A stretch of DNA of 64,000 bases from Gordius sp. MW1 (lineage: Eukaryota > Nematomorpha > Gordioida > Gordea > Gordiidae): the NCBI GenBank assembly GCA_964036665.1, contig OZ038527.1, forward strand, positions 2,852,001 to 2,916,000. The letters run 5' to 3'. The notes under the pieces are model-generated. The model saw only the letters and a program-made list of their open reading frames with translations. It was not told the DNA's origin and made no database searches. Below are positions 1-64,000 of this stretch, one piece after another. Both the position numbers and the translations under genes were made by a program. The number at the start of each line of letters is the position of its first letter. Within the stretch, counting starts at the first letter, position 1.

Positions 1-530
1 CAATAATAATATTCAAAAAAAACCCCGAGATTCGAACCCAAAAACTGGTTAAATTAACAAAAATTAAAAGTGCGTATCCACGTTCGGTTCGGTGCAAGAC
101 ATCCACGTTTTTTTCAATGGTCAGTAGCCAACGGACGGCCAAAAAGTCAGATTATCAATGGTAGGAACATGAACAATCATAATAGGCGGAAAAAAGCGAA
201 AAAATAAACTTGGATTCACATTTTGGCCAAATGGTCATTTTTTTCCAGTGGTCAGCACCCAGCGGACGGCCAAAAAGTCTTATTATCAATGGTAGTAACA
301 GGAACAATCATAATAGTCAAAAAAAATCCCGGGATTCGAACCCAAAAACTGGTTAAATTAACAAAAATTAAAAGTAAACAAAACGGTGCGTGACATCCAC
401 GTTCGGTGCGTGACATCCACGAAAACGGTGCGTGACATCCACGTTCGGTGCGTGACATCCACGTTCGGCACGCCGAATAGCGTGACAAACAAAATGGAAA
501 GTGAGCCCATAAATTGCATAGCAATTAATA
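1..530 (-). repeat. tRNA-derived repeat copies with short tandem array
   Basis: At least two copies of a dispersed repeat lie here in reverse orientation. Read on the minus strand each has a tRNA B-box-like GGTTCGAATCCC, then a stretch around 'ATTGATAATA..GACTTTTTGGCCGTC', then the self-complementary block around GACCA(C/A)TGG-A-rich-TGACCATTTGGCC. A 20-22 nt unit (CGGTGCGTGACATCCACG) is repeated about four times at 383-468. The same family recurs at 42.8, 53.3, 62.3 and 63.7 kb. Open frames here are repeat-derived and not genes. Confidence 0.7.
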
Positions 531-1370
531 GAGATTATAAATATGCAAATTAAATTGCAAAAACTTACAGTTGAGTATCCATAAATATTGAATCTAAGAA
601 GGGAGGTAGAAAATGCAGATTTTGCGATTTTTGAATGAGAATAATTCACGAATGAAGGAAGAAGGAGTTATGAAATTATATCAGCTGATTTATCGCATTT
701 CGTTCTTTCAAATTTAATTTAAAAAATGTTTTTATCTTCTGTAGTTTTTAAGAAATGTGGTTTTAAAGTTGCGTCACCTAAAAGTTACACTGGTACCTGT
801 CGGGTTAATATGATGAAAGATCATTTTATATTCTCATTGCTTGCATTGCTCCGACCCAACTCCTATTGCGTTTTTAGCTGCAATGCTTCATGCACTAGGA
901 AACATATAAAACACGCTTAGTAGCGAACTTAGGACGCGGGTAAGCGCCAAAGCTGAGGTAGATGACCAATATAACATCTCATTTCGCTCATTTTGTCCAA
1001 ATGTCTACAATATATGGCTTTAATCATATCGCCTTTCTATATAATTTTATCATTTTCCTGCACGTTAGAGAGCTTTTATTAAATGTAAAGCGAAGTAATT
1101 CGAAATAAGGCACAAATCATAAATAAATTTCAGCAATATATTAAAATTTGTAAATGAGCTATATTTCGATCTCTGCCTCACTTTTTATATTAGCATGAAT
1201 TGATGTTTTGACTTTGGATTGTTTTGTATTTACAGGCCCAATAGATATGCAGTCAGAAATCCTCGAATTAGCTTCGGTGTCTATAAATATAGCAGTGTAT
1301 ATTAAAAAATATAAACACAAATCATATGAAAGGTGTTCAAATTACCTAGCAAACAATATTAACATTAGCA
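531..1370. other. AT-rich spacer, no gene seen
   Basis: No supported exon, RNA gene or clear repeat. This is the 3' flank of the receptor gene on the minus strand. A minus-strand AATAAA (TTTATT on the plus strand near 1075-1080) could serve as its polyadenylation signal. Confidence 0.5.
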
Positions 1371-11085
<9,715 letters not shown>

Positions 11086-11904
11086 GGTGTTTTTTGTGCG
11101 CTGATAACGACACTTATGCCAAATGTCAGTTATGACCCAGCGTTCACATCGTTTTTCTTATCATTTAATTTGTATGGGGGGAAAAATATATTATACAGAG
11201 GTGGATCGGTCATATATTGATTTACGGGAGAGGTTCTATAACAAACCGAGCGGAACAATCTCACACATCGTACTCTTGAGTATACCTTGATTCAACTTCA
11301 ACGGGGAAACAAACTTAATTTACACAATATCAAATAATTAAGAGAGAGAACACGGTTTAGAGTTTTACGACGTTTTATAGCTTTGATTATAATTTTGTTT
11401 CTCAGCCTTATTATTATGTCAATAAATTGATTTTTTAGTCGCAAAGATTATGAATAACCCTATAGTTTCGACTAATTATTTCAAAATAAATGCAAAAATA
11501 CAATGTGAACATAGGAATGGAATTAGAAGGTGAATTTTAATCTAGGACATTCGTATGACACCTACTAAAAGCATATCATGTAAAATAAAAAAGCTTTCTG
11601 CAGAAAACTTGAAATAATTTAAATTTGGCTAGATATTTACGTATTTGCAATTAGATATTCAAATGACAAAACATTCGGTCATTCTTGTTACCTTTTCGTA
11701 GAATTTATTACAATTAAAGAGTCTTTCTTTACTTTTATATCGTATTTTATACGAAAAATGGGTAAATAAATTTATAAATCCTACATAGAATTTTAAATGT
11801 TTTCGCACTAACTTTACAACTTTTGTGTCAAAGCTATATTTTTACCTGAACTGCCATTTTTTAATTCTTCTCCTATTCGCATAAAAAACTAGTATCTTTT
11901 TATT
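11086..11904. other. 5' flank of the receptor gene, no gene seen
   Basis: Sequence upstream of the receptor start codon. It must hold the promoter, but I cannot point to a defined element. No open frame with family similarity. Confidence 0.4.
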
Positions 11905-12625
11905 ACACTGATTAACAATGAACTTATAAAATCAACCGGCAAACTGTTCAGATTCTGGTAGAATTTTTTTGCTTTGAACACAAATATATTTTTAGTTTTT
12001 TCCCCTATGCCAAAGTTGCTAAAAACAATTACTTGCAAATTAATCGGTAAAGTTTTAAAATTTGAGTTTTAATTATATAAAGGGTAGAGAAATTCATTAA
12101 ATTTTTTAACCTTAACGCTTTTATTTTTTGACATATATTCAAAATTTCCCCGACTTAAGGTCGCCCTCCTTCCCTTTTGACACTAGGAATTAAGTGTGTG
12201 TTGTCGTTTATCGACTTCTACTAGAAACCTGCACGACCCGGCCCGCGGGTGGAGCTTTTGCTTTAGAATAAATAAACGGGTCGGAACTGGACGGGTAATA
12301 CCCAAATAGGCTCGGGCCTCGATATACGTAAGGCCCGCTAAAAGCTCGTTATACTTTTATTTGTGTTTTATAAAGTATAAAATAGGTTTGTTTTTACAAT
12401 GTTCCAATTTATAACTATAGTTGACGTTTATTAAAATAGCACGGATTTAATGGATTTCTCTCCCATATAAATCAAATTTATTAAATTAAACTTTTACCGA
12501 TCACTGTTTTTAACAAGTTTAACAGCAAATATTTTAAATACTTGACGTATAGGGAAAAAATATTCGTCTTCACCCCGAAAAAATCTACCGAAATCTGCAG
12601 TTGGCCGGTTGATTTTTCTGGTTAA
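11905..12625. mobile_element. Non-autonomous TIR element with about 200-bp inverted arms
   Basis: The left arm (TTATAAAATCAACCGGCAAACTG ... AATTCATTAAA) returns inverted at 12440-12625 (TTTAATGGATTTCTCTCCC ... AGTTGGCCGGTTGATTTT). There is no coding capacity between the arms. A second copy is at 26541-28625. A CCTGCACGACCCGG block at 12228 inside it marks another repeat family. Confidence 0.65.
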
Positions 12626-15491
12626 ACCGTTTTATTTAATAATAGTTCTGTACTTTGTAAAGCGCCCTAAAACTTTTGTTTACTTTTTCTAAAATATTTT
12701 TTTATAAGATTTTAACAATTTATGTCCATTTTTCGCAAAATTCTTGCAATTTTATTTCTAAGTAATTTATACTAACTATTTCATTAATCTTTTAAAAAAT
12801 TTGCTGCATTGCTAATTTTACAACTTTATCAATTTAAGTTTTAGCATTTAACTCAATTTTTCTATATTTCTTGCATCTTTGTGTCCAAATAAATTTGCTA
12901 TTTAACAATGTATTAAACATTTTTCCATTTCAAAGCTATTTTTCTACGTTGACTTCTATTTTAAAAATTGTAGTTGATGCTTCCTTTAGCCCCCTCCCTA
13001 AAACCAGGAGTTTGTCCCAAACCCGGTAAAACCCGATGTTTTACAGAACCCGAACCCGAACTCATTTTTAAAAATACCCTTAAAACCCGAACCCGATGAA
13101 TACAAATAAGGGTTCGGGTTCGGGTTTTTAATTCAAAAATATATTGTGAATTGAATATCTCAGTTTTCTCTATCATGACAATGTAACGAAACCATACGAT
13201 TGTAATTCAATATTTTCATGTTTCCGGCATTTTTCATTCATTAATCGATACTAATTATCTCCAGAATTATTTGTAAGTATTATATATAATTGATATAATA
13301 TAATTTCTTGAACCCGAACCCAATTCCTTAAACCCAAACACGAACCCGATTTTATTTTGGGCGGGTTCAAACCCCTGCCTAAAACCTTGCAATTTGAATA
13401 ATTGGATTACTTACTAAGGAAAAATGGAATAAAATTCCAAAATTATTTAAATTCTAAAATAAGAAAATGGCATTAATACACAAACTTAAAAATGAAACAA
13501 CCATAATTAGTGATTGTTCAGGACGGGACGAGATTTTCAGTCAATAGATGCGACTTTTTGGCGCCTCAACCAAATAAAGCTTGGCAAAAGAAATGCTTTT
13601 AAACAGTAATTTTGAAAAATGCTTAAATAAAAGAAACTCAACGTTTGAAAAATAATAACAGGGTTTTGTTTTGTAAAACGGAGAAAGCCTTTTCATATGA
13701 AGTTGCCTAAGCACGGAACACCAGTTTTCATTAAGTTGGTTATTCAACTTAAAAATGAAGTTAACAGTTGGCTAGGTGGGGTCAATGAGGACCCCAAGCG
13801 GTTTATAAATGTTGTACAAAGTAAGTTAGTGACAGTTATAATTTCATTTTTTCAGTAGCTTAATAAAATTTATCCTAGAATATCTCTGCAAAATTTGGCT
13901 TGTTTTTATCCAGTTATTTTTAAGATAGAGTGTTTAGATGCCCGGGGTCGTCCAGGACCCCACGTTCCACAATATGAAAATAATATTAAAAGTTCTTAAC
14001 CTATTTGTAAAGAAATTTTTTCTAAACATTTCCTTTTATTTGAGATATTTAACTTTTAAACTCAGATTTTAACATGTTTATTTTTCCTCGTGGTATTTCA
14101 ATGTGCTCATTTGTGTAAATTTTCCTGTGCACTTAGATATTTCATCAAAGTGCTATATATATATTAATTTTTGTCTGAAAATGGTATATAAATATAAAAA
14201 TATAACATTTTGACTAGTTGTCATAAATAAATAAACATTATATATTAGTTTGAGGAGTTTATACCTTATAGTAAATATTATTGTAACTTAGGATTAAATA
14301 GACTAAAAAATCATATTAATAAACTTATATGTCTGTCTATAAAGTAACTGAATTAGAACTTTCTTGTTAATTTAAAACAAATCATTTGATATTTCATATG
14401 TGTATGAAGTGTCATTTTATAATAAATTGACTGGTTTATAGCCCTACATAATGTTTGTTTTAAGATATTACATGAAGATTAATTTTATATTCTCAAATTT
14501 AACCTTCTAAGATTTATTTCTATTGTAAAAATATAAAACTAGTTGGAAAATTATTTAAAAAATGTATCAATAAGAATAGAAAACTTTCTGTCTCAAAAAA
14601 TAAAATTTGCTTTAGTTTAGACAACTCTATTTTTTAATTTTGAGGTTTTTTTAAGCCAAATGTAAAAAATCATGAACTTTTATTACCAATGTTCATTTAT
14701 AAACTAACTTTATTAAACTTTATCCTTTGAAACTAAAATTTTTTTAATTTTAAACTAACAAAACATGTAGGAAATCTCATTTTTTACACAAAATTCACTA
14801 TTTTTAGAGCCTCATAAAATTTTTGTTTTAAGATTTTAGGATTAGATTTTTTTCCCTATTCTTAATTCTAACCTTCTATAATGTATTTCTATTTGAAAAA
14901 ATTTAATTGAAGTCCAAAAATTAGAAAAATAATGGCTTAGAACAGTAGTAACTTTTTGCCATAAAAAAACATAGGGCCAAAAATTCCCTAAGTTTGGACA
15001 TCTCTATTATTTTTGTTTTATGGTTTTTTTGTGCCAAATTTTTTATAGTTTTAGCTCTAACCTTATTTTATATAATCTTAAAAATTAAATTATGGAATTG
15101 GGGGAAAAAAATTGTTATGCATAAATAGTCACATAGGGGGAAATTTTGGGGGTTGTACTAATTGCAATTATAAAATTGTAACCACTTGTTCAAATACCCA
15201 AAGTAGCATATCAATTTACAGATAAGAGTTAAAATATTATGCTTATAAAGTTTTAAAAGTTTATATAATAATGCAACTAAGTTATAGCTATTTAAAGTTT
15301 GAAGTCATCATGACCCCCTTTACCATCCATGTTAAAATTTTGACCTGCCCAACAGAGTGTTAACTATATACGGGAGAGAGGTCTAAATAGCGATCATTTC
15401 CCAGGTTTTCAAGCAACGTAATAATTAAGTTTTCACCATCAAATTAATTTTTTTAGCCTAATCTAAACTCGTGAATTGGATAGTATTAGCG
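12626..15491. other. AT-rich spacer with CCCGAAC-rich patches
   Basis: No gene supported. 13010-13130 and 13310-13375 hold direct and inverted AACCCGAACCCGA blocks like those inside the hAT element at 56604. GGGGTCAATGAGGACCCC at 13781 and GGGGTCGTCCAGGACCCC at 13943 are short near-palindromes of piggyBac-like appearance, but no transposase is visible. Confidence 0.4.
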
Positions 15492-15922
15492 ACTAGCTGA
15501 CCCGGCAAACGTTGTTTTGCTAAAAATACAATTTTCTTTCATATAATAAAATTCGAGAAAACCTTGTATGTATGACGTCATTATTGTATATGATGCTATA
15601 AATGAAACTGGCCGGGAAATGTCCGATATTTTTAAAACGAAAAGGTTTTTAGGATTCTGAAAAAGCTATTTTACCCCTGGCCCCCTGGGCATCTATGGCT
15701 AAATTTTCGCGCGAATCGGGCTGGTAGTTTCAGAGTTTAGCCCTTTTTTAAAACGTAATGTCCGATATTTTTAAAACTAGAAGGAATTTTAGGATTCTGA
15801 AAAAGCTATTTTACCCCTGGCCGCCCTGGCATCTATGGCAAAATATTCGTGCGAATCGGGAAGGTAGTTTCAGAATTTAGCCCTTATCCACATACTAGAC
15901 TTTACTTTATATATATAGATTA
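15492..15922 (+). repeat. 'ACCCGGCAAACGTTG' repeat, two internal units
   Basis: Starts CTAGCTGACCCGGCAAACG and ends with TATATATATAGAT. It holds two tandem versions of a block containing AATGTCCGATATTTTTAAAA, GCTATTTTACCCCTGGCC and GAATCGGG. Closely similar to 27080-27740 and 63508-63655. Confidence 0.75.
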
Positions 15923-16164
15923 ATAACAATTTTCATACTGCTGCATAAGCTATTTTTCGTTAACCTCGCACTTAAAGTCAAAAACTTTGACTAACGCGCT
16001 TACATTGTACAATTTATGGTATATGCATTATTATTATCAACAAATTTAACAATAAATAACAAAGATTTGTGATATATGTATATTGATAAATATATACAAA
16101 TAGATTTTTGGGGGAAAATAAATAATCAAAATGCCTCGATATAATCACAGCGTATACAACACAC

Positions 16165-18958
16165 CTAGTACAAAATACTATTGACCGCTTCTTCTAATGC
16201 CAGATCGGAAGATTGGGGAAAATTGTCGTTAGGTTCGTCGTAAATATCTGCAAGTAAAGGTCTCGAGTCGTTATTATATTCATTTTCGTGGTATAGTGAA
16301 TCGGATGAATTAAATGTCACTTCTATGTTTTTGTTCAACTCCTTTTCAGTGCCCACCACTCCAATTTGAGGTAAATTTGTGGATGTAACGTGTAAAGTAT
16401 TTTGCAGCAATTTTTCACCGGGCGGCACAAAAAAATTATTAGTTAAAGGGTGCGGGAGATTGACTCTGTCATTTTCTTCTAAATCGTGGCCCGATTTCGT
16501 AGTGATATCTTCGTCGAAAATTGCGTTTTTAATTAAACTACCCAAAATATTGGGAGCCGCCTTTATGTTGTTGTTATTAGAGTCGACAACGGGGAGAGGA
16601 GTAGTTGGATGAGGTGAGCGCGTTATAGATTGTTGTTTGAGGTATTCCATCAATTTGTCCGGGCCTTTAAATTTACGTATTAATGGTAAAACTATATATT
16701 GTATATTCAATCCATTATCCTGTATTTCTTTGTATAAAATTGGTGGTTTGAAAATATTTTTTGTAAAATCAATTTATAAATAAAACTATTTGGTGACCTT
16801 AAGATGTAAATGGCTAAATTTGGTTAAAAACGATGCTTTGGAATGCTTGCCTTATTACATAGGACCACCACACATAGTTATGAGAAATATATTAGGAAGA
16901 ATAAAATCAGTTTATTAAACGATGATAGACTAGAGCGTATTGTTTCTTTAAATTTATTAAATGTATTATAAAGTTTTTATCAAGTTATCCTATTCTCTAA
17001 AAAGTTTGTTGTTGTGATATATGTCTGTGTTGATAGAAAATTACTTTTTGTTATATAACCATTTTAACCTAACTTGATTGGCAACTTTAAACATATTGAT
17101 AAAAATGCCAAATCAAGTGCTAATATTATAAGTCAAGCAGCACTTATTCCTTCAAAATTTGTAGAAAAATAAAATTAAAAATGTTAAGTGACATGGTTAC
17201 CCTGTGTTTCACAAATTTGTTTTTCATGAGCTAGTGTTTCTTTTTCAGAAGATAGCCATAACCGATCAATCATAATATTTTCTAGGGTTTTGTTATCTTT
17301 CTAAAGTAACATAATCTATAAATATAGGATGTAGTTTACTGTTGAATTGTCCAGATATAGTTTGTGATATTTTTGGAAGAGGGTAGATTTTTTATGTTCC
17401 AATGTTTTGAATAAATCACAAAGTACATATTCATCTAATACAATTAAATTATAAAATATTTAAGTAATTTAAAATTATTTGTGAGATAAACACATTCTAA
17501 CACTTAAATCTTGTCTCCTAAAATCTTATAGCACTTAAATCAAATTAATTTGAACTAAAATCTTACAATTAAGATTCTACAAATTATTTAGTAGTAATTA
17601 TATTTAAGTTTATAATCTTTGAAAGAAATCACCAAAAAGATGTTGTGTCCAGAAAAAGGCATATAAAAATCATGAGGTGATAACAGCCAATTGCTAATCA
17701 TCAAAATTTTTAGGCATGGGTTATTTGCTACATTTAAAGTTTAGTATTAATTGAAATAAGCAAATAATATATTTGAACAAAGTGACAAAAAAACTTGAAT
17801 CTGGAAGCAGTGACTCTTGAGTATAATACACATGATAGGGAAGTAGCATATGAATTGCATCTTGGGTGCAACATTCATCAAACTTAGGGTTACTGAGCAT
17901 TTTATATTCTTTTATAAGTTGTTCTGAATAACTTAATGAATACATATAATAAAAAGTAGTGTAACTTACGGATTTATTTTTGGTAAATTACAGCTTTGAG
18001 GAACACTCACTTGTCTTGTATTAGGAGGAAAATGGTAATTATTAACAAATGGGCTTTGAACATGGCTTTTGCCCAGTAAAGAGGCATGGCTGGATGAAAA
18101 GTGATAATTAGAGATATGGCTGGAAGTTCTAATTTGAATGTCATTAATAATAGGTAAGGGCTTTAATACAGTATCTTGTCTTAAGGTATTTATATTAGTA
18201 GAAGCACACGTTTTTGTTTGATTAAATGTTGCAGATGGTATTAGTTTAATTTGAGACAGTAAATTTTGTTGGGGGGTAAGACTGTTTGAACATTTAAGCA
18301 CCTCATTTTTATTTGGTTGTGTTTGCAATGATGCTAAGAGTGATAGATTTTGTAAGGCATTATTTTGATATTTTTTGGTTTCAACATTAGAAGTTACAAT
18401 GTGATTATTTACAAATACTTTGCTTTTAACTTGATATATAGGTATAAGAGTGGGCCCAATTGATGTTTGAACCAAAATATACTGATTTTGTATACTTAAA
18501 TCTCTTGCAGCATTAACTTTAGAAGGGGTATATGATTGGTAACTAGATAATTTATTTAATGGTTGATTTGGTACAAAATTTGTTTTATTTTCTTCGACAT
18601 TTTTAAGTATATATTGTTGGGGAGGAGTTGCCAAGCTATGTAAAGAATTTGATAATTTAAAAGTTTGAGTTATTTTTCCTGGTTGAGATTGTGGCAAATA
18701 AGCCTTTAACAAATGAGTTTTATAATTTACATTCATATTTCCATTTCTGGTTACACCTGTCACATCATTAGAAGAATTGACTAATGTATTATTTGCTGGT
18801 GAAGGGCTTTGACAAATAATTTTAGATCTCGTATCACAAGAAAAATGATCAGCTTTCCTTTTAAGATTCTGCCCGACAACTGTAGGCTGGTGCAAAATCG
18901 GATATGTGGAAGGAATGAGATTTGCCAAGCCATTAAAACTTGAATTTAATACAACCAT
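16165..18958 (-). CDS. BICRA/GLTSCR1-like chromatin-remodelling subunit, five coding exons
   Basis: Exons: 18958-17970, 17931-17795, 17434-17340, 17300-17201 and, less certainly, 16727-16165. Together they give 627 residues in frame. The conserved core is spread over exons 2-4: DAIHMLLPYHVYY, then an L-K-rich helix ending KYHKLYLDN, then ENIMIDRLWLSSEKETLAH. This matches the GLTSCR1 conserved region (LLPYHV..., ...NKYRLLL, ...MIDR), which in mammals places the protein in the ncBAF SWI/SNF complex with BRD9. Exon 1 is Gln/Asn/Ser-rich, fitting the disordered N-terminal part. Introns 1 and 3 are only 38 and 39 nt. I do not recognise the last exon (LIRKFKGPDKLMEYL, ends AVNSILY); it joins in phase, but its acceptor lacks a good pyrimidine tract. 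It could belong to another gene. Confidence 0.78.
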
Positions 18959-19413
18959 CTAAAAACAGATTACATTAAATATAAATTTGTGTTACGTTTT
19001 GCAAGTTTTTTCCTGAATTATTTCTTATTTCCCTTAAAAAGCGCAATGTAAATATATTTTAAGCTATTTAATACCAGATCTTTGAATCGTTGCGACCTCC
19101 ATCCATATGATTGTCCAGAGGAATCTAAGAGCATTTTAATTAATATATCTAAGTATTGCAGAAAGGTAATTTCGCCTTCTCACAACTAAATTTATTTCCC
19201 TACAACTTTCCCGCATAAATTATCTTTTATACTAATTTTAACATTAAAATAATTTTTTAGCCACCCACTCCCCACAACAAAGCCACTCTCAAATTTAGGA
19301 TGCAAACACAAGGTAAACAAAGCATGAACGTTATCATGGTTGGTAGCGGAAGGCTACAAAGAATTAGAATATAAAATTTACAAAATAAACGATAATAATA
19401 TTGGAAAACTTAC

Positions 19414-19480
19414 CAAACGCGGAGGGTTCAGTCACACTTATAACTGCGCATGCGTATAGGCAACTAATAAATGCAAACAT
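19414..19480 (-). promoter_or_regulatory. Putative 5' noncoding exon and promoter of the BICRA-like gene
   Basis: On the minus strand a consensus donor (TTTG|GTAAGT) at 19414 can pair with the acceptor TTTTTAG placed immediately before the ATG at 18958. That gives a 455-nt 5' intron. A TGCGCATGCG motif at 19446-19456, resembling an NRF1 site, lies just upstream. The transcription start itself is not visible. Confidence 0.45.
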
Positions 19481-20998
19481 TTGAAGTAAATGGCAACGAA
19501 CTCATTGCAAAAGAAAAATTATAAACTCTAAAAGTGTAAATTGAATCTAAACGTTATAAATGACTCCCTTAAAATTTTAATTTTGCTAAGTTGGTACATA
19601 TTACATGCGTATGAATATGCGCGAAAATCGGTTTTAATTTATAAAATGCGAAAGGGAATGGCTATATATATCCATAGGTAAACCATGACGGATGCTCAAC
19701 AGCTGAAATGAATAAGAGTGTAGGCATCCATTTTTATATTTAATTATACATCATATAATTAAATTCTTCTAGTTTATCTTAAGGCTATTTATTACATATT
19801 TTTGTTGTTGCTTAATAACAGTTATTCCGACCCAGGATGCTTTTTTGGTTTTGGCACGCACTAGCCATTCGCAGATTATTGATACAATACACTAGCAAAC
19901 AGTTAATTTTGCATTAAAATTAATATAATAACCTAAGACGTCATTTTAAATGATGAGTTCTTTTAACCTCAGTCTAAAGAAAATATTATATATGTTGGCT
20001 GTTTATAGAAATAACACATTGTTTCAAATATTAAGACATACATAAATTTGAACTTGCTTTCTTATTAAATTGGATTTTATGCGTCAAACCACCGAGATGC
20101 AGTGATGTGGGAACAAAAGAATATCGAGGAGTGCAAAAACGTTCGCCAACGTAATTTACATATATTAACATTAATCCTCGGGTAAATTTTATTTAACCGT
20201 TAATTAATAAAACTAAACTAATAAATTATGTGTAGCGCTGATATCAAATTTTTTAGTCTATTATGTTGATATCTGGAAACTTAATGGCTCTCAAGTATCA
20301 ATTAGTTTTTAATATATGTTTTGCCATTTTGGACTAAGTTAATACTTGTAACTTCTATTTTGACACGATGGATTAAAGCTGATGGCGGATTTACCTTTTT
20401 CCTATAGGACTATGCCTTGGTCTTTATGTGATAGTAGTCAAATGATATGGATAGTTGTTTAAAAAGTGTTGGGAAAATTGAAGCCCCTGTTTGCTTAAAG
20501 GTTGATGATACCCCTGTATTTTCTATCCAAAATGTTAAAAAGTGCCGAAGTTTGGGTTGATGCAGCTTAGATAGGAATGGCGCGTTGAATGTAAATTTAT
20601 ATCTGATGGATGGTGGTTAAGGTCCCACAAGATCCTAATATTTACGGCTAGACATTCTATATGGTTTAAAAGTGCCCCGAGTCAATATAACGTATTTGTT
20701 GACCTTGTTTTATGAGTTTGAAAGCATTGACCTGCCAATCAGTAAAGCTTTTGGAAAAACTAAGGATGTAGGGTGAATTTGTAACTGGGAATAATGGGCA
20801 GGGTAAGAGCTATGATCTTTTTTGGTTTGTACAGTTCTCGATTTTATGCAATAGCTATTTTTTGTAGTAGGTTCGCACTCCAGTACGTGACAAAACTGTA
20901 GCTACTAAGTAGGCTTATTGACTAATTTCAGGTGTTTACATAAGCCAGTGCAATAGGTTAGTGGCTTATGATCCGTAAAAACACAATACCTTTTAATA
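19481..20998. other. Spacer with a faint retroelement relic
   Basis: No host gene seen. On the minus strand around 20960-20990 the frame reads DHKPLT, the RNase H motif of Ty3/gypsy pol, followed by stop-riddled sequence down to about 20340. A strongly decayed retroelement is possible. Confidence 0.3.
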
Positions 20999-21008
20999 CG
21001 TGACTGTA

Positions 21009-21013
21009 GTGTT
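21009..21013. repeat. 5-bp target-site duplication GTGTT, left
   Basis: GTGTT directly precedes the left end of the gypsy insertion and recurs at 24652-24656 directly after its right end. The MITE reads continuously (TAGTGTTGTAAAC) once the insertion and one copy are removed, so this is a true duplication. Confidence 0.85.
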
Positions 21014-21065
21014 TAAGATGGCCTCCAAATTTCTGTGTATAAACGAGCTAAGTATTTATTTAGTA
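21014..21065 (-). repeat. Truncated inverted LTR 3' end (U5 end)
   Basis: 52 bp identical to the start of the inverted LTR at 24218 onward (TAAGATGGCC ... ATTTAGTA). It then switches without spacer into pol coding sequence at 21066. Confidence 0.85.
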
Positions 21066-22648
21066 AGACGCATACCGATAATTTTAATTATTTAAAAAAT
21101 ATTTTACTAACTAAACCCGTTTTAAGGTGTTACAACCCAGACAAGCAACAGATTTTAAGAGTCGATGCGTCAAATGTAGGCATCGGCGGCGCGTTATGTC
21201 AAGTCGAGGATAATGTTGAACACCCTATTTTGTATTTTTCGCGTAAGCTAAATAAAACGGAGGTCCGATATTCTGTTATTGAACGGGAGGCTCTAGCAAT
21301 GATGTACGGATTACAGCGATGTCGAGAATATTTGATTGGTAAATCGTTTACTGTAGTCACGGATCATAAACCTCTAGTTGCTTTGTTTAAAAAAACTAAC
21401 GACCAACTACTAATGTCTGGTAGATTACAGCGTTGGCTAGTTATGTTAGGAAATTTTACCTTAACTCTTAAATATTGCAAAGGTGAAGACAATGATTTAG
21501 CTGATGTATTATCGCGTTTGGGCTCAGATGACATCGAAGCTAATAGAGATTCTTTGTCTTGTGAGATTGTTGGAGGAGAGGTCATAAACATAATTAAAAT
21601 TTTGGATTTAAAAGACATTATAACCGAGAGTAATGCAGACCCTGATATAATTAAGGTTACGCACATTTTACTTGGCTTGGACGAGGACACTAACATACCA
21701 TCACCCTTTAAACATGTTTTAAACGAAATGTATTTAGAAGATGACGTGCTTAAGAGACAGGAAAGGTTAGTGGTTCCCAGTAAAATTCGCCAAGAGGTGT
21801 TAGGTGTTTTACATCAAGGTCATGCAGGGATGGTTAAGATGAAGGGACTAGCTAGACAATATGTCTGGTGGCCTAAAATTAACAAAGACATTGAAAACTT
21901 TGTCCGGCAGTGCGGGCTATGTAAGCTTGACGCACCAATGCCGCGGAGGAATAGAAAGGCGAGATGGCCACGTCCCAAATCTCCCTGGGAGAGAATACAT
22001 GTTGATTTTTTTGAATTTGACAAGAAACGTTTTATATTAATTGTTGATGCATATTCCGGTTGGACGGAATTTAAGAACGTTTTTAGCATGTCAGGTAAAG
22101 TAACAATAAATATTTTAAAAGAATTATTTGGCGCGTACGGATTACCTACCTACATTGTTACAGATAATGGGAAGGCTTTCGTAAGCGTAGAATTTAAAAT
22201 TTTTTGTTTAGAATTTAAGATTAGCCATTTACTAACGCCTCCTTATCACCCTAGCTCAAATGGGCAGGTGGAGAGGTATGTAGGAATAGTCAAAAAATGG
22301 TTAAGAGTAGCTAAAGAGACGAAGGGAGGTACATGGATGTTAAGGTTATATCATAATATGGCTCCAAGGTTTCCTAATCGTCCTTCAGTTAGCTATGAAT
22401 TCTTAAGCAGAAAGTTGAGGTACCCACCTGACTTGTTACAATATCTCGAACCAGTACTACCTAGGTCAGATAGTCCTAGATTAAAGCTAAATCAGAAGGT
22501 TTGGTATAGGAACTACTTGAAGGAACCTAGATGGGTACTAGGGGAGATAGTGGAGCAGGTAGGCTCAAGGATTTATAAGATTAAAAATGCTGAAACAAAT
22601 AATATTGAAACTAGGCATGAGGAACAAATTAAATTGTACAATGCGTAA
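21066..22648 (+). CDS. pol: Ty3/gypsy pol fragment: RNase H and integrase
   Basis: An open frame of about 527 codons after the LTR junction; the apparent upstream start codon lies in LTR sequence. RNase H region: DASNVGIGGALCQ, EREALAMMYGLQ, VTDHKPL, and DNDLADVLSR. Integrase: a zinc-binding HHCC region (LHQGHAGMVKMKG ... CGLCK), then a DDE core with HVDFFEF, VTDNGKAF and SSNGQVER, and a C-terminal GPY/F-like part. No stop codons or frameshifts occur inside. The missing RT fingers and palm, protease and gag make the copy non-autonomous. Codon and base composition are less AT-rich than the flanks. Confidence 0.92.
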
Positions 22649-22709
22649 TAGTTGAAAGACTTTTTTTTATGTAGAATGTTAAATCTTATATTTTTATATT
22701 CTGCATTAG

Positions 22710-23174
22710 ATGAGAATACCTACTGCATGGTATGATGTGCGTCTGGAAGTGATTCCGACGGCGCCAGTCCATGTGCGGAGGCCCCTGTTGATTACCTTTG
22801 AGGTGGAACCGACAGGGCGGGCGAGAGTGGTTAACCTAGTACACCCCGTTGCGGCAACACCTCGGGTGAGACCAAGGGAAAACGGCCAACCAGCTGCGGA
22901 GTTGATTCCTGCAGGAACTGGGGCATCGGGGTCTGTACAAGCCGGGGTGACCGCTGGCTCTCGTCGAGAAGGCCAGGTGGCCGAATTAACTCGGGCCCGT
23001 GGTAAAAAGTGCTGGGCATGCAGGAGGAGGCATCTACCCCCGATGTGCCCGAAAACCCAGGCGATTAATAGGCCAATAGGTCCGACCCGGGAGGAGGGAG
23101 AACCGGCAGTCCGGATTGAGGGGGCTTTAGAAGTCCTGAAACTCGATGGGACGGCCGCTTCGACTTCTCGTTAG
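22710..23174 (+). CDS. Short unrecognised frame in the gypsy element
   Basis: 154 codons between integrase and the 3' LTR, GC-richer than its surroundings. It has a small Cys/His cluster (CWACRRRHLPPMC) near residue 105 and Gly/Arg/Pro-rich sequence before it. It could be a displaced gag nucleocapsid piece or an extra frame. No function assigned. Confidence 0.4.
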   Translation: MRIPTAWYDVRLEVIPTAPVHVRRPLLITFEVEPTGRARVVNLVHPVAATPRVRPRENGQPAAELIPAGTGASGSVQAGVTAGSRREGQVAELTRARGKKCWACRRRHLPPMCPKTQAINRPIGPTREEGEPAVRIEGALEVLKLDGTAASTSR

Positions 23175-23536
23175 AGGACAGAGACGAGCTTAATTGTTTT
23201 TGTTTGTTTAATGTCCCCCCCCCCAAATACATACGCATATTATATATATTATACTTTTGTAACCATTATTGTTGCTTCACAGTTACATGTTTATTATGTT
23301 TAAAAAAAAAAAAAAAAAATTATTCTTCCGTAACAATTATTATACACGTTTATTATCCGAAAGAAAGGAGATAAATATATATATATTATCCTTCTGCAAT
23401 GAATATTGTACATGTTTATTATCCATCCGTCGGGGACCATTATTGTACATGGGTATTATCCTAGAAAGTGAAATAGAAAGAAAGCTTGCGACGTATGAGA
23501 TATGCCATTGAACGCGAGACCTGCGACATTAAAAAG

Positions 23537-23630
23537 CTATGCCATCACACGCGACATCCAAGATGTGCTATGCCATCACACGCGACATCCAAGATGTGCT
23601 ATGCCATCACACGCGACATCCGAAATGTGC
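23537..23630 (+). repeat. 31-bp tandem repeat, three units
   Basis: The unit containing ATGCCATCACACGCGACATC occurs three times, starting near 23537, 23568 and 23599. The third is slightly diverged. It lies in the non-coding part just before the polypurine tract. Confidence 0.85.
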
Positions 23631-23722
23631 TAACTGACGCGATACGTAAAAGAAAAGCGCAGAGAGAGAGAAAAGGAAAACAATAACAACAACCACAGAC
23701 TTCAAGTCTTCGACTTCTCGCT

Positions 23723-23733
23723 AAAGGGGGAGG
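23723..23733 (+). promoter_or_regulatory. Polypurine tract of the gypsy element
   Basis: AAAGGGGGAGG lies directly before the LTR start TGTGGTG, the usual position of the plus-strand primer. Confidence 0.8.
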
Positions 23734-24168
23734 TGTGGTGTTTCACACCGTTTTCGTAGTCGGTTTCTTTTCCCCTATACCCCCCCCCCTCGCTTACTGG
23801 TTTTAACTACTTTTCCGATTGGCTTTTGTCACCAGGATAAGATTTTATGATTTTTATTACCCATCTCAAGCGCTTACTGGTTTTAACTGCCTTTTCGTTG
23901 AGCCTTTTAATGGCCTTCGCGTTAGTTAGTGTAATTGCACATTCATCGTTATTATGAAATTATTATAAAATAATTCATTCATTTTCGCGTAGCTTGCAAT
24001 CACTTATTTTGAGCTTTAGAAAAAAGCGAATTCATTGTTATCATCGCACCATTATAAAAAGGAGAAAAGCACATTCATTATAATTCATTGCGTTTTTTGT
24101 TCTGAAAGGATATAATACTAAATAAATACTTAGCTCGTTTATACACAGAAATTTGGAGGCCATCTTAG
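23734..24168 (+). repeat. Gypsy LTR, plus orientation
   Basis: 435 bp from TGTGGTGTTTCACACC to GGCCATCTTAG, adjoining the polypurine tract. It holds a C-run near 23780 and two copies of a CGCTTACTGGTTTTAACT block. The inverted partner at 24217-24651 has the same length and looks identical by eye. Confidence 0.88.
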
Positions 24169-24216
24169 TCTGGTCCTCGAATGAGGGCGTGGGTTCAGAT
24201 CCCACTTCTGACACCA
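24169..24216 (+). pseudogene. 3' half of tRNA-Leu with CCA, cDNA-derived
   Basis: 48 nt matching a tRNA-Leu from position 39 to 76: anticodon-stem strand TCTGG, long variable arm TCCTCGAATGAGGGC, T-arm GTGGG-TTCAGAT-CCCAC, acceptor strand TTCTGAC, discriminator A, then CCA. Nuclear tRNA genes do not encode CCA, so this was copied from a mature tRNA. T-loop position 58, nearly invariably A (and m1A), is G here. The last 18 nt are the primer that matches the primer-binding site after the inverted LTR. There is no 5' half, so it is not a functional tRNA gene. Confidence 0.88.
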
Positions 24217-24651
24217 CTAAGATGGCCTCCAAATTTCTGTGTATAAACGAGCTAAGTATTTATTTAGTATTATATCCTTTCAGAACAAAAAACGCAATGA
24301 ATTATAATGAATGTGCTTTTCTCCTTTTTATAATGGTGCGATGATAACAATGAATTCGCTTTTTTCTAAAGCTCAAAATAAGTGATTGCAAGCTACGCGA
24401 AAATGAATGAATTATTTTATAATAATTTCATAATAACGATGAATGTGCAATTACACTAACTAACGCGAAGGCCATTAAAAGGCTCAACGAAAAGGCAGTT
24501 AAAACCAGTAAGCGCTTGAGATGGGTAATAAAAATCATAAAATCTTATCCTGGTGACAAAAGCCAATCGGAAAAGTAGTTAAAACCAGTAAGCGAGGGGG
24601 GGGGGTATAGGGGAAAAGAAACCGACTACGAAAACGGTGTGAAACACCACA
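24217..24651 (-). repeat. Gypsy LTR, inverted copy
   Basis: Exact-length reverse complement of 23734-24168. Read on the minus strand it is a standard 5' LTR (TGTGGTG ... CCATCTTA), one base, then an 18-nt primer-binding site (TGGTGTCAGAAGTGGGAT). The right outer end ACACCACA is followed by the GTGTT duplication. Confidence 0.88.
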
Positions 24652-24848
24652 GTGTTGTAAACGGCTGGGTTTTGTATGGTCGACCTTTGGTTTTAGTCGA
24701 TTAAACATAAACATACCATCGATTTTTGGTCTATTTTTCTTAGCATAAACAGATCAAAGGTTTGTTGGTCAATGATCTGTTTAAGTTTAGTCGATTAAAA
24801 TTAAAGGACCAAACAAAACCCAAGCGTTTTTACAACGCTAAGTGACAG

Positions 24849-26540
24849 TAATTTTTAATAAAATGCTAAGTGGCTAATAGTCTCGCAAAAGTGGTATATT
24901 GAGTTTGTGTTTAATTTAATTACATAGAATGAAATGGAGTAGTTTCTCCACTTATTGTTTGCTATTGTATTCCTCCGAATTGCAAGAGCCACATAGACTG
25001 GAGAAGTTCAAGTATAATACGCAGTGTAAGCACTGAGCAAATTTTTGTTTGGCCATTTTTAACCTGGAAAGGTCCAGGCGCCTATATGAGCATGAATCAG
25101 TGATCCTTATGAATATGTGGTGCACTAAATGATGGCTCACTAGAAACTTATAATATGGGACATGAATATTTGGAGATAATCTTTTAACGAAGTCTCAATG
25201 TCAGGTTAATTAACTTTTACATTGATAAGTTTGAATTTACATACCGCACATATGAATGCAATCAAATCTTGGGATGTATAAGGCATTGATGACAAATTTA
25301 AGTTGTTTTAAGAAGTAGCCCATGTCTTTGGTGAAAATTTGCCATAGGCTTAAAACTATTCCCAATAAGTTCTAACCATTTGTCTCCGCTAATGCTGATT
25401 GGAAGCAGATGAGCTAGGAAGTAAAACACCACTCACACAGAAGCGTATAATACTAAGTTTGTTGCCGATATATATATAGTAACGATTTAGTTTAATTAGA
25501 GACTTTAAATAAATCACTCTTATTTAAATTAAAGGCGTCCCTGTTTCCGGCAGACCTATGGGTCCGGCGTGGCAGATGCTTAGGAGTTACATAGCTGTCG
25601 GCACTTAGTAGTCTTTTCCTTAAGATGTTGACAGTGTCAGGGCCCTGCAACTGCATGCACGGGGTTTAGACGGTCAATTTTGTTGATGAACTAAGTGTTT
25701 CAGTTAGTCCAAATATGTAAATGACAAGTTTATAAAGGGTTTTAAATAAAAAGGTGTTTGCCATTTCATTTTTTAATTTTTTTTATTTATAAAAGAATCT
25801 ATATAATCTAGGAGAAAAATTCAAATAGTATAGAAAATTTCAAAGTCGAAACAGTCAGATTTTTTGTCGAGGCGAGATTTTTGTAGCCCGAGACGAGATT
25901 TTGATTTCGAGACTTAGACGAGATCGAATTACTAGAGCTTGGTTTATCAAGAGGTCGCGATTTATTGCTTGTGGCAGGTTAGCGCGGTAAGGTGGATATT
26001 TGAATTTTGAATAGCATGGCAGTATTAGCAACCTTGCAAGCCGTGCATCGTGTTTGGTCAATTGCGCAGAGAGGTAAGCTATCCATGTTGCTGTCGAGCG
26101 TGTCCAATCATAGTTCTTTTAAACTGGCCTTGTTCTTATGGATACTACCTACGAGAGCTCTCACTTGACGTTAGAGTTGGGGATGCCTATGATCTCCAAG
26201 CTCCATGTTCAAAAGCAGGTGGAGGAACCTGGTCCAATATTATTTTAGTGGGCAGTTTAAATGACTGCACAAAATTGGTGTATAGAGTTACAATGGTGTA
26301 TTCTAGTCGAAATCTTTTGATGAAGGAAACTGATCACATATCAAAGTTAGGTGATTCCAAATTAATGCGACGGATTGTAAAATACCTCTATCTGCACGAA
26401 CCAGTAGTGTTTCTCAAACGATAAAAAGATAACTTACATAAAGAAAACATTATTGGGTTTAACATCAACGACATAGTTGGTATCCATATTGGGGCACTAG
26501 TTTGGTGGAAATGGAGACTGTTTTTTTTATGTGCTTCTTA
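24849..26540. other. Spacer; one low-support open frame
   Basis: No gene I can defend. The 124-codon frame at 26050-26424 (plus) contains RVGDAYDLQAPCSKAGGGTW and reads more like protein than the surrounding DNA, but it starts at GTG, has no recognisable partner exons and I do not recognise the family. A GC-richer patch at 25535-25680 may be a retroelement edge. Confidence 0.3.
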
Positions 26541-27079
26541 TTACACTGGTCAACAAATAATGGACTTATAAAATCAACCGGCAAACTGTTTGCAGATTTT
26601 TAAACAAGTTCTTATGGTGAACACAAATATATTATTAGTTTTTTTTACCTATACGTCATGTTTTTAAAGTTTTTGTTGCCAAAGTTGCTAAAATAGCGAT
26701 TCAAAAGTAAATAACTTGCATATTAATCGGTAAAATTTTTGTTTACTAAATTTGATTGATAAATAAAGTGGAGAGGAATCCATTAAAAAGATTTTTTCCC
26801 TATCAACTTATTTTTATCTTTTTACATTGACAAGTTTAAGGTCGCACTCCCTTCCCTTTTATAGTAGGAATTAATTGAATGCTGTTCTTTTTCTACTACC
26901 ACTACTAAAGACCTGCACGACCCGGGCCGTGGGCCGGAATTTTGCTTTAAAAGAAAACAACGTGCCGGGTGTAGGCGAACCTTAATAAAACCTTACGGTT
27001 TCGGACCTGGCCAAGATATGCGTAAGGCCCGCTAAAAGCCCGTTACAAAATCAGATTTTTTAATTGTGTTTTATAAAGT

Positions 27080-27740
27080 ACTAGCTGACTCGGCAAACGT
27101 TGTTTTCTAAAAATACAATTTTCTTTAATATAAAAAAATTCGAGAAAACTTCAGCCTTGTATGTATGACGTCATTATTGTATATGATGCTATAAATGAAA
27201 TTGGCCGGGAAATGTACGATATTTTTAAAACGAAAAGGTATTTTAGAAATCTGAAAGATCGACCACGTGATAATAATGGCAAAAATGCATAATTTAAATT
27301 TCATTTAAAATCATTTTGACCGTTGTAACATTTTTATTATACTTTAATATCTAATTCGTAAAACTTCAACCTTGTATGTATGACGTCATTATTGTATATG
27401 ATGCTATAAATGAAACTGGCCGGGAAATGTCCGATATTTTTAAAACGAAAAGGTATTTTAGGAATCTGAAAAAGCTATTTTACCCCTGGCCGCCCTGGGC
27501 ATCTACGGCTAAATTTTCGCGCGAATCGGGCTGGTAGTTTCAGAGTTTAGCCCTTTTTTGAAACGAAATGTCCGATATTTTTAAAATTAAAATGAATTTT
27601 AGGAATCTGAAAAAGCTATTTTACCCCTGCGCCCTGGGCATCTACGGCTAAATTTTCGCGCGAATTGGGCCGGTAGTTTCAGAATTTAGCCCTTACATAC
27701 ATACACACATATATACACTTTACTTTATATATATAGATAA
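27080..27740 (+). repeat. 'ACCCGGCAAACGTTG' repeat copy
   Basis: Starts CTAGCTGACTCGGCAAACG and ends TATATATATAGATA. Two internal units share TGACGTCATTATTGTATATG and GAATCGGGCTGGTAGTTTC with the copies at 15492 and 63508. Confidence 0.75.
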
Positions 27741-27959
27741 ACAAATGTTTGTTTTTATAATGCTCCGATTAATAATTTAATAAATCCTCAAAAGGTTTAA
27801 AAAATATATTGAAGTAAAAAGGAATTCTGTGTTGTCAGGATGGCGAAGAATTTATTTGCTAATTATCATTTTAAAATACTGAAAAATCAAACCAACTCAG
27901 AAAATTTTTATTTATTTATATATTTAAGCGTCTGCGAGTAATATTTATCTTATTTAATT

Positions 27960-28378
27960 CTAAAACTACCGCGACAAAAAGATCCGCGAAATAATATTAA
28001 TTATTATTTTTGTTTTACATCTTTTTCCGAACCATAATTACTCAAAAAATATATATATTTGAGCGTAAGCGATGCAAAAAAAATAATCGCTAAAGCAGGG
28101 TAATAAAAAAAATCCAAGAGGGTAATTAGAATCGTATTTATTTTTATCATAGAGATACTAACAAACATGACTCATCATAAACAAGAGTAGAGTAAAATTT
28201 AAGCGTATGTGTGTGTATGTGTGGGGGGGGGGAGAGTGAATGAATATATAAATTTTTGGATAGCGCACACGTAAGGGAGTGGGGCGTAAGGGGTGTGTAT
28301 CCGATATTTTATATATTCGTCCCCCCCCCACATACACATACGTAAGGGGGTGAGGCGTAAGGGTGGAGGACACCACAT
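27960..28378 (-). repeat. Decayed LTR of a gypsy-like family
   Basis: On the minus strand it begins TGTGGTGTCCTCCACC and shares ATCCGCGAAAT, AATCGCTAAAGCAGGGTAAT and ACATGACTCATCA with the LTR at 39955-40339. It contains G- and C-runs and repeated CGTAAGGG units at 28205-28365. Confidence 0.55.
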
Positions 28379-28625
28379 AATTATTTGATGTTTATTTAAT
28401 TACCAAAGATTTAATGGATTCCTCTCCCCTTTATTTATAAATCAAGTTTATTAAATTAAAATTTTACCGATTAATTTGCAAGTTATTGACGTTGAAACGA
28501 CAAAATCGCCGTTTTAGCAACTTTGACGGCAGATATTTCAAAAACTTGACGTATAGGAAAAAAATTAAAAATATATTCGTGTTCATCGTGAAAAACTCTA
28601 CTAAAATCTTGTTAACCATGTAATT

Positions 28626-29225
28626 AATTATCAACGGAGAGACTGGTTATTCATTGTATATAGGATTCAAAGTAGATCAAATTAACCTATCCGCAAAATA
28701 TCAAAAAGTAAAAAAATATTATTATGCTGATGTGTCAGTCTAAGTAATATGTGGGAACATGTTTTATATTAGGAATAAAGGTTACTTTTCAAATTTTAGT
28801 AAGGAATAAAAAATTTGGCATCCCTATTGTTTGAACTAAATACCCACTATGGCAATGTCTAGAATAAAAGATTTCCTAAAGATTAAAATTAATTGGGATA
28901 ATAATATATATATATATAAGAAATTTTAATATGTTAATACTATATATTATTTGCAAATATGGTATACAATGAAAGATAGATCTCAATGATTTCAATTCCA
29001 TATATACCAAATGGATTACATTCTCTTTAAGTAATGTAAAACAAAACTATACTTATAAAAACCTATTATACTTATTTGGTAAAGGTGTGGGTTTTAAATC
29101 CAGAAATAATAATATTCTATAATATCAACCAATTATCACAAAATATTAATATGCTAATAAGTGTAAGTTATACATTTTAAATATGTGACATTCCATGTCA
29201 AATCAATCATAAAAAGGCTTATTTC
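28626..29225. other. AT-rich spacer, nothing recognised
   Basis: No gene, RNA or clear repeat apart from a TATATA run near 28910. Confidence 0.4.
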
Positions 29226-29749
29226 GGCCGACCCCCTCAGAATTTTATAAAATTTGGTGGAAATGTTAAAACTAGTAAAATTATTAATTTTCGAAAATTT
29301 TAGCTCATTTGGGCCACTACTTTTCGAGTTGTTCGGGCTGTTAAAAAATCGGTTCGTGACGCTATAATTAATAAAATTTATAGGTTATTAGTCCCCAAAT
29401 CATAAAATCTTGTTGTAGAGATAGGTCACCTATCCCTATAGGAATAAATCAAAAAAAAAATTTATTGATTGGTCATCTTATAATAGCCGAAATGGCCAAA
29501 ATAGCATAATTAATGTTGAACCCTCTCAAACCGTTTCAAATTTAAGACAAATATTTTATACTATCTATTAATCAAATTTAATAAAAGAAAAAGTTGGCCG
29601 GCCATCTTGAAAGGGTCATAAATTGTTAAAAGGGTTATTTTATTATTTGGCGCCAAAATGAATCTCTAAAAATGTTTTTTTTTGCTCATTTAGTATTCAT
29701 ATTATTTTAATATATCTATGATGCAAATATTTTTGATATAAATTATGAC

Positions 29750-30196
29750 CCCAACCCCCCCCCCCCCCCCCATATTCCCCCTATCTATTACAATCAAAAT
29801 AGTGAGTGATTAATCTTCCCCGAATGTTATAAATTTAATTTTTTTAAATAGAAACAGCTGTAAAATGGCCTAAATGTTGACAAAGCATTTTTATAACCTA
29901 TTCGATAATCCTGACGATTTTATTAATTGCTATGCAATTTATTTAATTAATATTTTTATAGCTATCTTACGAGCCTGTTTTTCACATAAATATTTATCAT
30001 TACATACATGTCGAATAAAAATCGATAAATATTTACTTGTACCTACAACTATATTGAAGTAAATTATTTTAGGTCATTTTACAGCTGTTTCTACTTAAAA
30101 AAAATTAAATTTATAGCATTCGGGGAAGATTAATCACTCGCTATTTAGATTGTAATAGATAGAAGGAATATGGGGGGGGGGGGGGGGGGGGGGGGG
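29750..30196. mobile_element. Foldback element with C-run and G-run ends
   Basis: A run of C's at about 29755-29771 followed by CATATTCCCCCTATC is mirrored at 30155-30196 by GATAGAAGGAATATGG and a G-run. Inverted arms of about 110 bp include AGCTGTAAAATGGCCTAAA and its complement. The roughly 190-bp centre is AT-rich and non-coding. Confidence 0.7.
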
Positions 30197-30243
30197 TTGG
30201 CGTCAGGTCGGAAGCCGGCTGTAAAAAAGCAACTCCAAACAAC

Positions 30244-33221
30244 ATGGCAGCTTCAAATACGAGCTTATGCCAGAATGCTAGGGCGTCCTCCCCAAACGAC
30301 GCGCATTGCATCATCCGCCCGTGCAATGTGAAAAGTTTACAAGGGTTACCGCCTCACTCACAACGAAGGGGGTTAAGGAATCTAGTTGTCGAACGGACAA
30401 GAGTGGCCAGCTGGAATGTGGGCACGCTGACGGGGAAGAGCATCGAGGTTGCGCAGATGCTAAAAAGGCGAAGGATACACATAGCGTGTCTACAAGAAAC
30501 GCGGTGGCATGTAACAAAAGCCAGGGAGCTAGGAGATGGTTACAAGCTATACTACTCGGGTTCCCCTTCACGGAAGAACGGGGTCGGTATAGTGCTTAGC
30601 GATTCCTTTAAGGACAAGGTAGTCGAAGTCAAACGATGCTCGGATAGATTGATGTGCATAAAGCTGGTGGATCAAGGCGGCCTTGTCAATGTTATTTGTG
30701 CGTATTCGCACCAGGTTGGATGTTCCGAAAATGAGAAGGACGAATTCTATGATAAGCTCGAAAAAGAAATACGCTACGTGAAGCCTGACGAGAATCTCAA
30801 CATCGGAGCAGACTTTAATGGGCACGTTGGGAAAGAATGGGGCGTGTACGAACGAAATCACGGCGGGCATGGCTATGGGGTGAAGAATAAAGAGGGAGAG
30901 AAGTTACTACAGATGGCGCAAGCTTACGAGGCCATTGTGAATTTCAGAAGCGTACCGAACATTTAGCGACGTACAGCAGTGGGGATCACTTTACACAGGT
31001 CGACTACCTCCTAGTGAAGCGCAAAAATTTGTGGAAAGTTAAAGATTGCAAGGTTATACCGGGGAAAGAAATCGCTAAACAACATCGGCCAGTTGTCCTC
31101 GATATAGCAAGAAAGATTTTTCCCGAAAGGAGAAAAGTCTACACACCAAGGACAAAGTACGAAAAGCTTAAGGATGATCGTGCAAATGAAATGTTTCACG
31201 CTCGAGCAACTCCGCTTTTGAAGATTGCAGGCTTGGGGGGCGACATTAACAAAAGGTGGGACACCGTTGCAAATGTTTTAAAGAAAACGGCCTTTCAAAT
31301 CTTGGGACGAACTAAGGGCGGCAGAGCTCACAAGCGTGAACTATGGTGGTGAAATGACTCGGTCAAAGAGGCTATAGAAGAAAAGAAGACGTTGTACCTA
31401 CGATGGTACAAAATGAAGAAAGGAGAAGACTACGTGACATATCGTGAAGCGAAACGCAGAGCTAAGATAGCGGTTGCGAAGAACGAGGCTTATACCGAGA
31501 TGGCAAACAAGCTCGATACCAAGGGCGGCGACATAGTCATGTATAAACTCGCAAAGATTAGGGAGAAAAAAAGTCGAGATGTCGGGACACTGAAAGTCAT
31601 TAAAAGTGAAGAGGGACGAACGTTGTGCAAACCGAAGGAAGTCATCAAAAGATGGAAAGATCATTTCCAAAATATGATGAACAAAACGAATGATAGAAGA
31701 CCGCTAAAGAGGGTGGAACCGAACTCGAACTTGGTTTTACCATTGCAGGCTTATGAAGTAGGAGCGCAACTAACGAAGATGCGGAAAGGGAAAGCGCTAG
31801 GTCCCGATGATTTACCGATCGAAGCTTGGCTTGGGTGCAAAGGAGAAGGAATCGACATAATGACAGGCCTATTTAACGCTATGTTGTATGAGAGTCGTAT
31901 CCCTGACCAATGGAGGGAAAGTACGATCATACCCATATACAAAGGCAAAGGAGACGCGCAGGAATGTGGCAACTTTAGAGGTATCAAGTTGACCTGCCAC
32001 TCACTAAAACTACTAGAAAGGGTGCTAGTGAAAAGGCTCAATGACGAAGTATGTCTATCGCCTAATCAGTTTGGATTCGTGGCCGGTAAATCAACGATGG
32101 ATCCAATCTTTGCGTTGAAGCAGACGATGGAAAAATATGGCGACATAAGAAAGAACTTACACATGGTCTTCATCGATTTAGAAAAGGCCTACGATACGGT
32201 TCCGAGAGACTTAATATGGTGGTCCCTTAGAGCCAGAAATATACCCGAAGGATATGTTCGACTTATCAAGGAAATGTATAATGGCGCGGTTGCATCTGTT
32301 AGGACTACCGTAGGAGAAACGAAACCCTTCCGAATAATGATTGGACTACATCAAGGGTCAGCGTTAAGCACATTCTTGTTTAATCTAATTACGGATACAA
32401 TAACAAAGGACTTGCACAAGCCAGCCCCTTGGACAATGCTATATGCCGATGATATTGTCCTATGCGATGAAACGAGAGAAGGGGTTTTTCATCAGGCGAA
32501 AAAATGGTCAGAACGTTTTTCGGATTTCGGGTTAAAGGTCAGCGAGAAGAAAACGGTTTACATGCAAACGATGGGCGGTAGTTCGCAAATGCACAAAAAT
32601 GACGGTCCAATGTACACGGAGGTTGATAAGTTCACATATCTTGGCTCGCTATTACATCAAGAGGGAGGTACCGCCGAAGTCCATTCTCGGATCAAGAAAG
32701 CATGGCTCAAGTGGCGCAGCATCTCCGGTGTCATGTGTGACAAAAAGATACCAATTTGGTTGAAAAGCAAGGCGTACAAAACCATCGTGCGACCGGTCTT
32801 GCTTTACGGGAGCGAAACATGGGCTGTAACCACCGCAGAGGAGAAACTCTTGCAAGTCACGGAAATGAGAACGGTGCGATGGAGCTTAGGCTACACCAAG
32901 CTGGATCGCAGGACGAATGAATCCTTGATGACAAAGATGGGTGTACAAGCGACGCAGGACTTCTTAAGAGAAAATCGACTTCGGTGGTACGGCCATGTAT
33001 TACGAAGAGACGATGACGATGTCACACGGCGAACGCTGGAGATGGACGTGCCTGGAAGGGGCAGACCACGTGCCACCTGGAAACGACTGGTCGAAAAGGA
33101 TATGGACGTCAAACATATGAAAATTGGCATGGCATTTACGCGACTCAGATGGAAGAGGCTGCTGTTACCCCACGTCTGTGGGATTTTCAACACGATAAAG
33201 AAGAAGAAGAGAAGCCTATGA
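30244..33221 (+). pseudogene. RTE-like LINE: endonuclease plus reverse transcriptase, two lesions
   Basis: One ancestral ORF for an APE-type endonuclease followed by a reverse transcriptase. Endonuclease motifs: VASWNVGTLTGK, ACLQETRW, GVGIVLSD, GADFNGHVG, and, after a frame change, YSSGDHFTQVDYLL. RT motifs: KALGPDDLPIEAW, PIYKGKGDAQECGNFRGI, NQFGFVAGKSTMDPIFAL, FIDLEKAYDTVPRDLIWW, GLHQGSALSTFLFNL and catalytic MLYADDIVL, then a Cys-poor tail ending at 33221. Lesions: a one-base deletion near 30940-30950 and a W-to-stop TGA at about 31350. Otherwise it is open, hence young. Base composition is clearly less AT-rich than the flanks. Clade assignment (RTE-like) is from motif style only. Confidence 0.88.
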
Positions 33222-33766
33222 ATACTAAATGAGCAAAAAAAAACATTTTTAGATACATTTTGGCGCCAAATAATAAAATAACCCTTTTAACAATTTATGA
33301 CCCTTTCAAGGCCGGCCAACTTTTTCTTTTATTTAATTTGATTAATAGATAGTATAAAATATTTGTCTTAAATTTGAAACAATTTGAGAGGGTTCAACAT
33401 TAATTATGCTATTTTGGCCATTTCGGCTATTATAAGATGACCAATCAATAAATTTTTTTTTAATTTTTTTTCTAGAGATAGGTGACTTATCCCTACAACA
33501 AGATACTATGATTTGGGGACCAATAATCTATAAATTTTATTAATTATAGCGTCAAAAAACGATTTTTTAAAAACCCAATTTTCGACCTTTGAGCGCCCAC
33601 AACTCAAAAAGTAGTGGCCCAAATGAGCTAAAATTTTCGAATATTAATAATTCTACTAGTTTTAACATTTCCACCAAATTTTATAAGATTTTGAGGGGGT
33701 CGGTCATTAAGAATTCACACCTATGGTAAAATATATAAATTGATTGATCATTCAAATTTTGGTCAT

Positions 33767-33772
33767 TTTATT
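33767..33772 (-). terminator. Likely PCNA polyadenylation signal
   Basis: AATAAA on the minus strand, about 100 nt downstream of the PCNA stop codon. Confidence 0.5.
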
Positions 33773-33870
33773 TATATGTGTCTTAAAAATATAATTTTCT
33801 GAACAATAACATATAATTTATATTACAAGTAACATGATTATTAGTTTACAATTCATTTTATACATATAGA

Positions 33871-36099
<2,229 letters not shown>

Positions 36100-36610
36100 T
36101 TTAAATATTAATTAGAGCTTTGTATTAACAAATGTTTAATTATCTGAGTGCCCTCTTATAACTCTAAATTCGTGCTTAGAAGTTGTTAAATTGAATATTT
36201 AGAATAAATTGATATAGTTAGAGTATTATCTAAGCAGGTGAACTTATAATTAATTAAAACTTAACATTAATAAATGAATAGATATAATCCTAGTGCCATC
36301 TTATACCTCTGAATGCCTAAAGTTGTTAATTCAATATTTAGAATAAATTAATGTAGTTAGAAAGTATTTTCTAAGCAGGTGAACGTATTAAATTATTATA
36401 TAAAGCTTAACATTAACAAAGAAATAAATATAATCATTTTATACCACTAGATTCATGTTTAAAAAGTTACATTGAATATTTAAAACAAATTAATATAGTT
36501 ATAGAGTATGATCTAAGCAGGTGAACATATAATATATTAAATTATTATATAAAGATTAACATTAATAAATGAATAGATCTCATTCTAGTGCCATCTTGTT
36601 TGAAAATTCT
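36100..36610 (+). repeat. Minisatellite, about 141-bp unit, three copies
   Basis: The word TCTAAGCAGGTGAAC recurs near 36230, 36371 and 36513. TTGAATATTTA(G/A)AA, TAACATTAA and ATCCTAGTGCCATCTT are at matching phase. The unit is AT-rich with no coding potential. Confidence 0.8.
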
Positions 36611-37561
36611 GACAATTTGTTTATCAAATTATCCCTCATCTGGGTTGTCATATATAGGTATGAGGAGAAACACAGGATTTCTCTTTCTTTCTAGGACCTG
36701 GGATGCTACTAGATAAATAAATATAAGTTTACTATTAGTTAAAATAAACATATTTTATGAAGATGAATGAAATAAATAAAAAAGTTAAGTAGTATAAATA
36801 TCAAAAAATACCTCTATGCCTTGTGTCCATTTAAACAGTAACATTTAGTATTTGTGGAGTTTTAGTAGGGACACGCATTAAAGGATGTCTATATTGTATT
36901 ATTAGTTGTCGTCATTTCGAACTGGATTCTTTTTTCATTTAACCACCTAAATTTTATGTAAAAATTAATTTAAAAATTTTATAATCTTACCACTTATCCG
37001 ATTTTAAACATTTAACCAATTCTCACTTATAAGTAGATTTAGCGTAAATTTTAAGCAGTGTGTTCAAAAAATCGCGGTTATTTATCATTTATAAATATGA
37101 CCAATTATCCGATACTCACTTATACAATTTCAATTAATTATTTTATTTACTATAAATTGTACGACAATTTAAAAGTTTATTACATGTATTTAAAAATGCA
37201 AGATTTTTGTCTTTTATTAAGTTCTCATTTTTACTTGAGTTAAACCTAAAAAAAATGTAAAACATTATTAAAAAATTTAGTCTGCTTGTATCATTTCTTA
37301 AACTACCATTGCCTTTTTTAAACTTTGAAGCCATTTTAATTTACTCCAAATTATTATTTACTGTAGTATGCCACGTGTGATTACCCCACTCATTTTTACT
37401 AATTGAATTTATATCGATTTTTTTTTAGTTTTTTACCAATCATTGTGGATAAATTTTATAATCGGCTACGCTATTAACTCCGTTAATTTATATTACCACC
37501 ACGGGTACTAATTAAAAAATTATTCTATCTCGAGCCTCACCTTCCTAATTTTGAGTTATGC
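36611..37561. other. AT-rich spacer, nothing recognised
   Basis: No gene, RNA gene or strong repeat visible. Confidence 0.4.
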
Positions 37562-37569
37562 GTGGGCAC

Positions 37570-37798
37570 TAGTGTTGTAAAAACGGCTGGCTGGTTTTTC
37601 CCAGCGTATTGCTAAGCTTAGTTGTTGGCGTTTTTTTTCACCCAACCTTTTCAGTGTTAGGTGATGGGTGTTTTTTACGAAAACGCCAAACGCCAAAGCC
37701 CTCCCAAGAAAATTCACCTAACACTGAAAAGGTTGGGTGAAAAAAAACGCCAACGCTTGCAGGCAACCAATAGAAACCCTTGGTTTTTTACAACACTA
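37570..37798. mobile_element. hAT-type MITE, foldback
   Basis: TIRs TAGTGTTGTAAAAAC and GGTTTTTTACAACACTA are flanked by an 8-bp near-duplication GTGGGCAC / GTGGGCGC (37562-37569, 37799-37806). Inside, CACCCAACCTTTTCAGTGTTAGGTGA is mirrored around a short spacer, so the whole element folds back. Confidence 0.8.
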
Positions 37799-37806
37799 GT
37801 GGGCGC

Positions 37807-38554
37807 TAGTCGATTATGCGCAGACTGCCTATCGGCAGCAGCTGCGTTATGAACGCGCCTCCGCATTATGATTTTATTTACGCACAAATAATAATAAAAA
37901 ATAGGGATGGAGGGTTGAATATCTGTTAACTAGATAACTTTCATTTTAAAACTTAAAGAATACATTTTTATATTGTTGTTTTTAAATTATATTTAAATTA
38001 AAAAAAGAAAAAGCTTAAATTAATTTAAAATATGTGGATAACTAGATTAAAAATAAAATTAGCCAATTAATCGTGTGTTGTATTTTTATTTTTCTGTTGT
38101 TAATTCCCTCGTTTAATTGTTGATGCAGAATATTAGACATGTGTATGGTTACCCTTTGTAAATTTTTGGATGCCTCTTTTGTGTCTCCTATTCTCTACTG
38201 TGAGAGTAAATCCCTTCGCTGAATATTGTAGTTTGTTTTAGCTAAATCTGTTTTTAGGTTATCGCGGTTTGTTTTTGGTTGACTTTCTTGTCCCAGGTAA
38301 CGCTAAAGCGGTTTGGTTAGTTGACGCAACTGTTCGGATTATTGAGGGATGGTTTGGGTATCGTATTTCCAATTAAAATTTCTCGGTTGGTTCGAGTGAA
38401 CATAATGTCTGGTATTTTAATCGAGGTTTTAAGGCTTATCAAGAATTAATGACACCATCATTTGATTATAGAAAATGTAATTTATTTGTTGTGAAATAGT
38501 TTGATTTGTTGGATCCAATAAATTTCAATTATCGCAGGAATGATAGATGGCTTT
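37807..38554. other. AT-rich spacer, nothing recognised
   Basis: No exon or structured element that I can support. Confidence 0.4.
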
Positions 38555-38869
38555 ATAAATTGTAGTGTTTTACGCGTTCAAATTTTTTGAATGCCATGAA
38601 CGTGAACGCGTTCCTTTTTTTTGATGAACGCGTTCGAATTTAACGTTCGTTCAATTTAAAAACCCTTTTTTATTTATTTGAAAATTACTGTTAATCCAAA
38701 TTTTTAACAAAAAAGTTTTAAAAAATTATAAGTTATTGAGAAAATATCTGAAGATGAGGAAGATGAAATTGTGTCATTCCATTAAATGAAATATTTGATA
38801 TCAAAATAGACAGTAAAATTTTATTTACCTACCAAAACATCACTCTTGTGCATGCCACAATCTTAATTT

Positions 38870-39896
38870 AATGGCAAGTGTCGATGCTGACAAAGCACTA
38901 GAAATTATATCTTTTAAAAAAAAATTAAAAAGTGCATTTGATAAATGCAAAAATTTATGCAATAAACAAAATTAGTCTACATCATTTGCTCATGATTTAA
39001 AGAAAAATTTATCAAGGATGCTTATAAGACCTGTTGTAACAAGATGGATTCTTATTATAATTCCTTAAAATTAATAGACTCATTAGTAAAAGATAAAACT
39101 CATTTATTTGACAAAGTATGTGCCATGGGAGAATTAGCTAGGCTTACAACCAATGATAAAATATTTTTGGAAGAACTGTACTGTAAGTCCTAATAAAAAT
39201 TTTTAGGGTAAATATTATAATAAATTTTAAATATTAAAATAGATCATGGAACCTATTGCAACCGCTCTTACTATTTTAGAAAGTAAGGAAAATATGCATT
39301 TGGGCGATTTGACCCCAACAATAACAATAGTTATTTTGAAATTAAAAAATATAACTGGCCTAAAATATGGTCAACCATTGATTGACTCTGTATTAAATGG
39401 GATTAATAAAAGGTAATAAACCTATTACTATCAAATTAATTACATATATTTTCTCTTTTTTTAAAGATTTTAACATATACATGAAGATCAATATCTTGTT
39501 TCAGCCATTATACTCCAATGTTCAAGCTTCAATGGCCTTGTATTAAACTTCGAGAAAATGAACCTTTAAAGAATAAACTTTTAGTGTTATTGAAAAAAGG
39601 GATTGAAACCCCTAGAATTGATAATGAAAGAGCTGACAATTCCGAGATTTTATTTTTTTGACGAGGAAGTAGAGGGCGGATTGGAGGATGATGTCTTATC
39701 GCAATTTTTTAAAGCGAGGGACAAAACATTAAATGTTTTTAATAAATTTCCTCCTTTAAAAAATTTGTTTCTCAAGTATAATACTCCAATCCCCTCATCT
39801 GCCCCTGTGGAGCGGGTTTTTAGTATAGCTAATGCTGTATTAACTGCCGAGCGTTCCTGCTTATCAGCGACAATTTTGAAAAACAATTATTATTAA
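38870..39896 (+). pseudogene. hAT transposase relic
   Basis: Broken frames of a hAT transposase. The upstream part (about 38872-39185) shows K-rich helical sequence and, in another frame, a segment ending KVCAMGELARLTTNDKIFLEEL. The 3' part (39603-39896) carries the C-terminal dimerisation motif: FPPLKNLFLKYNTPIPSSAPVER, then VFSIANAVLTAERSCLS. Stops and frame changes separate the pieces, so it cannot be active. Confidence 0.8.
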
Positions 39897-39954
39897 AAAT
39901 TAATATATCCTATCCTTAATGATATAACTAAAGGATTTATTGAATTGATTTATA

Positions 39955-40350
39955 TGTCCGCGATAAAAAGTATTCGCGATAAAATGGATCCGCGAAATTT
40001 CTTGGATTTATAATACGTTACATTTTCTTTATTTGTTTTCTACTATTCGAAAGTAAAATAATTAATGATCAACGAGTGATAGCGAGGTAATATATAATAA
40101 TCGCTAAATCATGATAATTGATAATCGCTAAAGCAGGGTAATAAAAAATATATCTATTTATATCATAGCGATATTAACAATCTATTTATATCATAAAGAT
40201 ATGAACAATCATGACTCATCAGTCATCCTAACTACGCGTAGAGTATAATGACACAATTAAAATCGATAAGGATGAGTAATAAAAATAGTAGCGTAGATAA
40301 AGATGAGTATTAAAATCGCAGCGTTGGGTGAACACCACACCTCCACCTTT
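39955..40350 (-). repeat. LTR with polypurine tract, nested in hAT
   Basis: Minus strand: AAAGGTGGAGG (40340-40350) followed by TGTGGTGTTCACCC and ending ATCGCGGACA at 39955. That is TG...CA with 385 bp. It resembles the relic at 27960-28378 and shares the first bases with the gypsy LTR at 23734. No internal genes remain. Confidence 0.65.
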
Positions 40351-40403
40351 AACGAGATGACCACGGCTTAATAACACAGCTCTACAAATATTGACTTTGT
40401 GAT

Positions 40404-41252
40404 TGTATCCCACAATCCGAACAATAATTCTTATTGAGAATTTTGCGCTAAAAAATATGAATAATATGTTTTTAGTTTTTTCTACGATTACCAGTTTTTT
40501 AAATATACGAGGTTGAAAGTGCCAAAAATGCCCTTTTTAAGCCTTTTTGAGGGTATATTGCCACGGCGTTTTTAATATTTAGCGAAAAATAGTTATATAT
40601 TTATGTAGATTAAAGTTTCATCCATAGGTCCATTATTTTATTTTTTATATCTCCCTTATACTCAAATTTATACGCGTTTGCGTAAACCCCTTTTCCTTAT
40701 CAAAATTCGTCCCATATGTCTGGAAAAAGAAGTTCATTAGAGTTCATACTACACACGCGCTGTTTACTAACACATCTCCCTCTCCCTTTCTCCATCTCTT
40801 CCACTCCCGCCCCCATATCTATCCAAGCACACATAAAGGGGACGGGAGTGGAGGAGAAAGAGGGGAGAGTAGGTGAAGGGAGAGAGATATGTGTTAGTAA
40901 ACATCGCGTGCGTAGTATGAACTCTAATGTACTCCGTTTACAGACATCGTGGGACGAATTTTGATAAGGAGAGGGGGTTAACGCAAACGCGTATAAATTT
41001 TAATATAGGTGATATAAAAAAATAAAAGAATGGACCTATAGATGAAACATTAATCTACATGAATATATTACTATTTTCCGCTAAATATTAAAATTGCCGT
41101 GGCAATATATCCTCAAAAAGGCTTAAAAAGGGCATTTTTGGCACTTTCAACCTCGTATATCTAAAAAACTGGTAATCGTAGAAAAAAACTAATACATATT
41201 ATTTTTCAGCGCAAAATTCTCTTTCAGAATTAATGGTCGGATTGCGGGATCT
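40404..41252. mobile_element. Long foldback (near-perfect palindrome), about 850 bp
   Basis: Arms of roughly 400 bp. The left starts CCCACAATCCGAACAATAAT and the right ends AATGGTCGGATTGCGGGAT. Mirrored landmarks are GCGCTAAAAAATA / TTTCAGCGC, AGTGCCAAAAATGCCC / GGGCATTTTTGGCACT, TACGCGTTTGCGT / ACGCAAACGCGTA, and TTTACTAACACAT / ATGTGTTAGTAAA. The spacer is only about 50 bp near 40810-40845. No protein. Confidence 0.8.
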
Positions 41253-41727
41253 TTTTTTTGTAGACTTGTGTAATTTCTTAATTAGAGGTCGAGGCGGCGA
41301 TTTACCTTATTTTTTAATCAAAGTTCAAACAAACCATAGGTTTAACAGACAATATAATTTTAAAACATTTTCTAAAATTTAGCCCAAAAATTCATGGACG
41401 ACTGATTTATTCGATAAAATCCTGCACTGTGAATCAATTATAAAATGGGGTACTTCATGGCTACTGGACTTAACGTCCCAGCTCTGTAAAGCACCAATGG
41501 GGTACTTCATGGCTACTTGACGTTGTCCCAGCTCTTTAAAGCACCACTCAGCAACAGCTTCAACCAAAAATATAATAAATTTATACTAAATTATCCCACA
41601 GGCTTTTATTTTATACCTATTTTGTAACTTGCCATTTGAACGAACGTGAACGCGTTCCTTTTTTTTAAACGAACGTGAACGTGAACGCGTTCGATTTTTT
41701 TTAAATGTTAACAGCACTAATGAATTG

Positions 41728-42786
41728 TGAATTTATTTAATTTAAGCGGTTGAATATATGCGTTTATTAATCCGCGAGATAATTTCTGATAATATAAATG
41801 CGATAAATAATGCGAAAAATTTTACATATGTCGTAAGAGGAGCACGTGCAGGCGCATGAATCTTAAAAAGATCTGCTTTTTTAAACAATCATACATACAA
41901 CTATCGAAAATTTATTAACACAATTAATTCTGTGTAAGGGGAAAGGGATGGGAAAGCGCGCGTATGTAATATATTCGGTAAAGATCCGTTGGTTATTAAA
42001 GCATTTAGTAGAGGTGCGTGGACTAATCGCACGTGGGATACCACATTTAATTAAAATAATGGATAAATTAAATACCTTATTGCATTTGAGCAATGAATAT
42101 ATAAAATTAGGGCTTATATTTTCAATGCCTAAAAAATATATTTTTAAATTTAATGTAATTATTTTTTTGAAAGTGCTGTTAAGTATCAATTACTTTTATC
42201 TAAATTAGATTGCTGTCCATTACCTACATTTTAATTAGAAAATTAAGAATAATTAAACTTATGTTATTTTTAGCCATTGTGAAAACGTCAGGAAAACTAT
42301 GATCTAACATTTTTGTCTAATGATATACTAATGCTATACCTATCAAAGAACTTGTCATTTATTTCACCAGCTATTGCATTAAATTCCAAAACAGTGAATC
42401 AATAAATTTATTCAAATTAAGCGGTTAAAATGGGACTAAAAAATGGCGATATTTATGTTTAAACAACGATACCGAAGATTTGCAGATCGGAAAATTGTAA
42501 TGATGAGATTCGCATTTTTGGATGCTTGCGTTTACTAGAATTAAAAGTAAGTCTAGTTACGCCTAACTTTTGCCCAAAAAACACAAATTTTTACCATCCG
42601 TTATCACTTTCTTACACTAAATGGCACATAAACGTATTAATTAAATATTTTGAATGAGCTTTGAAAAAACAGTTAGGTGTGGAACTAATAGACGAGAAAC
42701 TGAGAAACCCGCACAGATGGATACAAGATAGAACAATTATTATTTTAATACACATTTTGTGAAGATGAAAGAATTATATTAAAACA
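41728..42786. other. AT-rich spacer, nothing recognised
   Basis: Overlapping open frames near 41881-42208 on both strands lack family signatures, and I do not call them genes. Confidence 0.35.
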
Positions 42787-43060
42787 AGAATTCCCGCTAT
42801 TAATTGCTATGCAATTTATGGGCTCGCTTTTTGTTGTCCGTCCGTTGTCCGTCCAACGTTCTGACTTGCTGGTTCGATACCCGGAGATTTTCTAAATTAA
42901 ATTAATATATTGTTCTTGTTAATACCATTTATTATATGACTTTTTGACCGTGTCCTGGCTACTGACCAATGAAAAAAATGACCATTGGCCAAAGTGAGAT
43001 TAAAATCGATTATTTTTATTATAATTATAGGTTAGTTATTTGGCTGTCTGCTAACCATTA
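42787..43060 (+). repeat. tRNA-derived dispersed repeat copy
   Basis: Starts ATTGCTATGCAATTTATGGGCTCG, followed by a GTTGTCCGTCC run, a B-box-like GGTTCGATACCCGGAG, ATTGTTCTTGTTAATACCATT, GACCGTGTCCTGGCTACTGACC and the GACCATTGGCC block. The order is the same as at 53.3 and 62.2 kb. Confidence 0.7.
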
Positions 43061-43277
43061 GAAAAGATCACCACTATCATTTTGCATTTAATACCCCCTA
43101 TAGGCATTCTCGCCCCTTCCCACCTTTCTGGCCTAATGAGTTTCGTTCCCCCTTCCCTTCCCCTCCTCCACCTTCCCCCTTCTCACAAGGGCCGAAGGCC
43201 CGAGTTTATTAAATAATGCTTGGCACTCCATGCTATTAATTAAATATATTTAATCGAATCCCCATATGTGTGTAACA
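43061..43277. repeat. Pyrimidine-rich repeat tail
   Basis: CCCTTCCC/CCTCCACC-rich stretch with 'CCCCCTATAGGCATTCTCGCCCC', also seen at 54255-54385. Part of a dispersed repeat, no gene. Confidence 0.45.
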
Positions 43278-43286
43278 TATAATAAA

Positions 43287-43665
43287 CACAACAAATTATT
43301 TGCTAAGTATTTTATTCAAATTGCTAAATATTTTTAGCGTCATTGCTAAGTATTTTATTTATTTGCTAAGTATTTAAATGAATTTTGCTAAGTTTTTTTT
43401 GCTAAGTATTTTATATGTTTGCTAAGTATTTAATGTTTTGCTAAGTAATTAAATTGTATGCTAGATATTTAAACATATTATGCTTAGTATTTAAATTATT
43501 GCTAAGTATTTAAATATATTATGCTAAATATTTAAATTATTGCTAAGTATTTAAATAAATTGTGCCGAGCATTAAATTATTTGCTAAGTATTTAAATAAA
43601 TTAAGCTAAGTATTTAATTATATGCTAGGTTTATAAATATATTATGCTAAGTATTCAAAAGATTT
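43287..43665 (+). repeat. Left terminal array of TGCTAAGTATTT motifs
   Basis: About 18 imperfect copies at roughly 20-bp spacing, all in the same orientation. Copies vary mainly in the trailing A/T. Confidence 0.85.
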
Positions 43666-43959
43666 TATAAATTTTAAAACAAATTAAGCTGTCCGTTTTT
43701 TATCCTTTCAAGTCAACCGACAAACGGTCAACCGAAAAATCGTTAACAGAAGTTAACGATCGTTAACCCTTTTTATCTGACCAATCAGAGAGCTGCGCAT
43801 TTATCAGATTTTTAATAATGCGCATGCGTATGCATTTAACAATTTTTGCTGCACTATAAAACTATAATTCTTTAAATAACAAAAATTATCCCAGTATCAA
43901 AAATTATTTCTATTCTACTATTTGGTAATTTTCAAATACATTATTCTAAGATATGTTTG

Positions 43960-44625
43960 TAACTCTGTATCACTTGTTATAACAACAAGTAAAATAAAAT
44001 TATTTGCCAAAATGTCTATTGTATTAGGATTATAAAAGTACTTAAGTTAAAGATTTGTAATATTACCAAAATATTATTGTCATGTTTATATAGATTTTTA
44101 GGGTTAGAAACTAAGTTATTTTTAAATTTGTTAAAATGTGTACTGTGTATTTAGGATTATATAAGTATTTAAGTTTAAGATTTGTAATACTTAAATGTCA
44201 TGGTCATGCTTATATAGATCTTTATGGTTAGAAACTAAGCTACTTTTAAATTTGCCAAAATATATATAGTATTTATAGGATTATAAAAGTATTTAAGTCA
44301 AAGATTTGTAATATTTACCAAAATATTATTGACATGTTTATATAGATTTTTAGGGTTAGATACTAAGTTATTTTTTAATTTGTTAAAATGTGTCCACTAT
44401 ATTTAGGATTATATAAGTATTTAAGTTTAAGATTAGCAATACTTCCCATAATGTTATGGTCATGCTTATATATTTCCTTAGGGTAAGAAACTAAGCTATT
44501 TTTAAATTAGTCAAAATGTATATAGAATTTATAGGATTATATTATTTGATTTATAATACTTACCAAAATGTTACTGTGATGTTTATTAAGATTTTTAGGG
44601 TTAGAAACTCTTATTTTTTAAATTA
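43960..44625 (+). repeat. AT-rich minisatellite, about 125-bp unit, five copies
   Basis: TATATAGATTTTTAGGGTTAGAAACTAAG recurs with variation near 44090, 44213, 44340, 44466 and 44585. TAGGATTATA(T/A)AAGTATTTAAG lies between. Confidence 0.75.
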
Positions 44626-45805
44626 TATAATAAAAAACTGTTTTAAATCAAACTAACTCCCTATTTCATAATTTGGTGGTGTATTTTTTGACCAAGATAT
44701 CAGAGTTTAACCCATTATGGTTTTTTGGTTATCAATCCATACCTTAGATGCAACACTAAATGTTTTCCATATAGTTAACTACATAATTTACGTTATTTAG
44801 ATGGTGAATCTCTTACCCAAGCTTTTAGACTAAGTCTATAATGGCTTCTATTTCAATATTTCATTCTTTCCTTAATATTTAGATTAAGCTTTAAATTTAA
44901 AAAATAACATAAATTCATATTAAGTTTTTATTCATAAGGTAGAGATAACGTTAAATGCACTGCGAAAAATTTAATAATGAAGTATTTAATCTTCCATTTT
45001 ATAATGTTTATTTTTTCTAGCTAATATCTCAGGATGAAGCATCTTTTTTTTCTGGTAATCTGTATCATAAAAGATCTACATAGTCTAGTCTGCAGCAACA
45101 AGTGATTCTTCTAAAGGAAATGTAACGTTAATAAAACAAGAAAATTAATAACCTTCGCGCGCGAATATATAAATATATTGATGGGTCAATATTACGAAAT
45201 ATTATTACGTCCAATTAAACTTGTAAAATTGGACAAAAGGGTATAACTTTTGACCCCCATATAATTTATAATTAATTTTTTTTTAAATTTTTTTCTAAAA
45301 AAGTTGTGATTAATAACATATTTAGAGTTAGGCGGTTATAGTCCTTTTTTGGGATGCATGGTGTGTACAAAGTTGATACAATGTTAAATGTAACAATTAG
45401 GGAATAAAAATAGTTTACGTTATTTACATCATTTCAAAGGATTTACTTTAAAAGCTAACATATTATACAACTTACAGTTTAATATCCAATTTTCTATTAT
45501 ATTTTCATACCTTAGATTAATAAATACAATATTATCAATTTATACTCCAATATAAAATAATCTATCATATACTTGCATCTTCTTTAAGTAATTATGTGCT
45601 ATTTATAGCCTTTTATATTTAAATTCATTTTATAATATTATGCAAATTTAATTTTATAATCATATGTTTTAAAGTTATTAACAAATACGACATCCATCCA
45701 TCGTTAACCCTTAATTTTTTCAGTTGTGTGGTTTGTAGGCTGACTCGGATTCGTTTTTTATATAAAGATCACACACCAATTCTACAGTCATTTAATTGCT
45801 CAATT

Positions 45806-47284
45806 ATGGAAATCCAACAAATTTCGCCTTATTTATAAGACGAAGAGGAATCAGGAAGCTCAGGAGTTGAAATTCATCGCAGGCAGTTGTACAGATCGAT
45901 TGAATGGGTAAAAAAAGCCACCTATGATAATGAGTGTGAGGCATAAAGGGCTCTTAAAGCCGAAGATCTATGGGGCTTTTGGTACCGAAATTAAACTGAG
46001 GAAGGCATAAAAGTGTAGTGCAGGTTATGTAATTTTAAATGGTATTTAAATAGACTTAAAATAAACATAGTGGCAACTACAATTGGAAATTTAAGCGTTG
46101 AAGCTCTCGCTCTCCTGAAACAAATTGGAAAAGCGATCTCCTGCGTCTCTTTAGATTTGAAAGAGTACTTTTTTATTAGGCAAAAGATCACATTGGAAAT
46201 CGTTAAATCCAACACGATTTCTATATACGGATCAATGCCACCCGTTTAGTTATAGCGCGTTTTTATATTTTTTTTAGTCGTGTATGTAATTTTTTGTATA
46301 CCATTTAAATAGACTTAGATGTAATCAAGTAAAATTTCGTGGAAGTTTTTGACGTTCTTGCCACTGATGCAACCAGTGCAATTTAAAATGCTTTTAAAGC
46401 TGTTTTTGGGGATAAAATGGTTGTGGTATGCTGGGCTCATGTCAAAAGAAACATAGCAATAAAAGTACTTAACTCAAAATTTATGATTATATTACTGGAA
46501 TAGGTGATGTTAGTTAACAAGCACTATCAAGATAAATTAATTGAAGACATTGATAAGCTACAACTTTGTCAGAATGAAAATGTTTTTCTGAAAGCAACAA
46601 AATTGTTCCTTCTAAAATGGGACTTCAAAATACCTATATTTATTGATTATTTTAAGAAGGAATGGATCAATAAGAATATACATGGTACAGAGGTTATCGC
46701 CTTTATACTCCAACCACAAACAACTGTTTGGAATCAACGAATAGAACAATAAAAGATTATTATACGTTAAGGGAACGAATCCCTCTTGCTCAATTTAAAA
46801 TTTTTGCAAAGGATATGGTTAAAAAGTGGTCTGTATATTACCAATTACTACAAGTTACAATAGCATCTTCTCCAACAATTTCAACAAAACTTTTGACCGA
46901 AAGCTACCAATGGGCAATGCTCAACAAAAATGCCATAATGTACAACATTAATAATAAATAAGATTATGTTGTACCAGCCAAAATAAGTCAATCAATAATC
47001 AGGATACAAGAATCAGAATAGATGACTGGGCCTCCTATGAGGATTTCAAAAAGCAAAATTTTAAGGTCTGGTCCATAACCTTCCTTGAAGAAAGCCATAT
47101 GTGGTAAAAGGGCCAATGCAGTTGCCCCTCATTTCACAATAATTACATCTGCAAGCATATAATAGGGTTAGCCCTAACACTAAAATTATGCAAACCCCCT
47201 ATGGAAGCCAAAAATGTCACAATAGGAGAAAAAAGAAGATGTGGAAGACCTTCTACAGCTAAAAAAGCTTTGATAGTCCATTAA
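45806..47284 (+). pseudogene. MULE transposase relic
   Basis: Pieces in order: an N-terminal FLYWCH/WRKY-like zinc region around KAEDLWGFWYRN and CNFKWYLN; a DDE-core piece (DVLATDATSA, then VVVCWAHVKRNIAIKVL); a helical segment (46504-46961) with CLESTNRTIKDYYTLRER; and a C-terminal SWIM zinc finger CSCPSFHNNYICKHIIGLA followed by RRCGRPSTAKKA near 47110-47284. Frames change several times and stops interrupt, so it is inactive. Confidence 0.8.
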
Positions 47285-47599
47285 ATATATATACAAGCCA
47301 CCGTTATTATAATTATATATTGTAGTTGAATAAAGTCTCTATAAATTATCCTATTGGCTATTTAGATTATTTTATATGTGAAGTCATTATAGAACATGAA
47401 GGGTATTTCTTCACCTAAATAAATAATCATAATTTTTTTATTTAAATCGAAAATAAGTTATTTTTTTATATTATAACAAGATAAAATTGAAATATTATAT
47501 TTTTCCACTATAAATTTTGGTAATTCATTAAAATAATTCCCATTAAAACTTAACTTCAAATTTTCAACATTTTTTTTGTGTCATAAATTAAACTATGAA

Positions 47600-48060
47600 T
47601 TAAAAAACTTAGTATTTTAAAGTAATAACTTAGCACTTTAAAATAGAAAACCTAGCATTTTAAAATTAAGAGCCTAGCATTTTTAAAAATTAAACGTTTT
47701 CTTTGAAATTATTACCATTAAAACTTTGTCCTTTTTAGCTTTAAAACCTTATTATCTTATAATTTTTTAATACTCAGCATTTTGATTAAAATTCATGATT
47801 TAGATTTTTTGAATAAAATACTTAGCATTTCAATAAAAAAAACTTAGCATATCAAAATAAAAACTTAGCAATTTAATAATAAAAACTTAGCATTTAAAAA
47901 TAAAAAATTAGCATTTAAAAATAAAATACTTAGCATTTAGATTAAAATACTAAGCATAAAATACCTAGCGTTTTTTAATAAAATATTTAGCACCTTAATT
48001 GAAATACTTAGCATAATTTACTTAGCAATTTGTAATTATTCACTTAGCAGTTAAATAACA
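47600..48060 (-). repeat. Right terminal array of inverted AAATACTTAGCAT motifs
   Basis: Mirror image of the left array: successive ACTTAGCA words at 20-35 bp spacing up to the element end. Confidence 0.82.
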
Positions 48061-48072
48061 CCCTATAATAAA

Positions 48073-50020
48073 TGGATCATTTTTAGTAAATAGCAGGCCT
48101 AGAATTTTTTACACATGTTGATAATGAGTTAATCCATTGTCAGCCACATAAATAGAAATTATAAGTTTAATGGTAATAATTATCTTTTTTTGGTATAACC
48201 TATATAGTTTTTTTTATTAATATAACGTAAGGAATTCCATGAGGTTGTTGCAAAAGCATTAAATGTCGCTTATTTGATGTACCTTAAGAATTTTAATTCT
48301 GACTAAAAATTACTGTAATGCGTCTAAATAAATAATACCAAAGACCAATTAATAATTCGATTTAAAATCCGGTTTAGCTGGTAAATAATTTAATTTAAAA
48401 AATTTGGATTATCTGACGATTAACAGGGAGTTTAAATTTTAGTCCATTTCGTACAAATATCAAATCTTAAGCATGAAAAGGTCTTACCGACTGCCGGGTA
48501 CCCTTTTCCAGCGGCTCATATTATTGAAAAAGTGGAGCCCTCTTAATCTCGAATTTAATGGGCCACACCCGCACCAACACAAACCACTGTTGTAGGGATT
48601 TGTGGAGAACTTAGGTCTACAGTAAACACTTTTCGTCTCCATCGCTCACTTTATGTCTACATTTGATGATGTTATATCAAGATAGAAATTTTTTTAGATT
48701 TTCGGTCTTAAAAATGTATGCGTAGTAACTTTATTTTCCACTGTTCTCGTATCCAGAAAAATATTGATTGCTCTGCTAAGTTAAAATTTTTTATTCTACA
48801 ATAACTTGGCACTCTTTAAATAAAAGGGGGGAGCAACCCAATAATAAGGATCAATTGCCCACCGATTATAAATAAATTAAGTGTAGGTATTCTAAAATAT
48901 GTTTTAAAATTTTTAGAATAATAGTAGGATGATTTCTGGCAAGTAATCTATAATAAAATGCGTATTCCACAAATCTTATTAATTAATACGCACCCTTGAT
49001 TAGTGGCCTTCACGTGTGATCCGAAACCTGACCCAAACCCGACATGCTAAAAAATTTACCGTGTTTTTGGGTTAGGCAAATAAATTTTGAACATTCCTGC
49101 TCTTTTAAAAGCGAGAAGTCGTCTTTGACGGTTGCGCTAATTTTAGAAGCGAAGAGGACGAATATGCGACCCGAAATTGCAAATGGGGCGACATAAAAAT
49201 AATTATAATATATCGTTCAAATATATTTGGTACTTAAAATTTATCATGAATTAATTTATTGAAGCTGATGCTTTAACTTCTCTAAAAAAATTTCACACCG
49301 CATTTTTTGACTATCGGGTCATATTGGGTTAGGGTGGAAATTTTTAAAACGCATTGGGTAGGGTTGGGTTCTGGTTCATAAATTTAAGACGCTTTAGGGT
49401 ATCGGGTTCGGGTTTAAAAAAGGAATTTTCAAAGCCTCCAATGCAGTTTGTCAATCTTTTCCTTCCTGTTTAGAATACAAAACTACACTCGTACCACTGT
49501 TAGTTGCCTAAAAATATAAAAATTGAAAAATAATGGCCGCTGTTTGAATTTAATTTGTCTTAGTTCGACTAAATTTTTTTATTTTGGGGTACAACTAGAG
49601 CCCGGCGGAACATTTGGGAATCCTAATTGAAAACTTTTAAGCACCTATTAAAATCTACAAATAAATCTTTGTTTTTTGGACGAATCCAGGGATTAGCCCT
49701 TGTAGCGATGGTAGCAAAATAACAATAGGCTGTGCTAATAGAGCTATATTAGAAAGATGTTATAAGCGTGTGTTAAATTTACGTTTATTCTAATTTATTT
49801 AAGAGGGTGGTTGCTGGTATTATATATATATAATTTTCCTATTTTACTTTTTATAAAAATAGTCGTTAGACGTTTACAAATTTATAGTTATATAACTATG
49901 CAAGGCCGTGTAATACACTAAGATTGTGTAGATTTTTAAGTTGGATCTTTTTTTACAATTACAGTTTTTTTAAAAAGCTCAAAGTTTTATGATTTCGTTT
50001 GGAAAAAAATATCAATTAGA
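48073..50020. other. Spacer upstream of the eL34 gene, no gene seen
   Basis: No exon recognised. 49020-49440 contains CCCGACATG / GGGTT(C/A)GGG-rich patches of the family seen at 13.0 and 56.6 kb. Confidence 0.4.
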
Positions 50021-50030
50021 ATTTCCGAAT

Positions 50031-50040
50031 CTTTTTTCCT
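50031..50040 (+). promoter_or_regulatory. Possible 5'TOP start of the eL34 mRNA
   Basis: CTTTTTTCCT, a C followed by an unbroken pyrimidine tract, 35 nt before the ATG, as expected for a terminal oligopyrimidine mRNA. Inferred from position and gene class. Confidence 0.4.
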
Positions 50041-50074
50041 TGTGGCTGATTACATCTGATATTTTCCTGTCAAC

Positions 50075-50564
50075 ATGGTTCAAAGATTGACTTTAACCAG
50101 GAAGCATCCTTATAACACTAAGTCCAATAGGAGGAAAATGTAAGCTTATTATCCAGTTTTTAATAATTTTTAGAGTTAAAACTCCTGGAGGCAAATTAAC
50201 TTACCATTATCAAAAAAAACCAGGAACTTTGCCAAAATGTGGCGATTGTAAGGATAAATTAAAAGGGGTAATTATAAATATAATCTTATATGTGTTTAGA
50301 TTAAGGCTGGTAGGCCTAAAGAATTAAAGACATATTCAAAAAGGCTTAAGACTGTAACTAGAAGTTATGGTGGTACCCTTTGCCCAAAATGCTTAAAATT
50401 AAGGTACAATAAAATATGTACATGTTTTTAAACTAATTGTCTTCAGAATTATTCGTGCTTTTTTGATAGAAGAACAAAAAATTGTTGTTAAAGTGGTAAA
50501 AGCAAGGCAAAAAGCCGAGAAGAGTGAAAAGAAAGGGATGCTGAAGTCAAAGGGGAAAAAATAG
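50075..50564 (+). CDS. RPL34: 60S ribosomal protein eL34, four exons, 126 aa
   Basis: Large-subunit ribosomal protein. Exons: 50075-50139, 50174-50267, 50300-50403, 50447-50564, joining in frame to 126 residues. Landmarks: start MVQRLTLTRKHPYNTKSN; two zinc-binding CxxC pairs (CGDC and CPKC); the diagnostic SYGGTLCPKC; and near-invariant IRAFLIEEQKIVVKV, followed by a Lys-rich tail ending KSKGKK. Introns are 34, 32 and 43 nt, all GT-AG, among the shortest I know of for animals. The ATG context (CAACATGG) and intact frame indicate a working gene. Confidence 0.96.
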
Positions 50565-50592
50565 ATTAAACATTTATTGAAGAATATCTAAT

Positions 50593-50598
50593 AATAAA
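50593..50598 (+). terminator. Polyadenylation signal of eL34
   Basis: AATAAA 29 nt after the stop codon. Confidence 0.65.
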
Positions 50599-50599
50599 T

Positions 50600-51960
50600 T
50601 ATTCCCTTGCTTTTAATTGTTTAATTAAATGGAGACTTGTGAATATGTCCACTTTTGAACAAGGTTACTACAAAATATACCCTAATGTTGTATTATAAAT
50701 TGATATCATAAGTTAGTCTTTAATATAATAATTTAATTATTGGCACCTAAATGGTAAATTTTTATACATAAATATCTGCCAATTAAAAAAATTAAACAAT
50801 TTAGTACTTTATTAATATTTTGCTATGAATTGTCTACATACATTTTAGATTTAGAAGGTTATTTTGTAATTGCATATTTTTAATGTATGATCTCAATTTG
50901 TTACACCTTTGTTTCTGAGAAGGTTGGGCCTTTCACAATTTTTTATATAAATTGTTAATTATCTATCTAGCATATATTTCAATGAACTCATCCACTGCCA
51001 AGTGTTGCTCTTCCTTTTTATACAATACCCTGCTGAATTATCGAATTACCTCTTAGTTTAACCTTTAAAGTCTATGTTCAAGTTTAGTATACGCAAATGC
51101 ACCATATTTAATCTAGAAATTTGCATTGATATTATTAAATTTAGTTTTTATTAAAGCTTAAGATGTGGTTAGCCTTGTGAGCTATTTTTGCTATGTTTGC
51201 TAATTAATTGGCTTCCTTTTTTTGTTAAAAAGAGAACTTAAAGAATACTGTTGTGTTTTAATGAATTAATTGGAATAGTTTTGTTGCCCAAAACTTTTAT
51301 GATCATTTATTCTTTTACTCTTAATTGGATTTTTATATCACTTGAAGAATTGACCCTTTTTTATGATGCTCTTGGTAAACCTGCATGTGAAATTTCTTTT
51401 TTCTATGTTTTAATTTACTTTAAAAAGCCTTCTTGCTATTTATTGTCCCTTTTATCTACGTATACCCCTACTATGGTGGGCTCGGACAAAAATTAATATA
51501 TTAATTAGGGCATGAGTTGGACCTGAAGAGTCAGCCTGACCCTTTGGATTGGTAGGGGGGGGGGAACCAAAAATATAGTGCAAAAAAATTTATAATATTT
51601 TTTTGTTCTCCAATTAATGCTCTGGCCTCAACTAGAGACCTGCAGAAGTTGCCCGAGAATTTCTGGGCTAGACCGGACCTATTTATAAATTAGGCCTAGC
51701 ATAAATGAGTAGCAAGTAGTCTTTAATTTTGTTAAAACAATACATTATAAAAAATTTAGACAAATAATTATTATGTTAAACATTATTTATTCTTTTCATG
51801 CTATTTTTATCTACCACCAATCTTGTGTTTAATGGATCAAAAAATAATCCTACTTATACCTGAAAGAATAATTATACAATATAGGTTGTTGGTAAAGCAC
51901 TCATTTGTGTTTTGAACCAAGGTGAAATAGCCGTATTATAATTAATGCTTTAAATATTCA
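50600..51960. other. Spacer; possible minus-strand terminal exon not resolved
   Basis: No confirmed gene. On the minus strand a short frame near 51020-50960 reads LYKKEEQHLAVDEFIEIYAR before a stop and has a usable AG acceptor, but no convincing upstream exon. I leave it uncalled. Confidence 0.3.
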
Positions 51961-52143
51961 CATGGGCTTAGCCAGGGGAGAAGGGGCAGGGAGGGGTGGC
52001 TGCCCCCCCCCCTTTAAATCTAAAAAATTGCTGAAATTCATTAAAATTATGGCTAAAATTTCAAAAAATGTTCATTTTGCCCCTCCCTAAACATCCCTAA
52101 ATCATTATTGTCCCCCTCTAATTCCAAAGCTGGCTACGCCCAT
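51961..52143. mobile_element. CGTAGCC-type MITE copy 4
   Basis: Best-preserved copy: CATGGGCTTAGCCAGGGG at the left and CTGGCTACGCCCAT at the right, with CCCCTCC subterminal blocks and AAAATTATGGCTAAAATTTC in the middle. Confidence 0.82.
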
Positions 52144-53180
52144 AAACATTCATGAATGTTAGTGAAATAAAATGTACTTGGAGGCCCGATACTTGTTTTA
52201 AAAGACAAAAAGGTTGTTAACTAAATGTTTGCATTTATCACTTTTTCAATGGTCTCTAGGATTGCCAGTAATGGGTAGAAGCAATTTTAAACCCGATTTT
52301 GCATTGGTGATTTTAGATTGTTAAAAATTCGAACTACATTTAATGATTTATATCATTAAAAATAATAAATTTGAAAGCCTAGCTTCTAGATGTTCAAAAT
52401 TTTTACAGTCTAAGTTTATTTTAGATATTCAACATAAAATAAGCATGTTTCTTATGCCTCCATTTTAAAAGCATGGAAATGTTAATTACGATTGAATAGA
52501 AAAATTGACAAAAGGTAAATTTTGGTTTCTTAAGATGAAGTTTATATATCACAAATAATAATTGGTGATTTTGCCAATACTTGTTCAGTTGAAGATAATT
52601 ATATTATGTTTTATGAGTTCATTTATAATTTTATACTTTTATTTTGTGCGTTAAATATTCATTAAAAAACTTGGAGAAAAATATGTTAGGATTATTTTAA
52701 GATTTCTATATGGCCATTAAAATTCATAGCCAGACCCTGCATTTTATTTTTTTTAAATTCAAACCCGTGTTAGACTCGTAATTTTTAATTAAAATTTCCG
52801 TATCGGTGCATTCGACCAAGTTCGGGGTTTTAGGTTTGGGTTAGGATTAGATGCACACATTTTAATCGACAAATGCATTTTCGTAGACATTTATTTGTTA
52901 TTTGCTCTTTGGTCAATTGCAATTGAATCAAAATTTCGGGCCCGATATTATAATAATGAAATTAAAAGTTGTATCATAATAAAGCGGTCATTCTAATATT
53001 CGGCGAAAATACCACCAACTTTCTGTCAACATACATTAACAACAACCATTTACGAATAAACAATATTTGTCTACTATACACATAGCTAATGTGATTTCCA
53101 AATAAATTTCTAATGCCCATATAAATCAATAATAAAGATTTAAATTACCATGTAAATTTGCCAATATGTTAAGTTTATAT
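52144..53180. other. AT-rich spacer, nothing recognised
   Basis: A CCCGTGTTAGACTCG / GGGTTAGG patch near 52765-52850 belongs to the CCCGAAC-type repeat family. No gene. Confidence 0.4.
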
Positions 53181-53297
53181 AAGGGGGGGGGGGGCATAAG
53201 ATAAAGAAATTTCAATTTATAAAGCTATATGTATTTTATAAAAGAAATTCCGCCATTTCGGATTTGGTGGCTCCCCCCCCCCATGGTTACGCCCATA
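53181..53297. mobile_element. CGTAGCC-type MITE copy 5, shortened
   Basis: A G-run and GGCTCCCCCCC block with the right terminus GGTTACGCCCAT. The left terminus is lost or slipped into the G-run. Confidence 0.55.
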
Positions 53298-53304
53298 CCC
53301 CACT

Positions 53305-53950
53305 ATGCAATTTATGGGCTCGCTTTTTTGTTGTCCGTTGTCCGTCCGCCCAACGTTCTGAATTGCTGGTTCAATACCCGGAGAGGGCAAAAAAAAAAAT
53401 TTTAATTAAATTTATATATTGTTCTTGTTAATACCATTGATAATATGACTTTTTGACCGTGTCCTGGCTACTGACCAATAAAAAATGACCATTGGCCAAA
53501 TTGCGATTCGAAATTTTTTTTTCGTCTTATGTATTTACATCCTTTTTGACCGTGTCCTGGCTACTGACCAATGAAAAAAATGACCATTGGCCAAAATGTA
53601 GCAAATTTTTTTTTCTCTATATTTTGAATCTAGGCTATTCGGCCGTTTGCTGGCTACTGACTAATAAAAAAAATGACCACTGTCCAAAGTTAAGATCAAA
53701 TTTTTTCTCTAGGTTATAATTATTGGCCAGTATTTGGCAGTCTGCTGGTTACTGACCAATGGAAAAAATCACCACTTGCCAAAGTCAGAATAAAATCTAT
53801 TGTTTTTTCTAGATTATAATTATAGGCTAGTTATTTGGCTGTCTGCTAACCATTAGAAAAAACGACCACTGGCCAAAGTGATGGAAAAAATGGCCAAGGT
53901 CTGATTGGAAATTTTTTTCGTTTTTTTAATATCTTGTTTATACTATACAT
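53305..53950 (+). repeat. tRNA-derived repeat with tandem GACCAATG...CATTGGCC units
   Basis: Head CTATGCAATTTATGGGCTCG and B-box-like GGTTCAATACCCGG, then four to five tandem units of about 90-120 bp. Each has CTGGCTACTGACCAATG-A-rich-ATGACCATTGGCC, which is self-complementary. Confidence 0.78.
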
Positions 53951-54859
53951 ATGCGCGTGATTTATAATCATAATTCAAATTATGGGCCGCCTACACCAAA
54001 TTGTTTAAATTTATACAATATCAAAAAATTTCTAAATTGAAAGTTGTACGTTTTGGGATTGGTTTTTCCAAGGTCATACCCTCTATTTGCGTTCCTTTCG
54101 TCATTTTGATTAATTTAGAGTTGATAAATAAGAATGGATGAAAGAAAACCTATTCTTCAATAAATAAAGTATTAATAAGTGTTTTATAGAGGTTTTACAA
54201 AAATTTAACTTATTAAATATTTGTATAAATAATTAACTAATCATTTTGCATTTTATACCCCCTATAGGCATTCTCGCCCCCTCCCACCTTTCTCGCCCAT
54301 AAATTGCATAGCAAATATGCTATGTTTATACAAATTATAAAGGAAAGGAGTTTCGTTCCCCCTTCCCTCCTGCACCTCCCTCCTGGTTTATATATATAGA
54401 TATATAGTGCTATTATGTGATAATTATTTATTAAATAAACTTGAATTTTTTTTTTTTTAAATATATAAATTTTATAATGTCAATTTTTTATCGCAAATAT
54501 ATTACTTCGTAATAAATGTGTTTTAATGAACATAAATGTTAAATTTTCATTATATCTTTGGAGGGAGGAGGCTTGCGGCTTGTAAAGGGAGGCACACTAA
54601 GAATAACAGCCGTGGAGTAATTATTTTATTGAATGATTATATAAATTATGTTAAATAAAATCAAAATGTACAAAACGGCTCTGTTATGGCTATAACAAGC
54701 AGAAGCCTTTATTATAACTTTTTATCTGTATATTTTTGCATATATCAATTAAAATATAAAACAGGCCATTTTATAACTAAATAGTCACTACCTTAAATAT
54801 GACGGATTTTTACCCACATCTATATTGTAAACTAAGTTAAATGTTTACCATGATTAAAC
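53951..54859. other. AT-rich spacer with repeat fragment
   Basis: 54255-54385 holds the CCCCCTATAGGCATTCTCGCCCCC tail also seen at 43090. No gene. Confidence 0.4.
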
Positions 54860-54927
54860 ACGTCATATTAACTTTGATTTAAGGCGCAACTACAGCCTGC
54901 TATTGGGTCCGCCATTATTTTAATAAG
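54860..54927 (+). pseudogene. 5' part of RT relic interrupted by the LTR element
   Basis: Just before the LTR the frame reads LLLGPPLF, matching the conserved 'GPLLF' of non-LTR-type reverse transcriptases. Homology resumes at 58461 with GIQRLVEKISHEC once the LTR element and one ATAAG copy are removed. Confidence 0.55.
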
Positions 54928-55459
54928 TGTTGTAGTCGCTGACTACATTATGAGTAGAAAGCACAGCTAGGCTTGCAAGAGAGTACGGGAAATGTATGCT
55001 CTTTGTGGAGAATGTTGTATCATGGCACACTCACACAAACCCCCCCCCCCCCCCCTCATCTTAGTTTGCATATTTATTAAAGTCTGTATACGCGTAGTCC
55101 CTCTCCCCCTCCCCATTGCTCTTACGCATATTAACTCGGATCTATATACAGACGCGTAGATATACATGTAAATATCCATACGCGCGTTATTATTGGTCAA
55201 TTATTGTCTTTGTTCGTATAGAACAGATGTAGTTTTTGCTTTTTTCATTTTTAGATATAAATAATTTCGCTTCACTAATTCGCGCGGTTACTTGGGATTA
55301 ATTATTATTGAAATAAATTCATAAAACATAAATTAAAGTTAAGGTAAGTAAAATATCCAATAACATGATAATTGTTAAAACTTAATTCTTTTACCTTTTC
55401 TAACATTAATAATTAATTTAAAGAGATACTTATCTTATTCTTTTTATCACTTTCTTACA
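54928..55459 (+). repeat. Left LTR
   Basis: 532 bp. It differs from the right LTR by a longer C-run near 55040 and a few substitutions (for example CTAGGCTTGC versus CTGCGCTTGC), so the insertion is young. Confidence 0.9.
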
Positions 55460-55460
55460 A

Positions 55461-55476
55461 TGGTGATAGCGGAAAA
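55461..55476 (+). other. Primer-binding site of the LTR element
   Basis: TGGTGATAGCGGAAAA follows the left LTR after one base. TGG complements a tRNA CCA end. I cannot assign the tRNA. Confidence 0.6.
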
Positions 55477-55829
55477 CCGATACTTAATTTTAATCTTATG
55501 TTTGATACTAAAATAAGTAAATAAATTATGTCTTAAAACTTTTATAAGAAAGATGATAATGGTTAATGAGTTTGGTATTTTGAAATTTAAATTTAAACGT
55601 AAATTTTAGGGTAATATGTGATTTAATGAAATGAGTTTGGTAGTTTGAAATTTTATAATTAGTACTTAAGTCCCAATAGAATCGCGCGAAGGTAATCATT
55701 TTTTATAATGCATGTTTTATTCCTTCAAATTTTTCGCTTTTGCTTTTTTTCGCATGGAATTCATTTAATATTTTTTAAATATGATTGCCGCGCATGTGAC
55801 CGTCAATCGCTATCCGTCATTGTCCTTGA

Positions 55830-56585
55830 TTGATCAGCTGGTATCTGACAGTGCGAAATAGAGCGCCGAGAGTATGTGATTCCGGTGCTGTAGAACGCTA
55901 TTGCAGTTCTGGAAAATTCTGTCGGTACCTGCTGGTGGACGACGCGGTGGTATTTAACGTATATTATTTAACGTGTAGAACGAGGTTTCGGATATGCATG
56001 AGCGCACGTATACCCAGAAGCGAATTAATTAGTTTTTCGACGTTAATCGTCGGTACACTTTCGGGTGTGGCACCTACGGGTGCGACGTCTACGGACGTGT
56101 TTAATTAATTCGGAGGCTTATTGCCTGTTATGACCTGTTTTTTTGGCTTTATGCCCTATCACCTTTATATTAGGTTTGATGAGGTCGAGTTTTCTGGGTG
56201 GGCAAATTGCCCGTGCGCATGATTGATTAATTTGTTGGAGTTAATTACCTCGCATGTGCGAAGGGAAGTTAATACCATCGTTGTCAGGTCCAAGGTTACC
56301 GTTATGGAGTTCATAGCTCCCAGGTGATTATGGTAGGCGGAGTTGCATTTATGCGAGATACGCCTGATGACAGTTTTTTTACACTTAGTGATGTCGCTGG
56401 TGCCTATGTCGGCGCCGATAGCTGATATGTGGTATAGCGACGTCACCTATAATTTACCGGAGATATCGTACGCTTTGGTCGAGAGGCTAGCGGCTCTTAT
56501 AGAGGAGCGGCCTGGACGACTTAGAGTGACGAAGATGTTTCTGTCTTGCTCGTATGGGGGAAAATCAAAGAAACAATTGGGGTGA
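55830..56585 (+). CDS. Unrecognised coding-like region in the LTR element
   Basis: GC-richer than its surroundings, with overlapping frames at 55830-56108 and 56343-56585. The second contains RPGRLRVTKMFLSCSYGGKSKK and would continue past the hAT insertion into 57690-57885 (SKLEGYGAFAFQFLR). It could be a degenerate gag. No catalytic motif. Confidence 0.35.
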
Positions 56586-56603
56586 AGTATCCTATCCCGA
56601 ACC

Positions 56604-57681
56604 TAGAGAACTGCAAAGTCACTTTTTTTCAACCCGACCCGAAATCATTTTCAAATTTTCTACCCGGACCCGACCCGACCCGAAATCATTTTCAAATTTT
56701 CTACCCGAACCCGACCCGACCCGAAAGCATTTTAAAAACTTCAACCCGAACCCGACCCGACCCGAAAAATTATAAAAAAATTACTTTCGAGCGCGAAAAT
56801 TGCCGTGTGTAAAATTAAATCGACTAATAAAAGCCATGATGATTTGTATTCTTTAAAGGGGATGGTGAAAAAAAACTCATAATTATTTATCTATATTTAG
56901 TTTCCTAATATCAAGTAAACTGCTCATATGTTATAGATTTGAGACAACTATTTAACATCCATTTATTGTTATTATGAAACCATTAATATATAGTTGATTA
57001 GAATCAATATAGTAAATAAGATGAAATTTATAGTGACTGTCCAAATGTTTTAAGTTTGAAGTACAATTTAAGATAAATTTATTTGATATGAAACTTTAAA
57101 ATAATTATAAGGTATTATAAAAAAAATTGCACATGAAAAATTTATAAAATTATAACTTACTTTTAAGTTGGCTATGTATTAAATGTAATTTAAATTAACG
57201 ATGAGGATTAGCTAAAACTTCACTGTTAACACTAAAAAAATTTGAAATATAACTTTGTTGAAATACTTTACCTTTTAATAGTCAAATTAAAAACAGGAGT
57301 AATTTATGTAGTTTGAATTAGTGATGAGAATTAGCTAGCACTTCAGAGTTTGGAGTTTTAAAATTTAAAAAAAGGGGAAGAGAATTAAATAAATGAATGA
57401 TCCAAATTAATTGTGCATTTCGATATTTAAAAACACTCTTTGCTTAGCAATTAACATTAATTACAAAAATAGGTCTCGCGTGTTTTTTACAATGTATAAA
57501 CCTTGGACCCGACTCTATAAATTTGACCCGACCCGACCCGAAAGCATTTTCAAATTTTTTACCCCGACCCGACCCGAAATAATTTTCAAATTTTCTACCC
57601 GGACCCGACCCGACCCGAAATCATTTTCAAATTTTCTACCCGACCCGAGGTCGGGTCTCGGGTCACCCGTGCAGTTCTCTA
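56604..57681. mobile_element. hAT element nested in the LTR element
   Basis: TIRs TAGAGAACTGCA and TGCAGTTCTCTA with a perfect 8-bp duplication CCCGAACC (56596-56603, 57682-57689). Inside each end are three to four tandem CCCGACCCGAAATCATTTTC units in the same orientation. The centre is AT-rich with no transposase, so it is non-autonomous. Confidence 0.85.
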
Positions 57682-57928
57682 CCCGAACCCAACGACGCTC
57701 AGATGCTCTGGCCAAAACGCTCTCCCCCTAGCAAGCTTGAAGGGTATGGTGCGTTTGCGTTTCAATTTTTACGGTCAACGACGAAATTAAATCGAGCAGA
57801 CCAATCAAGACCGAACAGGAAAACGAGCCTGGTAATGTTCAATACAAATCGAGGTCAACAACTCAAATTCGACGACAGGGCTTAGAAGTTAACGATCAGG
57901 TCGGTGGAGGTTATCGTTAAGGGTATGG

Positions 57929-58455
57929 TGTTGTAGTCGCTGACTACATTATGAGTAGAAAGCACAGCTGCGCTTGCAAGAGAGTACGGGAAATGTATGC
58001 TCTTTGTGGAGAATGTTGTATCATGGCACACTCACACAAAACCCCCCCCCCTCATCTTAGTTTGCATATTTATTAAAGTCTGTATACGCGTAGTCCCTCT
58101 CCCCCTCCCCATTGCTCTTACGCATATTAACTCGGATCTATATACAGACGCGTAGATATACATGTAAATATCCATACGCGCGTTATTATTGGTCAATTAT
58201 TGTCTTTGTTCGTATAGAACAGATGTAGTTTTTGCTTTTTTCATTTTTAGATATAAATAATTTCGCTTCACTAATTCGCGCGGTTACTTGGGATTAATTA
58301 TTATTGAAATAAATTCATAAAACATAAATTAAAGTTAAGGTAAGTAAAATATTCAATAACATGATAATTGTTAAAACTTAATTCTTTTACCTTTTCTAAC
58401 ATTAATAATTAATTTAAAGAGATACTTATCTTATTCTTTTTATCACTTTCTTACA
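57929..58455 (+). repeat. Right LTR
   Basis: 527 bp, preceded by a weak purine stretch (AAGGGTATGG) and followed by ATAAG. Confidence 0.9.
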
Positions 58456-58460
58456 ATAAG

Positions 58461-59930
58461 GTATCCAAAGATTAGTTGAAAAAATATCTCACGAATGCGA
58501 CTTAACATTAAATACTTGGTACTTGGACGATGCCACTCTTTGTGGTCATCCTCGCGAACTTTTTAAAATTATAAAAGATTACGAACCAATTTTAAAATTA
58601 AAACTCAACGAGACCAAATGAGAAATCTTTCAGCCCCCTGACTATCATTATATCCCAACATTACCCCCTTTGCAGTCAAGAAAGACGCTATGTGCCATCT
58701 CGGATCGCCTATAGGTGGTAAAGTTGGACACGCAAATTGGAGAAAAATCTCTCTATTTTAAACTCTAAATTTGATCTCTTAAGTATTTTCCTTCACATCA
58801 CGCTTTTTATATAATGAAAAACTATTTTAATATTTCAAAAATTCAGCACTGTTTTCGCTCTTCAAGTGCTTTTTTACACTCGGAAATTTTAAACTCTTCG
58901 AACAGAATATTAAATCTATTTTACAATCTATTTTAAATATCAAATTCTATACTCATACCTGACAAGCTTCCCTACCAACCAAATCGGGTGGTTTAGGGAT
59001 TCGCTCACCTGCCTCAATATCTCTAGTCTCATTTCATCTTTCAAACCCGTACAAGATACCATTTTTAAGTTGTATACGGTTAAAGAAAACCCGCTTTTAC
59101 TTATTGCTTTAGCTATTTGGGAAAACAATACCCATCCCGGAACACCTTTGCCACAAACCTCACGACAAAGAGATTGGGATGCCGGACTTGTGTTGCGCTC
59201 CATTGATTATCTAATTTCGAGTGGCGATGCAAGTCAGTGTTGGTCGTTTTTGTTTGATGGCTCAGGTCGAATGGCTAGAAGTCTACCCAAGGTGTCTCAC
59301 CGGGATGAAGCTGGAAGACTCGGAACTTTCGTACTCCATAGCTCTCAGGCTAGGGATGAAACTTTCGAAGCCATTTATTTGCTGAAATTGCAGCATACTC
59401 GTAGACGAACAAGCCAGGGATCCCTTACACTGCCTGGCAAACAAATTTAAATATGTTAGACACAATAAGCAATGCCTTAATTCAAAATGCTCTTAAGAGG
59501 GCAAAGATCCCATCCCCTCCTTGGAGGGACGTATGCGTCCTGATGGGTCTTCTTAATCCCATGGAGCAATTGCCATCACCTTAAATGGGACTTCACATGT
59601 ATTGACCTATTTGCCCCCCCTAACAACAATAATGATTCTTTAGTGTTGCCGAGGGGCGGAAAACAAATAAATACAAAGCCCTATTATTCTCAAACATTTT
59701 AGTTTCATGGGTCGCTTCGTGTTCAGGCACCTTTGGCAAACAGGCCTTAGCTTTTTTTAAAAAGGTAGGAAGACGTTCTTTCCCGTCTAAACCTTTGGTA
59801 TCCTTTTTACTGAAACAATCTTGGTATTCTTATAGCCAAATACAATTTTAAATCGTTCGCGGATTCTTGGACAATTTTGGAAGATCCTCTCGATGATGTT
59901 ATATCAGAATAGTTTATTATTTTATTTGAC
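58461..59930 (+). pseudogene. Reverse-transcriptase relic with YLDD motif
   Basis: Starts GIQRLVEKISHEC and carries the catalytic-type motif WYLDDATLCGHP near 58530. Stops follow. Later pieces (58940-59450) include LPNQIGWFRDS-like and HRDEAGRLGTF sequence, as in the C-terminal part of invertebrate reverse-transcriptase proteins of this type. Many stops and frame changes make it inactive. It predates the LTR element that interrupts it. Confidence 0.65.
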
Positions 59931-59970
59931 GCATTTTGTCTTGTATATTTCATGTATTTATATTATACTA

Positions 59971-60000
59971 GCTGTACCCGGCCAAGCGTTGCTTTGGCTC
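59971..60000 (+). repeat. Start of an 'ACCCGGC' repeat copy
   Basis: CTAGCTGTACCCGGCCAAGCG is the head motif of the family at 15492. A matching tail (GATTTTATATATATATAG) is at 61940-61965, so the copy may be split by the THAP region or represent two fragments. Confidence 0.5.
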
Positions 60001-60419
60001 AGTCCGTAAGTGGTTAAATAAGTATAACCTATTAATAAGACTAATCTAAAATGGGGTCATATATGAAATAATTTATAATGTCAAAGGTCCGAATGCTAAG
60101 CAGAGTTGCAGACTGTTGTAGTTCATTTTCAAGCTCAAGAGCACGCAATCGGCGCAATCGATCCGCATTTCGTGTACTACGTCTAATAGATGTTTTCTTG
60201 GGGCGCATGAATCTAAAGTCGATATACTAATAAAATTAAAAATACATAAATAGGTCGAATTTTTTTTTTAAAGTAAAACTTTTTTTTATTAAATGAAACT
60301 TTGTATGCTAAAAAATTATTAAATTCCCTATGTATTAAAAACATTCAATATTATTTTACAAAGATAAGTTTAAAGTTTTAATAAAATATGGTTAAAAAGA
60401 TATAACAAATTTAAATGTG

Positions 60420-61200
60420 GGGTAAAAAATACCATAGAAATGCTCTTAGTTTGGAATGATTAAATATATAACAGGTTGGAATAAATATTTCTAATCTAAA
60501 ATTGTTAAGGTTACTTGAACAGCAGTGATTTCAGTTGTTTCTAATGCATGATGTGTTGTGTTCTTGGGTTTAGACTTTTCAGAAATATAAGCCAACATAT
60601 GGAGAAATTATTTGTAATATCTTGAAGTGGGCTGGCTAAAGAATTCATTGTAGTTCTCTTAGCTGGTGGTTTCTTCTATATTATAGTGATTAAATGTGTA
60701 ACTTAAATCAATTACCTTTTGGAGATGATCTGGTAAATCAAAAATAGTAGATATTGCACCTTCTCTAAGCTGCTTGTATTTATTTACAGTAAGATAAAAT
60801 GAGTCGGTGGTGAAATGTGCACAGCAAAGTACAGAGTGCAAAAATAATCAAAAACTAAAGAGAAAAAAAATTTTTAGGCTAAATATATATAGCAATTTAG
60901 ACTTAGAGAATTTAAATGTGGGGTAAAAAATACCATTTCTAATATAAAATTGTTAAGGTTACTTGAACAGCAGTGATTTCAGTTGTTTCTAATGCATGAT
61001 GTGTTGTGTTCTTAGGTTTAGACTTTTCAGAAATACAAGCCAACATATGGAGAAATTATTTGTAATATCTTGAAGTGGGCTGGCTAAAGAATTCATTGTA
61101 GTTCTTTTAGCTGAAAGAATTATAACAATTTTATAACTTACCGAACTTACCAGATGCGTTTTTTATAATGTTCAAGATGGCGGTAAAACGGGAATCTTTT
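60420..61200 (-). pseudogene. THAP-domain gene remnant with duplicated segment
   Basis: 60841-60690 (minus) encodes the C-terminal half of a THAP zinc finger: CCAHFTTDSF, then KYKQLREGAISTIFDLP, as in DNA-binding THAP proteins and P-element transposases. A donor (CAAAAG|GTAATT) and an acceptor (CCACCAG) bracket a 53-nt intron. The segment after it (about 60610-60420) is duplicated at 61110-60915. That copy is preceded by its own 40-nt intron and a first exon with CCGCCATCTTG near 61190, a YY1-like initiator motif. The THAP frame meets a stop just upstream and the downstream join ends quickly, so I call it a relic. A live gene with unseen exons is not excluded. Confidence 0.5.
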
Positions 61201-62047
61201 TTTCGGTACGTGTGTACGTATAAGGGTGCGTCTTAATACGCGATTTTGAATCGAGATTAAAAAAGCGAATGCATGTTAAAACATAGCCGCGTCTTAATGC
61301 GAGCGTCACGTCGTTTTTGTTCTATTTTTGTGTTTTTGCTCGTAAAACAAATATTTATCCTTTAATTACGCTTATTAATGCATATTCATATGGTAACTAA
61401 ACTAAAATTGTTTCCACGACATGTATATAGCATATTTAGACAAACAAAAATATGGCGCTTGAAGTTGAATCGTATATTAAGACGGGCCCTAATGAGTAGT
61501 CTCTTGATGCGCGCTATGATTATTATAACAATATTTTCACGTCAAACGTTTAGATACGTAAACCTTTAACAGAGAACGCGTCTTTTATATATTATAAAAT
61601 TTTTGATGTTCTACGGTTTTTAATTATTTAGTTGTAACAGATATATATATAATGTAAAAAATAATCCAAAGGTGAATAAAAATAGTGAAATATGTGACAA
61701 AAGATTAGTAGAAAAACATTTAAAACTATGAGCACAACTCTAACATAAAATAATAATCGAGATAAGCGTTGTAGCTGACGTCCGCAAGATGGCGCCAACC
61801 AAATTAAAAAACATGGTTCCCGCTGTCGCAGGTCGATAAAAAGTATCTATAAACCATCTACAATGCTAAGGATATAATCTGGCCAAATTTGGTGGCAATC
61901 GGTTGAGAACTCTGAAAGTTATTAGCGTTCAAAAAAAGGGACTTAGATTTTATATATATATAGATTACTGTCAACGATTTTCAAATAAACTTATAAAAAA
62001 ATTAACATTTAAATGTAAGATCACCTTAACAGATTTTAGCTACATTC
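61201..62047. other. Spacer with repeat tail
   Basis: 61795-61965 resembles the 3' part of the ACCCGGC repeat (GGTGGCAATCGGTTGAGAAC ... TATATATATAG). A second AAGATGGCG word lies at 61787. No gene. Confidence 0.4.
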
Positions 62048-62201
62048 ATGGGCGTATACCAGGGGGCCGCGCCCCCCCCCCCCAATGACAAAAAAATTTC
62101 GATGCAAAAACCCTTACAAATTAAAAATATTTATGTTTTGCCCCCCGCTAATTGAACTTAAGACATTTTCGCCCCCCCCCCTTAATCCAAAACCTGGCTA
62201 C
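62048..62201. mobile_element. CGTAGCC-type MITE copy 6
   Basis: CATGGGCGTATACCAGG at the left, long C-runs, and AAACCTGGCTAC at the right. Confidence 0.65.
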
Positions 62202-62239
62202 ATTGCTAGTTACTACATGATTTATGAAAGAAGCTTTTT

Positions 62240-63130
62240 AATTGCTATGCAATTTATGGGCTCGTTTTTGGTTGTCCGTTGTCCGTCCGTTGTCCTCCCT
62301 ATCTATTTGCATTGGGTATATTAGGTTATCGATTTTTTAAATTAATGCATGAGAAAGAGGTGCCCCACCCCACATCTCTATCTCCCTCGCTGTGTTATTT
62401 TTTAAATTAATGCATAAGAGGTGCCTCACCCCTCATCTCTATCTCCCTCGCTTTCGGGCGGGGTCGGGTTTTAATTGCTACGTTAAATTAATGCATAAGT
62501 ATATCTATATTTAAATTTTGGTAATTGCTATGCAATTTAACTAGTTTTGGGGTTAGAATCCCGGAGTTTTTTTTGACTCTTATGATTGTTCTTGTTACTA
62601 TCATTGATAATAAGACTTTTTGGCCGTCCGCTGGCTGCTGACCAATGAAAAAAATGACCATTGGCCAAAATGTGAATCCGAGTTTATTTTTTCGTTTTTT
62701 TTTGACTATTATGATTGTTCCTGTTACTACCATTGCTATTATGACTTTTTGGCCGTCCGTTGCCTGCTGACCAATGGAAAAAAATCACCATTGGCCAAAA
62801 TGTGATTCGAAATTTTTTTTTTAGTTTTTTTTGACTATTATGAATTTATATCCACTTTTACCGTGTCCTGGCTGCTGACCGATGGAAAAAAATGACCATT
62901 GGCCAAAATGTGATTCGAAAATTTTTTTTAGTTTTTTTTTGACTATTATAAGTTTATATCCACTTTTACCGTGTCCTGGCTGCTGACCAATGGAAAAAAA
63001 CGACCATTGGCCAAAATGTGATTCGAAAATTTTTTTTTCGTTTTTTTTACTCTTATGAATTTATATCCACTTTTACCGTGTGCTGGCTGCTGACCAATGG
63101 AAAAAAATGACCATTGGCCAAATTTTATAT
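62240..63130 (+). repeat. tRNA-derived repeat with five tandem hairpin units
   Basis: Head ATTGCTATGCAATTTATGGGCTCG, a B-box-like GGGTTAGAATCCCGGAG near 62550, then five units of about 115-120 bp from 62600 to 63130. Each holds GGCTGCTGACCAATGG, an A-run and TGACCATTGGCCAAAATGTGATTCGAA. Confidence 0.8.
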
Positions 63131-63507
63131 ATAACCTAAAAATTTATTATAGATGGTCTAACAGACAGCCAACTATGTAATATATATTTTTAACCTTATA
63201 AATGCATATATATTTTTTTATTGGGTTAATATATTTCATTTAATTAGATTGTGATTTCATAGAAAACCTAAAAAGTAATATTTAAAAAAATAATATAGGT
63301 ATTAGATTCTAATTTACGATAAAATATATCGATAGAAACTAACATAAAATTCGAAACCTCCTTCAAAGGTATAAGCATAGCCCGTTATTTCTAATTAAAT
63401 TGAATCTACTATTAAACTCAAACACGAATTGTACTTTATTAGATAGCGCGCGTAAGTTTATATAATTAGTAAAATTTTTCTACGTGTCATAGATATTACA
63501 CCGCACG
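63131..63507. other. AT-rich spacer, nothing recognised
   Basis: Low-complexity AT-rich DNA only. Confidence 0.4.
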
Positions 63508-63655
63508 TGTGGCAGGGAAATGTCCGATATTTTTAAAATGAAAAGGTATTTTAGGAATCTGAAAAGGTTATTTTACCCCCGGCCGCCCTGGGCACCTACG
63601 GGTAAAGTTTCGAGCGAATCGGGCTGGTAGTTTAAGAATTTAGCCCTTTTTTAAA
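63508..63655 (+). repeat. 'ACCCGGC' family internal unit
   Basis: GGGAAATGTCCGATATTTTT ... TTACCCCCGGCCGCCCTGGG ... GAATCGGGCTGGTAGTTT, one internal unit of the repeat at 15492 and 27080, truncated at both ends. Confidence 0.7.
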
Positions 63656-63689
63656 ACTAAAAAAAAACTTTTTTTTTAATTTTTTTTTT

Positions 63690-64000
63690 ACATTAAATTA
63701 ATATTTTGTTTTTGTTAATACCAATGATAATATGACTTTTTGACCGCCCGCTGGCTACTGACCGACGAAATATATTGATTTTCTAAACATAAAACACAAC
63801 TTTATTATTTCATTATCTATATAAATAACATAATAACTTCTACTATTTTAATGCCAACATGGTATAGTGGTTATAGCGCCGGCTTGTAAACTGGAGGTGT
63901 GGGTTTCAAGTCATGGAGGGCACAAATTTTTTTTTTAATTTTTTTAAATTAAATTAATATTTGTTCATGTTAATACCAATGATAATATAAATTTTTGACC
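63690..64000 (+). repeat. tRNA-derived repeat copies at the window end
   Basis: Two bodies (63690-63770 and 63925-64000) with TTTTTGTTAATACCAATGATAATATGACTTTTTGACC flank the tRNA-like head. The second runs off the window. Confidence 0.65.
63853..63922 (+). repeat. tRNA-like head of a dispersed repeat
   Basis: Seventy bases with an A-box-like TGGTATAGTGG, an anticodon-arm-like CCGGCTTGTAAACTGG (TGT or GTA anticodon, stem imperfect) and a degenerate B-box GGGTTTCAAGTC. Acceptor pairing is poor (GCC..GGGC only). It is followed directly by the TAATACCAATGATAATAT body of the repeat family, so it is a tRNA-derived retroposon head and not a working tRNA gene. Confidence 0.6.

Follow-up and report, generated by a model that had tools for sequence, protein, structure and literature searches.

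A palindromic LTR pair centred on a copy of mature tRNA-Leu(CAA) in Gordius sp. MW1 is probably an integrated by-product of aberrant LTR-retrotransposon reverse transcription

How did part of a mature tRNA come to lie between two inverted LTRs in an animal genome? The locus that raises this question lies in a 64,000-nucleotide stretch of Gordius sp. MW1 DNA, here called the window (contig OZ038527.1, positions 2,852,001 to 2,916,000, or C1:2852001-2916000 in the genome of 211.8 Mb and 12 contigs that we searched). A sequence-only reading had proposed a single fossil intermediate of reverse transcription. Our analysis supports the mechanism of that proposal but not its singularity: the event is recurrent, and the palindrome sits within a larger truncated element. 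We consider it likely, with a probability of roughly 0.87, that the window locus arose when reverse transcription of an LTR retrotransposon went astray and its by-product was integrated, and that this process has recurred in the genome.

The palindrome is real. The two inverted LTRs of 435 nt with 48 nt between them that had been described occupy 23734-24168 and 24217-24651, and the arms are 100% complementary. As the entire inserted unit, however, the palindrome falls short; the unit runs from 21014 to 24651, with the target site duplication (TSD) GTGTT on both sides, and is a defective, truncated Ty3/Gypsy element of 3.6 kb of which the palindrome forms the end. The TSD is a perfect 5 bp, and a given pair of 5-mers would agree by chance with a probability of about 0.002 at the local base composition. 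The features of the locus, in window coordinates, are:

21009-21013: left copy of the TSD GTGTT (from the sequence)
21014-21065, minus strand: inverted final 52 nt of the LTR (U5 end), with which the inserted DNA begins on the left (from repeat search and sequence)
21017-22648, plus strand: ORF encoding RNase H and integrase domains, its frame staying open through the left junction
21066-23733, plus strand: 3' part of a Ty3/Gypsy internal region, with RNase H, integrase zinc finger and integrase core, then 3' sequence up to the polypurine tract
23723-23733, plus strand: polypurine tract AAAGGGGGAGG, directly before the LTR (from the sequence)
23734-24168, plus strand: sense LTR of 435 nt, TGTGG...CTTA plus an unprocessed terminal G
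24169-24216, plus strand: copy of mature tRNA-Leu(CAA), 48 nt, positions 39-76 with CCA; on the minus strand, the primer-binding site (PBS) plus a read-through of 30 nt
24217-24651, minus strand: inverted LTR of 435 nt, which is the 5' LTR when that strand is read and leads into the PBS and tRNA extension
24652-24656: right copy of the TSD GTGTT

A Pfam search of the ORF at 21017-22648 returned PF17917, PF17919, PF17921 and PF00665 (RT_RNaseH, Integrase_H2C2, rve), and the pol order is RNase H and then integrase (H2C2 plus core), as in Ty3/Gypsy elements. Other Ty3/Gypsy traits present are LTRs that start with TG, a polypurine tract before the LTR and a TSD within 4-6 bp. The reverse transcriptase and gag part is missing from this copy at the junction 21065/21066. 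The encoded protein is 31-40% identical to its homologues among the best 120, the top-scoring one being at 37%. The ends of the sense LTR are set by TSDs both here and at L002, another of the loci recovered by the genome searches (L numbers throughout), where the motif AAAGGGGGAGG also precedes the second LTR. Read along the minus strand, the unit starts with an LTR and the PBS plus tRNA extension, continues with an inverted LTR and the element's 3' half, likewise inverted, and closes with the U5 end; it is therefore bounded by a U3 end and a U5 end, the arrangement that integrase needs. The terminal G (CTTAG) is kept at the inner LTR end but missing from the inserted end at 21014, which makes it improbable that integrase formed the inner junction. 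Auto-integration as the source of the inner junction is unlikely, since the terminal G retained there is absent at the inserted ends of both the window element and L002. No simple microhomology accounts for the inner junction.

The central 48 nt of the palindrome, TCTGG...TGACACCA, had been matched from the letters alone to positions 39-76 of tRNA-Leu with CCA. The match holds, specifically to tRNA-Leu(CAA), the sole difference being G for A at position 58 (24198). Neither ARAGORN nor Rfam at gathering scores reported a tRNA in the window, as is expected of a stretch that holds only the 3' part of one. In this and the related read-through junctions the LTR passes into the tRNA copy, CCA included, without a gap.

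A 45-mer of the tRNA copy occurs at 11 exact places in the genome and at 30 places with at most 3 mismatches, against none for a reversed-pattern control, so the match is not due to chance. These 30 places comprise five tRNA-Leu(CAA) genes, by which we mean those within 3 mismatches of the 45-mer, and 25 that are not genes. All five genes have an intron after position 37, carry A58 and lack CCA. The non-gene places have an intact CCA in 24 cases and TCA in one, with G at position 58 in 19 and A in 6. A host tRNA-Leu gene that encodes CCA, sought among the 30 places because the sequence-only reading had named it as a refutation, was not found. Since the copies carry CCA and the genes have an intron and no CCA, the template was mature tRNA. 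We rejected capture from a host tRNA gene in view of the intron, A58 and missing CCA of the five genes found.

Shorter probes recovered many more places. The last 18 nt of the tRNA have 131 exact copies in the genome. Of places where the exact match goes on to at least 21 nt, past position 58, the genome has 88 with a purine at that position, 73 of them G and 15 A, and none with a pyrimidine. A 25-nt search gave 120 places at up to 2 mismatches; among the 100 matches listed, the 75 exact ones divide into 62 with G58 and 13 with A58. A tRNA-family search of the genome gave at least 59 matches (63 of 19950 candidates scored). By way of control, the end of tRNA-Lys with CCA was found at 3 places with at most 3 mismatches, CCA being intact in one. 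To judge from their sequence, the genomic places of 18 nt or longer look like copies of a primer tRNA. As for two of the checks proposed earlier, the tRNA segment lies next to LTRs at many places, of which the window is one, and the five host genes differ from the copy by their intron, A58 and missing CCA.

The loci examined contain 55 distinct junctions. Removal of the five genes leaves 50, and tandem or palindromic partners were merged by hand, so that L017, L023, L045 and L055 each keep a single row out of two, to give 46 loci, a sample biased by its making in that the 45-mer search favours long copies and the 25-nt search covers n (the copied length from the CCA end) of about 25 or more, its first 30 places being taken as loci. 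Position 58 is G in 38 of the 46 loci and A in 8. The remaining copied positions show 14 changes in 1752 cells, each at another position, with intron-bearing copies entered in this count only to n=49. If the loci are treated as independent, the binomial tail for the concentration at position 58 is about 5e-72, so that concentration is not background mutation. Presumably, tRNA-Leu(CAA) carries m1A58, m1G37 and m2,2G26. G58 is what misreading of m1A58 in the primer tRNA would leave, and we suggest that it is such a trace. Misreading of m1A by reverse transcriptases is documented, and where m1A is followed by A, as it is here, the misread pattern shows little C (PMC4787781). The two intron-bearing copies, L010 and L017, have G58 as well; the intron of L010 is identical to that of the A58 gene L021, so the G58 of L010 is unlikely to derive from that gene.

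One of these, L010/L038 (G000 C3:8174832), is a 1.3-kb inverted repeat around an unspliced, CCA-bearing copy of tRNA-Leu that reaches the D loop (n=87) with G58. The primer at this locus was apparently a tRNA that still had its intron.

A second primer seems to have been used in this genome, namely tRNA-Sec. A 24-mer of its 3' part occurs at 56 places with at most 2 mismatches, 44 of them exact, and all 44 exact places have A58. Either tRNA-Sec lacks m1A58 or the misreading is tRNA-specific; read-through, in any case, need not leave G58. At L015 (G000 C7:15846554 region) a sense 3' part of tRNA-Sec with anticodon TCA lies directly against the tRNA-Leu copy (n=60) and leads into the apparent inverted end of another LTR, and two primer-tRNA copies are joined there. 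The tRNA-Sec copy in L015 ends CCCA, and the longer form with CCCA occurs once in the genome. Two kinds of tRNA also meet at L052 (G000 C2:5452423), where a tRNA-Leu copy (n=27) is followed by a sense part of tRNA-Lys(CTT) from the D loop on, which ends GGCGTTA, not GGCGCCA.

The copies stop at preferred places. Among the 46 loci n is 26-33 in 25, 46-51 in 15, 60 in 3 and 76 in one, and the two intron-bearing copies have lengths of 80 and 87. As n=49 corresponds to position 38 (T38) and n=60 to position 27, the end clusters include one just before position 37 (n=46-51) and one exactly before position 26 (n=60). The n=80 of L017, with its 20-nt intron counted, is again position 27, the same stop base as in the n=60 loci, and L020 runs past position 26 with a changed base there. 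We know of no modified base that accounts for the commonest end, n=26-33 (25 of 46 loci). These ends fall at the entrance of the variable-arm hairpin, and our guess is that they come from a block at this hairpin. Together with the presence of CCA and the G58 majority, the clustered ends support the earlier proposal that reverse transcription overran its usual stop and went on into a tRNA that was still attached.

With at most 3 mismatches allowed, the genome has 24 places with the U5-PBS junction of the LTR family to which the window element belongs, 14 canonical and 10 extended. An 18-nt PBS matching the tRNA, which had been called normal, is present in the palindrome (the tRNA-exact TGGTGTCAGAAGTGGGAT) but is not the norm of the family: all 14 canonical junctions diverge from the tRNA, enter a common internal sequence and have no tRNA extension. 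Their PBS is TGGCGTCAGAAGT in 11 copies, a one-base variant of TGGCGTCAGAAGT in two and TGGTGTCAGAAGT in one, and agrees with the tRNA for no more than its first 13-14 nt or so, usually with a single mismatch. The fourth PBS base is C in 13 of the 14, where A73 of the tRNA would give T in its copy; the exception with the tRNA's letter is L072. We considered that the canonical copies might be primed by another tRNA, ending ...CTTCTGACG-CCA. In a second LTR family, for which the sequence after the PBS is mostly unseen, the last PBS base searched is A in 5 of 11 places and G, as in the tRNA copy, in 6 of 11.

The 10 extended junctions have the tRNA-exact PBS plus extension; none enters the canonical internal sequence, and all are rearranged. 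They represent 8 independent events, since L075/L076 and L080/L081 are pairs, and they continue as follows:

Window: into the inverted LTR end
L073 (same locus as L005): into an inverted LTR body
L074: a nearly complete tRNA, then other DNA
L075/L076: into other sequence
L077 (same locus as L007): six tRNA nucleotides, then the inverted end of a different LTR family
L078: into a second tRNA, tRNA-Sec
L079: into an A-run also present in the window's 3' internal region near 23300
L080/L081: a palindrome through an intron-bearing tRNA

That extended copies are always rearranged is the result for the one LTR family whose canonical copies were read, that of the window element; comparable classes of continuation recur in other LTR families. 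Inverted junctions with differing centres were also found at L005, L007, L010, L017, L031 and L045, and that of L007 joins two LTR families. With 10 of 10 extended family junctions non-canonical and further inverted joins elsewhere, the idea that the read-through product was joined to another LTR end gains support.

Integration of such products had been proposed as well, and it is supported by the 5-bp TSD of the window element and by those of short direct-LTR elements. Eleven direct-LTR loci cover both outer ends (L002, L011, L025, L034, L044, L046, L051, L054, L058, L066 and L070); the count excludes L009, L019, L023, L055 and the nearer L034 pair, in which the locus stops or another PBS comes next. 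A 5-bp TSD stands at the LTR boundaries of seven of the eleven, L002, L011, L044, L046, L051, L054 and L058, those of L054 and L058 holding if their LTRs start at TGTTG; in the other four, agreement is found only in shifted positions and may be chance given the shifts allowed. The seven TSDs indicate that read-through products were inserted by integrase.

Tandem arrays of an LTR plus a tRNA copy, with or without a short internal part, were seen at L023/L024/L040, L034/L035 and L055-L057, with repeat units of 1094, 878 and 610 bp.

From the observed structure, TSD, tRNA identity, CCA, G58 signature, end clusters, recurrence and rearranged outcomes we infer an order of steps, a way of joining and the modified bases involved. 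Plus-strand strong-stop DNA would start at the polypurine tract, copy the LTR, proceed into the tRNA-Leu(CAA) primer that the minus strand still carried, pass m1A58 with C inserted opposite and end at position 39, two bases short of 37. Its tRNA-derived 3' end would be unfit for the normal second strand transfer; instead, end-joining or a template jump from end to end would connect it with an inverted second cDNA at that cDNA's unprocessed U5 terminus, the second cDNA presumably being truncated and capped by the 52-nt U5 end. Having outer ends of U3 and U5, the hybrid could then be inserted by integrase with a 5-bp duplication. The window junction, where the tRNA copy runs straight to the unprocessed U5 terminus, suits either end-joining or a template jump. 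Read-through and misjoining would have acted repeatedly on the window's and other LTR families of the genome. The tRNA-bearing strong-stop DNA may be a displaced dead-end product, and it fits such displacement that, in the window's family, canonical copies mostly lack tRNA sequence in the PBS and tRNA-bearing DNA is found only in rearranged ones.

Several other explanations have to be set against this sequence of events. The ends near position 37 could arise by run-off, with no stop at a modified base, if the primer were a tRNA 3' half such as an unligated 3' exon beginning at position 38. The intron after position 37 in the five tRNA-Leu(CAA) genes found would provide such an exon boundary, and 15 of the 46 loci end at n=46-51, T38 being n=49. 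We nonetheless regard a 3'-half primer as unlikely: L003, L015 and L029 cross the spliced anticodon loop to C27, L020 enters the D arm and L010 and L017 include the intron, so longer tRNAs primed there, and the n=26-33 cluster requires another cause. The last step of our scheme has a possible, if somewhat doubtful, variant in which the tRNA's DNA copy, folded back on itself, serves as primer for the second arm on its own strand. L017 speaks for it, its copy reaching C27 with a 3' end, TCTGG, that complements copied positions 39-43 and turning there into the other arm; this turn lies at the anticodon stem, where copied positions 27-31 and 39-43 are able to pair. L031 likewise turns after n=47 and copies back TGGTCCTCGAA. 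The centre of the window's palindrome, by contrast, has one tRNA copy and not two and runs straight into CTAAG, so that self-priming needs the loss of two bases; we rejected snap-back priming for this junction as an inexact fit, while it does fit L017 and L031.

Two further readings were weighed. Perfect palindromes are classic artefacts of assembly or library fold-back, but here the inverted repeat ends exactly at the LTR boundaries, with a polypurine tract on one side and the TSD on the other, six other inverted junctions have differing centres (that of L007 running across two LTR families), and the extended copies as a group are independent of palindromes; an artefact is therefore extremely improbable. 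Nearly as hard to sustain is the idea that recombination captured the tRNA part from a host tRNA-Leu gene and that it then spread as a long PBS handed down with the element, G58 being a variant inherited along with it. Junctions of this kind can be inherited, since local duplicates of some extended copies exist (L075/L076, L023, L034, L055). Yet CCA, the spliced loop and G58 are encoded by none of the five genes found, the extended copies vary in LTR sequence, in end point and in the sequence that follows, and none of the 10 extended copies of the window's family enters the canonical internal region. We judge heritable capture very improbable and retain integration of misjoined read-through products as our explanation.

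Taken a step further, and here we only lean towards the idea, the genome would be a natural archive of displaced first plus-strand strong-stop DNAs of Ty3/Gypsy elements that records the length of read-through base by base. If so, recycling of the polypurine tract is not confined to yeast, and genomic copies report the modification and splicing state of germline tRNAs, including m1A58 read as G, stops before 37 and 26, and unspliced CCA-bearing primers. Plus-strand transfer outside yeast and retroviruses, and the fate of its dead-end products, have been difficult to investigate; this genome would preserve many such products as fixed DNA, with an apparent mutational mark at the tRNA's methylated base. 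The model in which strong-stop DNA is displaced and discarded would become testable through genome comparison alone, and the approach could read past tRNA modifications from genomes.

The window element resembles animal Ty3/Gypsy elements (Metaviridae) in its RNase H followed by integrase, polypurine tract, LTRs and 5-bp TSD, and differs from them in being truncated and in having an inverted LTR and a tRNA copy. Palindromic defective retroviral DNA forms during reverse transcription and has been reported for avian retroviruses; it shares with the window locus an inverted, LTR-containing cDNA from misdirected strand transfer, although we know of no tRNA copy with a modification signature at a palindrome centre from that work. 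Several of the relatives consist of an LTR, a short internal part, a polypurine tract and an LTR, like TRIM-type short LTR elements, but their internal part begins with tRNA read-through and their junctions are mostly unique, not those of an amplified family. A search of titles and abstract openings in the top-ranked open-licence literature found no description of integrated tRNA read-through in LTR elements. Misread tRNA modifications were considered as a cause of PBS mutations in mouse ERVs and rejected for that case (PMC7472051).

The closest parallels are in HIV-1 and in yeast. Plus-strand strong-stop DNA of HIV-1 normally stops at m1A58, an unmodified primer is copied through, and TRMT6-mutant cells yield plus strands that pass A58; a minor product has its end at the modified A37, and neither this 37-stop nor the full copy is deemed able to continue (PMC13191261). 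The products described here are like over-extended HIV-1 strong-stop DNA in that A58 of the primer tRNA is read through, with a minor HIV-1 stop at modified 37, but unlike it in that the HIV-1 DNA is an intermediate in vitro or in cell culture made with tRNA-Lys3, while ours is integrated genomic DNA with tRNA-Leu(CAA), in which base 58 is changed and the partners are rearranged. Ty3 and Ty1 do not pass on the tRNA sequence; the explanation given is that the first strong-stop DNA, which bears the tRNA copy, is displaced, and Ty3 builds up dead-end plus-strand strong-stop DNA (PMC5371799). As in Ty1 and Ty3, the tRNA sequence is mostly not inherited here, 13 of the 14 canonical PBS of the window's family differing from the tRNA copy. 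In yeast, however, 12 nt of the tRNA are copied and the dead-end products accumulate in particles (PMC5371799), whereas in this genome 26-87 nt are copied and the products are integrated.
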